From Pelosinus sp. UFO1 (GTDB lineage: Bacteria > Bacillota > Negativicutes > DSM-13327): a stretch of DNA of 64,000 bases. The stretch covers positions 2,075,693 to 2,139,692 of the forward strand of contig NZ_CP008852.1 in NCBI RefSeq assembly GCF_000725345.1, read 5' to 3'. The translations under genes and the position numbers were made by a program. The notes below the pieces were generated by a model. The model saw nothing but the letters and a program-made list of their open reading frames with translations, had not been told where the DNA came from and made no database searches. This document shows, piece by piece, positions 1-64,000 of the stretch (its first letter is position 1; every line of letters begins with the position of its first letter).

Positions 1-154
<154 letters not shown>

Positions 155-292
155 TGGAGATTTGAATCATTGAAATACATGGTTCTAATCCAAGGTCGAC
201 ACATCTGGCATTATATACTAGACGGAGCTTATGTGCTTGCTGTAGTATTACAACCTACTTACATTGATTAGTTTTGAGGGAATACCTCAAAT

Positions 293-369
<77 letters not shown>

Positions 370-432
370 TTATTTTGTTGTTTTGATTCGAGGTAACTCG
401 GATTTTTTTAAACGAAAAATGGATTTTTATAC

Positions 433-508
433 GGGGAATTAGCTCAGCTGGGAGAGCACCTGCCTTGCACGCAGGGGGTCAACGGTTCGATCCCGTTATT
501 CTCCACCA
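433..508 (+). tRNA. tRNA-Ala (UGC anticodon)
   Basis: This is a 76-nt cloverleaf with acceptor strands GGGGAAT and ATTCTCC and an encoded CCA. The anticodon loop CTTGCAC gives TGC, and the T arm GGTTCGATCCC is intact. It is the second tRNA of the 16S-23S spacer, and a boxA-like stretch (TTCTTTGAAAACT) follows directly. Confidence 0.97.
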
Positions 509-521
509 TTTATGTTCTTTG

Positions 522-540
522 AAAACTGCACAGAAGAAAG
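522..540 (+). other. 5' strand of 23S precursor processing stem
   Basis: These 19 nt are complementary, with a single mismatch, to 3748-3766 on the other side of the 23S gene. In bacterial rrn operons the sequences flanking 23S pair into a long stem that RNase III-class enzymes cut. The complementarity is read directly; its use as a processing stem follows from known rrn biology. Confidence 0.7.
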
Positions 541-659
541 CAAAGTAATAATTCTAATAGCAATATTAGGGTGATTACCGAGCATGTTAGGATTTTTTTA
601 ATGTGTATTTCGGCGTTAAAACCGAATATACCACCAACTAAAGGTTGGCAAGAAGCTGT

Positions 660-743
660 CAGATGCGAGGCGGAGCGAGGACAAGAGTGAGTCGTACTTC
701 TGTACGTCGAACGAATGCCCACAGCGACAACGAAGCAGATGAC
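660..743 (+). repeat. Spacer repeat element, copy A (16S-23S spacer)
   Basis: This ~85-nt stretch resembles 3825-3910 in the 23S-5S spacer. Shared blocks include GCGAGGAC/ACGAGGAC near the 5' side, a central GTAC-GTACGT core, AACG(A)ATGCCC/GAACGCCC, and GCAGATG at the 3' end. It is nested in an inverted repeat: GCTGTCA at 655-661 pairs with TGACAGC at 751-757, and the core CGTAC-TTCT-GTACG (693-706) is itself a hairpin. It has no coding capacity. Its origin and role are unknown to me. Confidence 0.6.
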
Positions 744-775
744 TGTTTATTGACAGCCGACTATTAGTGTGACTA

Positions 776-3706
<2,931 letters not shown>

Positions 3707-3712
3707 AATTTA

Positions 3713-3733
3713 GTTAGTAGCGCAGCTACTAAC
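3713..3733 (+). other. Small hairpin just after 23S
   Basis: An 8-bp perfect stem, GTTAGTAG pairing with CTACTAAC, lies with a 5-nt loop a few bases past the 23S 3' end. There is no U-run, so it is more likely part of precursor folding than a terminator. Confidence 0.4.
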
Positions 3734-3747
3734 GACTAACATGCAGT

Positions 3748-3766
3748 CTTTCTTCTGTGAAGTTTT
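3748..3766 (+). other. 3' strand of 23S precursor processing stem
   Basis: This pairs with 522-540 over 19 nt with one mismatch. Together the two strands would bring the ends of pre-23S together for RNase III-like cleavage. Confidence 0.7.
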
Positions 3767-3824
3767 GAAGGAACATATATTTTATATGTATGTACCTTTA
3801 TGGAATAGATTGATTAGAATGGCA

Positions 3825-3910
3825 CAGCTGCTAGGCGTGACGAGGACGTGAAGTGAACAGTACTACAGTACGTGAACTGAACGCCCGCAGAAACAACAAC
3901 GCAGATGGGG
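3825..3910 (+). repeat. Spacer repeat element, copy B (23S-5S spacer)
   Basis: This stretch shows about two-thirds identity by eye to copy A at 660-743. It starts CAGCTGCTAGGCG, has the core AGTACTACAGTACGTG and ends CAACGCAGATGGGG. The centre can fold through GTAC/GTAC pairing. No further copy was noticed in the window. It may be a short dispersed palindromic element or a structured precursor spacer. Confidence 0.6.
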
Positions 3911-3944
3911 TATTATAAGCAATCGGACCATTTAAAAACTTTAA

Positions 3945-4061
3945 TCCGGTGACGATAGCTAAGGGGTTCCACCTGTTCCCATACCGAACACAGTAGTTAA
4001 GCCCTTATACGCCGAAAGTACTTGGTTGGAAACGGCCTGGGAGGATAGGTAGTTGCCGGTT
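3945..4061 (+). rRNA. rrf: 5S ribosomal RNA
   Basis: This is about 116 nt long. The central block CCACCTGTTCCCATACCGAACAC is the conserved 5S loop region, and the ends TCCGGT and GCCGGTTA pair as the terminal helix. It follows 23S and precedes tRNA-Asn in the same operon. The ends are approximate to within 1-2 nt. Confidence 0.95.
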
Positions 4062-4065
4062 ATAT

Positions 4066-4141
4066 TCCTGGATAGCTCAGTTGGTAGAGCAATCGGCTGT
4101 TAACCGATCGGTCGTAGGTTCGAGTCCTACTTCAGGAGCCA
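4066..4141 (+). tRNA. tRNA-Asn (GUU anticodon)
   Basis: This is a 76-nt cloverleaf with acceptor TCCTGGA pairing with TTCAGGA (one G-U pair) and an encoded CCA. The anticodon loop CTGTTAA gives GTT. It sits only 4-5 nt after 5S and before the operon terminator, so it is the last gene of the rrn transcript. Confidence 0.97.
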
Positions 4142-4148
4142 TTTTCAT

Positions 4149-4187
4149 AAAAACGTCATTCATTTCTGTGAATGACGTTTTTATTTT
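4149..4187 (+). terminator. Rho-independent terminator of the rrn operon
   Basis: A perfect 14-bp stem, AAAAACGTCATTCA pairing with TGAATGACGTTTTT, has a 6-nt loop (TTTCTG) and runs into a T-rich tail. It lies 7 nt after tRNA-Asn. Confidence 0.93.
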
Positions 4188-4344
4188 AGTGATGGAGAAT
4201 TTTTTAGTTTGATAATTACTTTATTTAATAATAAAACTTAATAAACATGAAAATAGTGTATACAATATACAAAGTATTATAGACATTTATCTAGTGATTA
4301 TTTATACTATTATAAGAAAATAGTCTCGATTGGAGGAGTTATAT

Positions 4345-5844
4345 ATGTTAAAAGAAACTGAAGTCGTAAAAATAAGACGTAAAGTATTATCGGAAATTGC
4401 TAAACTCACATTTGCTGGGGAATTAGATAAACATAATATTGTAGATATTTTAGACGGTATTGTTACTGAGGATGGTCCAAGATATCGTTGTTGTGTTCAT
4501 AAAGAACGTGCAATCGTTAAGGATCGTGTAAAGTTTATTATGGCGCAACCACTTGATATTGGAATTACTGAAGCTGCTACAAATGCTCTAAATGGTCAAA
4601 TTGCAGATATGCCAATCCTCAATATTATGCCGGAAGCTTGTGATCAATGCCCTATTGATACTTTTTTTATAACAAATGCCTGTCGTAATTGCGTTGCTCA
4701 TAACTGCATCGCAAGTTGTCCCAAAAGGGCTATTACAGTTGTGCAAAATCAAGCATATATTGATAAAACAAGATGCGTAGAGTGTGGTTTATGCAAGAAA
4801 TCTTGCATGTATGGGGCCATTGTTGAAATTACACGTCCTTGCGAAAGGGCATGTGATATTGGAGCCATTAAAGCAGATAAAGAACGCAGAGCAGTCATTG
4901 ATTATGATAAATGTGTTCAATGTGGCGGATGTAAAGTTGCATGTCCTTTTGGTGCGATTACGGAGCAAAGTTTTATTGTTCAATTAATTCAGCAAATGAA
5001 AGCGAATAAGCGAGTATATGCTATCTTGGCACCTGCTTTCATTAGTCAATTTGGCATGAAAGTTAAACCAATTCAAGTAATAAATGCATTAAAAAAGATC
5101 GGTTTTTATGATGTTCAGGAAGTTTCTTTTGGTGCAGATATTGTCACCTTAGAGGAGGCAAAAGAATTTGCGGGCACAGTGCCAGAAAAACAAGCATTCA
5201 TGACAACATCTTGTTGTCCAGCATTTGTCGGTATGGTTAATAACCATTTACCACAGCTTAAGGAGTATATATCAACAACCGTATCGCCAATGGTCGCTTC
5301 TGGTAAGGTAATCAAGGAAGCTGATCCTGAAGCAGTTGTTGTATTTATAGGACCATGTGTTGCTAAAAAAATGGAAGCTCGGCAATATCCTGATATTATT
5401 GATTTTGTTCTTACTTTTGAAGAAACAGAAGCTTTATTTGCTGGTTATGGTATTTCACCTGCTGACATGATTGAAACTGAGTTTGCAACAACGGCTTCTC
5501 GCGATGGCAATGCGTTTGCAAGAGCTGGAGGCGTGGTACAGGCTGTAATTGACGCGGCAGAAAAACTAGCTCCTGATTTACAGGTAAAGCCTCATAGAGC
5601 AGAAGGATTGCAAAATTGTAAAGTAGCCTTATTGCAGATGAAAGCTGGCAAGATCGATGCTAACTTTTTTGAGGGGATGGCGTGTAATGGTGGATGTGTT
5701 GGTGGGCCAGGAATTTTAATTGATACGCGTGTTAGTACAAAAGCGGTTGATAATTTTGCTGCGTCATCAAGTATGGTTAATGCAGTAGAAAATCAAAAAG
5801 CAATTGATGATAGTAAAAAGGATATACATTGGCATAAAAAGTAA
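4345..5844 (+). CDS. [FeFe] hydrogenase, group B-like
   Basis: A monomeric iron-only hydrogenase that interconverts protons and H2 with ferredoxin-type electron carriers in the cytoplasm. About 499 residues. The N-terminal third is Cys-rich, with several 4Fe-4S motifs (CDQC; CRNC..CIASCP; CVECGLCKKSC; CVQCGGCKVACP). The H-cluster signatures follow: TTSCCPAF (~287-294), GPCVAKKME (~336-344) and GMACNGGCVGG (~444-454). The GPCVAKK form and the N-terminal Cys arrangement suggest group B rather than the classical fermentative group A; that assignment is by pattern only. The ATG at 4345 is chosen over a TTG at 4330 because GGAGGAG (4332-4338) is correctly spaced for it. Monocistronic, immediately after the rrn operon, with no maturation genes (HydEFG) in the window. 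Confidence 0.93.
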   Translation: MLKETEVVKIRRKVLSEIAKLTFAGELDKHNIVDILDGIVTEDGPRYRCCVHKERAIVKDRVKFIMAQPLDIGITEAATNALNGQIADMPILNIMPEACDQCPIDTFFITNACRNCVAHNCIASCPKRAITVVQNQAYIDKTRCVECGLCKKSCMYGAIVEITRPCERACDIGAIKADKERRAVIDYDKCVQCGGCKVACPFGAITEQSFIVQLIQQMKANKRVYAILAPAFISQFGMKVKPIQVINALKKIGFYDVQEVSFGADIVTLEEAKEFAGTVPEKQAFMTTSCCPAFVGMVNNHLPQLKEYISTTVSPMVASGKVIKEADPEAVVVFIGPCVAKKMEARQYPDIIDFVLTFEETEALFAGYGISPADMIETEFATTASRDGNAFARAGGVVQAVIDAAEKLAPDLQVKPHRAEGLQNCKVALLQMKAGKIDANFFEGMACNGGCVGGPGILIDTRVSTKAVDNFAASSSMVNAVENQKAIDDSKKDIHWHKK

Positions 5845-5918
5845 TAAGATAAAATCCTCAGCGTTATTTTTGTTCTTGTTCGTCTATAAAACGTTCCTTA
5901 TACCTAATGAGTAGGCAA

Positions 5919-5948
5919 GGTTCATGGAATTGAAATTCCTTATGAACC
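5919..5948 (+). terminator. Hairpin after the hydrogenase gene, possible terminator
   Basis: GGTTCATGGAAT (5919-5930) pairs with ATTCC-TT-ATGAACC (5935-5948) across a TGAA loop with a two-base bulge. The downstream tract CTAATTTTATC is only moderately T-rich, so terminator function is uncertain. Confidence 0.4.
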
Positions 5949-6040
5949 CTAATTTTATCTGATGTAGATACTTTACTAAAAGTGTATACTTGTGCTAAAA
6001 TTATTTCTGATTCATATTGGTTGAGGGGAGAAAAGAATAT

Positions 6041-6778
6041 ATGTCAGGACACTCAAAATGGGCTAATATTAAACATAAAAAAGGTAAAATGGATGCAATA
6101 CGTGGTAAAGTTACTACTAAAATTGGCCGGGAGCTTACTGTAGCAGCACGCTTGGGTGGAGCTGATCCTACGGGTAATATGCGGTTGAAATTAGCTTTAC
6201 AAAAAGCGAAAGAAAATAATATTCCAAAGGATAATATTCAACGTGCGATTCAAAAGGGGTTGGGCTCTTTAGATGGAAGTAATTATGAGGAGCTAGTTTA
6301 TGAAGGATACGGTCCCGCTGGTGTTGCTGTAATGGTAGAAGTTATGACGGATAATCGTAACCGAACAGCCGCAGATGTTCGCCATTTATTTTCAAAATAT
6401 GGCGGTAACTTAGGGGAATCTGGTTGTGTTTCTTGGATGTTTAATAAAAAAGGATTATTTGTCGTTGAAAAAGAAACAGGCGTTGATGAAGAAGAACTGA
6501 TGATGCTATCACTTGAAGCTGGTGCAGATGATTTTAAAGTTGAAGAAAATGAATTTGAGATTACAATTGCTCCAACTCTTTTTTATCAACTTCAAGAAAT
6601 TCTTGAGAAGAATAATATAAAGGTATCAGTTGCTGAAGTAACGATGATACCTGAGACTACCATGGCATTGACTGGTGATGATGCCACTAAGATGATGAAA
6701 TTAATGGATGCACTGGAAGATCATGATGATGTACAAGAAGTATATGCAAATTTTGACATTCCAGAGGATTTAATGTAA
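6041..6778 (+). CDS. yebC: YebC/PmpR (TACO1) family protein
   Basis: A YebC-family protein of 245 residues. Family members are associated with translation of difficult sequences such as polyproline and, in some bacteria, were described as DNA-binding regulators. The N-terminus [19 protein letters not shown] and the [12 protein letters not shown] and [15 protein letters not shown] blocks are family hallmarks; the acidic C-terminus ([19 protein letters not shown]) is also typical. The start at 6041 follows TTGAGGGGAG; an upstream in-frame start at 6017 would add eight atypical residues. In many Firmicutes this gene lies before ruvCAB, as it does here. Confidence 0.95.
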
Positions 6779-6864
6779 TTTTAAAAATACTGGTAGTAGG
6801 GATGTATAGTTTATTTGATTTCGGGTAATAATGTTGGCAATAGGAAGATGAGGAGTTGCTTTCA

Positions 6865-7440
6865 TTGCTATCATTTAAGAAGTTTAATAAAAGGTATGCC
6901 TTACTATTTGCGGGTTTACTCCTAGCAATAGGAATATCAGTATATTATGTTAGTTACTTGTCTTTTTTGGATAAGGACAATCTAATTATCCCTCAAGAAA
7001 CTGAGGTTAGTAAACAAGATAGTAAAATCAAAATAAGCGCTGATACAGATATAGTGCAAAAAATTACTTATCTAAAATGTAATGATGAGGAAATTTTGCA
7101 AACCAAACCTACTGAAAATCTAGTGGGACTAAATATCTATCAATTAAAGAAGGTTTATCAAGGGTGGGAAATTGATAAATTTGATACGAATGAAGTAAAT
7201 ATGACACTTAAGGTTGACAGCTATTGCCGTGAACATGCGAATAACGTTTTTATTGGTGTACATGATGGACATGTAGCTGTTTTTTATGGAAAACCGGGTT
7301 ACAAACCGATTGTCAAAGAAACTACTTCCATCCAGGTTAATAAGCTAATGCCGCAAGATGTTGAGGATTTGCAACATGGTATGGTTGTTCAATCGAAAGA
7401 GGAATTATTGCGAACTTTGGAAGGAATGCAGTCAAGATGA
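6865..7440 (+). CDS. BofC-like sporulation-associated membrane-anchored protein
   Basis: About 191 residues with an N-terminal transmembrane segment (residues ~10-32) and an extracytoplasmic domain. The segment with FIGVHDGHVAVFYG, followed by a C-terminal helical piece (MPQDVEDLQHGMVVQSKEEL), resembles the C-terminal domain of BofC. In Bacillus BofC is a forespore protein that affects SpoIVB-dependent sigma-K signalling. The TTG at 6865 is chosen because GAGGAG ends nine bases upstream; a TTG at 6856 is in frame but overlaps that site. Family assignment is by recognition of the C-terminal pattern; whether the same pathway exists here is not known. Confidence 0.7.
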   Translation: MLSFKKFNKRYALLFAGLLLAIGISVYYVSYLSFLDKDNLIIPQETEVSKQDSKIKISADTDIVQKITYLKCNDEEILQTKPTENLVGLNIYQLKKVYQGWEIDKFDTNEVNMTLKVDSYCREHANNVFIGVHDGHVAVFYGKPGYKPIVKETTSIQVNKLMPQDVEDLQHGMVVQSKEELLRTLEGMQSR

Positions 7441-7501
7441 GAGTTAGTATTATTATATCTTGATTTTATAAAGAATGACTAAGGCTTCTACTTCTATTTA
7501 G

Positions 7502-7535
7502 AGACTTGGCACACGCCAAGTCTTTTCTTATTTTA
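7502..7535 (+). terminator. Rho-independent terminator after the bofC-like gene
   Basis: A 9-bp perfect stem AGACTTGGC/GCCAAGTCT has an ACAC loop and is followed by TTTTCTTATTTTA. It separates the bofC-like gene from ruvC. Confidence 0.88.
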
Positions 7536-7601
7536 TTAGCAAAAAAGGAATCGTAAGTACAGTCGTCGAAATACTAAAAGTTGACAAGGGAGGCTATTTT
7601 T

Positions 7602-8195
7602 ATGTTAGCGTTAGGAATTGATCCAGGTACGGCGATTTGTGGTTATGGAGTAGTAAGTTTAGAAGGAAGTCATCTTAAGGCATTGGATTATGGAGCTATT
7701 GAGACAAGTTCTAAGCTTAGTGTAGAGCAACGCTTAGTGATTATTCATCGTGAAATTGATGCACTTATAAAGAAATATAAGCCTGATGTAATGGGTGTTG
7801 AAATGCTTTTTTTCAATAAAAATGTACGAACTGCGATGACGGTTGCACAAGCTCGAGGTGTTATTTTACTTGCGGCGGCTCAAAATGCTGTTAAGTTGGT
7901 GGAATTTACGCCTTTACAAGTAAAACAGGCAGTTGTCGGGTATGGAAAAGCTGAGAAAGAACAGGTAATCTATATGACTCAACGGTTATTAAACTTGCCT
8001 TCTAAACCACATCCTGATGATGTGGCAGATGCTTTAGCAGTTGCGATTTGTACAACACACTGTAGTAATATGAGGCAGGAATTAGTTTGTAGTAATGTAC
8101 TAGACCAAAGCAAACGAACTAGTCGTGCATTTTTGAAATCAAGATTAGGTATAAAATCAAACGCAGAAAATAAAGTATGGGGAAATAAAATATGA
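7602..8195 (+). CDS. ruvC: Holliday junction endonuclease RuvC
   Basis: RuvC resolves Holliday junctions by symmetrical nicking, acting with RuvAB branch migration. The RNase H-like fold begins at LGIDPGTAICGYGVV with the first catalytic Asp. The catalytic Glu is in VEMLFF, and the final acidic pair is in HPDDVADALAVAIC. The basic stretch KQAVVGYGKAEKEQV is also characteristic. At 197 residues it is about 25 longer than E. coli RuvC, because of a basic C-terminal tail (KSRLGIKSNAENK). The ATG at 7602 follows AAGGGAGG. It overlaps ruvA by four bases. Confidence 0.96.
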   Translation: MLALGIDPGTAICGYGVVSLEGSHLKALDYGAIETSSKLSVEQRLVIIHREIDALIKKYKPDVMGVEMLFFNKNVRTAMTVAQARGVILLAAAQNAVKLVEFTPLQVKQAVVGYGKAEKEQVIYMTQRLLNLPSKPHPDDVADALAVAICTTHCSNMRQELVCSNVLDQSKRTSRAFLKSRLGIKSNAENKVWGNKI

Positions 8196-8800
8196 TTGGG
8201 TATGTACGTGGGACAGTATCACATTTAGCAATAGACCATTGTTTCGTTGATGTCCAAGGCATTGGGTATCGGATTTTTATAGCACAGTCTACTCGTCAGA
8301 AAATTTCCGTTGGTGCAGTAGTTTCTTTGTTTACTTATATGTACGTGAGGGAAGATGCTTTACTATTGTATGGATTTTATACGCAAGATGAATATAATTT
8401 ATTTTTACAATTGATGTCAATCACAGGGATTGGCCCCAAAGTTGCTATGGGAATTTTATCTGCAATTGATCCACAGCAGTTCCGTATAGCGATTAGTCAA
8501 AAGAATATTGGGATATTAACAAAACTTCCTGGTATCGGTAAAAAGACAGCAGAAAGAATAATTCTCGAACTAAAAGATAAGATTGGTATTATTACTGAGG
8601 AGGATCTTATTGAAGAGCATGTTTCTAGTGCAACCGCCTTGCCAAGTGATGCTATTGATGAGGTTCTGCAGGCACTATTAGCTTTGGGATATAGTCAGGG
8701 GGAAATACTGCCTATTATCAAGAAGATCGGGAAAAAAGGACAATCTGTAGAAGAGTTGTTAAAATTGGCACTAAGGGAATTCATGGGAGGTAATCGGTAA
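8192..8800 (+). CDS. ruvA: Holliday junction branch migration protein RuvA
   Basis: RuvA binds four-way junctions and recruits RuvB. The 202-residue protein has the N-terminal OB-fold ([12 protein letters not shown]), two helix-hairpin-helix motifs ([13 protein letters not shown] and [13 protein letters not shown]), and a C-terminal domain III ([16 protein letters not shown]) that contacts RuvB. The ATGA overlap with ruvC and the 2-base gap to ruvB indicate translational coupling in one operon. Confidence 0.97.
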
Positions 8801-8802
8801 TC

Positions 8803-9819
8803 GTGGAGGAACGAATTGTCGCCGGCAGTGAACAAGATAGTGATACGTGGGAGTATAGCTTAAGACCACGTCGTCTAAATGAATACATAGGGCAGGATAA
8901 AGTTAAAAATAATCTTTCGATATTTGTTCAGGCAGCTCTTTCTCGTGAAGAAGCTTTAGATCATGTATTACTTTATGGACCTCCAGGTCTAGGAAAAACG
9001 ACATTAGCAGGTATTATTGCGAATGAGTTAGGTGTTAACTTTCGAGTGACATCGGGCCCCGCTATTGAACGAGCAGGAGATTTAGCAGCTTTGCTCACTA
9101 ATTTAGGGGAAAATGATGTATTGTTTATTGATGAAATTCATCGTCTTTCAAGACATGTTGAAGAGATCTTGTACTCTGCCATGGAAGACTATGCCTTAGA
9201 TATTATTATTGGAAAAGGTCCTAGTGCAAGATCGATCCGACTAGACTTGGCACCATTTACCTTAATAGGAGCTACAACTAGGGCAGGAGCACTGGCTTCG
9301 CCTCTGAGGGATAGATTTGGTGTAATTTGCCGTCTAGAATACTATACCACTGAAGATTTAAAGTATATTGTAAATCGAACGGCAGAAGTATTGAATGTTG
9401 AGATTGAAGATGGTGGGGCTCTTGAAATTGCAAAAAGATCGCGGGGAACACCTCGAATCGCGAACCGTTTATTAAAAAGAGTAAGGGATTATGCACAAAT
9501 TGCTGGTAATGGTATTATTACTGATATTACAGCTGATAAGGCGCTTGCTATGTTAGAAGTAGATAAATGCGGTCTTGATAAGACAGACCGTAATATGCTG
9601 TTAGCCATAATACAAAACTTTAAAGGTGGACCTGTAGGTCTTGATACCTTAGCAGCTATTATTAGTGAAGAGAACGAAACTATTGAAGATGTGTATGAAC
9701 CTTTTTTATTGCAAATGGGATTTTTACAGCGTACTCCTCGGGGGAGAGTAGCCACACAAAAAGCCTATGAACATCTAGGTATTTTATACAAGGTGGACGA
9801 GCAAGGTAATTTATTATAA
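8803..9819 (+). CDS. ruvB: Holliday junction branch migration ATPase RuvB
   Basis: AAA+ motor of the RuvAB complex, 338 residues. Walker A is GPPGLGKTT (~59-67), Walker B is [10 protein letters not shown], and sensor I is the [10 protein letters not shown] stretch, followed by the LRDRFG arginine-finger region. The C-terminal winged helix contains LGILYKV. A GTG start at 8803, two bases after ruvA, is served by GGGAGG at the end of ruvA. Completes ruvCAB. Confidence 0.98.
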
Positions 9820-9845
9820 GCCTTACTACTGAAAGGAGTATTATT

Positions 9846-11183
9846 TTGAATTACAAATTCTCTACTATTTTAGTGACACTGCTATTAACAATGACTTTTT
9901 TTATGATGCCTATGTATGGCTACGCCTCAGAAAATAATATTCGGGTCGGAATTTGGTCAAGCCAACGTAATTTATTAATTTCAGCCGATGTTGGTTTTGA
10001 AGTAATGAATGCGGATAACGGTCAATCATTAGGGAAATTTGCAATGAATGAAAAAGCAGTGATTGCATTTAAAGAAAATGAAATTATACTGAATGGCAAA
10101 CGTGTAGATGCTACTAACTTAAGCATTATGAAAATTATAAATGATAAAGAGCACTCAATTGAGGTAAATAAAAAGAAGTATCGTGGTACTATTGATATTC
10201 ATATTACAAATGGTAATACTGGATTGACAGTTGTAAACACATTGCCGATTGAACAATATCTATATGGTGTTATTGCTAAAGAAATTTCCCCCAATTGGCC
10301 TATGGAGGCTATTAAGGCACAGGCGGTTGCAGCTCGTACTTATGCTTTATACAATATGAATAAACATCAACGCGATGGTTATGATGTTTGTGCTACCACT
10401 GACTGTCAAGTTTATGGTGGGAAAGATAGTGAAGCTCCAACGGGAATTAAAGCTGTTGATGCAACCACTGGACAAGTCATTTTGTACAAGGGGAATCCTA
10501 TTGCTGCTTTTTTTCACAGCAGCTCAGGTGGATATACGGAGAATAGTGAAAATGTTTGGGGGACCTATCTGCCTTATTTACGCGGAGTGGTTGATTATGA
10601 CCAAAAGTCTCCTCAATATAGTTGGGAAAAGCAACTGACTCCTAATGAATTAGAAGAAACAATTTCTAGAAGCGGGTACAATATCGGGAAGATAAAAGCG
10701 ATTGGAATTTCACCTTTTACTAATCAACCTATGAAGATAAAAGATCGTGGTGTGTCCGGGAGAGTAAAAGTTATAGAAGTTATTGGAACTACAGGGAGTA
10801 TTGAGTTAACCGGTGAAAAACTACGAAAAATATTATCTTTAAACAGTACTCTGTTTGATATTCATCTTATGGTACCTGTTCAGAAAAGTATAGAATTTCA
10901 AATTGCTGATAACGTAGGTAATCAAAGTAGCAAAAAGGTAGAAATAAACTTACCACCAACAAATGAGAAAGGTTACGTTACAGATAAAGAAGATCTACGT
11001 CGCATTAGTGGGAATCCTAATGAAACAATTGTTATTACTGGTTTTGGCTGGGGGCATGGAATTGGTTTATCCCAATGGGGAGCTAAAGCAATGGCTGAGA
11101 AAGGTCCCCAACAAGATGCTACATATTTTAAAGAGATCTTGAAACACTATTATCAGGACGTTGAGATAAAAAAAGTATTCTAA
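9846..11183 (+). CDS. spoIID: Stage II sporulation protein D (SpoIID/LytB lytic transglycosylase)
   Basis: A membrane-anchored peptidoglycan glycosidase that, with SpoIIP and SpoIIM, drives septal peptidoglycan remodelling during engulfment. 445 residues with an N-terminal signal anchor (~residues 5-25). The SpoIID domain contains [20 protein letters not shown], where the conserved Glu is catalytic in the family, then [27 protein letters not shown], and a C-terminal [23 protein letters not shown] start follows GAAAGGAG. Its position between ruvB and queA is common in this group. In Bacillus it is a sigma-E gene; a promoter of its own would have to lie within ruvB and was not identified. Confidence 0.9.
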
Positions 11184-11197
11184 AGGAGTTTCATCGA

Positions 11198-12217
11198 ATG
11201 TTGTTATCAGAGTTTGATTATTTTTTACCAGAGGAATTAATTGCTCAACATCCTTGTGAGCCGCGTGATCATTCACGCCTATTAGTTTTAGAAAAAAATA
11301 CAGGTGCTATATCACATCAGCACTTTTTTGATTTACCTCAATATTTGAAAGCTGGTGATACTTTAGTTTTTAATGATACAAAAGTAATTCCAGCAAGATT
11401 GATTGGTACGAAGGCGGAAACAGGTGGAAAGGTAGAGATCTTTTTACTAAATAATAAATCGGGAAATGAATGGGAGGCCTTGGTTAAACCAGGTAAGAAG
11501 GCCAGACCTGGTGCCATCATTATATTTAGTGATTCATTATCATGTGAAATATTGGAATCTACTGATTTTGGAGGACGTGTTGTCCGTTTTATTTTTAAAG
11601 GTATATTTGAAGAAATATTGGATGAATTGGGACAAACCCCCCTGCCTCCATATATTACAGAGCAACTAGCAGATAAAGAAAGGTATCAAACTGTTTATGC
11701 ACGTGAGCGGGGTTCAGCAGCTGCGCCTACAGCTGGCTTGCATTTTACTACTGAGCTAATGAAGCGTATAGAAGATTTGGGAGTACAGTTAGCCTTTGTT
11801 ACTTTGCATGTAGGTTTAGGTACTTTTCGGCCAGTAAATACGGATGATATCACAAATCATGTTATGCATAGAGAATATTATTCTGTATCACCTGAAGCAG
11901 CTCAGCTTATTAATAATACTAAGAAGCAGGGGGGAAGAGTTATAGCTGTAGGTACTACGGCTATTAGAACGTTGGAAACTGCTACAGAGAATGGTATTTT
12001 AGAAGCGAAAAGTGGTTGGACAGAAATATTTATTTATCCAGGGTATAGCTTTAAGATGGTAGATGCGGCAGTGACAAACTTTCATTTGCCAAAGTCTACT
12101 TTATTGATGTTAATTAGTGCCTTAGCTGGAAAGAAAAATGTTTTTAATGCTTACAAAGAAGCTGTTGACCAAAGATATAAGTTCTTTAGTTTTGGGGATG
12201 CCATGCTAATTATATGA
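11198..12217 (+). CDS. queA: S-adenosylmethionine:tRNA ribosyltransferase-isomerase QueA
   Basis: Transfers and isomerises the ribosyl part of SAM onto 7-aminomethyl-7-deazaguanine in tRNA, giving epoxyqueuosine. The 339 residues include [13 protein letters not shown], the active-site region [28 protein letters not shown], and the C-terminal [19 protein letters not shown]. An AAAGGAG site precedes the ATG. It is followed 38 bases later by tgt, which makes its substrate, so the two are a pathway pair. Confidence 0.97.
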
Positions 12218-12240
12218 AATATAAGAATCAATTTTGTTAA

Positions 12241-13368
<1,128 letters not shown>

Positions 13369-13434
13369 GAGGATTTGCGTTTTATATGTGGAATATACTG
13401 TTAAGTGAGTATAAAAATGGGGGGGGAATTTGTA

Positions 13435-13731
13435 ATGCCAGAAATTTCACAAGAAATGATGCAGACACTAGCGGCTTATGGGCCGATTGTTCTGATGGCC
13501 TTAGTTTTTTATTTTATATTGTATCGTCCACAGAAGAAAGAACAACAACGTCGTGCTGATATGCTAAGTAATCTAAAAAAAGGCGATCGTGTAATTGCCG
13601 CAGGTGGTATGTTTGGTACAATTACAGCATTGGATGCTAAAAAAGTTACATTAAAAGTATCAGATAAAATTGAAATAGATTTCTTACGTACTTCTATTCA
13701 ATCTTACCAAAATGATCCTAAAAATGCATAA
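13435..13731 (+). CDS. yajC: Preprotein translocase accessory subunit YajC
   Basis: A small single-span membrane protein of 98 residues associated with SecDF and YidC at the Sec translocon. One transmembrane helix (GPIVLMALVFYFILYRP, ~residues 15-31) is followed by a cytoplasmic domain with KKGDRVIAAGGMFGTI, the family signature. The ATG at 13435 follows a run of eight G residues that serves as the ribosome-binding site. The cognate secDF genes lie 2.6 kb downstream. Confidence 0.95.
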   Translation: MPEISQEMMQTLAAYGPIVLMALVFYFILYRPQKKEQQRRADMLSNLKKGDRVIAAGGMFGTITALDAKKVTLKVSDKIEIDFLRTSIQSYQNDPKNA

Positions 13732-13753
13732 ACATATGATATGCATTTTTTAT
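13720..13753 (+). terminator. Terminator overlapping the end of yajC
   Basis: AAAAATGCAT (13720-13729) pairs with ATGCATTTTT (13741-13750), followed by further T's. The 5' arm contains the last yajC codons, so the stop codon lies within the structure. The stem is A/T-rich, so efficiency is uncertain. Confidence 0.6.
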
Positions 13754-13793
13754 TCCATCTATTAATAGGGAATAATAAAGGCAGGATATATTT

Positions 13794-14387
13794 GTGAAAG
13801 AGTGCAATAATGAAAAAGAAAAGTTACGTGCTAAGTTACTTCTAAAAAGAAGTAACTTAGATAAAGACGTTATTGCTGCCCAAAGTGACAATATGGCGAA
13901 ACAACTGCTTGTTTGGCCATATTATCAACAGGCACAAGTGATAATGGTATTTTTGTCCATGGCAGATGAACCGCAAATGTTGAAGGTTATTGAGGATGCC
14001 TGGTTACAAGGTAAAAAAATTTGTGTACCACATATGCGTCAAGAATTTGGTGTCATGGATGCTGCGATTATCAGTAATCTAAATGATTTGGTACGGGGAC
14101 GTTTTAATTTATTGGTACCTAACCCTACTACCCTAAAAATAGTCGATCCAAGTGTGATTGATTTAATTATTGTGCCAGGAGTCGCGTATGATTACTCAGG
14201 TAATCGATTGGGAATGGGAGCAGGTTATTATGATCGATTTCTTCCCCAAGCTCCACAAGCAATATTAATTGGTGCAGTATGGTCGTCCCATGTTACAGAT
14301 AAGCTTCCCCATACCGAATATGACATTCCAGTGCATTATTTATTGAATGAAGATAAAATTGTAAAATGTGAAAGAGGCAATTTATAA
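13794..14387 (+). CDS. 5-formyltetrahydrofolate cyclo-ligase
   Basis: Converts 5-formyl-THF to 5,10-methenyl-THF with ATP, salvaging the storage folate. 197 residues. The C-terminal family signature IIVPGVAYDYSGNRLGMGAG followed by YYDRF is intact, and the N-terminal helix carries the Lys/Arg-rich KEKLRAKLLLKRSNL. The GTG at 13794 is placed by family alignment; the upstream GGCAGGA site is moderate. The early coding region contains a perfect 13-bp inverted repeat (see findings). Confidence 0.92.
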   Translation: MKECNNEKEKLRAKLLLKRSNLDKDVIAAQSDNMAKQLLVWPYYQQAQVIMVFLSMADEPQMLKVIEDAWLQGKKICVPHMRQEFGVMDAAIISNLNDLVRGRFNLLVPNPTTLKIVDPSVIDLIIVPGVAYDYSGNRLGMGAGYYDRFLPQAPQAILIGAVWSSHVTDKLPHTEYDIPVHYLLNEDKIVKCERGNL

Positions 14388-14439
14388 TTTAATAAATTAG
14401 ATAATTTTTATATTAGATTCTGTGCAGGGTGAAGGAATT

Positions 14440-15144
14440 ATGGAAATAAAGATAGGTATTGCTAAGATGAAAAAATATGCCGTAGAGGAATGCGGTGATA
14501 GTGTAGAGGTGGCAGAACGACCACGTGGTGGTATTTCTGCCATTTTGGCTGATGGACAGGGTAGCGGTAAAGCAGCTAAGATTACGAGCAGTTTGGTGAT
14601 TAATAAGGCTGCGGCATTAATTGCTGATGGTGCAAGGGATGGAGCAGTTGCTAGGGCCGTACATGATTATCTGTATGCAATCAAGGATGGTAAAGTTTCT
14701 TCTACTCTTACCTTACTTTCTGCAGATTTGGATACGCAAACAGTGGTATTTAGTCGTAATTCAAACTGTCCAGTAATCGTCAAACATCAATTTGGTATGG
14801 ATATTTATGATGAAGAAATTAGTTCCATTGGTGTACATAAGCGTATGAAACCTTTAATGTATCAGATACCGCTCGAAATGGGCATGCTTTTAGTATCTTA
14901 CACTGATGGTATTCAAGCGGCAGGACGTAAACGTGGTAAAGTTATGAACTTTGGTATGATTGAAAAAATAATTTCCGAAAATCATGCCGAAGATGCAACG
15001 TTTATTGCGGAGAGTATTTTAGAATATGCTTTAGCATTAGATGATTATCGACCAGGAGATGATATGACTGTAGTAGTCATGGGCATATCAGATAAGGAAA
15101 GAGTGCATAATATACAAAAGATGAGTGTATCTTTTCCTTGTTAG
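14440..15144 (+). CDS. SpoIIE/PP2C-type serine phosphatase, soluble
   Basis: About 234 residues forming only the PP2C-like catalytic domain of the SpoIIE/RsbU/RsbX class, with no membrane segment. The metal-binding Asp motif is ILADGQGSGKAAK, a middle block is LLVSYTDGIQAAG, and the C-terminal block RPGDDMTVVVM carries the last metal-binding Asp pair. SpoIIE itself has about ten transmembrane helices; this protein lacks them, so it is not canonical SpoIIE. Family members dephosphorylate anti-anti-sigma factors, but no such partner is in the window. The ATG at 14440 follows GGTGAAGGA; a GTG at 14422 is in frame. It starts a three-gene run with the P-loop and HD proteins. Confidence 0.85.
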   Translation: MEIKIGIAKMKKYAVEECGDSVEVAERPRGGISAILADGQGSGKAAKITSSLVINKAAALIADGARDGAVARAVHDYLYAIKDGKVSSTLTLLSADLDTQTVVFSRNSNCPVIVKHQFGMDIYDEEISSIGVHKRMKPLMYQIPLEMGMLLVSYTDGIQAAGRKRGKVMNFGMIEKIISENHAEDATFIAESILEYALALDDYRPGDDMTVVVMGISDKERVHNIQKMSVSFPC

Positions 15145-15157
15145 TGTGGTGATATAA

Positions 15158-15514
15158 ATGCGAGTTGTAGTGGCTGGTGTTTGTGTTTCAGGTAAGACGA
15201 CATTAGTTAAAGAATTGCAGAAATTAGGTATTGATGCCTATAATGTTGCTCAGGAACACTCTACGATTAGAAATCTATGGAATAGTAAGAAGCCTGATAT
15301 ACTAGTGGTTTTGGATGCAAAATTAGTGACAATTCGTCAGCGGCGTATAGTGCCGTGGGGGCAAGAAAGACTTGTTGTACAGCATGAACGATTAGTTGAT
15401 GCTTGTGAGCATGCTGATTTATATCTCCAAACGGATGATTTGAGCAAAGAGGATGTTGTTCGAAAAGTACTAGAGTATATTGGGAGGAATAAACATGTCC
15501 AAGATTACGATTGA
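15158..15514 (+). CDS. Small P-loop NTP-binding protein of unknown function
   Basis: 118 residues beginning MRVVVAGVCVSGKTTLVKEL, a clear Walker A (GVCVSGKT). The remainder fits a small kinase-like fold: a beta strand DILVVLDAKLVTI that may act as Walker B, a basic stretch (RQRRIVPWGQER) and a C-terminal helix. It is too short for a nucleoside kinase of known type, and I do not recognise a named family. It lies 13 bases after the phosphatase gene and overlaps the HD gene by 20 bases, so all three are probably co-translated. Confidence 0.75.
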   Translation: MRVVVAGVCVSGKTTLVKELQKLGIDAYNVAQEHSTIRNLWNSKKPDILVVLDAKLVTIRQRRIVPWGQERLVVQHERLVDACEHADLYLQTDDLSKEDVVRKVLEYIGRNKHVQDYD

Positions 15515-16160
15515 AGATTTAAAGAATGATCATGAAATTACTGTCTACCTTGCTTGCAGTACTGAATACCTTGGTCGTCTTGGTTTTACTGAACATGGTA
15601 AACGCCATGCTTCAATCATAGCAGATCGCGCCTATCATGTATTAAAGGATTTGGAATACACGGAACGAGAATGTCAATTGGCTGCAATCGCGGGTTATAT
15701 CCATGATATTGGCAATATGATCAATCGATATAATCATGGCGGCACTGGCGCTGTAATGGCCTACAATGTTTTATCCAGACTTGGTATGTCGCCTGAAGAA
15801 ATTGCATTGGTAACGTCAGCAATTGGGAATCATGAAGAAGAACGTGGTAATGCCATTAATCCCGTTGCAGCTGCTTTAATTTTGGCAGATAAATCAGACG
15901 TTCATCGCAGTAGAGTAACAAATAAAGACTTCGCCAAATTTGAAATACATGATAGAGTAAATTATGCTGCTAATAATAGCAAGCTGGTCATTGATAAACA
16001 ATTACGAAAAATTGCTTTGGAACTAACCATTGATACCAAAATTTGTCCAGTCATGGAGTATTTTGAAATCTTTTTAGCGCGCATGATTATGTCAAGGCGA
16101 GCAGCAGATTTTTTAGACTGCCAATTTAGTTTAGTTATTAATAATAATCAGTTATTATAA
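15495..16160 (+). CDS. HD-domain phosphohydrolase
   Basis: 221 residues with an HD fold: the first His is in EHGKRHASIIADRA, the HD pair in AGYIHDIGN, the later His in IGNHEEERGN, and the final Asp in LILADKSDVHRSRV. These residues normally bind a metal pair for phosphomonoester or nucleotide hydrolysis; the substrate is unknown. The ATG at 15495 follows GGGAGG, which lies inside the end of the P-loop gene; a start at 15480 would lack a site. The C-terminal ~70 residues are not recognised. Confidence 0.85.
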   Translation: MSKITIEDLKNDHEITVYLACSTEYLGRLGFTEHGKRHASIIADRAYHVLKDLEYTERECQLAAIAGYIHDIGNMINRYNHGGTGAVMAYNVLSRLGMSPEEIALVTSAIGNHEEERGNAINPVAAALILADKSDVHRSRVTNKDFAKFEIHDRVNYAANNSKLVIDKQLRKIALELTIDTKICPVMEYFEIFLARMIMSRRAADFLDCQFSLVINNNQLL

Positions 16161-16180
16161 TGACATTCGTTGGCGTCGCA

Positions 16181-16210
16181 TTGACATTATTATAAGCTAG
16201 CGGATATAAT
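16181..16210 (+). promoter_or_regulatory. Sigma-A-type promoter upstream of secDF
   Basis: TTGACA (16181-16186) and TATAAT (16205-16210) are both full consensus, with 18-bp spacing. They lie about 110 bases before secD and after the HD gene. Confidence 0.7.
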
Positions 16211-16231
16211 TAAATTTGTGGAAAAAATAGG

Positions 16232-16260
16232 TTCTACCGCAATATTGTAAGCGGGTAGAA
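16232..16260 (+). other. Leader hairpin between the promoter and secD
   Basis: TTCTACCGC (16232-16240) pairs with GCGGGTAGAA (16251-16260) with one bulged G. It lies within the predicted 5' leader of secDF, with no U-run after it, so it is not a typical terminator. Function unknown. Confidence 0.45.
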
Positions 16261-16317
16261 GTTGTAGTATTTACACATAAATTCAAAAAAGATAAGAAGG
16301 GAATGGGGGAGAAATCT

Positions 16318-17523
16318 TTGAGATGGGGGAACTTAACTAAATTTTTGGCGGTAGTTTTTGTGGTATTAGTAGCTTCTGGCTATTATATGTTACCTTTAGC
16401 TACTTCAATTAAACAAGGTTTGGATTTGCAAGGCGGTACTCATGTGGTGCTTGAAGCTGTGGATACACCAGAGGCAAAAGTGGACGAGGATGCCGTGCAG
16501 CGCGTAGTAAAGATTATAGAGAAACGTGTTAATGAAATAGGGTTAACAGAACCTATTATTCAACGTCAGGGTGAAAGACGAATTATTGTTGAGTTGCCTG
16601 GTATTAAAGAGCCTGAAAAGGCAATTGAAATGTTAGGTAAAACAGCGCTATTAGAATTTCAGGATGAAAGCGGCACTACTGTTATGACAGGTAAGGATTT
16701 AAAGGATGCCAAAGCCGAAATTGGCCAAAATAAAAATAATGTAGTCGCTTTGGAGTTTTCCGAAGATGGCACGAAAATTTTCGCAGACTTAACAACTAAA
16801 AATGTAGGTAAACATATTAGTATTTTGTTGGACAAGAAAGTTTTGACTAATCCAGTAGTAAATGAGCCTATTCCGAGTGGTAAAGCTATTATTACTGGCA
16901 GCAAGACAATAGAGGAAGCACAAAATTTAGCTATCTTGTTGCGTTCTGGCTCATTACCAGTAAAAGTAGATGTTATGGAAATGAGAACAGTAGGTCCAAC
17001 ACTTGGCCAAGATTCAAAAGATAAAAGTAAAGTTGCCTTTGCCATTGGTATTGGAGCTATTACTGTGTTTATGTTAGTTTTTTATCGTTTATCAGGTTTT
17101 GTAGCAACAGTAGCCTTAATAATCTATGTAATGTTGTTATTGTTTGGTTTAAAGATGCTTAATGCTACGTTGACATTGCCTGGTATTGCAGGGGTTATTT
17201 TGTCCATTGGTATGGCGGTAGATGCCAATGTACTGATTTTTGAAAGATTCAAAGAAGAATATCATGCTGGTAAAACACTGCGGGCGGCAATGGATGCTGG
17301 TTTTAGTCGGGCCTTTGCGACGATTTTAGACTCGCATCTAACCAGTTTAATTTCTGCGATTGTTTTATTCTTCTTAGGAGCTGCTCCAATCAAAGGTTTT
17401 GCCATTACCCTAGGATTGGGTATTGTATTGAGTTTATTTACGGCAATTACAATTACTAAGCTTTTGCTAAGAATGCTCATGCACGCTAACGTATTTAAAA
17501 ACGGCAAAATTTTTGGGGCGTAG
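16318..17523 (+). CDS. secD: Protein translocase subunit SecD
   Basis: An RND-like membrane subunit that uses the proton-motive force to aid late stages of Sec export. About 401 residues: one N-terminal transmembrane helix, the P1 domain with GLDLQGGTHVVLEA, then five further helices. The conserved GVILSIGMAVDANVLIFERF contains the transmembrane Asp associated with proton coupling. I prefer the TTG at 16318, because GGGGGAG (16305-16311) sits seven bases upstream; an ATG at 16303 is in frame but has its site only 2 bases away. secF follows after 14 bases. Confidence 0.95.
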   Translation: MRWGNLTKFLAVVFVVLVASGYYMLPLATSIKQGLDLQGGTHVVLEAVDTPEAKVDEDAVQRVVKIIEKRVNEIGLTEPIIQRQGERRIIVELPGIKEPEKAIEMLGKTALLEFQDESGTTVMTGKDLKDAKAEIGQNKNNVVALEFSEDGTKIFADLTTKNVGKHISILLDKKVLTNPVVNEPIPSGKAIITGSKTIEEAQNLAILLRSGSLPVKVDVMEMRTVGPTLGQDSKDKSKVAFAIGIGAITVFMLVFYRLSGFVATVALIIYVMLLLFGLKMLNATLTLPGIAGVILSIGMAVDANVLIFERFKEEYHAGKTLRAAMDAGFSRAFATILDSHLTSLISAIVLFFLGAAPIKGFAITLGLGIVLSLFTAITITKLLLRMLMHANVFKNGKIFGA

Positions 17524-17537
17524 GGGGTGCATGTATA

Positions 17538-18446
17538 ATGAAGTTTGATATTATTGGTAAAAGGTATTGGTTCTTTTTATTGTCAACCATCCTTCTCATT
17601 CCTGGACTAATTTCCATTGCGGTACAGGGATTTAATTTAGGCATTGATTTTACAGGAGGAACGTTATTAGATTTGAAGTTTGCTCGTCCTGTTAGTGTTT
17701 CTGAAGTGCGTGAAGCTTTGAAGGAACACCAATTAGAACATAGTACCATTCAATTAGCTGTAAGTGATCAAGTAGAGGTATCGCAAAATGTATTTATTCG
17801 TACTCCAGAACTTTCGGATAATACACGACGTGTTGTTCTGAGTGATATGGAGAAGAAACTAGGAGCGTTTGATACTTTAAGATCAGAAAAGGTGGGAGCT
17901 GTAATTGGCTCTGAACTAACTAAGAATGCGGTCATTGCAGTAGTTGTATCTTGGTTATTAATGATTGTCTATATTAGCTATCGTTTTGAGCTTAAGTTTG
18001 CTGTTTCTGGTATTATTGCTATAGCGCATGATATCGTTTTAGTCCTTGGAGTGTTTTCTTTATTCCACAAAGAAATTGATGCTTCCTTTGTGGCAGCCAT
18101 TTTGACAATAGCTGGTTATTCCATAAATGATACGATTGTTATTTTTGATCGTATTCGGGAAAACTTAAAAACACACAAAAAAACAGAGAGCTTTACAGAA
18201 CTGGTTAATCGTAGTATTTGGCAAACCATGACTCGTTCTATCTATACTGTCCTTACTGTTGTAGTAGCTACTGCTTCATTATATTTCTTTGGTGGAGAAA
18301 CTACTAAAAATTTCTCCTTAGCCCTTTTGATTGGTTTTATTAGTGGTGCATATTCCTCTGTTTTTAATGCTAGTCCAATCTGGGTAACGTGGAAGGAATA
18401 TGAAGAGCGCAGGAAAATTGCTTTAAAAACTAGCGGTTCTAAATAA
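17538..18446 (+). CDS. secF: Protein translocase subunit SecF
   Basis: Partner of SecD, 302 residues. An N-terminal helix is followed by GIDFTGGTLLDLKF and five more helices. AGYSINDTIVIFDRIREN is the family motif in helix 4. The start follows a GGGGGTG site. The secD-secF operon ends at the terminator near 18458. Confidence 0.96.
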   Translation: MKFDIIGKRYWFFLLSTILLIPGLISIAVQGFNLGIDFTGGTLLDLKFARPVSVSEVREALKEHQLEHSTIQLAVSDQVEVSQNVFIRTPELSDNTRRVVLSDMEKKLGAFDTLRSEKVGAVIGSELTKNAVIAVVVSWLLMIVYISYRFELKFAVSGIIAIAHDIVLVLGVFSLFHKEIDASFVAAILTIAGYSINDTIVIFDRIRENLKTHKKTESFTELVNRSIWQTMTRSIYTVLTVVVATASLYFFGGETTKNFSLALLIGFISGAYSSVFNASPIWVTWKEYEERRKIALKTSGSK

Positions 18447-18457
18447 ATATAATATTT

Positions 18458-18505
18458 AAAAGACTGATGTGGGGGGTTACTAATCCTTGCATCAGTCTTT
18501 TTTAT
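18458..18505 (+). terminator. Rho-independent terminator after secF
   Basis: AAAAGACTGATG (18458-18469) pairs with CATCAGTCTTTT (18490-18501) across a 20-nt loop containing GGGGGG, followed by TTTATT. The loop is long, but the stem is a perfect 12 bp. Confidence 0.8.
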
Positions 18506-18558
18506 TCACCAACTGCATCAATTCTTAATATTCTATTAGGAATAAGGGTGGTGAATTT

Positions 18559-19575
18559 ATGTGGATTTTATTGCCAATCTGTTCTTTAATCATACTTAAT
18601 ATTGCAGGAGATGATGTGGCGGTAATTCCTGATTTGGCTGGAATAGTAGATAATAAAGAAATTTATATAAGCACTTTATATATTTATATTATATTTGCAG
18701 TGTTTCTTACAGCTGTTTTAGCTTGGATTGGGGTTGCAAGTGGTCAAGAATTAGTTGTTGTAGCTAAAGATTTATATGGTTTAGAAGGTAAAAAAATATT
18801 AGCACTTATCATATTATCGATATGCATTCCCGCAAGCGCTTTAACAGGTGGTTATTACTCTGGTAGAGTCTTGGAGATGTTGATAGGCTTACCTCATTCC
18901 CTAGCAACATTCCTTTGTCTCGTAATGTTTTCAGTACTTGCTGCAGGATATGGTCGATGGTTACTAATACTATTTAATTATACAGGATTATTTCTAGCGC
19001 CAATAATTATAGCTTTATTTTTCTTCCAACAGATAACGATTGATTTTATTGCTCCAAGTATAGGAAAGATTAACTGGATGCTTTTCCTTGGGCTATTGAG
19101 TTACAATGTTGGAGGAATGTGGTCAATTTTAGTTGTTGAGATGGCAGCATATCTATCAAAGAAGGGGTACCTTGCGATCTTATTAGTGGTATTAGCAAAA
19201 TTGAGTGAGGGTATATTTACCTTGCTAATAGCATATCTCGTATTATCTATAGAGGCTTCAGGGCCTTTAGCCTTAGCAGTGGTGGTGAATTATATAGGAG
19301 GTACTAGTATAGTCGGTGTATTTTACATAGTATTCTTTTGTACTCTTGCTAATACTATGGTTCCAGCAATGCTTGTTAATGCAAAACAAATTAGTCATAT
19401 TGCTAACCTATCTTTTTTCCCCGCCTTAGTGATAGCAAATATAATTATATATATTGTTAGTTTACTAAATCTTTCTGTCATTTTGAATATTATGGGTTAT
19501 TTTGGCTTTATAATGGTAATTTTTATTATCTTCACAGCTTATTTGTTACATAAATATAGGATAAAACAGCAATAA
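18559..19575 (+). CDS. Multi-pass membrane protein, APC/YkvI-like transporter (putative)
   Basis: 338 very hydrophobic residues with about ten predicted transmembrane helices. Features such as ALTGGYYSGRVLEML, NYTGLFLAPIIIALFF and GGTSIVGVFYIVF recall APC-superfamily (LeuT-fold) transporters of the YkvI type. No substrate can be named from sequence, and no charged residue pattern settles it. It begins a four-gene block (with 19612, 20210 and 21528) between secDF and recJ. The family call is tentative; a spore-germination permease-like role is an alternative, but the protein lacks obvious GerAB landmarks. Confidence 0.6.
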   Translation: MWILLPICSLIILNIAGDDVAVIPDLAGIVDNKEIYISTLYIYIIFAVFLTAVLAWIGVASGQELVVVAKDLYGLEGKKILALIILSICIPASALTGGYYSGRVLEMLIGLPHSLATFLCLVMFSVLAAGYGRWLLILFNYTGLFLAPIIIALFFFQQITIDFIAPSIGKINWMLFLGLLSYNVGGMWSILVVEMAAYLSKKGYLAILLVVLAKLSEGIFTLLIAYLVLSIEASGPLALAVVVNYIGGTSIVGVFYIVFFCTLANTMVPAMLVNAKQISHIANLSFFPALVIANIIIYIVSLLNLSVILNIMGYFGFIMVIFIIFTAYLLHKYRIKQQ

Positions 19576-19611
19576 TGATAGTAACTATAGTTCAATGAGA
19601 AAGGGATAATT

Positions 19612-20088
19612 TTGATATTTAAAATTAGCATATTAATCATCTTATTTATAGGCCAATTATGTACGTTAGCTCCTAAATTACATGGTACTTTGATAATTTT
19701 AGGAACAAGTTTTATTTATGCATTGATTCTTGGCTTTCAATTTAGTGAATCGCAATTAAGAATTTTTTTTGTTTTACTAATTTTAACGGTAGTTGCAGAA
19801 GGTGGGTCTAGTTTTTTTAGAGTTTTTCTAACGCGTAATTATAATGTTTCAAGAAAATATAGTGTAAATACTATAGTATGCAACTTAGCTGGGATTATCG
19901 CAGCGGATGCCTTGATGGGGGCTTTAGTAGGGGCAATATTATGGGAATATCTCGTTGCAAAAGCCCTTATACCCCGCCTTAAAAGTATTGGTAGGGTTTT
20001 ATTTCGTTTAGCTTTAGTGGCCTTATTACGTTTCATCTGTGGGATAATTATGATCATAATTATCTGCAAATATATAATTTTTTTATGA
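19612..20088 (+). CDS. Small multi-pass membrane protein, DUF456-like
   Basis: 158 residues with four to five hydrophobic helices. The spacing of PKLHGTLIILGTSFIYAL and of GIIAADALMGALVGAILWEYL resembles the Gly-rich loops of DUF456 proteins, though degenerate. The TTG start at 19612 follows GAAAGGG. Function unknown. It lies 36 bases after the permease-like gene and 121 bases before the AAA gene. Confidence 0.55.
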   Translation: MIFKISILIILFIGQLCTLAPKLHGTLIILGTSFIYALILGFQFSESQLRIFFVLLILTVVAEGGSSFFRVFLTRNYNVSRKYSVNTIVCNLAGIIAADALMGALVGAILWEYLVAKALIPRLKSIGRVLFRLALVALLRFICGIIMIIIICKYIIFL

Positions 20089-20127
20089 CCTTGTGGATTA
20101 GTCTATTCTACAATTCTAATCTTTGCT

Positions 20128-20157
20128 TTGCATTTATGATGGATAATTGGGTAAAAT
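20128..20157 (+). promoter_or_regulatory. Possible sigma-A promoter for the AAA/VWA pair
   Basis: TTGCAT (20128-20133) and TAAAAT (20152-20157), with 18-bp spacing, lie about 50 bases before the AAA gene. Each box deviates from consensus, so this is a candidate only. Confidence 0.35.
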
Positions 20158-20209
20158 ATGACAAAGAAATAGTAATAGAAGATAGACTAAATCTACAGGA
20201 GGAATTTTC

Positions 20210-21541
20210 GTGAAATCCTATTATCAACTTGTCCGACACAATGGTAATCGAGATTTATTTAAGGCAGTAGAACTATCTATTATTGCTTTACACAATGGTG
20301 TGCCTCTACATATTCATGCAGAGGGATTGCGTGGTACTGGCAAAACTACTATTTTAAGATCTGTTAAAGAATTATTGCCCCCCATCATGAGGATTAAAAG
20401 TTGTAGGTATAACTGCCATCCGGATATGCCTCATTGTCTAGAACATCGATATCTATCTGCTAAAGAAATTGTAGATATTGGCACTGAGATTGTTCCTTGT
20501 CCATTTCTAGAAATATCTCATGCTGCTAAAATTGGGACAGTAGTTGGTAGCATTGACTTAGGAAAGCTTACAAATTCAGAGGTGGCAACAGCTGCTATTT
20601 TACCTGGAACGATTCCGCAGGCTCATCGCGGAGTTATATTTATCGACGAAATTAATCGGTTGGCAGATACATCTCCTGAATTGGCAGACGTATTATTAGA
20701 TGTTATGGGGACTAAACCTGGCCATTTGCAAATTGAAGAGACTGGACTATCCACAGTAGAGCTACCTATATCCGTAAGTATTTGGGCGGCGTCAAATCCA
20801 GATGAAGAGCCTGGTTCTTTAAATCGTATTAGAAGACAATTATCAGATCGGTTTGATTTTAACGTTAGCATGGGGCGCCCTAATGATTACCAGGTAGTAT
20901 GTAATATTTTAGAAAAAGGTAAAAAAGGCGAGGAATTAATTTCTGAAGAATGCATCCTCAATTTAGGAAACTTAAATAATATAATAGTTGAAGATAATAT
21001 CAGAAGAGTGATCGCTAAAATTTATGTTGATTTTAACTTGGAAAGTTTGCGTGCAGTTGAAACTATCGAATTTGCTGCTAGATTATCGTGTTTGCTAGCT
21101 GGTAGGCAAGCGGTTGAAGTAAGGGATATAAGTCAAGTAATATCTTTATCATTAGCCCATCGTATAAATGGAGAAACAATTACCGCCATTTTAAATTATT
21201 TAGAAGATTTATCTAACAATTCTCTTAGTATTGAAAATGTGGCAAACAATTATGCCACAAAAAAAATAACAGAAAATTTTGATAAAACTAGTGATGTGGA
21301 AAAGACTTCGTGGTGGAAAAACTTTATAAATCTATTATGGAAAAAAATGAAAGTTCCACTTCAAAATACACAACACGGGAGTATGGGAACTTCTGAAAAT
21401 GGAGCTCTATCAGCAGGAAAGATAATAGATCCTCAAAAGGCTACCATAATTGCTCCTCCCAAAAGGGCTATCCCAATGAAAGAATTACCTGTTGAGGAGT
21501 TTATTGTTAGCGAGGGTAATATGCCGAATGATAAAAAATAA
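20210..21541 (+). CDS. MoxR/ChlI-like AAA+ ATPase
   Basis: 443 residues. Walker A GLRGTGKTT is at ~39-47, Walker B VIFIDEINRL at ~142-151, sensor I WAASNP at ~192-197, and an Arg-rich element IRRQLSDRFDF at ~207-217. This layout matches the Mg-chelatase I-subunit/MoxR class. An unusual insert after Walker A contains CRYNCHPDMPHC (Cys 65, 69, 76) and a further CPF at 97, which could bind a metal. The C-terminal ~130 residues are low-complexity linker. It overlaps the VWA gene, the standard MoxR-VWA pairing; such pairs act as chaperone or cofactor-insertion machines, but the target here is unknown. No tetrapyrrole genes are nearby, so true Mg-chelatase function is unlikely. Confidence 0.82.
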   Translation: MKSYYQLVRHNGNRDLFKAVELSIIALHNGVPLHIHAEGLRGTGKTTILRSVKELLPPIMRIKSCRYNCHPDMPHCLEHRYLSAKEIVDIGTEIVPCPFLEISHAAKIGTVVGSIDLGKLTNSEVATAAILPGTIPQAHRGVIFIDEINRLADTSPELADVLLDVMGTKPGHLQIEETGLSTVELPISVSIWAASNPDEEPGSLNRIRRQLSDRFDFNVSMGRPNDYQVVCNILEKGKKGEELISEECILNLGNLNNIIVEDNIRRVIAKIYVDFNLESLRAVETIEFAARLSCLLAGRQAVEVRDISQVISLSLAHRINGETITAILNYLEDLSNNSLSIENVANNYATKKITENFDKTSDVEKTSWWKNFINLLWKKMKVPLQNTQHGSMGTSENGALSAGKIIDPQKATIIAPPKRAIPMKELPVEEFIVSEGNMPNDKK

Positions 21542-23219
21542 GGAGTATTTGTTTAACCCTCAATTCTTGCATAAGATAGAACCTGTGCTTGAGGAGCTAC
21601 AACATATTTTTAGTATAGATATGGGTGCTCGGATTGGACAAACCACAGTTTGTAGTCAAAAGTTACACAGCTTTCATCCTGAAACGCCAGAGCGAGTATA
21701 TATTTTGCAAGATATTGACGCTGGACAAATTTTTTACCAGAGGACAGAGCCAGGAGGTATTTATCATATAGATATATTCCATCAATGTGGTCCTGTTGAT
21801 CATTATATGGTAGCGAATGAAATACAGGAAGTTGTAGAGGGTTATAATAAAGAGCATGTTGTTAAGCAATTGGGTCGGGTAAATGCTGTAATGGCAGATT
21901 TTATTGACATTCAGACGAGTACAGGCGGTGGACGTGTTACTGGTAAGTTAGATTATGGGAAAAGGGCAGCACTACGGAAAGCCCATTCAAATCATGTTCA
22001 TATTACTGCAATGATACCTCCGGCACATTTGGCGTGCTTGATTTGTATAGTTATGGTGGTAGAAAGCGTTATTTTATCTTGTAATTTAGAATTACGATGT
22101 AACGAAAAAATTGAAAATGTTAGGGGTTTGAGTAAAGAAAAATATGATCTATCAGCTTACATGGATGAATCAGATTCTTTATTACAAGAAAATAAGAATA
22201 ATACTACTTTTGAAGTCGATGCAAAATTAGGTGAAAATGAATGGATAAATAAATCAGATAAAACAGAAGAACTAAAGGAATTTTTAGAAAAAAGTCATTC
22301 AAAAAACAAAGACCCCAAGCCTACAGGTGGTATAAATAGTTGTCGAGTTCCCGAAATTTTAGCATCCGAAGGCATGATTGAACTTGCAGGTAATTTGCTT
22401 AGTATAGAGGAATATGGTAAGGGATTTAAAAGTTATTTAGAGACACAGTTACCTGAGATTGAAGCTCATTTAAGGAAAGTTGTTCGAGAAGCAAAATGTT
22501 TGAGTAAACAGCTAGGGAAAAGCAAATTTTTGGAAAATAGCGCTGGTTTTTATTCAGAAGAAAAACATATCTGTCATGGTAAAACAGTTAAAGAATATGG
22601 CGGATTGGCTATTGCAGAAATGGTAAATGCTGCAGCACAAAGAATGGTTGAAAATGGGGATAAAACACTTAAAATACTACCTAATGATATAAGATATTTT
22701 AATAACAGAAAAAGAAGAAAAATCGAATTCTGTTTACTGATTGACGCTAGCTCTAGTATGGATGGTCAACGTATTCACATTGCTAAACTGCTAGCAAGAT
22801 ACTTGTTTTTTTCTACAAATGATCGAATAAGTGTACTAGTTTTTCAACAAAATCAGGCATGGGTTCAAGTACCCTTTACCCATGATTTTAGGCAGCTAGA
22901 ACAAAGTTTGGAAGGAATTAAAGCTTATGGGGAGACTCCATTGGCTTTAGGATTAAAGGCTTGTCTTCAATATATTGAACAGGAAAAGGCTAAAAATCCT
23001 TTCATTATATTAATTACAGATGGTGTACCAACACTTGGAACGGTAACTACTAATCCGATAAATGATGCTCTAGCAATTGCTAAAAAAATAAAAAGTAGTA
23101 ATTATGGATTTACTTGCATTGGCCTTAAACCGCATCTATTTTATTTAAAACAGTTATCGGAAGTCGCTGGTGGCAGTATATATGCAATTGAAGACTTAGA
23201 TGAAAGAGGATTGTGTTAA
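21528..23219 (+). CDS. VWA-domain (BchD-like) partner protein
   Basis: About 563 residues. The C-terminal von Willebrand A domain begins near residue 401 (FCLLIDASSSMDG, the MIDAS DxSxS), with the MIDAS Thr in YGETPLALG and Asp in LITDGVP. The N-terminal 200 residues contain a short His-rich stretch and a hydrophobic segment (HLACLICIVMVVESVIL). A charged linker lies between. It overlaps the AAA gene by 14 bases (ATG at 21528, GAGGG upstream), indicating coupling. AAA plus VWA resembles ChlI/ChlD and MoxR/VWA systems; the middle region has no family I can name. Confidence 0.8.
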   Translation: MIKNKEYLFNPQFLHKIEPVLEELQHIFSIDMGARIGQTTVCSQKLHSFHPETPERVYILQDIDAGQIFYQRTEPGGIYHIDIFHQCGPVDHYMVANEIQEVVEGYNKEHVVKQLGRVNAVMADFIDIQTSTGGGRVTGKLDYGKRAALRKAHSNHVHITAMIPPAHLACLICIVMVVESVILSCNLELRCNEKIENVRGLSKEKYDLSAYMDESDSLLQENKNNTTFEVDAKLGENEWINKSDKTEELKEFLEKSHSKNKDPKPTGGINSCRVPEILASEGMIELAGNLLSIEEYGKGFKSYLETQLPEIEAHLRKVVREAKCLSKQLGKSKFLENSAGFYSEEKHICHGKTVKEYGGLAIAEMVNAAAQRMVENGDKTLKILPNDIRYFNNRKRRKIEFCLLIDASSSMDGQRIHIAKLLARYLFFSTNDRISVLVFQQNQAWVQVPFTHDFRQLEQSLEGIKAYGETPLALGLKACLQYIEQEKAKNPFIILITDGVPTLGTVTTNPINDALAIAKKIKSSNYGFTCIGLKPHLFYLKQLSEVAGGSIYAIEDLDERGLC

Positions 23220-23372
23220 GCAGCGTGAAAACGTTACTTAATACAATCTTTTTTATGATTATTAAGAGGATTATTATACTTTTTCAAGAATAGTATAAGG
23301 TCAAAGAAATTTCTATAGATAATAGATACACATAGAAATTAATAATATGTTTAATACTTCGGATAGATTACT

Positions 23373-23401
23373 TTGCATAATATCCTGTTATTGGGTATAA
23401 T
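23373..23401 (+). promoter_or_regulatory. Sigma-A-type promoter upstream of recJ
   Basis: TTGCAT (23373-23378), 17 bp, then TATAAT (23396-23401). The recJ ATG is 24 bases downstream of the -10 box. The 205-base gap before recJ also holds a 9-bp inverted repeat (23308-23316 with 23332-23340). Confidence 0.55.
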
Positions 23402-23424
23402 GTTCTAGGTAAAATGGAGGCAGT

Positions 23425-26055
23425 ATGCCAAAAATAAGAAAATCATGGCGAGTTATGCCAGAAAATATTCCTTTAAAAAAAGAATTAAGTAATAGCCTGG
23501 GAATATCAGATATAATTGCACAAGTACTTGTTAATCGCGGTATAATGGACAAAAGTATTGCCGAGGAATTTTTGTTTGGTGGGCAAGAAAAATTAAGTGA
23601 TCCATATTTATTAAAAGATATGGAAAAAGCTGTTAGCCGTATTGTGTATGCCATTACAAATCACCAAAAAATGGTTGTATATGGGGATTATGATGTTGAT
23701 GGTATGACATCAAGTGCACTAATATATAAGGTATTTACTAAATTAGGGGGAACTATTGAATATTATATTCCTGAAAGGCAAAATGAAGGATATGGTTTAA
23801 ATAGTGTTGCACTGGAAACGCTGATTGCCAGGGGAACGGAACTTCTAATTACAGTGGATTGTGGTATTAGTGCTATTGAGGAAGTTAAGGCCGTTGCCAA
23901 TCGATTAGATATTATTATTACGGATCATCACGAACCAGCACAATGTTTGCCAGTCGCTCATGCCATTATTAATCCCAAACAGAGAGAGTGTTCCTATCCT
24001 GAAAAAAATTTGGCTGGAGTGGGCGTAGCCTTTAAGTTATGTCAGGCACTGTGGCAATATTATTATGAGAACGATGAAAAACTATTAGAATATCTAGATA
24101 TAGTAGCCGTAGGAACGGTTGCTGATATTGTTTCAATAACCGGAGAAAATCGTATATTAGTAAAATTAGGGCTAACTGAAATTGCTAAAACAAAAAATAT
24201 CGGTTTAAAAGAGCTAATGGAAGTTTGTAGAATTGATGCCAATAAAATTGATACAGGTAAGATCGGTTTTGCAATTGCACCACGTTTAAATGCTGCTGGT
24301 CGTATTAGTAGGGCGGACTACGGCGTTGAGTTGCTAATTACGGAGGATGTAGAACGAGCAAAAGAATTGGCGCTTTATTTAGAAGGTGAAAATTCTCAGC
24401 GTCAAGTGGTAGAAAAGAATATTCAAGCAGCTGCAGAAGAGTTTATAGCACAGATAGATTTGAATGTTACTAAGGTGTTAGTAGTAGTAGGAGAAGACTG
24501 GCATTCGGGAGTCATTGGTATTGTAGCTTCTCGATTAGTAGAAAGATATTATCGCCCTGTTATTATGGTTAGTATACGGGATGGTATTGGAAAGGCATCT
24601 TGCCGGAGTATCCCTGCTTTTGATATATATGACGCATTAAGTCAATGTTCCGATTTATTGTTGCAGTTTGGTGGACATCATCAAGCAGCAGGTTTAAGCA
24701 TACTACCTAAGCATATTGAGGAACTCGGAGCGCGGTTAAATCAGATTGCGAATACTACACTCTCACAAGCTGATTATATACCAGTACTAACTATTGATTC
24801 GTTAGTTTCTTTAAATGAAATTAATGCAAATTTTTTAGAACAGTTAAGTTGCCTTGAACCTTACGGTATGGGGAATCAGAGCCCTATATTTGCTTGTAAA
24901 TCAGTTGAAATTAAGGACATTCGTACGATCGGTCAGGAAGCACGACACTTAAAATTGAAAGTGAGTCAAGAAAATATTACGAATGATGTTGTTGCTTGGC
25001 AAATGGGAGGATTAGCTGAAAATTTACAGGATACAGAAAAGGTAGAATTAGCATTTTTCCCTGAATTTAATGAGTGGCAAGGCAAACGGAAAATTCAATT
25101 GCGTGCTTATGATGTAAAGCAAATAGAGTTGACAGATGTAGAACGGTTGTATGTGCTACACAAGAATGATGCAAAACAAAGAATTTATTCACCCGAATGT
25201 TTTTTATATGCTGACAAGGTGATTTCTGCTGCTAATGAAAAGCAACTAGACGATTGGGTTTTAAAAGATGTTCGGCATATAGCTGACAAATTTTCGTATT
25301 TACTGGATGTAGTTAAGCAACAAGAAAAAACCTTAATCTTTGTAAATACTCCCTATGAAGCCTTTAGTTTGGCAGAAAAATTAAGAGCATGTCTCCCAAG
25401 CTATAAAGACCAAGTCGGATTCTATCATGCAGGATTGAATGAAGAGTGGAAAAATAAAGTTCAAGCTTGGTTTCGGGATGATATACTTAAGGTTATATTT
25501 ACTACAACCTTGTTTGTGAATGAAGGTCTAAAATTTGATCATGTTGGACATATGATGTTATATAGTTTGCCTTTTACGATGCAAGGCTTTCTGCAGCAAT
25601 GTTGGAGTGGAATGAATTCTATGCAGAGTACCTATATCCATTTATTATTTAATAATGAAGATATTGCTAATAATCACTTATTATTGCTACAAGCAAATCC
25701 CGAACGTATCGTTGTTGGGCAAATTTATTTAGTGCTGAAACAATCTGGATCTGAAGTAACCGATTCTCAAGTAATAGATCAAGTATGGAGCAAATATCAA
25801 GTTACCATTTCGGAAGCTTCTGTTCGTACTGCCATTAAAATATTAGAAGAATTAAAGTTAATACAGTGCGTAATATCTGAAGTAAGAAGAGAAATATTGA
25901 TATTGCCTACACCAAAAGACAAACTTGACATTGAACAATCTACTACGTTTCGTCAAGGTATGAACCAAAAAGATGAATTTATGAAGTTTGCAGAAAAACT
26001 TATGAAGTTATCAAGTAATGAATTGTTATTAGCAATTAAAGGTAATAATGTTTAG
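23425..26055 (+). CDS. recJ: Single-stranded-DNA-specific exonuclease RecJ with extra C-terminal domain
   Basis: A 5'-3' ssDNA exonuclease of recombination and mismatch repair. The DHH motifs are intact: VVYGDYDVDGMTSS, LITVDCGIS, IITDHHEP and the VAVGTVADIV region. DHHA1 follows, with SGVIGIVASRL and the nucleotide loop FGGHHQAAG; an OB domain then contains CLEPYGMGNQSPIF. At 876 residues it exceeds E. coli RecJ (~577). The extra C-terminal ~300 residues correspond in position to the extended C-terminus of Firmicute RecJ and read like a helicase lobe (KTLIFVNTPYEAFSLAEKL; QVGFYHAGLN; IFTTTLFVNEGLKFDHV), ending in a winged-helix-like segment. Start follows TGGAGG. Confidence 0.95.
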   Translation: MPKIRKSWRVMPENIPLKKELSNSLGISDIIAQVLVNRGIMDKSIAEEFLFGGQEKLSDPYLLKDMEKAVSRIVYAITNHQKMVVYGDYDVDGMTSSALIYKVFTKLGGTIEYYIPERQNEGYGLNSVALETLIARGTELLITVDCGISAIEEVKAVANRLDIIITDHHEPAQCLPVAHAIINPKQRECSYPEKNLAGVGVAFKLCQALWQYYYENDEKLLEYLDIVAVGTVADIVSITGENRILVKLGLTEIAKTKNIGLKELMEVCRIDANKIDTGKIGFAIAPRLNAAGRISRADYGVELLITEDVERAKELALYLEGENSQRQVVEKNIQAAAEEFIAQIDLNVTKVLVVVGEDWHSGVIGIVASRLVERYYRPVIMVSIRDGIGKASCRSIPAFDIYDALSQCSDLLLQFGGHHQAAGLSILPKHIEELGARLNQIANTTLSQADYIPVLTIDSLVSLNEINANFLEQLSCLEPYGMGNQSPIFACKSVEIKDIRTIGQEARHLKLKVSQENITNDVVAWQMGGLAENLQDTEKVELAFFPEFNEWQGKRKIQLRAYDVKQIELTDVERLYVLHKNDAKQRIYSPECFLYADKVISAANEKQLDDWVLKDVRHIADKFSYLLDVVKQQEKTLIFVNTPYEAFSLAEKLRACLPSYKDQVGFYHAGLNEEWKNKVQAWFRDDILKVIFTTTLFVNEGLKFDHVGHMMLYSLPFTMQGFLQQCWSGMNSMQSTYIHLLFNNEDIANNHLLLLQANPERIVVGQIYLVLKQSGSEVTDSQVIDQVWSKYQVTISEASVRTAIKILEELKLIQCVISEVRREILILPTPKDKLDIEQSTTFRQGMNQKDEFMKFAEKLMKLSSNELLLAIKGNNV

Positions 26056-26138
26056 TAGGGAATGCATAATTTAGTTTTTTATAAGTGTTACTATTATTAA
26101 GACTTTTCGTATTATATATTATATTAGGAGGTTTATTT

Positions 26139-26651
26139 ATGAATTTTAAAGAAAAAATTAGAGTGGTACTTGATTTTCCAGAGAAAGGTATCCGTTTTAA
26201 AGATATTACTACCTTGCTTAAAGAGGGAGAGGTGTTTCATCAGGCAATTGATGCTTTGGCAGAACCCTTTAAAGATCAAGGCGTAGAATTAGTTGTAGGT
26301 CCTGAAGCTAGGGGTTTCGTTGTTGGAGCTCCAGTTGCTTACGCGCTAAAAGCAGGCTTTGTCCCTGTACGAAAACCAGGAAAATTGCCTGCTGAAACTC
26401 TGAAACATGAATATGACTTGGAATATGGTAAGGATTCTTTGGAAATACATAAAGATGCTATCACTCCAGGACAAAAAGTATTAATTGTTGATGATTTACT
26501 AGCTACTGGCGGCACTGTGCAAGCAACAGTTGCCATGGTTGAAGCGTTAGGCGGAGTTGTTGTCGGTCTTGTTTTCCTGATTGAATTATCTTATCTTGAA
26601 GGTCGTAAAAATTTAGCTAATTACAACATTATGTCTTTGTTAAAATATTAG
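26139..26651 (+). CDS. apt: Adenine phosphoribosyltransferase
   Basis: Salvages adenine to AMP with PRPP. 170 residues. The PRPP-binding signature [13 protein letters not shown] is near residue 120, and the flexible loop/adenine region [17 protein letters not shown] is present. The ATG at 26139 follows AGGAGG; the open frame extends upstream without a site. Its location between recJ and relA is conserved in Firmicutes. Confidence 0.97.
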
Positions 26652-26679
26652 GTGGAATACCGTGTATTGAGGTGTGCAT

Positions 26680-28887
26680 ATGGGCAATGAAACGCAGACC
26701 ACTATTGAAGAAATTATAAAAAAAATACAATCCTATCAGCCTGATGCTCCCATAGAAATTGTCATACAAGCTTATGAACTTGCTGTTGATGCTCATAAAG
26801 GTCAAACACGGGCTTCAGGTGAAGAATACATTTGTCATCCACTGGGAGTAGCGAGAATCTTAGCTGAATTACAAATTGATGCATTAACGATTAGTGCATC
26901 TTTACTGCATGATGTTGTAGAAGATACTGCTTTTTCCTTAGAAGAAATTGAAAAGCTGTTTGGTAAAGAAATCGCTATGTTAGTGGATGGCGTGACTAAG
27001 CTAAGTCGCATCGAATATAAGTCGAAAGAGGAGCAACAATTAGAAAACTTTCGTAAAATGTTTTTGGCTATGGCAAGGGATATCCGGGTAGTTTTGATAA
27101 AGTTAGCAGATCGTCTGCATAATATGCGAACCTTAAAACATATGCCTGAATACAAACAGCGTAGAATTTCTCAGGAAACTCACGAGATATTTGCGCCTCT
27201 TGCTCATCGTCTGGGAATATCCAATGTGAAATGGGAGTTAGAGGACTTGGCTTTTCGTTATTTAGAGCCAGAGAAATATTATGAACTTGTAGAAAAAGTT
27301 AAGCAAAAACGTCGTGAACGAGAGCAAATTATTAATGAAGCTGTTAGAATTTTATCAGAACGCTTAGATGAAGTAGATATTAAAGCAGATATTCAAGGAC
27401 GCCCTAAACATTTTTATAGCATATATAAAAAAATGCTTAAAGGGAATAAGGATCTTAGTGAAATTTATGACTTGTCTGCTGTTCGTATTTTAGTAGATAC
27501 CGTTAAAGATTGTTATGGTGCTTTAGGTGTTGTGCATACCTTATGGAAGCCCTTGCCACTTAGGTTTAAGGACTATATTGCAATGCCAAAGAGTAATATG
27601 TATCAATCGCTACATACAACTGTAATTGGAACAGAAGGACAACCACTGGAAATTCAAATTAGAACCATGGATATGCATCGAACCTCTGAATACGGAATTG
27701 CAGCTCATTGGCGATATAAAGAGGGCTCTAAGGGGGCCAATAAAGATTTTGACGAGAAATTAACCTGGCTGCGGCAATTATCAGAGTGGCAACAAGATTT
27801 GCGAGATCCTCATGAGTTTATGGAAACTGTAAAGTTAGATATTTTCTCTGATGAAGTATTTGTTTTTACACCCAAAGGAGACGTAATTGATTTACCTGCA
27901 GGTTCAATTCCGATTGATTTTGCTTATCGGATTCACACTGGGGTAGGAAATCGCTGTATTGGTGCTCGAATTAATGGTAAAATAGTCCCATTAGAAACTA
28001 AATTGGCAAATGGGGACATCGTTGAAATTATTACAACGAAAACCGGTAATGGACCAAGTAGAGACTGGCTAAATATTGTTGGATCCTCTGATACTAAAAA
28101 TAAAATTCGTCAGTGGTTTAAGAAAGAGAAACGGGAAGAAAACATTATTAAGGGCCGAGAGATGCTCGAGAAAGAGAGCAAAAAACTAGGTTATGATTGG
28201 CGAGAAATAACCAAAGGTGAAAGATTATCTGAGGTAGGGAAAAAATTCAATATACAGACGGAAGAGGATTTAATGGCGGCATTAGGTTATGGGGGAGTGA
28301 CAACCCATGGCATTATGACGAAGTTAATTGAGGCCTATAAAAAAGAATTACGCAGCACTACGTCTCCGGACGTATCAAGACTATTGGCAAAGCTTAAACC
28401 ACACAATACTACTAGTAAATCAGGTCATGGTATTTTGGTTGAGGGAGAGTCAGGTCTAATGGTAAGATTAGCCAAATGCTGCAATCCTTTACCTGGAGAT
28501 ACAATTATTGGCTATATTACTAGAGGGCGTGGAGTTTCGGTACATCGGGCGGATTGTACTAATATTTTGGTTCAGCCAGAAGAATATGAGCGTATGATAG
28601 AAGTTGGTTGGGATTTGACTGTCGGGAATTTATATAAAGTAATTGTTGAAGTTATCGGTGTCGATCGTTCTGAATTGTTATCTGATATTTTAATGGTTAC
28701 TTCTGAGAGTAAGATAAAAGTTAGTTCCGTTAATGCTAAAGTCATTAAAAATAATATGGGATCTATTACGCTAACGTTGGATCTTAGTAATTTGAATCAA
28801 TTAGAGCATATTATGACCAAGATGAGGCGAGTAAAAGATGTATATAGTGTGCATCGCGCTATGCCAAATTTAGGAGGCGTAGGATGA
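26680..28887 (+). CDS. relA: Bifunctional (p)ppGpp synthetase/hydrolase RelA/SpoT (Rel)
   Basis: The stringent-response enzyme. 735 residues in the long RSH layout. The HD hydrolase domain is N-terminal ([36 protein letters not shown]), with all HD residues present, so hydrolysis should be active. The synthetase domain follows ([23 protein letters not shown]), then TGS ([17 protein letters not shown]), a helical and zinc-finger region ([17 protein letters not shown]) and a C-terminal ACT domain. The ATG at 26680 follows TTGAGGTG. Confidence 0.97.
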
Positions 28888-29333
28888 GGGCTGTTGTTCA
28901 ACGTACACTACAATCAAATGTAACAGTAGAAAATAATACGATTGCTGCTATCGGGCAAGGTTTAACAGTTTTATTAGGTGTAGGACATGAAGATACGGAG
29001 CAAGATTCTTACTATTTGGCAGAAAAGATTATAAATTTACGAATTTTTTCCGATATTAGTGGTAAAATGAATTTATCACTCTTGGATATAAATGGTGAAC
29101 TATTAGTAGTATCCCAGTTTACCCTATTTGCCGATTGTCGTAAGGGGCGTAGGCCTAGCTTTGATGGCGCAGCCCCTCCTGAGCTCGCTCAAAGGTTATA
29201 TGAAATATTTATTGAAAAATGTAAGCAGTTAGGTATAAAAGTTGCTTGTGGAAAATTTCAATTCGAAATGCTAGTAGCACTGGACAACCATGGGCCAGTA
29301 ACAATGCTCCTTGATAGCAAACGTATTTTTTAG
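28884..29333 (+). CDS. dtd: D-aminoacyl-tRNA deacylase
   Basis: Hydrolyses D-amino acids (and Gly) mischarged onto tRNA. 149 residues: starts [15 protein letters not shown], has the [17 protein letters not shown] active-site block and the C-terminal [11 protein letters not shown] with the family's Gly-cisPro motif. A four-base ATGA overlap with relA shows coupling, the standard rel-dtd arrangement. Confidence 0.97.
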
Positions 29334-29345
29334 GAGGTGGAAAAA

Positions 29346-29966
29346 ATGAAAATAATAAAGTTAGAAGTAGGAAACCTCGGCGCTAATTGCTATATTGTAT
29401 ATTGCGAGAAAACTTTAAATGGCGCAGTGATTGATCCCGGCGGCAATGCGCAAGATATCATTCGTGTTATTAATCAAGAAAAGATAAAAATAGTATCGAT
29501 CATAAATACTCATGGGCATGCTGATCACATTGGGGATAATGATAGAATAAAAGAGCATACTGGTGCACCTGTTATGATTCATAAAGAAGATGCAGGTATG
29601 TTAATAAGTTCCCAAGGAAATTTGTCTATGTATATCGGTAGTAATCTTATATGTCAAGCTGCGGATGTCTTGCTAAGTGATGGCCAAAAAATTATGGTGG
29701 GTGAACTAGAATTTCAGGTTATACATACTCCAGGTCACACACCTGGTGGAATTTGTCTTAAGGTCAATGATGTGGTATTTAGTGGTGACACCTTGTTTCA
29801 ACAATCCATTGGTAGATCTGATTTTCCTGGCGGATCACATAATCAGCTAGTGAACAGTATAAAAGAGCGATTGTTAGTGCTTGCAGACGATACTACGATT
29901 TTGCCTGGTCATGGGGGCGAAACAACGATTATCAACGAGCGCCAAAATAATCCTTTTTTGCAATAA
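29346..29966 (+). CDS. MBL-fold metallo-hydrolase (glyoxalase II-like)
   Basis: 206 residues with a complete metallo-beta-lactamase motif set: NTHGHADHIGD (HxHxDH), HTPGHTPGGI, FSGDTLF and LPGHGGETTI. Family members in this genomic position (after dtd) are annotated as hydroxyacylglutathione hydrolase-like, but the substrate is not determined. The ATG at 29346 is chosen because AGGAGGTGG lies just upstream; a GTG at 29337 is inside that site. Confidence 0.92.
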   Translation: MKIIKLEVGNLGANCYIVYCEKTLNGAVIDPGGNAQDIIRVINQEKIKIVSIINTHGHADHIGDNDRIKEHTGAPVMIHKEDAGMLISSQGNLSMYIGSNLICQAADVLLSDGQKIMVGELEFQVIHTPGHTPGGICLKVNDVVFSGDTLFQQSIGRSDFPGGSHNQLVNSIKERLLVLADDTTILPGHGGETTIINERQNNPFLQ

Positions 29967-29991
29967 CTTCATAAAAAAATGAGGGAATACG

Positions 29992-31035
29992 ATGTCATTT
30001 AAATCATATGATACATGGTTTAAAATAAGTATCTTATTATTAGGGTTTTATGTAATTGTTAAAGTGACGCCAATTTATTTTCCCATCATTATTGCCATGG
30101 TTTTGGCTTTTATATTAAATCCATTGGTAAATTACATCTCCAGTATAGGACTTGGCGGGAAAAAGCTATATCTTGGACGTAGTATAGCAGTGTTATGTGC
30201 ATTTTTCCTAACAACATTTTTACTGCTTATCATGGGGACCTTTGTTTTGTTACCATTTATACATGAGTTTGATAAGTTTATTGTTGATTTACCAGGGTTA
30301 ATCCTAAAAGTCCAAGAAATGATTATAGAAATTCAGCAGCGTGCCAGTGTATTGGATTTGCCAACTAATATTAACACTCTAATCGATCAGACGATTGCAA
30401 GTGCCGCTTCATTCTCAGCAGATTTAGCTAGGCGTATCTTGCAAGCATTTTTCGGCTTTGCATCGAGTATTGTCGAGCTTGTGGTAGTACCAGTCTTAAC
30501 CTACTATTTTTTAAAAGACTGGAGTGTCTTGAAAGATAAGATTATAACCATGTTCACCGTAGAATCACGTGGAAAAGTACGAAAAATCATTGAAGAAATG
30601 GCTACCGTTATTAGTGGTTATATTCGGGGACAAGTATTGATTAGCATTGTTATTGGAGTATTTGTCTTTAGTGGTATGTATTTACTAGAAGTAGATTATC
30701 CGCTAGTGTTAGGACTTCTTGCTGCCTGTACAGAAACAATCCCAATTGTTGGTCCGATAATTGGATCTGTACCTGCCATTATGCTGGCCTATTTAAATTC
30801 ACCAGCGTTGGCATTTAAGGTCGTCATATTTTATATTATTGTGCACCAAGTTGAAAACCAAATTGTAGTACCTAATATTATGGGACATACTATTGATTTA
30901 CATCCTGTCATTATAATTATTAGTCTGTTGATTGGTGGCCAATTGTGGGGGATTGTTGGTATGATGCTAGCTGTTCCGACGGCAGCACTGTTAAGAGTAT
31001 TGATTAGACAGTTATGGATTACAAATGAAAGATAG
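29992..31035 (+). CDS. AI-2E family transporter (PerM/UPF0118), first copy
   Basis: 347 residues with about eight transmembrane helices in the family pattern: N-terminal pair, a soluble helical region (~65-150), then helices with PVLTYYFLKDW, GYIRGQVLISIVIG, CTETIPIVGPIIGSVPA and HQVENQIVVPNIMG. Family members include AI-2 exporters and Na+/H+ antiporters; function cannot be assigned. A related gene lies at 41110-42135. Confidence 0.9.
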   Translation: MSFKSYDTWFKISILLLGFYVIVKVTPIYFPIIIAMVLAFILNPLVNYISSIGLGGKKLYLGRSIAVLCAFFLTTFLLLIMGTFVLLPFIHEFDKFIVDLPGLILKVQEMIIEIQQRASVLDLPTNINTLIDQTIASAASFSADLARRILQAFFGFASSIVELVVVPVLTYYFLKDWSVLKDKIITMFTVESRGKVRKIIEEMATVISGYIRGQVLISIVIGVFVFSGMYLLEVDYPLVLGLLAACTETIPIVGPIIGSVPAIMLAYLNSPALAFKVVIFYIIVHQVENQIVVPNIMGHTIDLHPVIIIISLLIGGQLWGIVGMMLAVPTAALLRVLIRQLWITNER

Positions 31036-31044
31036 GTGAAAATA

Positions 31045-31494
31045 ATGGCAATTGATATGGGAGATATTAGGCAAAAGTTTCAAGAAAAACAATACAAGTT
31101 AACACCACAGCGTAAAATAATTTTAGAGGCTTTCGTAGATCATCAAGACGAACATTTAAGTGCAGAAGATGTACATACCATTGTTCGTCAGCATTCCTCA
31201 GAGATTGGTCTTGCTACTGTATATCGTACATTAGAACTATTTAGTGAATTAGAAGTTTTGCAGAAAATGGATTTTGGTGATGGACGTAGTCGTTATGAAA
31301 TCAATGAGAAAACCACACCGCATCATCATCATCACTTGATATGTTTGACTTGCAATAAGGTAAAAGAATTTGAAGATGATTTATTGGAGACGTTGGAAAC
31401 TGTGATTTCTCGCAAAAGTAATTTTTTAATTGTTGATCATCAGGTAAAATTTTATGGATATTGTCAAGAGTGCCAGAAAAAAAGTGAAGGCTAA
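31045..31494 (+). CDS. Fur-family metalloregulator
   Basis: 149 residues: N-terminal winged helix (KLTPQRKIILEAF, GLATVYRTLELF as recognition helix) and a C-terminal metal-binding domain with five consecutive His (HHHHHLICLTC) and a second CxxC (YCQEC). The two CxxC pairs imply a structural zinc. It could be Fur, PerR or Zur type; the sequence alone does not settle which. The ATG at 31045 follows AGGTG. No obvious Fur box was confirmed nearby. Confidence 0.93.
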   Translation: MAIDMGDIRQKFQEKQYKLTPQRKIILEAFVDHQDEHLSAEDVHTIVRQHSSEIGLATVYRTLELFSELEVLQKMDFGDGRSRYEINEKTTPHHHHHLICLTCNKVKEFEDDLLETLETVISRKSNFLIVDHQVKFYGYCQECQKKSEG

Positions 31495-31668
31495 TTACGC
31501 TATTTTATGGAGAAAAAGTTAAAAAATATTTAAAATAATACAGCATTATGGTAATATGTTTACAACTATACATATTATTAATACTATAATGAACAATTTA
31601 GCAATATATCTTAGTACGTGTTAAGGTATTAAGGGAAGATAATTTGCTGATTCATAAGGGGGAAAATT

Positions 31669-32934
31669 ATGTTGGTAACAGGTCCACGGGGGACTAAAGA
31701 TATACTGCCTGAGGCTAGTAGTAATTGGCAATATATTGAAAAAATAGTGCGTGACATTTGCCGCCTATACCTATATAAAGAAATTCGTACTCCAGTTTTT
31801 GAACATACGGAATTATTTCTGCGTGGTATTGGGGAGACAACTGACATTGTAGAAAAAGAAATGTATACTTTTACAGATAGAGGAGAACGTAGTCTTACAT
31901 TAAGGCCTGAAAATACAGCAGCGGTAGTACGTTCTTTTTTAGAAAATAAACTCTATGCAGAAACGTTGCTTAATAAGTTATTTTACATAGGTCCTATGTT
32001 TCGTTACGACCGCCCCCAAGCCGGTAGATATCGGCAATTTCATCAATTTGGTATTGAAGCTTTAGGTTCAAAAGGACCTGCTATTGATGCTGAAGTTATT
32101 ATGTTAGCGGTACAGCTATTAAAAAAATTAGGACTCGATGACTTACACTTATATTTGAATTCTGTAGGTTGTCCCGAGTGTCGTCCTGTATATCGTGAAA
32201 AATTGCAAAGTTATTTACAGGAAAAAACTTCTAATTTGTGTACAGACTGCCAATCTCGCTTTGATCGTAATCCTATGCGTATTCTTGACTGTAAAAAAGA
32301 AAAATGCGCAGAACAGTCTCAGGGAGCTCCTCAAATCGTTGATTGTTTATGTGATGAGTGTAGTGAGCATTTCAGTCAATTAAAAGAATTACTAACAGTT
32401 GCCGGTGTTGAATTTACACTAAATCCACGTTTGGTTCGTGGCTTGGATTATTACACTAAAACTGCTTTTGAAATTCAATACGCACCTCTGGGGGCACAAA
32501 GTGCTGTATGTGGTGGTGGTCGGTATGATGGTTTAGTGGCGGAATGTGGGGGACCTTCTACACCAGGGATTGGTTTTGCAGTTGGTATAGAAAGAATCCT
32601 ATTGGCTTTAGAAAAACAAAATTTATTACCCGAGGCATCCAATGCGATTGACGTATTTATTGCTCCTATGGGGACTGCTATGCAAGGGATGGCTTTTGCC
32701 TTATTGTGCAATTTACGAGAAAATAGTATAACTGCTGAGATGGATTTTATGGAAAAAGGTATTAAGTGGCAAATGAAACAAGCGAATAAATATCCAGCTC
32801 GTTTTGTCGCAATTATCGGGGAAGATGAAGCGACACAAGGAAAAGTCATGCTGAAAAATATGCAGACTGGTGTGCAGCAATTAGTTGATATAAGTAAAGT
32901 ACAAGAAATGATACAATTAGATTTGGAGGATTAA
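31669..32934 (+). CDS. hisS: Histidyl-tRNA synthetase
   Basis: Class II aminoacyl-tRNA synthetase, 421 residues. Motif 2 is [20 protein letters not shown], the His-specific loop is [15 protein letters not shown], and motif 3 is [13 protein letters not shown]; an anticodon-binding domain follows. An insert with CPECRP and CTDCQSRF gives four Cys that may bind zinc; this is common in Firmicute HisRS. The start follows AAGGGGG. No T-box leader was found in the 174-base gap. It is one base from aspS. Confidence 0.97.
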
Positions 32935-32935
32935 T

Positions 32936-34729
32936 ATGGAAACGATGGTAGGACTAAAACGAACACATTCGTGCGATTTTTTAAATAAGCAGAATGAGGG
33001 AGAAGAAGTAGTATTATGTGGTTGGGTGGCGCGTCGTCGCGATCATGGCGGATTGATTTTTCTTGATTTACGTGATCGTTCTGGCTTTGTACAAGTAGTA
33101 TTTTCACAGGATGTGGATGTAGATTCCTTTACGAAAGCAGAGACTGTGCGTTCTGAATATGTATTAGCTGTAAGAGGTATAGTGAAATTAAGGGATGCAG
33201 CTACTATTAATGCTAATATAGCTACAGGTGAAATTGAAGTTTATGGGACAGAACTCAGAATTTTAAATGCGGCAAAAACCCCGCCTTTTTATATTCAAGA
33301 TAACATCGATGTGGATGAGACGTTACGTTTAAAATATCGCTATTTAGATTTACGCCGTCCAGAAATGCAACGTAATTTGATGCTTAGACATCGCGTAGCG
33401 AAAACTATGCGCGATTTTCTCGACAATAATGGGTTTATGGAAATTGAGACCCCAATGCTAGCAAAGAGTACTCCAGAAGGCGCTAGAGACTATCTAGTAC
33501 CAAGTCGAGTAAGTCCTGGAAAGTTTTATGCTTTACCACAATCTCCTCAAACTTTCAAACAGATGCTGATGGTTGCAGGCATGGAACGTTATTTCCAAAT
33601 TGTTCGTTGTTTCCGTGATGAAGATTTAAGAGCTGATCGTCAACCAGAGTTTACTCAGCTTGACATTGAAATGTCGTTTATTGATCAAGAAGAGATATTG
33701 ACGATCATGGAAAATATGACAGCTCGTATATTTAAAGAAGCACTGGATGTTGAGATACAAACACCATTTTTGCGTTTGAGTTATGAAGATGCAATGAATC
33801 GTTATGGTTCTGACAAACCGGATATACGCTTTGATATGGAATTAGTTGATCTTTCAGATGCTGTAAAGAATTCAAATTTTAAGGTTTTTGAAACCGTTTT
33901 AGCAAATGGCGGGCAAGTAAAAGCTATCAATGTTAAAGGCTATGCCAATGCTCCAAGGCGTGAACTTGATGGCTTGATTGAGTATGTATCTACTTATGGT
34001 GCTAAAGGGTTAGCTTGGATTAGCTATACATCAGAGGGAATTAAATCTGCAATCACTAAATTTTTAACAGATGAAAATATGGCTGATATTACTAAAGCTG
34101 CTGGAATTGAGACTGGAGATTTATTGCTTATCGTGGCAGACAAGCCTGCTGTCGTGGCCAATTCTTTGGGACAATTGCGTTTGGAGATGGCACGTCGTCT
34201 TAATTTAATTGACAATGATAAGTTATCTTTTTTATGGGTTGTCGACTTCCCAATGTTTGAACATGATGAGGAAGAAAATCGTTGGGTAGCTATGCATCAT
34301 ATGTTTACTTCACCGCGGGATGAAGATGTAGAATATCTAGAGAGTAATCCTGGTCGTGTAAAAGCTAAAGCCTATGATATGGTGTTAAATGGCACCGAAG
34401 TCGGTGGTGGCAGTATAAGAATTTATAATCGTGAACTGCAAGAACGAGTATTTACTGCAATTGGTTTTACTCAAGAAGAAGCATTTGCTAAATTTGGTTA
34501 TATGTTAGAAGCATTTGAGTATGGTACACCACCACATGGTGGAATTGCATTTGGATTAGATCGGTTGATTATGATTATGGCTAAACGACCATCCATTCGA
34601 GATGTAATTGCTTTTCCAAAAACCCAAAGCGCTACAGACGTTATGACGCAAGCTCCATCTGAGGTGGATGCGAAGCAGTTAAGAGAGTTATCCATAAAAA
34701 CAACTGTTGTGGCAAAGGTGAAGGTATAA
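32936..34729 (+). CDS. aspS: Aspartyl-tRNA synthetase
   Basis: Class IIb synthetase, 597 residues with the bacterial layout: N-terminal OB anticodon-binding domain ([15 protein letters not shown]), catalytic core with motif 2 ([20 protein letters not shown]), a bacterial GAD insert, and motif 3 ([13 protein letters not shown]). Starts one base after hisS, with GGAGG inside the hisS end. Whether it is discriminating or also charges tRNA-Asn was not determined. Confidence 0.97.
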
Positions 34730-34740
34730 TATGAAATAAG

Positions 34741-34775
34741 TAGGAGAGTACCCGCCTTTGGCAGGTACTCTCCTA
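34741..34775 (+). terminator. Stem-loop after aspS
   Basis: TAGGAGAGTACC pairs perfectly with GGTACTCTCCTA (12 bp), with an inner GCC/GGC in the loop. It lies 11 bases after the aspS stop. It is stable, but the downstream sequence TTAGTAAAAAAG is not a U-run, so it may act with the next hairpin. Confidence 0.5.
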
Positions 34776-34830
34776 TTAGTAAAAAAGTCACTTTAAAGTG
34801 AGTATTTCTTTTATATTATGGAGAAAAAAT

Positions 34831-34859
34831 AAAACCACCTCAGTAGGTGGTTTTATTTT
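34831..34859. terminator. Bidirectional terminator between aspS and the reverse-strand gene
   Basis: AAAACCACCT pairs with AGGTGGTTTT with a CAGT loop, flanked by A-rich sequence on the left and ATTTT on the right. It therefore reads as a terminator on both strands, serving aspS (+) and the coiled-coil gene (-), whose stop is at 34853. Confidence 0.85.
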
Positions 34860-35170
34860 GCGATTAGACTTTCATTTATATGTACACGCTTGTCCAATTT
34901 TTGAATATCTTCCCAAGCATAACGCAAGTCTTTTTTTATAGCACTAGTGTCTTTCTTTAAGGTAGTGGTATCTTTACGAATCGCTAGCACATCACCTTTA
35001 AGATTGGAAACATCACTACTTAAACTAAGAAGATCATCTTGTAAGTTATCGATTCTATCATGAATTGATGCTTGTCCTTCAGCTAAAGTGCTGAGTTGTC
35101 GATCGATTTTGTCAAAACGATCAGTAATTTGTTTTTGCCCTGCGAGAAGTTGCTGAAGGAATTCATTCAT
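34853..35170 (-). CDS. Coiled-coil protein of unknown function
   Basis: 105 residues, almost entirely heptad-patterned helix: repeated units such as DRFDKIDRQLSTL, HDRIDNLQDDLLSL, SDVSNLKGDVLAI and KDTTTLKKDTSAIKKDL look like internal repeats. No signal peptide, no membrane helix, no Cys. This is the only credible reverse-strand gene in the window. It has a reasonable ribosome-binding site (AAGGTAGGG ahead of the ATG at 35170) and a terminator overlapping its stop. Such proteins occur in spore formers and phages; no function can be given. Confidence 0.75.
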   Translation of the reverse strand: MNEFLQQLLAGQKQITDRFDKIDRQLSTLAEGQASIHDRIDNLQDDLLSLSSDVSNLKGDVLAIRKDTTTLKKDTSAIKKDLRYAWEDIQKLDKRVHINESLIAK

Positions 35171-35346
35171 CGTTTATTTACCCTACCTTTAATCAATAAG
35201 TCCATAATAATTTTTAAAAATACAGGATATCACAAGTTCTTATATAAAGTATAATAAAAGGTAGATATAAAGTCAAAGGGAAATATTTAATGACGTACTT
35301 TGGTGAAAAAAGGTAATAAATGGATATTTAAAGAGAAGGTGATAAC

Positions 35347-36648
35347 ATGGACTTATTTGCATATTCCAACCAAGAAGAAAATAATCAAACGGCTCCTTTA
35401 GCAGTACGGATGCGTCCTAGGAATTTAGACGAATTTATTGGACAAAATGAGATTATTGGTAAGGATAAATTTCTGAGAAAAATGATTGATGGTGACAATC
35501 TTCCATCAATTATTTTATTTGGACCACCTGGTACAGGTAAGACAACATTGGCACAAATTATTGCTAATACTACAGGAAGTTATTTTGAAAAACTCAATGC
35601 AGTATCGGCGGGCATTGCTGATATTCGGAAAATCGTTGAGGCAGCAAAGGAAAGGCTCGGATTTTATCGACAACGCACTATTGTTTTTATAGATGAAATA
35701 CATCGATTCAATAAAGGCCAACAAGATGTGCTTTTACCATATGTGGAGGACGGCAGAATCATTTTAATTGGTGCAACTACAGAAAATCCATATTTTGAAG
35801 TAAACGCAGCTTTGTTATCTAGAATGAGAGTGGTTCGCTTAAAATCTCTTGGAGTGTCGGACTTAGTAGAAATTATGCAACAAGCAATGAATGACAGTGA
35901 ACGTGGACTTGGAAGCTTCAAGATTGAATACACAAATGAGGCTTTAGCTATTATCGCTGAATTATCCGGTGGTGATGCCAGAATTGCTCTAAATATTATT
36001 GAACAATCAGTAACTATGATGAGATCATCGAATGTAACTGAATTAACAATTAAAATTCTAAAGGAAGTAGTAGGTGAAAGGGTACAAAGGTATGATAAGT
36101 CTGGTGACCATCATTACGATACCGTGTCCGCCTTTATTAAAAGCATGCGTGGCTCTGATCCAGACGCCGCTTTACATTATTTAGCACGTATGATAGTAGC
36201 AGGAGAAGATGTTAAGTTTATAGCTAGGCGAATCGTTATTTGTGCTGCAGAAGATGTAGGCAATGCTGACCCTCAGGCTTTAGTAATAGCCATGTCTGCT
36301 GCTCAAGCGGTTCAGTTTATTGGTATGCCTGAAGCACAAATTATTTTATCAGAAGCTGTGATTTATATTAGTACTGCACCTAAAAGTAATGCTTCTTATA
36401 TGGCCGTAGCCCAAGCAATCAATGACGTGAAGCAAAAAGATTGTGGACAAATACCGTTACATTTACGGGACGCTCATTATCCAGGGGCTAAAAAAATGGG
36501 ACATGGCTTAGATTATTTATATCCCCATAACTATGATGGTAATTATATAGAACAACAATATTTACCGGATAATTTAAAGGGGACGGTCTACTATAGGCCT
36601 ACTGAAAATGGCCAGGAATTAAAAAATAAAAAAAAGTCAAAAACTTAA
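35347..36648 (+). CDS. rarA: Replication-associated recombination protein RarA (MgsA)
   Basis: AAA+ ATPase related to clamp loaders that acts at stalled forks. 433 residues. Walker A GPPGTGKTTLAQ is near 59, Walker B IVFIDEIHRF, sensor IILIGATTENPYFEV with the LLSRMRV Arg finger, and the C-terminal MgsA domain (GSDPDAALHYLARMI, AAQAINDV-like helix, PGAKKMGHGLDYLYPHNY). Starts with ATG after GAAGGTG. It stands alone between the coiled-coil gene and the isc operon. Confidence 0.95.
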   Translation: MDLFAYSNQEENNQTAPLAVRMRPRNLDEFIGQNEIIGKDKFLRKMIDGDNLPSIILFGPPGTGKTTLAQIIANTTGSYFEKLNAVSAGIADIRKIVEAAKERLGFYRQRTIVFIDEIHRFNKGQQDVLLPYVEDGRIILIGATTENPYFEVNAALLSRMRVVRLKSLGVSDLVEIMQQAMNDSERGLGSFKIEYTNEALAIIAELSGGDARIALNIIEQSVTMMRSSNVTELTIKILKEVVGERVQRYDKSGDHHYDTVSAFIKSMRGSDPDAALHYLARMIVAGEDVKFIARRIVICAAEDVGNADPQALVIAMSAAQAVQFIGMPEAQIILSEAVIYISTAPKSNASYMAVAQAINDVKQKDCGQIPLHLRDAHYPGAKKMGHGLDYLYPHNYDGNYIEQQYLPDNLKGTVYYRPTENGQELKNKKKSKT

Positions 36649-36658
36649 AGATATTTTT

Positions 36659-36687
36659 TTGACAACAGGATTTTTTTTTGGTATATT
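36659..36687 (+). promoter_or_regulatory. Sigma-A promoter of the iscR-like operon
   Basis: TTGACA (36659-36664), 17 bp, TATATT (36682-36687). The region just downstream, to 36735, contains two close direct repeats of ACTCGG (TTACTCGGAATACTCGGGAATT), which may be part of an Rrf2-family operator. Confidence 0.7.
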
Positions 36688-36747
36688 AATAAATAAGAAA
36701 GCCTACTAAGTTACTCGGAATACTCGGGAATTGCGGGAGAGGTTACT

Positions 36748-37206
36748 GTGAAGATATCGACAAAAGGACGCTATGGCGTAGCAGCCATGTATGATTTAGC
36801 AGTACATTATGGAGAAGGACCAATTTCTTTAAAAAGTATTGCGCAGCGGCAAAAAATTTCAGAAAATTATTTAGAACAGTTAGTAAGCACTTTGCGTAAA
36901 GCTGGATATGTAAAAAGTATCCGTGGTGCGCAAGGCGGATATACTTTAAGTAAGGACCCGGCAAGAATTTCAGTAGGTGACATTATTAGAATCATGGAAG
37001 GCCCTATCGTTTTGGTAGATTGTCTATTAGCAGAATCAGAAGATAACGATTATTGCGAAAGGGCAGGTATATGTGTAACCCGTGGGGTTTGGGCAAAAGT
37101 TTGTGACAGTATAAGTTCAGTGTTAGATTCTATTTCACTTGCGGACTTATGCCGGGAAGAAAGATTACAAGGAGATGTTTGTGATAATGGAAAGAATTTA
37201 TTTTGA
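36748..37206 (+). CDS. Rrf2-family regulator, IscR-like with three Cys
   Basis: 152 residues: winged helix (KISTKGRYGVAAMYDLA; ISENYLEQLVSTLRKAG; GAQGGYTLSKDP). The effector region has three Cys (CLLAESEDNDYCERAGIC), similar in number to the 2Fe-2S ligands of IscR though with wider first spacing; CymR lacks such Cys. It heads the iscS-iscU-mnmA operon and probably regulates it in response to Fe-S or cysteine status. GTG start at 36748 after GGGAGAGG. Confidence 0.9.
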   Translation: MKISTKGRYGVAAMYDLAVHYGEGPISLKSIAQRQKISENYLEQLVSTLRKAGYVKSIRGAQGGYTLSKDPARISVGDIIRIMEGPIVLVDCLLAESEDNDYCERAGICVTRGVWAKVCDSISSVLDSISLADLCREERLQGDVCDNGKNLF

Positions 37207-38392
37207 TCATTCGGCTACTACGCCTGTTGATAAGGAAGTAGCTAAGGTAACCCTGGAATATATGACAGAAAAGTTTGGCAATCCTTCTAGCGTTCATTTT
37301 TTTGGGCGTGAAACTCGCAAAGCTGTAGAGGAAGCTAGGTCAAGTGTAGCGGCTTTACTTGGAGCCAATGCCAATGAAATATTTTTTACCAGTGGTGGTA
37401 CTGAATCTGATAATCTTGCATTAAAAGGTATTGCTTTTGCAAATCGTAAAAAAGGAAATCATATTATAACAACTACGATAGAACATCATGCAGTATTACA
37501 TGCTTGTGAATATTTAGAGAAACAAGGTTTTGAAATTACTTATTTACCAGTTGATGAAAATGCTATGGTTCGCGTAGAGGATGTAAAAAATGCAATTACA
37601 GATAAAACAATCTTAATTAGTGTGATGTTTGCTAATAATGAAGTTGGTACTATTCAGCCAATTAAGGAAATTGGACAATTAGCAAAAGAGAATAAGATAT
37701 ATTTTCACACAGATGCAGTACAGGCCGTGGGCAATTATCCTATTGATGTAAATGAATATAATATTGATTTGCTTAGTCTTTCTGGGCATAAGTTATATGG
37801 ACCTAAGGGTATCGGGGCGATTTACATACGCAAAGGGGTAAAGATTGAATCCTTACAGCAAGGTGGTTCTCAAGAACGCAAACTAAGAGCTGGTACTGAA
37901 AATGTTTCCGGCATTGTTGGTTTAGGGAAAGCCACAGAACTAGCTAGACTTGAAATGGATTCTAGAATTGCGCATGTGAAAACACTTCGTGATAAGTTGA
38001 TTGCAGGAATACAAGAGAAAATTACAGATATTAAATTAAATGGTCATAAAGATTTACGATTACCTGGGAATGTTAATTTTAGCTTTCTTTATATTGAAGG
38101 TGAATCACTTCTTTTAAATCTTGACTTAAAAGGTATTGCAGCTTCTAGTGGTTCAGCTTGTACATCAGGATCTCTTGATCCTTCACATGTTTTGTTGGCT
38201 ATGGGACTTACACACGAAACAGCTCATGGTTCCCTTAGGCTTTCCTTAGGGCGTGGCAATACAGAAGCCGATGTTTCCTATTGTTTAGAAGTATTACCAC
38301 AAATTGTCGAAAGATTGAGGAGTATGTCACCATTAAGTGCTAATTCAAAGTTGGCGGCTAATAATCCTTGCAACCAATGTGATCATCATTAA
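37187..38392 (+). CDS. iscS: Cysteine desulfurase IscS/NifS
   Basis: PLP enzyme that mobilises sulfur from cysteine for Fe-S clusters and tRNA thiolation. About 402 residues. DHSATTPV is the N-terminal signature; TTTIEHHAVLHAC holds the PLP-stacking His; SLSGHKLYGPKG holds the PLP Lys; SSGSACTSGSLDPSH holds the catalytic Cys. The C-terminus ends CNQCDHH. The ATG at 37187 overlaps the regulator gene by 20 bases; an in-frame GTG at 37181 is an alternative start. Confidence 0.96.
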   Translation: MERIYFDHSATTPVDKEVAKVTLEYMTEKFGNPSSVHFFGRETRKAVEEARSSVAALLGANANEIFFTSGGTESDNLALKGIAFANRKKGNHIITTTIEHHAVLHACEYLEKQGFEITYLPVDENAMVRVEDVKNAITDKTILISVMFANNEVGTIQPIKEIGQLAKENKIYFHTDAVQAVGNYPIDVNEYNIDLLSLSGHKLYGPKGIGAIYIRKGVKIESLQQGGSQERKLRAGTENVSGIVGLGKATELARLEMDSRIAHVKTLRDKLIAGIQEKITDIKLNGHKDLRLPGNVNFSFLYIEGESLLLNLDLKGIAASSGSACTSGSLDPSHVLLAMGLTHETAHGSLRLSLGRGNTEADVSYCLEVLPQIVERLRSMSPLSANSKLAANNPCNQCDHH

Positions 38393-38415
38393 TTTATTTA
38401 AGGGGAGATATTATT

Positions 38416-38787
38416 ATGTATACTGATAAAGTAATGGACCATTTTACCAATCCTCGTAATGTGGGTGAAATAGAAAATCCTAGTGGTGTTGGAGAAGTTG
38501 GTAACGCTAAATGTGGCGATATTATGAGAATTTATTTAGATGTAAAAGATGGAATTATCAAAGATGTTAAATTTAAAACTTTTGGCTGTGGTGCTGCGAT
38601 TGCAACTAGTAGTATGGTTACTGAATTGGTAATGGGAAAAACCCTTGACGAAGCCTTAAAAATTTCAAATGATGCTGTTGCTGAAGCGTTAGACGGTCTT
38701 CCACCAGCTAAAATGCATTGTTCCAATTTAGCTGCTGATGCATTACATGAAGCTATTAAGGACTATATCAGCAAAAAAGGAAAGTGA
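38416..38787 (+). CDS. iscU: Fe-S cluster scaffold IscU/NifU N-terminal type
   Basis: Scaffold for cluster assembly, 123 residues. Three ligand Cys are in place: NAKCGDIMRIYL, TFGCGAAIATSSM and KMHCSNLAADAL, with the Asp after the first Cys. Begins MYTDKVMDHFTNPRNVG. Follows iscS by 23 bases after AGGGGAG. Confidence 0.97.
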   Translation: MYTDKVMDHFTNPRNVGEIENPSGVGEVGNAKCGDIMRIYLDVKDGIIKDVKFKTFGCGAAIATSSMVTELVMGKTLDEALKISNDAVAEALDGLPPAKMHCSNLAADALHEAIKDYISKKGK

Positions 38788-38795
38788 TTTGATTC

Positions 38796-39887
38796 ATGGG
38801 TACTAAGCCAAGAGTTCTTGTAGCCATGAGCGGAGGGGTGGACAGTTCTTTAACTGCCGCCCTTTTGGTTCAACAAGGATATGATGTAATTGGAGCAACT
38901 ATGCAAATCTGGGATAAAGATGTGCCGGAGAATGATGCTGAAAATCGGGGATGTTGCTCTTTAAGTGCAGTAGATGACGCTCGTAGGGTAGCTGAAAAAA
39001 TTGGTATACCTTATTATGTACTGAATTTTCGCGATATGTTTGAGGAAACGGTTATTGATTATTTTATTGCAGAATATGGTGCAGGAAAAACACCGAATCC
39101 TTGCATCGCTTGCAATCGATTTGTTAAGTTCGAAGGTTTGTTGAAGAAAGCACTGGCTTTAGGAGCCGAATATGTTGCAACAGGCCACTATGCTCGTATT
39201 GGTTATGATGATAAATTAAACAGACATACGTTGAGTAAGGGAATAGATTCTACCAAAGATCAATCCTATGCTTTATATCATTTGAATCAAAATACATTGA
39301 AGCATTTCTTGATGCCCTTAGGTGATTATACTAAAGTTAGGACAAGAGAACTAGCGGCTGAATTCGGTTTATTAGTTGCGAATAAACCTGAAAGTCAAGA
39401 AATTTGTTTTATTCCGGATGATGATTATAAAGGATTTTTAGCGGAGAAAACTCCTGAGGCACTGAAACCAGGTGATGTGGTGGACTTACAGGGACAAGTC
39501 ATAGGAAAACACCAAGGACTCCCTTTGTACACTATTGGACAACGTAAGGGATTAGGAATTGCTGCAGGAACACCCCTATATGTGGTAAAATTAGATTATG
39601 ATAAGAATCAAGTAATAGTTGGATCGAATGAGGATGTTTTTGCTTCGGAACTTATAGCAGAAGATCTGAATTTTATTACTATTGATAAGTTAGAACATCC
39701 TATTACTGTTTCTGCTAAAATTCGTTATGGCTCACGTGAAGGTACTGCTACTGTAACTCCTCTTGCTGATGGTGGTGTTCATGTAAAATTTGATCAACCC
39801 CAAAGGGCGATTACACCAGGGCAGTCAGTTGTATTTTACGATGGAGATATGGTTATTGGTGGCGGTATAATTAGAAAATCTATGTAG
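38796..39887 (+). CDS. mnmA: tRNA 2-thiouridine synthase MnmA
   Basis: Thiolates U34 of Glu, Gln and Lys tRNAs using sulfur from the desulfurase encoded upstream. 363 residues. The PP-loop SGGVDSS is at ~12-18. The catalytic Cys is in NPCIACNRFVKF and the second in ESQEICFIPDDDY. The central TIGQRKGLGI and a C-terminal beta-barrel are typical. Lies eight bases after iscU, and the run ends in a strong terminator. Confidence 0.97.
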   Translation: MGTKPRVLVAMSGGVDSSLTAALLVQQGYDVIGATMQIWDKDVPENDAENRGCCSLSAVDDARRVAEKIGIPYYVLNFRDMFEETVIDYFIAEYGAGKTPNPCIACNRFVKFEGLLKKALALGAEYVATGHYARIGYDDKLNRHTLSKGIDSTKDQSYALYHLNQNTLKHFLMPLGDYTKVRTRELAAEFGLLVANKPESQEICFIPDDDYKGFLAEKTPEALKPGDVVDLQGQVIGKHQGLPLYTIGQRKGLGIAAGTPLYVVKLDYDKNQVIVGSNEDVFASELIAEDLNFITIDKLEHPITVSAKIRYGSREGTATVTPLADGGVHVKFDQPQRAITPGQSVVFYDGDMVIGGGIIRKSM

Positions 39888-39913
39888 GTACACAAAAGAT
39901 AGACCTTATTAAT

Positions 39914-39954
39914 AAAAACAAGGACTTGGCTTTAATGCCAAGTCCTTGTTTTTA
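39914..39954 (+). terminator. Rho-independent terminator after mnmA
   Basis: A perfect 17-bp stem, AAAAACAAGGACTTGGC with its complement, has a TTTAAT loop and ends in TTTTTATT. One of the strongest terminators in the window. Confidence 0.95.
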
Positions 39955-40034
39955 TTAGATATACTATATAGATGCATTATAAAATAATCTATTTCGGGTA
40001 ATAATAGTATTACAATCTATTGGAGGCTATTCTT

Positions 40035-40538
40035 ATGCAAAGAATGCGAGACATAGTTGGACTGCCTGTAATAGAAACTGAAACAGGTAAGCAAATAAGC
40101 CAAATAGAAGATATTGTTTTAAATATTGATGAGGCGAAAATCTATGGAATCATTACTAATAGTGCAAAGGATTTGTCATCTGAACAAGGTATCTCTTTTA
40201 TGAACATATTAAGTTTAGGCCGTGATGCTGTTATGGTACGGAACCATTCAGTCATACAAGAAGCCACTGCTTTTTTTGAAATGACAGCTATTTACTATAT
40301 AAAAGAATTATTTGAGAAAGAAATCGTAACGGAAGAAGGGTTACGCTTAGGTATATTAGTTGATGTTTTTTTTGATACTAGTACTGGTGAAATGAAATCA
40401 TATCAAATATCTGATAGTATCATATCAGATTTACTATATGGTCGAAAAAAAATGCCGATACCCAAAATTCAAGTTATAGGCAAAGACAAGGTAATAGTTC
40501 CTGGAACAATGAAAACTCTTCTATATACTGAAATATAA
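40035..40538 (+). CDS. PRC-barrel domain protein
   Basis: 167 residues containing two PRC-barrel-like halves, each starting with a version of GLPVIETETGKQISQIEDIVLN and GLRLGILVDVFFDTSTGEM. PRC barrels mediate protein or RNA contacts in varied settings; no specific role can be read here. The ATG at 40035 follows TGGAGG. It is followed by two small genes reading the same way. Confidence 0.82.
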   Translation: MQRMRDIVGLPVIETETGKQISQIEDIVLNIDEAKIYGIITNSAKDLSSEQGISFMNILSLGRDAVMVRNHSVIQEATAFFEMTAIYYIKELFEKEIVTEEGLRLGILVDVFFDTSTGEMKSYQISDSIISDLLYGRKKMPIPKIQVIGKDKVIVPGTMKTLLYTEI

Positions 40539-40604
40539 GTAAACAATAAGAAGAGAGTCACTTTTCTTATTGCCAATAGATGAAAGTCGTGTGAGGTGCG
40601 AATT

Positions 40605-40787
40605 ATGACGGTTTGTCCTGTATGTAATAGTAAAAGAGCGATTGGTAAAGTAGGAGCAGTACAATATTATTGTTGGGATTGCTGTATTGAGTTTATAGTG
40701 CGAGGGGAAGATGTTAAGATTTTTAATGTCGAACCTGATGGTACATTAACTCTCTATTTAGATCCATTAGAAACCGCTGCTCATTAA
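40605..40787 (+). CDS. Small zinc-ribbon protein
   Basis: 60 residues. MTVCPVCNSKRAIGKVG and YYCWDCCIEF give a CxxC...CxxC zinc ribbon, followed by a short beta-rich tail (VKIFNVEPDGTLTLYL). The ATG at 40605 follows GTGAGGTG. Function unknown; located between the PRC-barrel protein and a small membrane protein and ends 13 bases before the latter. Confidence 0.75.
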   Translation: MTVCPVCNSKRAIGKVGAVQYYCWDCCIEFIVRGEDVKIFNVEPDGTLTLYLDPLETAAH

Positions 40788-40800
40788 GGAAAGGGGTGAT

Positions 40801-40998
40801 ATGATGCGCAATTTTTGGCAGGGCTTATTCTGGGGAAGTTTCATTGGAATCATGTTAGGGACTATCATAAATCCGATAATGAATACGTCTACATTTAGAA
40901 GGAAACCATTCGTAGAGCGTAGTGCCGACTCAGTAGTTTCTACAACACATGGTTTAATGAGAAAGGCCCGTAAGCGGTTACTACACAAATTTGATTAG
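40801..40998 (+). CDS. Small membrane protein with basic tail
   Basis: 65 residues: one N-terminal hydrophobic helix with Gly (FWQGLFWGSFIGIMLGTIINP) followed by a basic cytoplasmic tail (GLMRKARKRLLHKFD). This plan resembles YtxH-like proteins, but no family is assigned. An AAAGGGGTG site precedes two adjacent ATG codons (40801 and 40804). Ends at a strong terminator, so the PRC/zinc-ribbon/membrane run is probably one operon. Confidence 0.72.
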   Translation: MMRNFWQGLFWGSFIGIMLGTIINPIMNTSTFRRKPFVERSADSVVSTTHGLMRKARKRLLHKFD

Positions 40999-41000
40999 AA

Positions 41001-41037
41001 ATAAAGTGGAGACCACAGGGTCTCCACTTTATTTTAG
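41001..41037 (+). terminator. Rho-independent terminator after the small membrane protein gene
   Basis: ATAAAGTGGAGACC (41001-41014) pairs with GGTCTCCACTTTAT (41019-41032), 14 bp with an ACAG loop, followed by TTTTAG. Confidence 0.92.
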
Positions 41038-41109
41038 CTTTAGAATCATAGTTTTTAGTATTTATAAGTAACGGATCAAAACCAACTTTTTAGAATGAGG
41101 TATTTTAAA

Positions 41110-42135
41110 GTGCTTATAAAAAAGACACATTTTAGGATAATGATTATTTTTTCCCTTATAACAGTTTGTTTTTATTTTTTTTGGATGGTACGAAATGCAT
41201 TATATCCTTTTCTCATTGGCCTATTTCTAGCATATTTATTAAATCCAGCAGTATGTTATTTGGAAAACAAAAAAATGGGAAGGGTATGGGCGATTATTGC
41301 CGTATACATACTATTATTTGGTATTGTTATTATTGGTGGAAGTAAGTTGCTTGCTATATTGATTAGAGATTTACAATCCTTTGCCCAGGATTTACCGTCT
41401 ATGATAGAAAATATTAATATACTGTTGGTTAAAGTGCAATTACAGTATCAAAACTCTGCATTGCCATATTATTTAAGGTTAGCGATAGATGATGCCTTAT
41501 TATTATTAGAAGGTGATGTGCAGGAATTTATTGGAGAAATCGTAAATGGTATAATTAATCTTATAACACATTCTTTGGGTTTAGCAATAAGCCCAATATT
41601 AGCCTTTTATCTTCTTCATGACTGGCATGAAATTAAAAGTAAATTATTATTGTTATTGCCAAGCCAATGGAGAGGGGAGTTGATTTCATTTTGGCGTGAT
41701 GTTGATAAAGTGCTAGGGGGGATTATTCGAGGACAATTAATCGTAGCATGCATTATTGGTATCTTTGTAACAATCGGTTTATTTTTACTTCAAGTAAAGT
41801 TTGCCCTAATTATTGGGATATTGGCAGCATTGTTTGATATAATTCCTTATTTTGGTCCTATAATCGGAGCTTCGCCGGCGGTGATGTTAGCTATATTGGA
41901 GTCACCTTTGTTAACCTTAAAAGTAATTCTATTATTTTTTATCATACAACAAATTGAAGGAAATATTATTCATCCTAAAATTATAGGTGAAAATATAGGA
42001 CTTCATCCCTTGACTGTGATTTTTTTTGTTTTTGTTGGAGGCGAGATGGGTGGAATTATTGGAATGCTGCTTGGTGTGCCATTCGTGGCAGTTGGTAAAG
42101 TATTGTTACATCATATAATAAAGGTATTGTTATAA
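41110..42135 (+). CDS. AI-2E family transporter (PerM/UPF0118), second copy
   Basis: About 341 residues with the same helix plan as the protein at 29992: GIIRGQLIVACIIG, FDIIPYFGPIIGASPA and QQIEGNIIHPKIIG correspond block by block, so the two are paralogues. A permease of this family next to alaS is a common Firmicute arrangement. The GTG at 41110 is chosen since GAGG lies nine bases upstream; an ATG at 41095 is also in frame but lacks a site. Substrate unknown. Confidence 0.88.
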   Translation: MLIKKTHFRIMIIFSLITVCFYFFWMVRNALYPFLIGLFLAYLLNPAVCYLENKKMGRVWAIIAVYILLFGIVIIGGSKLLAILIRDLQSFAQDLPSMIENINILLVKVQLQYQNSALPYYLRLAIDDALLLLEGDVQEFIGEIVNGIINLITHSLGLAISPILAFYLLHDWHEIKSKLLLLLPSQWRGELISFWRDVDKVLGGIIRGQLIVACIIGIFVTIGLFLLQVKFALIIGILAALFDIIPYFGPIIGASPAVMLAILESPLLTLKVILLFFIIQQIEGNIIHPKIIGENIGLHPLTVIFFVFVGGEMGGIIGMLLGVPFVAVGKVLLHHIIKVLL

Positions 42136-42145
42136 CCACCATTAA

Positions 42146-42174
42146 TTGACATTGGGCAATTATTTATGTATAAT
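42146..42174 (+). promoter_or_regulatory. Consensus sigma-A promoter of alaS
   Basis: Perfect TTGACA (42146-42151), exactly 17 bp, perfect TATAAT (42169-42174). It lies about 40 bases before the alaS start. Confidence 0.85.
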
Positions 42175-42215
42175 GTCGAACGAGAGTATGCCTAACAATC
42201 TGGAGGTTGATGAAC

Positions 42216-44834
42216 TTGAATTATATAACGGGAAATGAACTTCGTAAGAAATTTTTAGCTTTTTTTAAAAGTAAAGATCATTTAATATTACAAAGTTATC
42301 CATTAGTTCCTGAGAATGATCCTACATTATTATTAGTTGGTGCAGGTATGGCACCATTTAAACCATTTTTTACAGGAAAGATGAATCCGCCACATCCGAG
42401 AATTAGTACTAGCCAAAAGTGCGTACGTACAGGTGATATTGAGAATGTTGGTCGTACGGCTCGTCATCATACTTTTTTTGAGATGCTAGGAAACTTTTCT
42501 TTTGGTGATTATTTCAAAAAAGAAGCAATTGCTTGGGCTTGGGAGTTTATTACTGAGCAATTACAAATGCCTAAGGATAGATTATGGATAACAATTCATA
42601 CAGAAGATGATGAAGCATTTGCTATTTGGAATAATGATATTCATATACCCGCTGATCGAATTATTAGAATGGAAGATAATTTTTGGGAAATTGGTCCAGG
42701 ACCATGCGGGCCATGTTCAGAACTATATTTTGATTTAGGTGAAGAACGGGGCTGTGGAAAACCAGACTGTGCAGTCGGTTGTGATTGTGATCGATTTTTA
42801 GAAATTTGGAATTTGGTATTTACCCAGTATGATCGAGATGAAGCTGGAAATTATACCCCATTGGCTAAAAAGAACATTGATACAGGAGCAGGGCTAGAGC
42901 GTATTGCATCTGTATTGCAAAATAAAAAGTCTAATTTTGAAACAGATTTATTATTTCCGCTTATTGAGCATGCAGCAAAAGTAGCGAATGTGGAATATGG
43001 TGCTGACAACAAAATAGATGTTTCCCTTAAAGTTATTGCGGATCATATTCGGAGTATGACGGTTATGATTGGCGATGGCATATTACCTTCGAATGAAGGT
43101 CGAGGCTATGTATTACGTCGGATTTTACGTAGAGCGGTTAGACATGCCCGCTTGCTAGGTATTGAAAAAATGTTTTTGGTTCCAATGGTTGATGTTGTAA
43201 TTGCTATTTTTGCTGAAGCATACCCTGATTTAGCAGAAAAACAATCTTACATAAAAAAAGTAATCCAATTAGAAGAAGAACGTTTTCAAACAACATTAGT
43301 ACAGGGTATGGAGTTATTGAACGGCCACGTTCAAAGTCTAAAAAAATCTGGAATTACAATGCTAGATGGTGCAACTGCCTTTAAGTTATACGATACTTTT
43401 GGCTTTCCTTGGGAACTTACCTTAGAAATACTGGAAGAACATGACATGCAGCTAGATAAACAGAATTTTGATGCTGCGATGAAAGAACAACGAGAACGTG
43501 CACGGGCAGCCCGCCAGGATCACGCTGAAAAAGTAATTATACCTGATTTGTCTAAGCTAGCAACGGAGTTACTTACTGTTGATGAACAGGCAGATAGCGC
43601 ACAGGTGGTCTTAGCTTGGAAAGATGGTATGCTTGTTGATGAAGTTCACGATGGTGAGGATGTAGCCGTTATATTGGATGTGACGGGTTTCCATGCCGAA
43701 GGTGGCGGTCAAGTTGGAGATACTGGATTTTTAGAAAGTTCCATGGGGAAAATACAAATTACTGCTACTAAGAAGTTGGCAAATGGTACAACTTATCATA
43801 TTGGTAATGTTACAGAAGGTTTATTGAAAATTGGCGATACTGTAAATCTTAAAGTTGATATGATAAGGCGGCGGGAAATTGCACGCAATCATACAGCGAC
43901 CCATTTGCTTCATGCTGCTTTAAAGCAAGTCTTAGGAACACACGTAAATCAGTCAGGCTCATTTGTAAGTCCTGAAAGATTACGTTTTGACTTCTCTCAT
44001 TTTTCTCAAGTGACTCCAGAGCAATTAGTGGAGATTGAACAGTTTGTACATCAAGCTATTTTAGAGAACATTTCTGTTTCTATTGTTGAGACGAATCAGA
44101 GTGCAGCGAAAGAAATGGGAGCTGTAGCTTTATTTGGCGAAAAATATGGTGAGTCTGTTCGAGTTGTTTTAGTGGGCGATGTAAGTAAAGAACTTTGTGG
44201 TGGCAGCCATGTAGTCAGTACTGCAGAAATAGGATTATTCAAAATCGTTGGTGAAGCTGGTATTGGTTCTGGTATTCGAAGAATTGAAGCTGTGACAGGA
44301 AAGGGTGCAATTGAATACGTTAATGCGCGAGAACAATTACTAGTTACTGCTGCAACGGTTTTGAAATCACGTCCTGAAGAAATTGTTCTTAAGGTAGATA
44401 GTGTTGTCGCTCGTGTTAAAGAATTGGAGCATGAATTAACTGAACTCACTAGTAAATTAGCCCATGGTGAAGTAGATGCGTTATTAGCTAGTTCTCAAGA
44501 GATTAATGGTATTCAAGTTGTCGTTGGTAAAGTTAGTATTAATGATCCTGATGGTTTGCGTACCGTGGCGGATATGGTGCGAAATCGTTTAACTTGCGGT
44601 ATTGTTACTTTAGGTTCTATTAATGGAGATAAAGTCAATTTTGTTGCAATGGTAACAAAAGAAGCTATAGCAAAAGGTATACATGCCGGTAATATTGTAA
44701 AAGAAGTTTCTAAAATAACTGGCGGTGGTGGTGGTGGCCGTCCAGATATGGCCCAAGCGGGTGGCAAGAATCCAGAAAAACTTGCCGATGCTTTACAATT
44801 TGCCATAGAAGTTATTAAAAAGCAGATTAAATAG
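42216..44834 (+). CDS. alaS: Alanyl-tRNA synthetase
   Basis: Class II synthetase with editing, about 873 residues. Catalytic core (GNELRKKFLAFFKSKDH, NVGRTARHHTFFEMLGNFSFGDYFK), editing domain with zinc motifs NHTATHLLHAAL (HxxxH) and CGGSH, and a C-terminal C-Ala domain with GGGGGGRPDMAQAGG. The TTG at 42216 is preferred, with TGGAGG nine bases upstream; the ATG at 42210 lies only three bases from that site. The downstream ireB-ruvX-DUF1292 order matches other Firmicutes. Confidence 0.96.
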   Translation: MNYITGNELRKKFLAFFKSKDHLILQSYPLVPENDPTLLLVGAGMAPFKPFFTGKMNPPHPRISTSQKCVRTGDIENVGRTARHHTFFEMLGNFSFGDYFKKEAIAWAWEFITEQLQMPKDRLWITIHTEDDEAFAIWNNDIHIPADRIIRMEDNFWEIGPGPCGPCSELYFDLGEERGCGKPDCAVGCDCDRFLEIWNLVFTQYDRDEAGNYTPLAKKNIDTGAGLERIASVLQNKKSNFETDLLFPLIEHAAKVANVEYGADNKIDVSLKVIADHIRSMTVMIGDGILPSNEGRGYVLRRILRRAVRHARLLGIEKMFLVPMVDVVIAIFAEAYPDLAEKQSYIKKVIQLEEERFQTTLVQGMELLNGHVQSLKKSGITMLDGATAFKLYDTFGFPWELTLEILEEHDMQLDKQNFDAAMKEQRERARAARQDHAEKVIIPDLSKLATELLTVDEQADSAQVVLAWKDGMLVDEVHDGEDVAVILDVTGFHAEGGGQVGDTGFLESSMGKIQITATKKLANGTTYHIGNVTEGLLKIGDTVNLKVDMIRRREIARNHTATHLLHAALKQVLGTHVNQSGSFVSPERLRFDFSHFSQVTPEQLVEIEQFVHQAILENISVSIVETNQSAAKEMGAVALFGEKYGESVRVVLVGDVSKELCGGSHVVSTAEIGLFKIVGEAGIGSGIRRIEAVTGKGAIEYVNAREQLLVTAATVLKSRPEEIVLKVDSVVARVKELEHELTELTSKLAHGEVDALLASSQEINGIQVVVGKVSINDPDGLRTVADMVRNRLTCGIVTLGSINGDKVNFVAMVTKEAIAKGIHAGNIVKEVSKITGGGGGGRPDMAQAGGKNPEKLADALQFAIEVIKKQIK

Positions 44835-44841
44835 TTCTAAG

Positions 44842-44881
44842 TGTACGTAGAGTGGGATATAGTAACTCTACGTACATTTTT
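44842..44881 (+). terminator. Rho-independent terminator after alaS
   Basis: TGTACGTAGAGT pairs with ACTCTACGTACA (12 bp), with an 11-nt loop and a TTTTTGT tail. Confidence 0.88.
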
Positions 44882-45064
44882 GTACATAAAAAATAGTAAT
44901 TGCATCTTTTGAGATTTAGAAGGTGATTTCTTATGGAGTATGTTAATTACTTAATAATATATAGCGAAATGAAATAATTATTTTTATTTTAGTGGAGGAA
45001 ATAACTAGTCCAGGTAGAATATAATGGTATAATGGGGAGATACTATTAGAGAGGAGGATGCTCA

Positions 45065-45319
45065 ATGCCTAATATATCGGAAGAAACAATGATGTTTCGT
45101 GTGGAGAATGAGGAAAATAATGCAGCGATGGTTATTAATGCTGTATATCAGTCGTTAAAGACCAAAGGATATAATCCAATAAATCAACTAGTAGGATACC
45201 TTTTATCCGGAGATCCTACATATATTACCAGCTATAACAATGCCCGTGGATTAATACGTAAATTAGAGCGGGATGAACTTCTAGAAGAGTTGGTAAGAGC
45301 ATATCTCAAAGATAAATAA
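45065..45319 (+). CDS. ireB: IreB family regulatory protein (DUF965/UPF0297)
   Basis: 84 residues matching the family along its length: [25 protein letters not shown] style N-terminus, [21 protein letters not shown] and [20 protein letters not shown]. In Enterococcus IreB is a substrate of the PASTA kinase IreK and affects envelope stress tolerance; that role is inferred here. AGAGGAGG precedes the ATG. Next to ruvX, as in other Firmicutes. Confidence 0.95.
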
Positions 45320-45346
45320 TATGTTGTAGGTATAGTGGGAGGACAA

Positions 45347-45763
45347 ATGCGCATACTAGCTCTTGACGTTGGTGATAAAACAATTGGTGTTGCAGCAAGT
45401 GATTTGTTATTACTGACAGCCCAAGGCATTGAGGTCATTCGCCGTACTTCTTTAGAAAGAGATTTTATTAGGTTGAGTGAGATTGTTAATGAGTATGAAG
45501 TTGAGACAATTGTAATTGGATTACCTAAAAATATGAATGGAACAATCGGTCCTAGAGGCGAGTCAATGCAAGATTTTGCTGATAAAGTTGCAGCACAGTT
45601 TCCTAAAATAAAAGTGCATTTGTGGGATGAACGCTTATCCACAGTAGGGGCGCAAAAGGCATTAATTGCTGCAGATGTGAGTCGTGCCAAGAGGAAAAAA
45701 GTAATTGATAAAATGGCTGCGGTGTTTATTTTACAGGGTTATCTAGATAGTTTGTCCTGCTAA
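45347..45763 (+). CDS. ruvX: Putative pre-16S rRNA nuclease/Holliday junction resolvase YqgF (RuvX)
   Basis: RNase H-like fold protein, 138 residues. [18 protein letters not shown] holds the first acidic residue, [16 protein letters not shown] the middle block, and [17 protein letters not shown] with [15 protein letters not shown] the last. Family members process the 16S 5' end; resolvase activity is also proposed. The ATG at 45347 follows GGGAGG. Confidence 0.95.
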
Positions 45764-45771
45764 TAACTTCC

Positions 45772-45800
45772 TTGACAGGATAACTTTTCTAAGATAAAAT
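45772..45800 (+). promoter_or_regulatory. Sigma-A promoter of the DUF1292 gene
   Basis: TTGACA (45772-45777), 17 bp, TAAAAT (45795-45800). It lies 31 bases before the start codon and just after ruvX. Confidence 0.7.
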
Positions 45801-45831
45801 TACAGTACACTAAAAGGAAGAGGTGATATGA

Positions 45832-46173
45832 ATGGCTGATTTTGAGAAAGAAGACCTCGAAGAATTGGATGAAGAGCTTGTGGTTGTTATGACTGATGAA
45901 GAAGGTAATGAATATTATTATCGTGAAGAAATGATTGTTCCAGTGGGTGACAAGCAGTATGCCATATTAATTCCTATCGAAGATGGAGACGATTGCGAAT
46001 GTCAGGATGCTGGATGCGGTTGTTCTGACGATGAAGTTGATGTATATATTGCGCGCATTGATACTGATGAAAATGGCGAGGAAATATATGTCGATCCTAC
46101 CGATGAAGAATTTGAAGATGTTCGTAAGGCATATGAAGAACTAATGGTAGAAGAAGAGGATGAAGCCGAATAG
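45832..46173 (+). CDS. DUF1292 family acidic protein (YrzB-like)
   Basis: 113 strongly acidic residues. LVVVMTDEEGNEYYYREEMIVPVGDKQYAILIP is the DUF1292 core. The inserted CECQDAGCGC adds four Cys, an unusual cluster which could bind a metal, and the C-terminal half is longer than minimal members. Function unknown; conserved after ruvX in Firmicutes. The stop codon lies inside the terminator. Confidence 0.88.
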   Translation: MADFEKEDLEELDEELVVVMTDEEGNEYYYREEMIVPVGDKQYAILIPIEDGDDCECQDAGCGCSDDEVDVYIARIDTDENGEEIYVDPTDEEFEDVRKAYEELMVEEEDEAE

Positions 46174-46186
46174 GCTTCATTTTTTT
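46161..46186 (+). terminator. Terminator overlapping the DUF1292 stop codon
   Basis: TGAAGCC pairs with GGCTTCA across a GAATA loop, followed by TTTTTTT. The 5' arm encodes the last residues. Confidence 0.85.
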
Positions 46187-46406
46187 ACAGATTGAAAGTA
46201 TAACACTTCTGATTAGGCAAGCAACTATGGTTTGCTGCAAGTCATGTTTTTTTATGATGGCATAGTTCTAATTTTGATTTCTAGTGATTAGGCTTTTGGC
46301 TTAAGTCTAGGGACTTACCAGAAACCTAGTCTTTTTTTATCTTTTTGTGTATAATATAGTCATTGCCTTAAAAAGATAACTAAAAATGCTAGGGAGGTGG
46401 TATAAG

Positions 46407-47420
46407 ATGAGTTATAGGCTGATGCAATTTAAATGGCATATTCTGTTAGTATTTGTTTTTCTTTGTTTGGGAAACGTTATATATAGATTGACACAACCGG
46501 TTACTGCACCTGTAGCGGAAAAAGCAGTAATTGTAGTTAAGTCGGGAATGGCTGCCAATGAAATTGGTGAGTTGTTGTATCAACAAGGTATGATAAAAAG
46601 TGTATTAGCATTTCATGCTGTAGCTAAAATGCAGGGATTGGCAAATTCTTTGCAGGCAGGCGAATATGTAGTAAACAAAAATATGACGATTCAACAAATT
46701 GTAGCAATGTTAGCTAAGGGGGAAACAGTATATCAACAAATTACGATTCCAGAAGGATATACTGTCGATCAAATTGCGAAACTAATACAAGAAAAGCAGC
46801 TTGGTAGTGCGGAAAAGTTTAAAGCACTCGCTAAAAATAGTAATGTTTCTTCTTATCCTTATATGATGAATTATAATGCAAATGTAGTATATAAAGTTGA
46901 AGGATATCTATTTCCTAACACTTATCAAATCACTAAGGGTGCGACAGAAGAGCAATTACTAAATATGATGATTACTCAATTTGATAAAGAGCTTAGTGAA
47001 AGCATGAGGGAAAGAGCAACTGCAATTGGTTTATCAGTCAAGGATGTAATTATTTTGGCATCTTTAGTAGAGAAGGAAGCCCAAATAGAAGGTGATCGCC
47101 CAATTATTGCCGGAGTCTTTCTTAATCGTTTAAAACAAGAGATGCCTTTACAATCTTGTGCTACGATTCAATATATTTTAGGATATCCTAAAGTAGAACT
47201 TTCAGTGGAAGATACAGAAATTTCTTCTCCTTATAATACCTACCAACACATGGGACTACCTCCAGGACCTATTGCAAATCCTGGAATGGCAGCAATAAAT
47301 GCTGTTTTATACCCAAAGGAAACCAGCTTTATATACTTTGTTGCAGATAAGCAGGGCGCGCATCATTTTAGTAAAACATATGAAGAACACCTTGCAGCAA
47401 TTGAACAAGTGCGTAAATAA
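46407..47420 (+). CDS. mltG: Endolytic transglycosylase MltG (YceG-like)
   Basis: Membrane-anchored murein lytic transglycosylase thought to end glycan strand growth. 337 residues: one N-terminal helix, a LysM-like region (VVKSGMAANEIGELLYQQG), TIPEGYTVDQIAKLI, then the catalytic part with ASLVEKEAQIEGDRPIIAGVF (family catalytic Glu) and YNTYQHMGLPPGPIANPG. The ATG at 46407 follows AGGGAGGTGG; a longer frame from 46386 would swallow the site. In Bacillus this gene also precedes trmR. Confidence 0.95.
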   Translation: MSYRLMQFKWHILLVFVFLCLGNVIYRLTQPVTAPVAEKAVIVVKSGMAANEIGELLYQQGMIKSVLAFHAVAKMQGLANSLQAGEYVVNKNMTIQQIVAMLAKGETVYQQITIPEGYTVDQIAKLIQEKQLGSAEKFKALAKNSNVSSYPYMMNYNANVVYKVEGYLFPNTYQITKGATEEQLLNMMITQFDKELSESMRERATAIGLSVKDVIILASLVEKEAQIEGDRPIIAGVFLNRLKQEMPLQSCATIQYILGYPKVELSVEDTEISSPYNTYQHMGLPPGPIANPGMAAINAVLYPKETSFIYFVADKQGAHHFSKTYEEHLAAIEQVRK

Positions 47421-47433
47421 TAGGAGTGATATA

Positions 47434-48033
47434 TTGAATTTGCTAAATGAAATGGAAAGATATGCTACTGATAATAATATACCAATTATTAATAAAATGA
47501 GTAGTAATTTGCTAATTGACGCTGTAAAAAGTAAACAACCAAAATCGATTTTGGAAATCGGTACTGCCATTGGCTACTCAGCATTACTTATGGTTCAATA
47601 TATGCCACAGGATGGTAAAATTACTACCATAGAGCAAGATGCTTCTCGTATTGATCTTGCTTATGATTACATTGCTAGGGCTGGTAGAACAGAACAAATT
47701 CAGCTATTAGACGGTGATGCGAGTACTATTTTATCAGATCTTGAGGGGACATTTGATCTAGTATTTATTGATGCGGCAAAAGCTCAATACCTTGATTATT
47801 TAGGTAAAATTATAGACAAGTTATCTGTTGGCGCTGTTATTATCGCTGATAATGTATTATTTCGCGGCATGGTTTTGAGTGAAGAGCCACCGTTGAAACG
47901 TTACAAAACTATTGTCAAGCGTTTAAAGGAATATTTGGAATTTGTTAATACAGATTCTCGTTTTACTACAACAATTCACCATGAGGGTGATGGAGTGGCT
48001 ATTTCTTATTATCAAGGAGCGAATAAAAAGTGA
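47434..48033 (+). CDS. trmR: tRNA 5-hydroxyuridine methyltransferase TrmR-like O-methyltransferase
   Basis: SAM-dependent methyltransferase of the class I O-methyltransferase family, 199 residues. SAM-binding ILEIGTAIGYSALLM, IDAAKAQYLDYL and IIADNVLFRGMV are typical. The neighbourhood mltG-trmR-U32 matches Bacillus, where TrmR makes 5-methoxyuridine at tRNA position 34; the function is inferred from that synteny. TTG start at 47434 after TAGGAGTG; the frame upstream overlaps mltG and is not coding. Confidence 0.85.
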   Translation: MNLLNEMERYATDNNIPIINKMSSNLLIDAVKSKQPKSILEIGTAIGYSALLMVQYMPQDGKITTIEQDASRIDLAYDYIARAGRTEQIQLLDGDASTILSDLEGTFDLVFIDAAKAQYLDYLGKIIDKLSVGAVIIADNVLFRGMVLSEEPPLKRYKTIVKRLKEYLEFVNTDSRFTTTIHHEGDGVAISYYQGANKK

Positions 48034-49259
48034 GAAAACCCGAACTTTTGGCACCTGCTGGTAATTTTGAAAAGCTTAAGATGGCTCTTCTTTATGGAGC
48101 AGACGCTGTATTTATGGCCGGCAAGTCCTTTGGACTGAGAGCTTTTAGCGGTAATTTTACGGAAGATGAGCTAAAAGAGGGTATTAATTTTGCCCATAGT
48201 TTACAAAAAAAAGCATATGTTACTGTGAACATATTTCCTCATAATGAGGATCTACCAGAACTACCTGCCTACATTAAATTTTTAGTTGACTGTCATGTTG
48301 ACGCAGTGATTGTTGCCGATGTTGGTGTATACCGAATTGTTCGAGAAGTAGCACCTACATTACCTATTCATATTAGTACGCAAGCCAATAACACTAACTG
48401 GTCTTCAGTACTTTTCTGGCAAGAATTGGGGGCTGATCGAGTAGTGCTCGCTCGTGAATTGTCTCTAGAAGAAATTACAGAAATTAGGCAAAAAGTGAGT
48501 CTTGATCTTGAAGCGTTTGTTCATGGAGCGATGTGTATATCTTATTCTGGACGTTGCTTAATGAGTAATTATTTTGCTGATCGCGATGCAAATCGGGGAC
48601 AATGCGCTCAACCCTGCCGCTGGAAGTTTAACTTAGTAGAAGAGAAACGCCCAGGTGAATATTATCCTGTACTAGAGGATGAACGTGGGACTTATATCTT
48701 CAATTCAAAGGACTTGTGTTTATTGCCAAACATTCCTGAATTGATCAATAGTGGCTTGGATAGTTTTAAAATCGAAGGTCGTATGAAAAGTGTACATTAC
48801 GTGGCTACAGTAATTAAAGTATACCGTGAAGCCATTGATGCTTATATAGCGGATCCAGACAAATATAGTGTTAAAACAGAGTGGCTCGAAGAATTGCAAA
48901 AAATCTCTCATCGTGCCTATACAAGTGGATTTTACTTTAACAAAGCAACTCAAGATGATCAAATTTATGGATCATCTTCTTATGAACAGACATTTGATTT
49001 TATTGGTTTAGTGAAAAGTTATGACGCCACGACACGTATGGCTATTATTGAACAACGCAATAATATAAAAATTGGGCAAAGAATAGAGATCATGCAACCT
49101 GGGAGGCCTAATTTTTCACAAGTCATTACTGAAATGTTTGACATGGAAGGCAATTCTATAAGTGTTGCGCCCCATGCTCAACAGCTTATTCGTATTCCTA
49201 TGCTCCAAGAAACTGTGGAGTTTGCCATGTTACGCCGTGAGGTACAGGAAAATGCATGA
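48030..49259 (+). CDS. U32 peptidase-like tRNA hydroxylation protein (TrhP/YegQ type)
   Basis: 409 residues: PELLAPAGNFEKLKMALLYGADAV at the N-terminus, the U32 signature EAFVHGAMCISYSGRCLMS followed by RGQCAQPCRWKF, giving four conserved Cys likely to hold an Fe-S cluster, and a C-terminal beta domain. Family members TrhP/RlhA hydroxylate tRNA U34 or 23S C2501, and the coupling with trmR favours tRNA U34. GTG start overlapping the trmR stop by four bases. It is one polypeptide where Bacillus has two (YrrN and YrrO). Confidence 0.88.
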   Translation: MRKPELLAPAGNFEKLKMALLYGADAVFMAGKSFGLRAFSGNFTEDELKEGINFAHSLQKKAYVTVNIFPHNEDLPELPAYIKFLVDCHVDAVIVADVGVYRIVREVAPTLPIHISTQANNTNWSSVLFWQELGADRVVLARELSLEEITEIRQKVSLDLEAFVHGAMCISYSGRCLMSNYFADRDANRGQCAQPCRWKFNLVEEKRPGEYYPVLEDERGTYIFNSKDLCLLPNIPELINSGLDSFKIEGRMKSVHYVATVIKVYREAIDAYIADPDKYSVKTEWLEELQKISHRAYTSGFYFNKATQDDQIYGSSSYEQTFDFIGLVKSYDATTRMAIIEQRNNIKIGQRIEIMQPGRPNFSQVITEMFDMEGNSISVAPHAQQLIRIPMLQETVEFAMLRREVQENA

Positions 49260-49458
49260 ACAAATTCTAATTCGTATTGATGTCAAGTACATAAATTATC
49301 TAAATCGGATTATGGAAGGGTATGAATATTTAGGTGTAGTTACTACTGTAAAAGATCAGGTTGGAGTATTACGTATCCGTGTTACACCCGATACATATAA
49401 AGAAGTACAAGATATATTAGAAAATCTACCGATTGAGTTTGAATATGTAAGCTCATAG
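49252..49458 (+). CDS. DUF4911 family small protein
   Basis: 68 residues: EQILIRIDVKYINYLNRIMEGYEYLG and VLRIRVTPDTYKEVQDIL match the DUF4911 pattern. The ATG at 49252 overlaps the U32 gene by eight bases, so the two are translationally coupled. Function unknown, but its place suggests a link with the tRNA-modifying genes. A frame extending upstream to 49162 only shadows the U32 gene. Confidence 0.8.
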   Translation: MHEQILIRIDVKYINYLNRIMEGYEYLGVVTTVKDQVGVLRIRVTPDTYKEVQDILENLPIEFEYVSS

Positions 49459-49501
49459 CGCATAGCTGCAGTATAATGAAAAATTAATAATTTTACCAGA
49501 C

Positions 49502-49537
49502 AATGCCATACTATCATTGAGGTGATAGTATGGCATT
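49502..49537 (+). promoter_or_regulatory. Perfect 15-bp hairpin enclosing RBS and start codon of the PBP gene
   Basis: AATGCCATACTATCA (49502-49516) pairs with TGATAGTATGGCATT (49523-49537) across a 6-nt loop TTGAGG. The ribosome-binding site GAGGTGAT spans the loop and the 3' arm, and the ATG at 49530 is inside the 3' arm. The folded mRNA would limit ribosome access. There is no U-run, so it is not a terminator. Regulation is an inference. Confidence 0.7.
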
Positions 49538-51203
49538 ACAAGTTTCACGCATCTACAAAATGTTGACGTTATTTCTTTTGGTCAGTTGCCTACTAATTAT
49601 GCGGTTATTCTATTTACAAATTATTGCTGGCAACGAGCTTGCAAGCCAAAGTTTAAGTATGCGTATTCAAGAAGTACCTATTGAAGTTGCCAGAGGAGAA
49701 GTTGTTGATCGCAATGGATTAGCGCTCACAAATACAGCGCAACATTTTAGCGTTGTTATTTTTCCAGGATTAATTCATAATGCTGAAACTACGGCTAGTC
49801 AATTAGCAATGTTAATGGGGCTTTCGAAAGAGTATATTCTATCGGAAATTACAGGTAATAAACGCCCCTTTAAGTTAAATAGTAAGGTTGATGCCATGGT
49901 TGGAGACAAAATAAATCTCTCTAACATTTCAGGAGTTATAGTCGTAGCGGAAAGAGTTAGATATGGTTATCTTCCTATAGCAGCCCATGTAACAGGCTAT
50001 ATTAATCATGCTGATAACCAAGGTGTCAGTGGCATTGAAGCTATGTATGATGACGTATTACGAGGCAGCCAGCCAGAATATGCTGCAGCATTGGTCGATG
50101 CAGGGCAACAGATTATACCAGGTTTAGGGTATAAGCGTTTACGATTGCTAGACCATTCTGGCCCAAGCAATGTAGTATTAACTATAGATAGACAAATACA
50201 AAAAGATGTGGAAAATATATTGGATAATCATGATGTAAAAGGGGCGGTAGTAGTAATACGTCCAAATACAGGTGAAATCTTAGCTATGGCGTCACGTCCT
50301 AATTTTGATGCAAATCATCTTGATGACTATTTAAAACAAAGTAGTGCGCCTTTATTAAATCGTGCTATCGCAGCGTATCAGCCTGGGTCAGTATTTAAAT
50401 TAGTGGCGGCAGCAGCTGCATTAGAAATTGGGATTGTACATCCAGATGATAGTTTTTTTGATCCTGGTTTTATTGAGGTCGATCATATACGATTTAACGG
50501 ATGGGACTATGACAAAGGTGGGCGTGGTAAATTGACTTTTACCGAAGCTTTAGCATACTCTAGTAACCCTGTCTTTATTGAAGTTGGCTTAAAATTAGGT
50601 GCGGAGAATTTAATTTCATATGCAAAAAAATTAGGCTTTGGTAACAAAACCAATTTAGATTTTTATGGTGAGGCTGAAGGGTATCTACCGCCAGTTGATA
50701 GTATTTATCCAGGAGAACTTGCAAATTTAACCATAGGTCAGGGAAAATTGGAGGCAACACCACTTCAAATTGTGTCATTAGTTGCAACGATTGCAAATGA
50801 TGGCGTTAAAGTAAATCCGTATATAGTGAACAAGTTGACAAATGCGGAAGGCGTGGTTGTGAAAAATTATGTTGCAACACCAGGTAAGCAGGTATTAACC
50901 CAAAGAACCGCTAAGCAAATGCAAGAAATGATGGGAGCAGTTACCCGTTTTGGGACAGGGCAAGCGGCTTACGTGGAAACAATTGGTTCAGCAGGTAAAA
51001 CTGGTTCTGCTGAAACTGGACGAACAAATGAGTCTGGGAAGAGTATTAATCATGCATGGTTTGCTGGTTATGCACCTTTAAAAAATCCACAATATGCGAT
51101 AGTCGTTTTTATTGAAGAGGGAATGTCTGGCGGCGATGTAGCAGCACCAATTTTTAGTGAGATTATGTCAGCCATAATAGGCCCAGCAAAAGAATTGAAA
51201 TAG
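49530..51203 (+). CDS. Class B penicillin-binding protein (PBP2/SpoVD-like transpeptidase)
   Basis: 557 residues. One N-terminal transmembrane helix (~8-28), a dimerisation domain (VARGEVVDRNGLALTNT), and a transpeptidase domain with the three active-site motifs: SVFK (in YQPGSVFKL), SSN (in YSSNPVF) and KTG (in AGKTGSAET). No PASTA domains follow. It could be a vegetative elongation PBP or a sporulation PBP of the SpoVD type; the sequence does not settle this. Its mRNA start is buried in a hairpin (49502-49537). Confidence 0.9.
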   Translation: MALQVSRIYKMLTLFLLVSCLLIMRLFYLQIIAGNELASQSLSMRIQEVPIEVARGEVVDRNGLALTNTAQHFSVVIFPGLIHNAETTASQLAMLMGLSKEYILSEITGNKRPFKLNSKVDAMVGDKINLSNISGVIVVAERVRYGYLPIAAHVTGYINHADNQGVSGIEAMYDDVLRGSQPEYAAALVDAGQQIIPGLGYKRLRLLDHSGPSNVVLTIDRQIQKDVENILDNHDVKGAVVVIRPNTGEILAMASRPNFDANHLDDYLKQSSAPLLNRAIAAYQPGSVFKLVAAAAALEIGIVHPDDSFFDPGFIEVDHIRFNGWDYDKGGRGKLTFTEALAYSSNPVFIEVGLKLGAENLISYAKKLGFGNKTNLDFYGEAEGYLPPVDSIYPGELANLTIGQGKLEATPLQIVSLVATIANDGVKVNPYIVNKLTNAEGVVVKNYVATPGKQVLTQRTAKQMQEMMGAVTRFGTGQAAYVETIGSAGKTGSAETGRTNESGKSINHAWFAGYAPLKNPQYAIVVFIEEGMSGGDVAAPIFSEIMSAIIGPAKELK

Positions 51204-51283
51204 CTTACAAAAAACTAGGCAATAAATTAAAAATATGATAAACTATATGAGATAATGAATTATTATGCTAAGGCTGTGATATT

Positions 51284-51739
51284 GTGATAGAAGAAAAACC
51301 TTGTATTTTGGTTATTCATGGGCCTAATTTGAATTTATTAGGAAAACGTGAACCAAATATTTATGGTAAGCTGACGCTAGATGAAATTAATGCAAATATA
51401 AGGGGAAAAGCTAACAACCTAGGTATTGCAGTGGAATTTGTTCAATCAAATCATGAAGGTTATATAGTGGACGCCATTCAGCAAGCTGAAGGCAAACATA
51501 AGGGTATTATTATTAACGCTGCGGCTTTTACTCATTACAGTATTGCTATACGTGACGCTTTAGCTGCTATTTCTGTTCCCGCTATTGAAGTGCATTTGTC
51601 GAATATTTATAAGCGTGAAGAGTTTCGCCATCATTCGGTTATATCTTCAGTTGTCTATGGTCAAATCAGTGGATTTGGATCTGATAGCTATCTTTTAGCA
51701 TTGGAGGCAGTTGCCCGTTTAATCGGCAACAAGAGATAA
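51284..51739 (+). CDS. aroQ: 3-dehydroquinate dehydratase, type II
   Basis: Shikimate pathway enzyme, 151 residues. VIHGPNLNLLGKREPNIYG has the catalytic Arg/Tyr region, INAAAFTHYSIAIRDAL the conserved Asn, and VEVHLSN-like IEVHLSNIYKREEFRHHS the His. A GTG start at 51284 with only a weak upstream site. It stands one base from the peptidase gene. Confidence 0.95.
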   Translation: MIEEKPCILVIHGPNLNLLGKREPNIYGKLTLDEINANIRGKANNLGIAVEFVQSNHEGYIVDAIQQAEGKHKGIIINAAAFTHYSIAIRDALAAISVPAIEVHLSNIYKREEFRHHSVISSVVYGQISGFGSDSYLLALEAVARLIGNKR

Positions 51740-51740
51740 A

Positions 51741-52808
51741 ATGGAAAGAAGAATAATAAAACTTCGTAAGTTTATGAATGAAAATGATTTACATGCAATG
51801 CTTGTTAGTAAACCGGAAAATGTACGGTATTTCAGTGGATTTAGTGGTTCAGCCGGTATGTTATTAATCACTAATAACTCTAACAAATTATTAACGGATT
51901 TTCGTTATATTGAACAAGCTACTGCTCAAGCTAAGCAATTTGAAATAATACGCTATAGCGCAACTTTATGGAAAACATTGGCTGATCTTGTTAAGAGTTC
52001 AGATCTTTCAAAAATTGGCTTCGAAGGTGATTTTATCACTTATGATGGGTATCTTGAAGTAGTTGATACTCTTCCTATGATCTCCTTAGTACCAGTTAAA
52101 TTAGATAACCTGCGTATGGCAAAAGATGATGCTGAAATTGTTTCTATTAAGAAGGCCGTAGAAATTGCTGACAATGCCTTTTTGCAAATCCTGTCTTTTA
52201 TAAAACCTGGAATGACGGAGCAGGATGTTGCTCTTCAATTAGAATATTATATGCGTAAGCTTGGTGCAGAAAAGCCAGCATTTGATACTATAATGGCTTC
52301 TGGTGCTCGTGGGGCACTACCTCATGGAAGAGCTTCCGAGAAAGTAATTGAAGTCGGCGATTTTGTGACAATGGATTTTGGTGCAGTATATAAGGGCTAT
52401 CATTCAGATATTACACGTACAATTTGTATGGGCAAAGCCAATACGCGGCAAAAAGAAATATATGGAATTGTCCTTGAGGCACAATTAGCAGGTGTCAAGG
52501 CTGTTGCTCCTGGAAAAGTTGGCAAAGAGATTGATACAGTATCTAGAGATATTATTACTAATGCTGGTTTTGGTGAATTTTTCGGTCACGGGCTAGGACA
52601 TGGATTGGGGCTTAATATCCATGAAGAGCCGAGGCTTTCACCTACTAATATACATACTGTTTTATTGGAAAATATGGTAGTAACAGTTGAACCAGGAATT
52701 TATCTGCCTAATTGGGGTGGAGTTCGCATTGAAGACACTGTTTTAGTTAGTACTGAAGGGTGTCAGATATTGACTGCTAGTAACAAGCAGTTGATAGAAT
52801 TAGACTAA
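51741..52808 (+). CDS. Xaa-Pro aminopeptidase (M24 family)
   Basis: 355 residues: N-terminal creatinase-like domain (MERRIIKLRKFMNENDLHAMLV, YFSGFSGSAG) and an M24 catalytic domain. Metal ligands are visible: TMDFGAVYKGYHSDITRT (two Asp), FGHGLGHGLGL (His), VTVEPGIYLP (Glu) and GVRIEDTVLV (Glu). The aroQ-pepP-efp order is common in Firmicutes. Confidence 0.95.
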   Translation: MERRIIKLRKFMNENDLHAMLVSKPENVRYFSGFSGSAGMLLITNNSNKLLTDFRYIEQATAQAKQFEIIRYSATLWKTLADLVKSSDLSKIGFEGDFITYDGYLEVVDTLPMISLVPVKLDNLRMAKDDAEIVSIKKAVEIADNAFLQILSFIKPGMTEQDVALQLEYYMRKLGAEKPAFDTIMASGARGALPHGRASEKVIEVGDFVTMDFGAVYKGYHSDITRTICMGKANTRQKEIYGIVLEAQLAGVKAVAPGKVGKEIDTVSRDIITNAGFGEFFGHGLGHGLGLNIHEEPRLSPTNIHTVLLENMVVTVEPGIYLPNWGGVRIEDTVLVSTEGCQILTASNKQLIELD

Positions 52809-52844
52809 TTTATTTTTACAAATTGAATTTTTGGAGGTAGCAAA

Positions 52845-53402
52845 ATGATATCAAGTGGTGACTTTCGTACAGGTGCAACAATTGAAATTGACAATAATGT
52901 TTGGCAGATAGTAGACTTTCAACACGTAAAGCCAGGTAAAGGTGCGGCTTTCGTGCGCACGAAAATGAAGAATGTACGTACTGGAGCGGTTGTTGAACGT
53001 ACGTTTAATCCAGGTGAAAAGTTTCCTAAGGCTCATGTTGATCGTCGTGAGATGCAATTTTTGTATGAAAGCGATGGCAGCTATAACTTTATGGATAATG
53101 AAACCTATGAGCAAAGTGAATTATCCGCTGATCAATTAGGTGATGCAGTAAAATATTTAAAAGAAAATATGACTATTGGTATTATGTTTTTCCAAGGAAC
53201 TATTATTGGTGTAGAATTACCAGTAGCAGTTGAACTTACAGTAGTTGAAACAGACCCTGGTATTCGCGGCGATACAGCAACTGGTGGTACTAAACCAGCG
53301 AAAATGGAATCTGGTTGTGTAGTGCGTGTACCTTTATTTATTAATATTGGTGATGTTCTACGAATAGATACCCGTACAGGTGACTATTTAGAAAGAGCGT
53401 AA
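52845..53402 (+). CDS. efp: Elongation factor P
   Basis: Relieves ribosome stalling at polyproline. 185 residues: three-domain beta protein with [18 protein letters not shown], in which the Lys of PGKG sits where modification occurs, and the C-terminal [26 protein letters not shown] signature. Start follows TTGGAGG. Followed by a strong terminator. Confidence 0.98.
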
Positions 53403-53413
53403 TTAGCTTTATA

Positions 53414-53466
53414 TAGAGGTATAAAAGATTATTAAAAAATCTTTTATACCTCTATTTTTTATTTTT
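53414..53466 (+). terminator. Rho-independent terminator after efp
   Basis: TAGAGGTATAAAAGATT (53414-53430) pairs with AATCTTTTATACCTCTA (53438-53454), a 17-bp perfect stem, followed by TTTTTTATTTTT. Confidence 0.95.
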
Positions 53467-53598
53467 ATATGAATAGATAATTCGAAAAATAGTTAAAATA
53501 AGTTGTAGTGACAGTTGAAAAAGTAACGAGAATAACTGTCTAACTATTGGGTATAATGAAAATATCGTAGTAAATTACTTTAAAGGGGGTTATTTCAT

Positions 53599-54039
53599 AT
53601 GGCAAATATTAAAGAACGAGTAGCTTATTTACAAGGATTGACGCAAGGTCTCAATGTCAGTTCTCACTCTGCCGAAGGTAAGTTGTTAATAAATATTATT
53701 GATGTCCTCGATGATATGGCTGAGGAATTTAGTAACATTCAGATGGTGCAAGAGGACTTAGAAACATATGTAGAAAGTATGGATGAAGATTTAACAGATT
53801 TAGAAGAAGAAGTATATGATGATGTTGCTGGGGAAGAACTAGTAGAGGTGCAATGCCCTTCTTGTCACGAAACAGTTAGTTTTGAGTCCAGTTTATTAGA
53901 AGATGAAGATGATTTAGAAGTTTCATGTCCTCATTGTGGTGAAACTGTATATGATAGTGCATTAGAAATTGAGGTTACGGATATTGGTGATGGACAAATT
54001 AATAATAACTTTAATTATGGACTACACCCTGGAATTTAG
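53599..54039 (+). CDS. Acidic protein with C-terminal zinc ribbon (CD1247 N-terminal domain type)
   Basis: 146 residues. The N-terminal part (NIKERVAYLQGLTQGLNVSSHSAEGKLL) matches the clostridial CD1247-like domain. A long acidic coiled-coil segment follows, then CPSC and CPHC for a zinc ribbon. Some homologues are misnamed AraC-type regulators; there is no AraC domain here. Function unknown. Start follows AAAGGGGG, and the gene is monocistronic between terminators. Confidence 0.8.
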   Translation: MANIKERVAYLQGLTQGLNVSSHSAEGKLLINIIDVLDDMAEEFSNIQMVQEDLETYVESMDEDLTDLEEEVYDDVAGEELVEVQCPSCHETVSFESSLLEDEDDLEVSCPHCGETVYDSALEIEVTDIGDGQINNNFNYGLHPGI

Positions 54040-54102
54040 TAGTATATCAAAATAAATATACTTTTTCTTGGTTGTGATCTTTTATATGAAATTCTAGTTT
54101 GC

Positions 54103-54133
54103 AAAAAAATCCCGGGAAACCGGGATTTTTTTG
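54103..54133 (+). terminator. Rho-independent terminator before spoIIIAA
   Basis: AAAAAAATCCCGG pairs with CCGGGATTTTTTT around a stable GAAA tetraloop. It ends the zinc-ribbon gene's transcript. Confidence 0.95.
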
Positions 54134-54141
54134 TGTTATTG

Positions 54142-54169
54142 GCATAAATTTCTAGTTGCTCCATATCTA
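54142..54169 (+). promoter_or_regulatory. Possible sigma-E-type promoter of the spoIIIA operon
   Basis: GCATAAA (54142-54148), 13 bp, CATATCTA (54162-54169) resembles the sigma-E pattern (GCATATT/CATACAAT), though the -10 is imperfect. In Bacillus this operon is sigma-E controlled, which supports the reading. Confidence 0.4.
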
Positions 54170-54192
54170 TGTAAAGAAAGGATGTAAGATAT

Positions 54193-55191
54193 ATGACTGA
54201 TAGCAAACTTATTTTAGTTAAGAATATCTTAGAAGGTTATATCTATCCTGTCTTACCTTATAAGTTAGTTACTATGATACAAGAGATACCTTTAGAAAAA
54301 TTAATTGACCTAACGGAAATAAGATTACGAGTAAATCAACCCCTACTATTGGTATTAGGTAATACCGATATCCTTGTAAGCCCTATGGGAAAAGAATCAA
54401 CTATTCATGGAAAAACTTATGTATGTAATCAAGATGATCTACAGAAAACATTGCAACTTATTAGTAAAAACTCACTATATGCCTTTGAGGAAGAGCTAAA
54501 AATGGGTTTTTTAACCATTGATGGTGGACATAGAATCGGTTTAACTGGACAGGCAATTGTAAATGCTGGAGAGGTTAAGGCACTAAAACATATAAGCTCT
54601 CTCAATATTCGTTTAGCTAGAGAGGTCAGGGGATGTGCTGACAAAATTATGCCATTTATTATTACTAAAGGAGGTCATGTCTTAAATACCCTAATTATTT
54701 CACCCCCTCGCTGCGGAAAAACTACAATTTTACGGGATCTTATAAGGCAAATAAGTGGAGGATCTAAAATATGTAAAGGACTGCAAGTGGGGGTTGTTGA
54801 TGAACGCTCAGAAATTGCTGCATGTAAAAACGGAGTCAGTACTGTTGATTTAGGGCCGCGTACCGATATACTGGATGGTTGCCCTAAAGCTATAGGTATG
54901 TTGATGTTGATTCGCTCAATGTCACCGGCTGTAATAGCAACAGATGAGTTGGGGAGGGTTGAAGATATATATGCCGTTAATGAAGCCTTAAATGCAGGTG
55001 TTAGTGTACTAGCAACGGTACATGGTCGGAATAATAACGACTTGTTATATCGACCGTATGTGAAAGAGTTATTAGAAAATAAGTCCTTTGACCGTTACAT
55101 TATCTTGGGAGACAGTCCATCTGTCGGTACTATTGAAAGAATTATCGATAGTAAAAGTAATGAAATTTTATGGGACATAACAACAAAGTAA
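54193..55191 (+). CDS. spoIIIAA: Stage III sporulation protein AA (ATPase)
   Basis: Cytoplasmic secretion-type ATPase of the mother-cell/forespore channel. 332 residues. Walker A is SPPRCGKTTILRDL, where the usual Gly is replaced by Arg-Cys; VGVVDERSEIAA is next, then MLMLIRSMSPAVIATDELG and ATVHGRNN. Starts the spoIIIAA-AH operon. Confidence 0.95.
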   Translation: MTDSKLILVKNILEGYIYPVLPYKLVTMIQEIPLEKLIDLTEIRLRVNQPLLLVLGNTDILVSPMGKESTIHGKTYVCNQDDLQKTLQLISKNSLYAFEEELKMGFLTIDGGHRIGLTGQAIVNAGEVKALKHISSLNIRLAREVRGCADKIMPFIITKGGHVLNTLIISPPRCGKTTILRDLIRQISGGSKICKGLQVGVVDERSEIAACKNGVSTVDLGPRTDILDGCPKAIGMLMLIRSMSPAVIATDELGRVEDIYAVNEALNAGVSVLATVHGRNNNDLLYRPYVKELLENKSFDRYIILGDSPSVGTIERIIDSKSNEILWDITTK

Positions 55192-55234
55192 TTCACTGTG
55201 GATCATTTTTTCCATAGTAAAAAGGAGTAACGTA

Positions 55235-55756
55235 ATGTGGCTAAAAATAATAGGTAGTATTTTGGTGTTAATAACAAGTTCCTATATTGGGTTTAAAATG
55301 GCGGCCTCGTGCCAAGAAAGGCCTCGCCATCTTAGGCAAATTATAAGTTGTATTGCATCAATGAGATCTTATATTTTATACGCCCGTGTTCCTCTACATG
55401 AAGCTGTGGCTCAATGTACGAATGGAATCTATGGACCTGTAGCTACTTTTTTTCAGAAAATAGCTGCTATGCTAGAAAAGCAAACAATATTGACTCCCCA
55501 GGAAGTGATAAGTAAGGTTTTACATGAAATGCAAGGAAGTTTAATGTTAAAGACTCCAGAAATAGAAGTACTACATGTTTTAGGTGGGAATTTAGGCCAC
55601 ATGAATTGTACGGAGCAAGAAAAATACCTATTGTTAGTAATTGAACAGTTAGAACGATTCGAGAATGAAGCGACAAGATTGCGCGATCTTAATACTAAAA
55701 TGTATCGTTACTTAGGGGTTTGTGGGGGAATGGCCATAGTAATTATATTAGTCTAA
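55235..55756 (+). CDS. spoIIIAB: Stage III sporulation protein AB
   Basis: 173 residues with an N-terminal helix (IIGSILVLITSSYIGFKMA) and a C-terminal helix (YLGVCGGMAIVIILV), with a soluble helical domain between containing RPRHLRQIISCI. Structurally like the type II secretion GspF-type component of the channel. Follows spoIIIAA by 43 bases. Confidence 0.93.
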   Translation: MWLKIIGSILVLITSSYIGFKMAASCQERPRHLRQIISCIASMRSYILYARVPLHEAVAQCTNGIYGPVATFFQKIAAMLEKQTILTPQEVISKVLHEMQGSLMLKTPEIEVLHVLGGNLGHMNCTEQEKYLLLVIEQLERFENEATRLRDLNTKMYRYLGVCGGMAIVIILV

Positions 55757-55817
55757 TAGGTATTAGCTAGTTATTTAAAATAACCGAAGGGTGGTAGTAC
55801 TATGAAGGAGGATAATA

Positions 55818-56015
55818 ATGGGCCTGGATATATTATTTAAGATTGCCGGTGTTGGTATTTTGGTTTCCGTTTTTCATACAGCACTAAAACAGGCTGGTAA
55901 AGAAGATATGGCACATTTATGTACACTGGCAGGATTTACTGTAGTTTTATTATGGGTTGTTCAATTATTAGGAAGGTTATTTACTACAGTACAAGATGTT
56001 TTTAAGTTATTTTAA
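55818..56015 (+). CDS. spoIIIAC: Stage III sporulation protein AC
   Basis: 65 residues, two transmembrane helices (LFKIAGVGILVSVFHTAL and LAGFTVVLLWVVQLL) joined by a short acidic/basic loop (KQAGKEDMAH), matching the family in length and layout. AAGGAGG precedes the ATG. Confidence 0.95.
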   Translation: MGLDILFKIAGVGILVSVFHTALKQAGKEDMAHLCTLAGFTVVLLWVVQLLGRLFTTVQDVFKLF

Positions 56016-56027
56016 GGGGTGCAGGGT

Positions 56028-56414
56028 GTGGAAATTATTCAAATTGTCGGGCTTGGATTTGTTGTAACCTTACTTATCTTAACAATTAAACGAGAAAGGC
56101 CGGAAATTGCAGTACAGTTAAGTTTAACCTTAGCAACCATCATTTTTTTAATAGTTCTTACTAAAATTAATGTTATTCTAAATTTATTCCGTGATATGGC
56201 GGATAAGGCTAATATTAGTCAAATGTATTTAAATACGATATTAAAAATTATTGGTATTTCCTATATTACTGAATTTGGAGCTCAAGTATGCCGAGATGCA
56301 GGCGAGGGAGCAGTAGCAGGTAAAATTGAATTTGCAGGTAAAGTGTTAGTTATGGTAATGGCTGTTCCTATTATCGCTTTGGTAATGGATACCATTGTCA
56401 GATTGATTCCATGA
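56028..56414 (+). CDS. spoIIIAD: Stage III sporulation protein AD
   Basis: 128 residues with several hydrophobic segments: MEIIQIVGLGFVVTLLILTI, LSLTLATIIFLIVLTKINV, a helix GISYITEFGAQVCRDAGEGAV and FAGKVLVMVMAVPIIALVMDTI. The GTG at 56028 follows GCAGGG; an earlier GTG at 56019 is also in frame but overlaps the AAGGGG site. Confidence 0.93.
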   Translation: MEIIQIVGLGFVVTLLILTIKRERPEIAVQLSLTLATIIFLIVLTKINVILNLFRDMADKANISQMYLNTILKIIGISYITEFGAQVCRDAGEGAVAGKIEFAGKVLVMVMAVPIIALVMDTIVRLIP

Positions 56415-56422
56415 GGTGAAAC

Positions 56423-57583
56423 ATGAAAATATTTATTATGGCAATAGTATGGCTAATGCTTAACATAACTAGTGTTTTTGCCAATCCATTAAATAGTGTT
56501 GAAATTGAGCAGCAACTATTAGAGAAAGTTTCTCCTGAAAACATAAATCAATTTATTCAGCAAGTTAATCAAGAACTAAATGATGAGATCCCCTTATTAA
56601 ATAGTGATACTATTCATGGTATAGCAACTCAAGGATTAAATGTAAGCTGGCAACATCTCAGGCAATCCATAATTGCAAACTTCTTTCACGAAATAACAGT
56701 AAGTACTCATTTAATGGGTAAATTATTATTTCTAGCAGTATTATGTGCAATGTTACAAAATCTACAGAATTCTTTTGAAAAATCCAGCATTTCTTTATTG
56801 GCCTATAGTGTTTGTTTTATTTTTATGTCATCGATTGCTCTAACTGCTTTCTATAATACATTAAAATTAGCAAGTCAAACAGTGGGGTATATGGTTGGAT
56901 TTATGGAGGCTTTGTTACCCCTTTTAATGTCACTCTTAGCAGGAGTTGGGGCGATAACTTCTGCGAGTTTGTTTACCCCCTTAATGTTATTTGTCATAAG
57001 TAGTATGAGTGTTATTGTTAAAGATGTGGTTTTGCCTTTGTTATTTTTAACAGCAGCTCTTGAATGCTTAAACTTTCTTTCTGATACATACCGTTTAAGT
57101 AATTTAGCGAGTATATTAAAACAATCAGGTATGATAATACTCGGCTTCTCAATGGTAATATTTATTGGAGTTATTACAATTCAAGGCACAGCAGGTAGTA
57201 TTGCAGATGGGTTAGCACTGCGCACGGCAAAATTCGCAACAGCAACCTTTATTCCTGTAGTAGGTAAAATGTTTGCCGACACGGTGGAATTAGTAATGGG
57301 CGCATCCCTACTTTTAAAAAATGCAGTTGGCATTTTTGGTATTATCGTAGTATCCATGATTTGCATACTTCCTTTAATTAAGATATTATCTTTAATTTTG
57401 GTGATAAAAATTTCTGGTGCATTAGTACAACCACTAGGCGATGAAAAAATGGCAAAATGTCTTGATTCTATAGGAAATAATTTATTTTTAGTATTTGGTG
57501 CAGTATTAACAGTTGCTTTAATGTTTTTTTTAGATATAACCATGATTCTAGCTGCAGGTAGTGCAGCTATGATGCTGAGGTAG
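56423..57583 (+). CDS. spoIIIAE: Stage III sporulation protein AE
   Basis: 386 residues with a signal peptide (MKIFIMAIVWLMLNITSVFA) followed by an extracytoplasmic stretch and about eight transmembrane helices. The largest channel component. Blocks such as LPLLMSLLAGVGAITSASLF and SGALVQPLGDEKMAKCLD are typical. Start nine bases after the spoIIIAD stop. Confidence 0.94.
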   Translation: MKIFIMAIVWLMLNITSVFANPLNSVEIEQQLLEKVSPENINQFIQQVNQELNDEIPLLNSDTIHGIATQGLNVSWQHLRQSIIANFFHEITVSTHLMGKLLFLAVLCAMLQNLQNSFEKSSISLLAYSVCFIFMSSIALTAFYNTLKLASQTVGYMVGFMEALLPLLMSLLAGVGAITSASLFTPLMLFVISSMSVIVKDVVLPLLFLTAALECLNFLSDTYRLSNLASILKQSGMIILGFSMVIFIGVITIQGTAGSIADGLALRTAKFATATFIPVVGKMFADTVELVMGASLLLKNAVGIFGIIVVSMICILPLIKILSLILVIKISGALVQPLGDEKMAKCLDSIGNNLFLVFGAVLTVALMFFLDITMILAAGSAAMMLR

Positions 57584-57592
57584 GTGTTTTTA

Positions 57593-58195
57593 TTGATTGC
57601 TATGTTTACTGGCTGGGTTAAATATATTATTTTTGTTGTTTTATTTGCATCATTTTTAGAACTTTTATTACCAAGTAGTAGTATGCAACGATTTGTAAGG
57701 GTCATTATGGGATTATTTATTATGTTAGCAATTATGAATCCAATTATTTCAATAATACAAAATCATTTAATACCAACAAATCAAGTACCAGCACTGAGTA
57801 CAAACTTTGGCAATTCCATAATGAATGATTCAATGAACATGTCTAACGAGCGTGAAAGGTTATCTCTTGAACTGTACAAAAAAGAATTAGCTCAGCAAAT
57901 GAAAATTTTAGTAATGGCTATTGATGGTGTAGCCGATGTTCATGTAAATATAGAAATTAATACCGTCAAGAATAGCAGTATAGCAAGTGGTATTGAAAGT
58001 GTTATTTTATATATTAAGCCGGGTTTATCGGCAAAGGATCGGAAAGTTGCTGCCGTATCAAAGATAACGATTGGCGAACAAAAAGATAAAACTGAAGACC
58101 CACATATAGATCTAAAAAAAAGAATTTCGGAGATAGTAACAGAGCTTTACCAAATTCCCAAAGAAAAAATTGAAGTAAGGATTATACATCCATAA
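57593..58195 (+). CDS. spoIIIAF: Stage III sporulation protein AF
   Basis: About 200 residues: two N-terminal transmembrane helices (WVKYIIFVVLFASFLELLLP and FVRVIMGLFIMLAIMNPII), then a soluble domain ending EIVTELYQIPKEKIEVRII. The TTG at 57593 follows GAGGTAGGTG; a GTG at 57584 is in frame but inside the site. Confidence 0.9.
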   Translation: MIAMFTGWVKYIIFVVLFASFLELLLPSSSMQRFVRVIMGLFIMLAIMNPIISIIQNHLIPTNQVPALSTNFGNSIMNDSMNMSNERERLSLELYKKELAQQMKILVMAIDGVADVHVNIEINTVKNSSIASGIESVILYIKPGLSAKDRKVAAVSKITIGEQKDKTEDPHIDLKKRISEIVTELYQIPKEKIEVRIIHP

Positions 58196-58210
58196 AGGAG
58201 TGAGTAATAT

Positions 58211-58816
58211 ATGAACGGTTTAGATACTGTTTTATCGTATACAAAAAAAATGTGGCCGAGGCAATTACTAAAAGATGGGGTAATAAACTCACGATTAATT
58301 TGGCTAGGCATTTTAGGAATAGGGCTCTTGTTATTGGGAGGAGTCTTTGATCATTCCTTAATCGATTCTAATCAAAAAGCTCCTGCTGAAGTCAGTAAGA
58401 ACCCTACTCCAGTAAATCGTAGTTATGAAGAGATTGTAGAAGGAAAATTAGCAAATGTATTATCACAGGTAAAGGGTGCCGGATCCGTTGTTGTTAATAT
58501 CACGTGGGAAAATAGTAGCACGCAGGAACATGCTAAAAACGTAACAAAGGAAAGTAAAACCATTCAAGAAAAAGATACTTCAGGAGGAGTTCGTAGTACT
58601 ACTGAAACCAAAGAGAGTGAACAAATTCTGGTAGGCAAGGAAAATGGTATCGATCGTCCAGTTCTTGTGCGAGAAGTAAAGCCAATAATAAAAGGTGTAT
58701 TGGTTATCGCTGAAGGCGCATATGATTCTAATGTTAAGGCAAACTTAACGAAAGCTGTAGAAGCTGGCTTAGGGATTCCTTCCTATAAAATTACTGTATT
58801 AGCTCAAAAAAAGTGA
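58211..58816 (+). CDS. spoIIIAG: Stage III sporulation protein AG
   Basis: 201 residues: single transmembrane helix (LIWLGILGIGLLLLGGVF) and an extracytoplasmic ring-building domain with LANVLSQVKGAGSVVVNITWE and GVLVIAEGAYDSNVKANL. In Bacillus AG forms a large ring in the intermembrane space. Preceded by AAAGGAG. Confidence 0.93.
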   Translation: MNGLDTVLSYTKKMWPRQLLKDGVINSRLIWLGILGIGLLLLGGVFDHSLIDSNQKAPAEVSKNPTPVNRSYEEIVEGKLANVLSQVKGAGSVVVNITWENSSTQEHAKNVTKESKTIQEKDTSGGVRSTTETKESEQILVGKENGIDRPVLVREVKPIIKGVLVIAEGAYDSNVKANLTKAVEAGLGIPSYKITVLAQKK

Positions 58817-58826
58817 GGAGTTTATT

Positions 58827-59357
58827 ATGAAAATATTCACTTTCCACAAAATAAATAAATATACTATATTTGCTGTTGGACTGGGTATAACTATAATGAT
58901 GCTTGTTCTAATTAAAGGTTTAGGTACCATGCTACAAGCAAAAGTAAATCAATCTAACGCAATGCAGGTTTCCGCAACAAGTGTTTCCGAACCTATTATC
59001 CCCACTAGTAGCCCAGATTTTTTTATCGAATATCGATTGGAACGCGATAAGATTCGAAGTGAGCGCTCAGATTTATTAAGAGAAAATATCAGAAATGCAA
59101 AAACAGATGATAGTAGAAATCAAGCCCAATCTACAATCCTGAAAATGATTGCTGAAAAACAAAAAGAAACTGAGATGGAAAGCCTAATAAAATCGCGTGG
59201 GTTTGCGGATGCTTTAGTATTTGTCAGAGAAAATTCAGTAAGTGCCATAATAAAGACCACCTCCTTATCTCGGGAAGAAGTAGTTCAAGTAGCAGATGTT
59301 ATTAGTAAGGTCTCAGGAATGAAATCTGAAGATATTTCAATTAGCGCAAAACCTTAA
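58827..59357 (+). CDS. spoIIIAH: Stage III sporulation protein AH
   Basis: 176 residues: a transmembrane helix (YTIFAVGLGITIMMLVLI) and a C-terminal YscJ/FliF-like domain (RGFADALVFVRENSVSAIIKT, REEVVQVADVISKVSGMKSEDI). It is the mother-cell partner of forespore SpoIIQ, which is not in the window. Last gene of the operon. Confidence 0.93.
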   Translation: MKIFTFHKINKYTIFAVGLGITIMMLVLIKGLGTMLQAKVNQSNAMQVSATSVSEPIIPTSSPDFFIEYRLERDKIRSERSDLLRENIRNAKTDDSRNQAQSTILKMIAEKQKETEMESLIKSRGFADALVFVRENSVSAIIKTTSLSREEVVQVADVISKVSGMKSEDISISAKP

Positions 59358-59380
59358 TATATGCAAGTTGCTTAGCTAGT

Positions 59381-59409
59381 TTGTAAAGATGGAAAATGTT
59401 TGTTATAAT
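59381..59409 (+). promoter_or_regulatory. Sigma-A promoter (extended -10) of the Asp23 operon
   Basis: TTGTAA (59381-59386), 17 bp, TATAAT (59404-59409), preceded by TGT so that the -10 is of the extended type. It lies 74 bases before the start codon. Confidence 0.65.
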
Positions 59410-59482
59410 AAAATAGCTATCGTAACGTAATTGTATTATTATATATAGTATAAAATTATCTTGAAATGGGGGGGATTTGTGA

Positions 59483-59884
59483 GTGGATAAACGTGAACGC
59501 AGTGAAAAGATGGAAAATAACGACGTTGGCTCTATTCGTATTGCGGATGAAGTCGTAGGGATTATTGCAGGTATGGCTGCCACCGAAATTGCTGGCGTAG
59601 CAGGCATGAGTGCAGGCTTGGTAGGTGGTATTGCGGAGATGCTTGGCAAAAAAAGCCTGGCTAAAGGCGTAAAAGTAGAGGTTGGCGAGCGTGAAGCTGC
59701 CGTGGATTTATACATAATTGTTGAATATGGCGTACGTATACCGGACATTGCTTTAAGAGTACAAGAAAATGTAAAACGTGGAATCGAATCAATGACAGGG
59801 TTAGATGTTGTAGAAGTTAATGTTCATGTACAAGGCGTGGGCTTTAATCAGGATGGTAAAGAAGAAGATATTCGTGTGCGGTAA
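59483..59884 (+). CDS. Asp23/Gls24 family envelope stress protein
   Basis: 133 residues: GSIRIADEVVGIIAGMAATEIAGVAGM, GVKVEVGEREAAVDLYIIVEYGVRIPD and VVEVNVHVQGV are the family pattern. In Staphylococcus Asp23 is tethered to the membrane by AmaP, which is encoded next here. GTG start at 59483 behind a run of seven G. Also known as YqhY in Bacillus, where it lies near nusB as here. Confidence 0.94.
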   Translation: MDKRERSEKMENNDVGSIRIADEVVGIIAGMAATEIAGVAGMSAGLVGGIAEMLGKKSLAKGVKVEVGEREAAVDLYIIVEYGVRIPDIALRVQENVKRGIESMTGLDVVEVNVHVQGVGFNQDGKEEDIRVR

Positions 59885-59924
59885 AGTCATGTTGTAGCAG
59901 CAGTCGTGTAGAAAGGAGTAATAT

Positions 59925-60464
59925 ATGGGAATTTTTGATCGCATCATTTTATCTATTTACACCTTATTGTTGGCAATTTTATCAATAGGCGTAATCTTAC
60001 TTTCTTTGCGCCTTATTTCTTTGGAATGGGTTTGGACAGGTATTTCGCTTCTTAGCGGACAATGGGAAGCTGGTTTGGTAGGGGCGGTGTTTTTATTGGT
60101 AAGTATTCGGTTGTTACTAGCAAGTATACGTTCTCACCGAATTAAAGAAACTATAGTTCATCATACCAATATGGGTGACGTACATATTTCACTTGATGCC
60201 ATAAAAAATTTAGTTGAAAAAACAGCTAGACATACACGCGGTGTACGAGGAGTTAAAGTTCGTGTTAGTCATGATGGACAAGGTTTAAAAGTATCTTTAA
60301 AAGCAGTTGTTAGTCCAGAAAACAACGTTCCAAGTGTTTCAGAAGAATTGCAAAAGAGGGTTCATGCCTATATAAAAAATACGGTTGGTATTGAATTAGT
60401 TGATGTACAAATTTTAGTTGAAAATATATCTAATGATTTTAAGTCTAAGCAACGTGTAGAATAA
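59925..60464 (+). CDS. amaP: Alkaline shock response membrane anchor protein AmaP
   Basis: 179 residues with two N-terminal transmembrane helices (RIILSIYTLLLAILSIGVILL and WEAGLVGAVFLLVSIRLLLA) and an Asp23-like C-terminal domain (GDVHISLDAIKNLVEKTARH, GVRGVKVRVSHDGQGLKV). It should anchor the Asp23 protein encoded before it. Confidence 0.9.
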   Translation: MGIFDRIILSIYTLLLAILSIGVILLSLRLISLEWVWTGISLLSGQWEAGLVGAVFLLVSIRLLLASIRSHRIKETIVHHTNMGDVHISLDAIKNLVEKTARHTRGVRGVKVRVSHDGQGLKVSLKAVVSPENNVPSVSEELQKRVHAYIKNTVGIELVDVQILVENISNDFKSKQRVE

Positions 60465-60505
60465 TAGTTAAGAGAAAATTCTCTAGTATGTAAAGGAGTG
60501 TAAAT

Positions 60506-60736
60506 ATGAATTCCGAGTTACTAGCAAAAATATGGCAGTATCATAGCGGGAAAATTATAGGTTTAGTGACAGGGTTTTTAGTTGGTATTTTCATTTTAGT
60601 ATTCGGCTTTTTACATACTATGTTTGTAATGATATGCATGGTTGCTGGTTATTTGGTCGGCAAACGAATTGACGAAAAAGAAGACATTATGGATATTTTG
60701 GGTAAATTATTGCCTCCAGGATATTATCGTCAATGA
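60506..60736 (+). CDS. DUF2273 family small membrane protein
   Basis: 76 residues with two hydrophobic segments (GKIIGLVTGFLVGIFILVFGFL and MFVMICMVAGYLVGKRID) and a C-terminal acidic/Leu part. DUF2273 proteins are regularly encoded with Asp23/AmaP. Function is unknown beyond that association. Confidence 0.88.
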   Translation: MNSELLAKIWQYHSGKIIGLVTGFLVGIFILVFGFLHTMFVMICMVAGYLVGKRIDEKEDIMDILGKLLPPGYYRQ

Positions 60737-60860
60737 AAAAAGTATGGTATACTATAAGTCCAATAGTAACGATGTTGTTATAAGAATTTTGTATGACTTA
60801 CCAAATGTCATGAATTTAGTTTTACAACATTGGAGTGAAGCATAAGAAAAGAGGGAAGTT

Positions 60861-61271
60861 ATGAGCCGTAGACAAGCCCGTGAATTGGCACTTCAGACTT
60901 TATTTCAGTTAGATTTTAACACTACAGGTAAAGATGAAGCACTACAGACAGCATTAAGTGAACATGATAATATTGATGAAAACACTAGAAAATACACCGA
61001 AAATCTTGTTATTGGCACACAGGAACATTTAAAAGAAATAGACACAATTATTGGGGACATTTCAAACGATTGGAAAATAGATCGTATGCCTGGAATTGAT
61101 CGAAATATCGCTAGGATGGCAATTTATGAAATGAATTTTGGTAATGAATCATTACCACCTAATGTAGTAATTAATGAGGCTATTGAATTGGCCAAGCTTT
61201 TTGGAACTGAAGAATCAAGTCGATTTGTAAATGGAATTCTAGGAACATTGGTCAAAAGAACGGACAAGTAA
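60861..61271 (+). CDS. nusB: Transcription antitermination factor NusB
   Basis: 136-residue helical protein. SRRQARELALQTLFQLDFN, DRMPGIDRNIARMAIYEM, PPNVVINEAIELAKLFG and SSRFVNGILGTLVKR are the NusB blocks. Binds boxA with NusE during rRNA antitermination; a boxA-like element is present in the rrn spacer at the window start. A GAGGGAAG site precedes the ATG. Confidence 0.97.
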   Translation: MSRRQARELALQTLFQLDFNTTGKDEALQTALSEHDNIDENTRKYTENLVIGTQEHLKEIDTIIGDISNDWKIDRMPGIDRNIARMAIYEMNFGNESLPPNVVINEAIELAKLFGTEESSRFVNGILGTLVKRTDK

Positions 61272-61352
61272 GCTATAGTTGCTCGTCTATTAGTACCATT
61301 CAGTATTTACTTTGCATATGATACATAAAAAACATATGCGGAGGTGCTTTCG

Positions 61353-61493
61353 ATGTTGAGATATATGTTATTTGGGGCGGCAATAGGTGCATTTATAGGT
61401 TATCTTATTCCGCCAGGTAGCTTTTTTTGGTTTATATTAGGAGTAACTGGTGGTTATATAACATGTCAATGTGTAGAGCAGCGTCGATATTGA
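61353..61493 (+). CDS. 46-residue small membrane protein
   Basis: Reads MLRYMLFGAAIGAFIGYLIP, then a short PGSFFWFILGVTGGYITCQC stretch and ends EQRRY. Two short Gly-rich hydrophobic helices separated by PPG look like a hairpin in the membrane. The ribosome-binding site GCGGAGGTG lies seven bases before the ATG, and a terminator follows. It is short enough to be missed by length cutoffs. The Gly-rich helices recall DUF2273 upstream. Function unknown. Confidence 0.7.
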   Translation: MLRYMLFGAAIGAFIGYLIPPGSFFWFILGVTGGYITCQCVEQRRY

Positions 61494-61503
61494 AGAAAAC
61501 TAT

Positions 61504-61527
61504 CCAGACTTTCGTCTGGTTTTTTTT
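61504..61527 (+). terminator. Rho-independent terminator after the small membrane protein gene
   Basis: CCAGAC pairs with GTCTGG around a TTTC tetraloop and is followed by TTTTTTTTG. Confidence 0.85.
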
Positions 61528-61551
61528 GTACTCATGTTATATGATAAATAG

Positions 61552-61590
61552 AAAATATAGTTGATAAAGTGATTTTATCAACTATATTTT
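61552..61590 (+). other. Perfect 17-bp hairpin in front of xseA
   Basis: AAAATATAGTTGATAAA (61552-61568) pairs with TTTATCAACTATATTTT (61574-61590), loop GTGAT. It ends only 16 bases before the xseA ATG and has a weak U-run (within the arm). It may be a second terminator or a control element for xseA; no promoter was identified between it and the gene. Confidence 0.55.
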
Positions 61591-61606
61591 CAAATGAAGG
61601 TGAATT

Positions 61607-62821
61607 ATGAATATAGTTAGTGTAAGTGAAATAACAAAATACATAAAACAACTTTTTGAGTCCGATGCTAAAGTTGCATCTGTGTTAATACGTGGAGAAA
61701 TATCAAATTTCAAGAAACATTATTCTGGGCATTGTTATTTTACTCTCAAAGATAGTAATGCTACAATTAGAGTTGTAATGTTTAAAAGCCGCGCACAATT
61801 TCTAAAATTCGAACCAAGGGATGGTATGAAAGTAATTGCTGGCGGCCAAGTCACAATATTTGAAAGAGATGGCCAATATCAGTTATATGCAGTCCAGTTG
61901 GTACCAGAAGGAATTGGCGAATTAAGTATCGCTTTTGCCCAACTAAAAGAAAAGTTGGAGGCAGAGGGACTATTTAATGATGAACATAAACAAACACTAC
62001 CAATGTTACCAAAAACAGTGGGTATTGTTACTTCACCAACAGGTGCAGTTCTTAGAGATATTATTACTGTATCTAAACGAAGACACCCTGGGATCTTACT
62101 AAAGTTATGTCCTGTTCAGGTACAAGGACCAGATGCACCTTTACAAATTGTCCATGGAATTGAAGTCTTTAATAAGTTGTGTAATGTTGATGTTATTATT
62201 ATTGGACGTGGTGGGGGCTCTATTGAAGAATTATGGGCATTTAATGATGAAAGAGTGATACGAGCTATTGCCGCTTCAAAAATTCCTATTGTCTCTGCAG
62301 TTGGCCATCAGACAGATTATACCTTGGCAGATTTTGTAGCTGATCGTCGGGCAGCTACACCATCGCAAGCAGCAGAATTTGTTGTACCTGATGTCAGAGA
62401 GCTTCACAAATATGTCTCTACCTTAAAAAGCATGTTAGAAAGTAATGCACGGGGTGTATTGAAGAATCATCGCATGAGGCTTGAGCAATTTACAAGGAGC
62501 AGAGTTTTTAAATATCCGTATGAGAACCTAGCAATAAAACAACAACTGGTCGATAATCTGCTGCAAAATTTGCAGCAGGTAATGAAGAAAATGGTCATAG
62601 AAAAACAACATGGTTTTAAAATTATGGCCGAAAAGTTATCAATGCTGAATCCACTAGCTGTATTGGCACGAGGATACGGTATTGTGCGTACAAACGATGG
62701 ACAACTTGTTAACAATGTTACGACACTGCAGCCAGGAAAAAGAATTGAAATTGTGCTCAATGAAGGTTTGATAGATGCTGAAATAATTCGCGTACAGGAG
62801 GGGCATTATGGTAAGAGCTAA
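61607..62821 (+). CDS. xseA: Exodeoxyribonuclease VII large subunit
   Basis: 404 residues: N-terminal OB-fold (VSEITKYIKQLFESDAKVASVLIRGEISNFK), then the catalytic domain with GVVTSPTGAVLRDI (here GIVTSPTGAVLRDII), DVIIIGRGGGSIEELWAFNDE and ISAVGHQTDYTLADFVADRRAATPSQAAE, and a coiled-coil C-terminus. Degrades ssDNA with XseB. Overlaps xseB by 14 bases. Confidence 0.97.
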   Translation: MNIVSVSEITKYIKQLFESDAKVASVLIRGEISNFKKHYSGHCYFTLKDSNATIRVVMFKSRAQFLKFEPRDGMKVIAGGQVTIFERDGQYQLYAVQLVPEGIGELSIAFAQLKEKLEAEGLFNDEHKQTLPMLPKTVGIVTSPTGAVLRDIITVSKRRHPGILLKLCPVQVQGPDAPLQIVHGIEVFNKLCNVDVIIIGRGGGSIEELWAFNDERVIRAIAASKIPIVSAVGHQTDYTLADFVADRRAATPSQAAEFVVPDVRELHKYVSTLKSMLESNARGVLKNHRMRLEQFTRSRVFKYPYENLAIKQQLVDNLLQNLQQVMKKMVIEKQHGFKIMAEKLSMLNPLAVLARGYGIVRTNDGQLVNNVTTLQPGKRIEIVLNEGLIDAEIIRVQEGHYGKS

Positions 62822-63074
62822 GAAAAAAGAAGAGTTAGATGAAATGTGTTTTGAAAAGGCTTTGGAAAATCTAGAAGCTATTGTAAAACAGTTGGAAAAG
62901 GGAGAATTACCATTAGATGAATCATTAGCCAACTTTGCTGAAGGAGTAAATTTATCGAAAATTTGTTTAAATAAATTAAATTATGCTGAACAGCAAATAG
63001 ATAAAATTTTATTAGAAGAAAAGGGAAAAGTAATAGAAAGACCCTTATTGTTACAGGAGGACGATAGATGTTAA
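62808..63074 (+). CDS. xseB: Exodeoxyribonuclease VII small subunit
   Basis: 88 residues: CFEKALENLEAIVKQLEKGELPLDESLANFAEGV is the family core. Partner of XseA. The CAGGAGG site is in the xseA end. Overlaps ispA by seven bases. Confidence 0.95.
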   Translation: MVRAKKKEELDEMCFEKALENLEAIVKQLEKGELPLDESLANFAEGVNLSKICLNKLNYAEQQIDKILLEEKGKVIERPLLLQEDDRC

Positions 63075-63946
63075 AACAATATTGTCAGGAAAAAGGTAAA
63101 ATAATTGATGAAGCTTTAGGCAAATTTGTTCCCTGCGAAAATATGTATCCACCAGCTATTTTTGAAGCTATGCGTTATAGTTTATTTGCGGGTGGAAAAC
63201 GTTTACGTCCGATATTACTCATGGCAGCAGCTGACGCTGTTGGTGGAACAGGTACTGATTATCTTAACATAGCCTGCGGATTAGAAATGATTCACACCTA
63301 TTCTTTAATTCACGATGATTTACCAGCAATGGACGATGATGACTATCGAAGGGGTAAATTAACTAGCCATAAAGTTTTTGGTGAAGGTATGGCCATTTTA
63401 GCTGGAGATGGGCTATTAACTGCAGCATTTACAGTTATGTTGTCTCAGCCCGCCGTTAAGCCTGATGTGCTAGTAAAAGTCTTAGGGGAGATTAGTACTG
63501 CTGCGGGTGCTACAGGTATGATCGGTGGACAAGTCATTGATTTATCTTCTGAGGGAGAAGTTATTTCTATTGATACTCTCGCTTATATGCACCAAGCAAA
63601 AACGGGAGCCTTATTTAAAGCTGCTCTAAGAGCTGGGGCACAATTAGCAAGAGCAAAAGAATGGCAAATTGAAGCATTAACAAAATATGCAGAACAATTT
63701 GGTTTGGCTTTTCAAATAACGGATGATATCTTAGATGTAACTGGCTCGCAAGAAAAAATTGGAAAACCAATTGGTAGTGATATGAAAAATCACAAAGCAA
63801 CCTATGTAACCTTATATTCTTTAAATGAGGCAAAGATAATGGCAAATCAAGCCGTAAATCAAGCCCTAGAAGCGTTAAGTCATTTTGGTCATGAAGCTGA
63901 TATCTTGAGGGAAATGGTACGGTCTTTATTAACACGAGATAATTGA
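63068..63946 (+). CDS. ispA: Farnesyl (geranylgeranyl) diphosphate synthase
   Basis: Chain-elongating prenyltransferase, 292 residues. First Asp-rich motif SLIHDDLPAMDDDD (DDxxxxD form), second FQITDDILD; SLFAGGKRLRPIL carries the conserved Lys/Arg. The xseA-xseB-ispA order is standard in Firmicutes. The ATG at 63068 follows CAGGAGG. Confidence 0.96.
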   Translation: MLKQYCQEKGKIIDEALGKFVPCENMYPPAIFEAMRYSLFAGGKRLRPILLMAAADAVGGTGTDYLNIACGLEMIHTYSLIHDDLPAMDDDDYRRGKLTSHKVFGEGMAILAGDGLLTAAFTVMLSQPAVKPDVLVKVLGEISTAAGATGMIGGQVIDLSSEGEVISIDTLAYMHQAKTGALFKAALRAGAQLARAKEWQIEALTKYAEQFGLAFQITDDILDVTGSQEKIGKPIGSDMKNHKATYVTLYSLNEAKIMANQAVNQALEALSHFGHEADILREMVRSLLTRDN

Positions 63947-63956
63947 GGTGTTTATT

Positions 63957-64000
63957 GTGGCAGAGTGTATCGCTCTTATGGGAAAAAATATTATATTGGC
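63957..64000 (+). CDS. Start of a further gene, truncated by the window end
   Basis: A GTG at 63957 after TTGAGGTG opens a frame reading MAECIALMGKNIILA to the last base. Fifteen residues are too few to identify it. The isoprenoid gene dxs or a small membrane protein often follows ispA in related bacteria, but that is only context. Confidence 0.45.
   Translation, partial: MAECIALMGKNIIL

Follow-up and report, generated by a model that had tools for sequence, protein, structure and literature searches.

The start of a class B penicillin-binding protein (PBP) gene lies in a perfect hairpin that is best explained as a silencer of read-through transcripts with a forespore promoter embedded in its 5′ arm, a reading that we consider very probable on the strength of comparative sequence analysis. 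The gene was studied in a window of 64,000 nt, the whole stretch of DNA analyzed here, which comes from a genome of 5.1 Mb in a single contig, with Pelosinus (class Negativicutes) as its closest named kin in the public collection; the features around the gene are listed in Table 1. RNA polymerase that has initiated upstream would yield an mRNA bearing the full hairpin, whose stem would lock the start codon and half of the Shine–Dalgarno (SD) sequence, so that vegetative cells would make little or no PBP from it. Sigma-G, possibly joined by sigma-F, would use part of the 5′ arm as its −10 element in the forespore; the RNA made there would begin at the SD, within the loop, and without the 5′ arm it could not fold into the hairpin and would be translated. 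One short sequence would then be both a developmental promoter and a translation lock on unwanted read-through RNA.

Table 1. Features of the PBP start region and its surroundings, in window coordinates.
Feature	Position	Strand	Basis or detail
Candidate hairpin sequestering the ribosome-binding site and start of the read-through transcript	49502–49537	+	Pairing, folding, conservation and covariation in 39 orthologous loci
SD sequence GAGGTGAT	49519–49526	+	First half in loop, second half in stem
Class B PBP, transpeptidase and PBP dimerization domains, 557 aa	49530–51203	+	Pfam PF00905, PF03717
Predicted forespore sigma-G (sigma-F/G type) −10 element GCCATACTA	49505–49513	+	Core CATACTA 49507–49513; G[C/G]CATACTA in 39 PBP loci
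Candidate −35 TAATA, weak GHATR-like	49485–49489	+	17 nt before the −10 core
Expected forespore transcript start, in hairpin loop	49519–49522	+	From −10 position, ~6–9 nt downstream
DUF4911 gene, upstream neighbor, expected read-through source	49255–49458	+	PF16256
Best upstream sigma-A-type promoter, TTGACA-17-TAAAAT	45772–45800	+	Consensus scan only

The hairpin is formed by an inverted repeat of 15 bp (49502–49516, AATGCCATACTATCA; 49523–49537, TGATAGTATGGCATT) with 100% complementarity, separated by the 6-nt loop TTGAGG, and a 16th stem pair (G–U) is possible. Stem, loop, SD and the ATG at 49530, which lies inside the hairpin, are all located exactly where the original prediction placed them. 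That prediction also had the stem enclose the ribosome-binding site (RBS), which holds for the start codon and for half of the SD, the four SD bases GAGG being unpaired in the loop, so that the SD is partly and not wholly stem-paired. Folding against shuffled controls, proposed at the same time as a check, gave −25 kcal/mol for the segment 49470–49580 compared with −15.6 ± 3.0 in 200 dinucleotide shuffles of that segment (z = −3.2), one of which (1/200) folded equally well. The energy of the PBP start region is also the lowest among the 43 SD-bearing genes of the window (−24.7 vs. a mean of −13.2 ± 4.8).

That the hairpin goes beyond chance is best seen in its conservation and covariation among relatives. 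PBP orthologues were gathered from 60 relatives and later from 200 genomes of the class Negativicutes, and their start regions were read in coding orientation. Pairing at the start, the second check that had been suggested, is kept across the class: G[C/G]CATACTA stands upstream and in register with the start region in 39 of the 50 loci with a readable start, and the hairpin at the SD and start codon persists in orthologues down to ~40% PBP identity. The start codon follows CATACTA after 16–19 nt in most loci; this distance grows to 28–32 nt in family f23 and to 68 nt in L026, and the outer stem is retained despite the variable loop length. L026 itself carries ~50 additional bases in the loop over a retained stem base.

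Such pairing might be a by-product, in that the conserved −10 (GCCATAC) chances to be the reverse complement of GT-ATG-GC at the start and no selection acts on the RNA. Each arm does have reasons of its own to be conserved (the promoter on one side, the start codon and an Ala codon on the other), and the core pairs are invariant across loci and therefore uninformative on selection for pairing. We nevertheless regard a by-product as unlikely and judge the pairing to be selected because covariation is seen at pairs subject to neither constraint. In 22 out of 22 genus representatives the synonymous third base of codon 2 is matched (as T–A, A–T or G–T) by the non-coding base preceding GCC, where 11.1 ± 2.4 would be expected after permuting the partners (p < 5e-5), a permutation that is not fully kinship-corrected and is helped in this respect by the switch count on the tree. 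This wobble pair switched at least four times on a quick tree of the PBP, and shifting the register abolishes it. Over the full pair count, eight pairs changed on both sides, with a covariation score of 0.269 compared with 0.145 ± 0.014 in shuffles; the inner pairs near the loop were included in the test and their covariation is not significant (p ~0.05–0.2). Individual loci also tell against a by-product: L033 has GGC for GCC in its 5′ arm and, in step with this, CCT for GCN as codon 2, L028 has rebuilt its SD hairpin from unrelated sequence (GCCC...GACGGGA / TCCCGTC..ATGGGC), and L015 has rebuilt another one over its own SD (CCCCTAAACAGCC / GGCTGTTTGGGG). Conserved and covarying pairing thus supports the original suggestion of translational control through sequestration of the start site.

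What the original prediction overlooked is that the 5′ arm doubles as a predicted −10 element of the forespore sigma-G type. The sigma-G consensus has CATNHTA at −10 and GHATR at −35, ~17 nt apart, and the SASP genes are its classic targets. Upstream regions of SASP genes from ~30 spore-forming genomes of the class show GTATG, 17 nt, and then GCCATTCTA, GGCATTCTA or GCCATGCTA, alongside a second type with GATAATA/GATACTA. The spacing of 17 nt between GTATG and CATTCTA in SASP genes is also that between TAATA and the −10 at the PBP gene, and by this comparison the −10 lies in the 5′ arm and the gene's own predicted transcript excludes that arm. The −10 match is perfect; the −35 is weak in many orthologues, good in L018 and L019 (GTATA at 17 nt), and reads TAATA in the window. 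At the PBP loci A invariably occupies a position that is free in SASP −10s, and it pairs there with the T before the ATG, and this fixation of bases left free in SASP promoters is a further argument against a by-product. The element would be used by sigma-G and possibly also by sigma-F; the consensus sequences of these factors overlap in spore-forming bacteria, an overlap reported for Clostridioides difficile (PMC7438776), so that the assignment to either is ambiguous. Readings of the 5′ arm as a sigma-K (CATANNNT) or sigma-E (CATACANT) element were rejected, as CATACTA ends in a fixed A and is followed by T, C or A, and clades with replaced promoters have −10s of sigma-F/G type.

A DNA palindrome recognized by a protein had been proposed as an alternative to RNA pairing. 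The part of this proposal that survives is that the 5′ arm alone resembles a sigma-G type −10 and so is itself a predicted protein-binding (sigma) site. An operator for a dimeric regulator of the PBP gene, as the perfect 15-bp inverted repeat might also be read, is extremely unlikely: the arm spacing of 16–68 nt among relatives is far from fixed and excludes a normal dimeric repressor site, and the 5′ arm is constant among loci, whereas the 3′ arm is free to vary in its non-coding part. A genome search for hairpin copies of the form CCATACTA..TATGG returned seven matches, compared with 11 for the reversed control, and the two inspected besides the PBP site (33959 and 1551389) have no start-region arrangement. 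Among the matches inspected, the pattern thus occurs at a gene start only once and, as far as the PBP site and these two of the seven matches go, no regulon of identical hairpins was found.

For the read-through silencer, the consequence of the −10 position is that a transcript starting 6–9 nt past it would lack the 5′ arm. Read-through RNAs modeled for the loci fold with a median of −28 kcal/mol and RNAs derived from the −10 with −7 (the start in the window was modeled at 49520), and the pairing probability of the RBS is 0.76 in the former and 0.58 in the latter, against a window average of 0.56. The drop is modest because the short SD transcript still forms weak local pairs, even though the two energies lie far apart; its small size tells against the model. 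Predicted folding and covariation agree in placing the SD and AUG under the stem in transcripts arriving from upstream. Also counting against it are the deduced forespore 5′ UTR of only ~10 nt, with the SD at its extreme end, and the weak −35 in many orthologues. The silenced full-length mRNA might be a second regulated form, with the hairpin opened in some vegetative condition by a helicase, a loop-binding sRNA or a cell-wall stress factor. We think this quite improbable; if true, the same PBP would serve both growth and spore wall synthesis by way of a class-wide promoter/hairpin element.

The surroundings of the gene are those in which read-through would be expected. The PBP gene sits inside a run of genes that are read in one direction and are mostly of housekeeping type, with no terminator in between: a consensus scan of the + strand identified no terminator-like site from the strong sigma-A-type promoter at 45772–45800 until 53413–53455, and none was found in the 71-nt gap between the DUF4911 gene and the PBP gene of the window. 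A read-through transcript that runs on into aroQ, pepP and efp is therefore plausible; these genes lie downstream of the PBP in most hairpin loci too. A perfect TATAAT (49472–49477) without a clear −35 is located between the DUF4911 gene and the hairpin in the window genome and, among the relatives, in the nearest one (L007) alone; it is a possible extra vegetative promoter, the RNA of which would include the full hairpin.

Comparison of the orthologous loci points to a trade-off between hairpin and terminator. None of the hairpin loci with DUF4911 or U32 upstream has a terminator in the gap, and family f26 (L021, L036–L040), where the hairpin is missing, has DUF4911 separated from the PBP by a strong intrinsic terminator, found by scan in five of its six loci, the sixth (L038) having a stem without the full T run. 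This pattern fits the proposed silencer and rests largely on a single clade, f26, that is to say on one event. PBP genes without a DUF4911 neighbor in the sequenced surroundings examined (L027, L050, L052, L055) have a degenerate, absent or weak hairpin, which likewise fits an anti-read-through device. Hairpin and terminator offer themselves for comparison as two answers to the same read-through problem. The −10 of f26 is sigma-F-like (e.g. GGAGAAACTA), and with f27 (L050, L052) included the −10s found are GGAGAAACTA, GGAGAAAATA and GGAGAGAATA, all of sigma-F type, so the promoter of these orthologues has apparently switched to this type. In L050 and L052 a small hairpin surrounds the −10 and leaves the SD free.

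Temperature, an sRNA and coupling to translation of the upstream DUF4911 gene had been named as possible triggers, each of which would make the hairpin a conditional switch on the full-length transcript. The covered start codon would suit such a switch, as would the loop-exposed half of the SD, which could serve a partner as a nucleation site. We consider it very unlikely all the same, and none of the three triggers found support. An RNA thermometer relies on pairs weak or imperfect enough to melt at physiological temperatures; the perfect 15-bp stem found here (~−23 to −25 kcal/mol) has a stability far beyond that of an obvious thermometer, and a graded or imperfect stem is not kept among relatives. 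Thermometers of the fourU/ROSE type resemble the PBP hairpin in pairing the SD and start in a 5′ hairpin, but the latter differs in its perfect, far too stable stem, in the promoter predicted in one arm and in having no Rfam match, a scan of the 64,000-nt window having returned rRNA and tRNA only. The absence of an Rfam match also speaks against a conditional switch in general; no trans-acting partner was found for an sRNA mechanism. As for coupling, the DUF4911 stop is 71 nt upstream of the PBP start in the window and ~35 to 170 nt among relatives, and the hairpin loci L035 and L056 have no DUF4911 match, both of which tell against this trigger.

The distribution of the gene links it to sporulation. 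PBP orthologues occur in 51 of the 200 class genomes and SpoIVA (PF09547) also in 51, with 49 in common, so the PBP gene is nearly confined to spore formers; this co-occurrence, together with the forespore-type −10, suggests that the PBP is sporulation-linked with a forespore-type promoter. Two genomes, G037 (L020) and G043 (L027), have the PBP without a SpoIVA match; L020 retains an intact hairpin and that of L027 has collapsed, which may reflect decay following the loss of sporulation. The data point to a forespore-specific cell-wall synthase common to nearly all spore-forming Negativicutes. Spore wall synthesis is of particular interest in these bacteria, which form endospores and bear an outer membrane.

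The best reading of the sequence is that the PBP hairpin works like those of two known systems. Long early transcripts of phage T4 gene e (lysozyme) fold a hairpin over the SD and AUG, with a 100-fold reduction, whereas late-promoter transcripts lack its 5′ portion, the late promoter being in the 5′ strand, and are translated; early transcripts of soc, 49 and I-TevI are likewise silenced by an SD/AUG hairpin with the late promoter in its 5′ strand (PMC3014915). T4 gene e thus shares with the PBP a read-through hairpin over SD and AUG and a developmental promoter in the 5′ strand, the PBP side being deduced from sequence; the PBP differs in being a chromosomal bacterial gene, in depending on a predicted forespore sigma factor and not a phage late sigma, and in its class-wide conservation. 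For spoIIIG (sigG) of Bacillus subtilis, the proposal is that a hairpin of 20+ bp blocks read-through of the gene from the spoIIG promoter, and transcripts that start at the forespore promoter of spoIIIG itself are unable to form it (PMC5942855). Like the PBP gene, spoIIIG is linked to sporulation and has its forespore promoter downstream of another operon, and in both cases an RBS hairpin would silence the read-through form. Unlike spoIIIG, the PBP gene encodes a class B PBP, belongs to another class and is unrelated in sequence, its −10 is itself the 5′ arm, and its upstream genes look vegetative. The PBP hairpin would add a cellular, class-wide and covariation-supported case to a regulatory logic for which T4 lysozyme and one Bacillus gene are the best-known examples.

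PBPs from outside the class (L096–L124, 35–43% identity) have no comparable start hairpin by eye or by folding energy. Several have a sigma-G-like GTATA...nATnCTA upstream, and together with the PBPs of the class they perhaps form a wider family of forespore class B PBPs. Further long near-perfect inverted repeats with arms of 16–24 bp are present in the window at 39910–39957, 53413–53455, 61551–61591, 4147–4184 and 40999–41034, of which at least the one at 53413–53455 is terminator-like.
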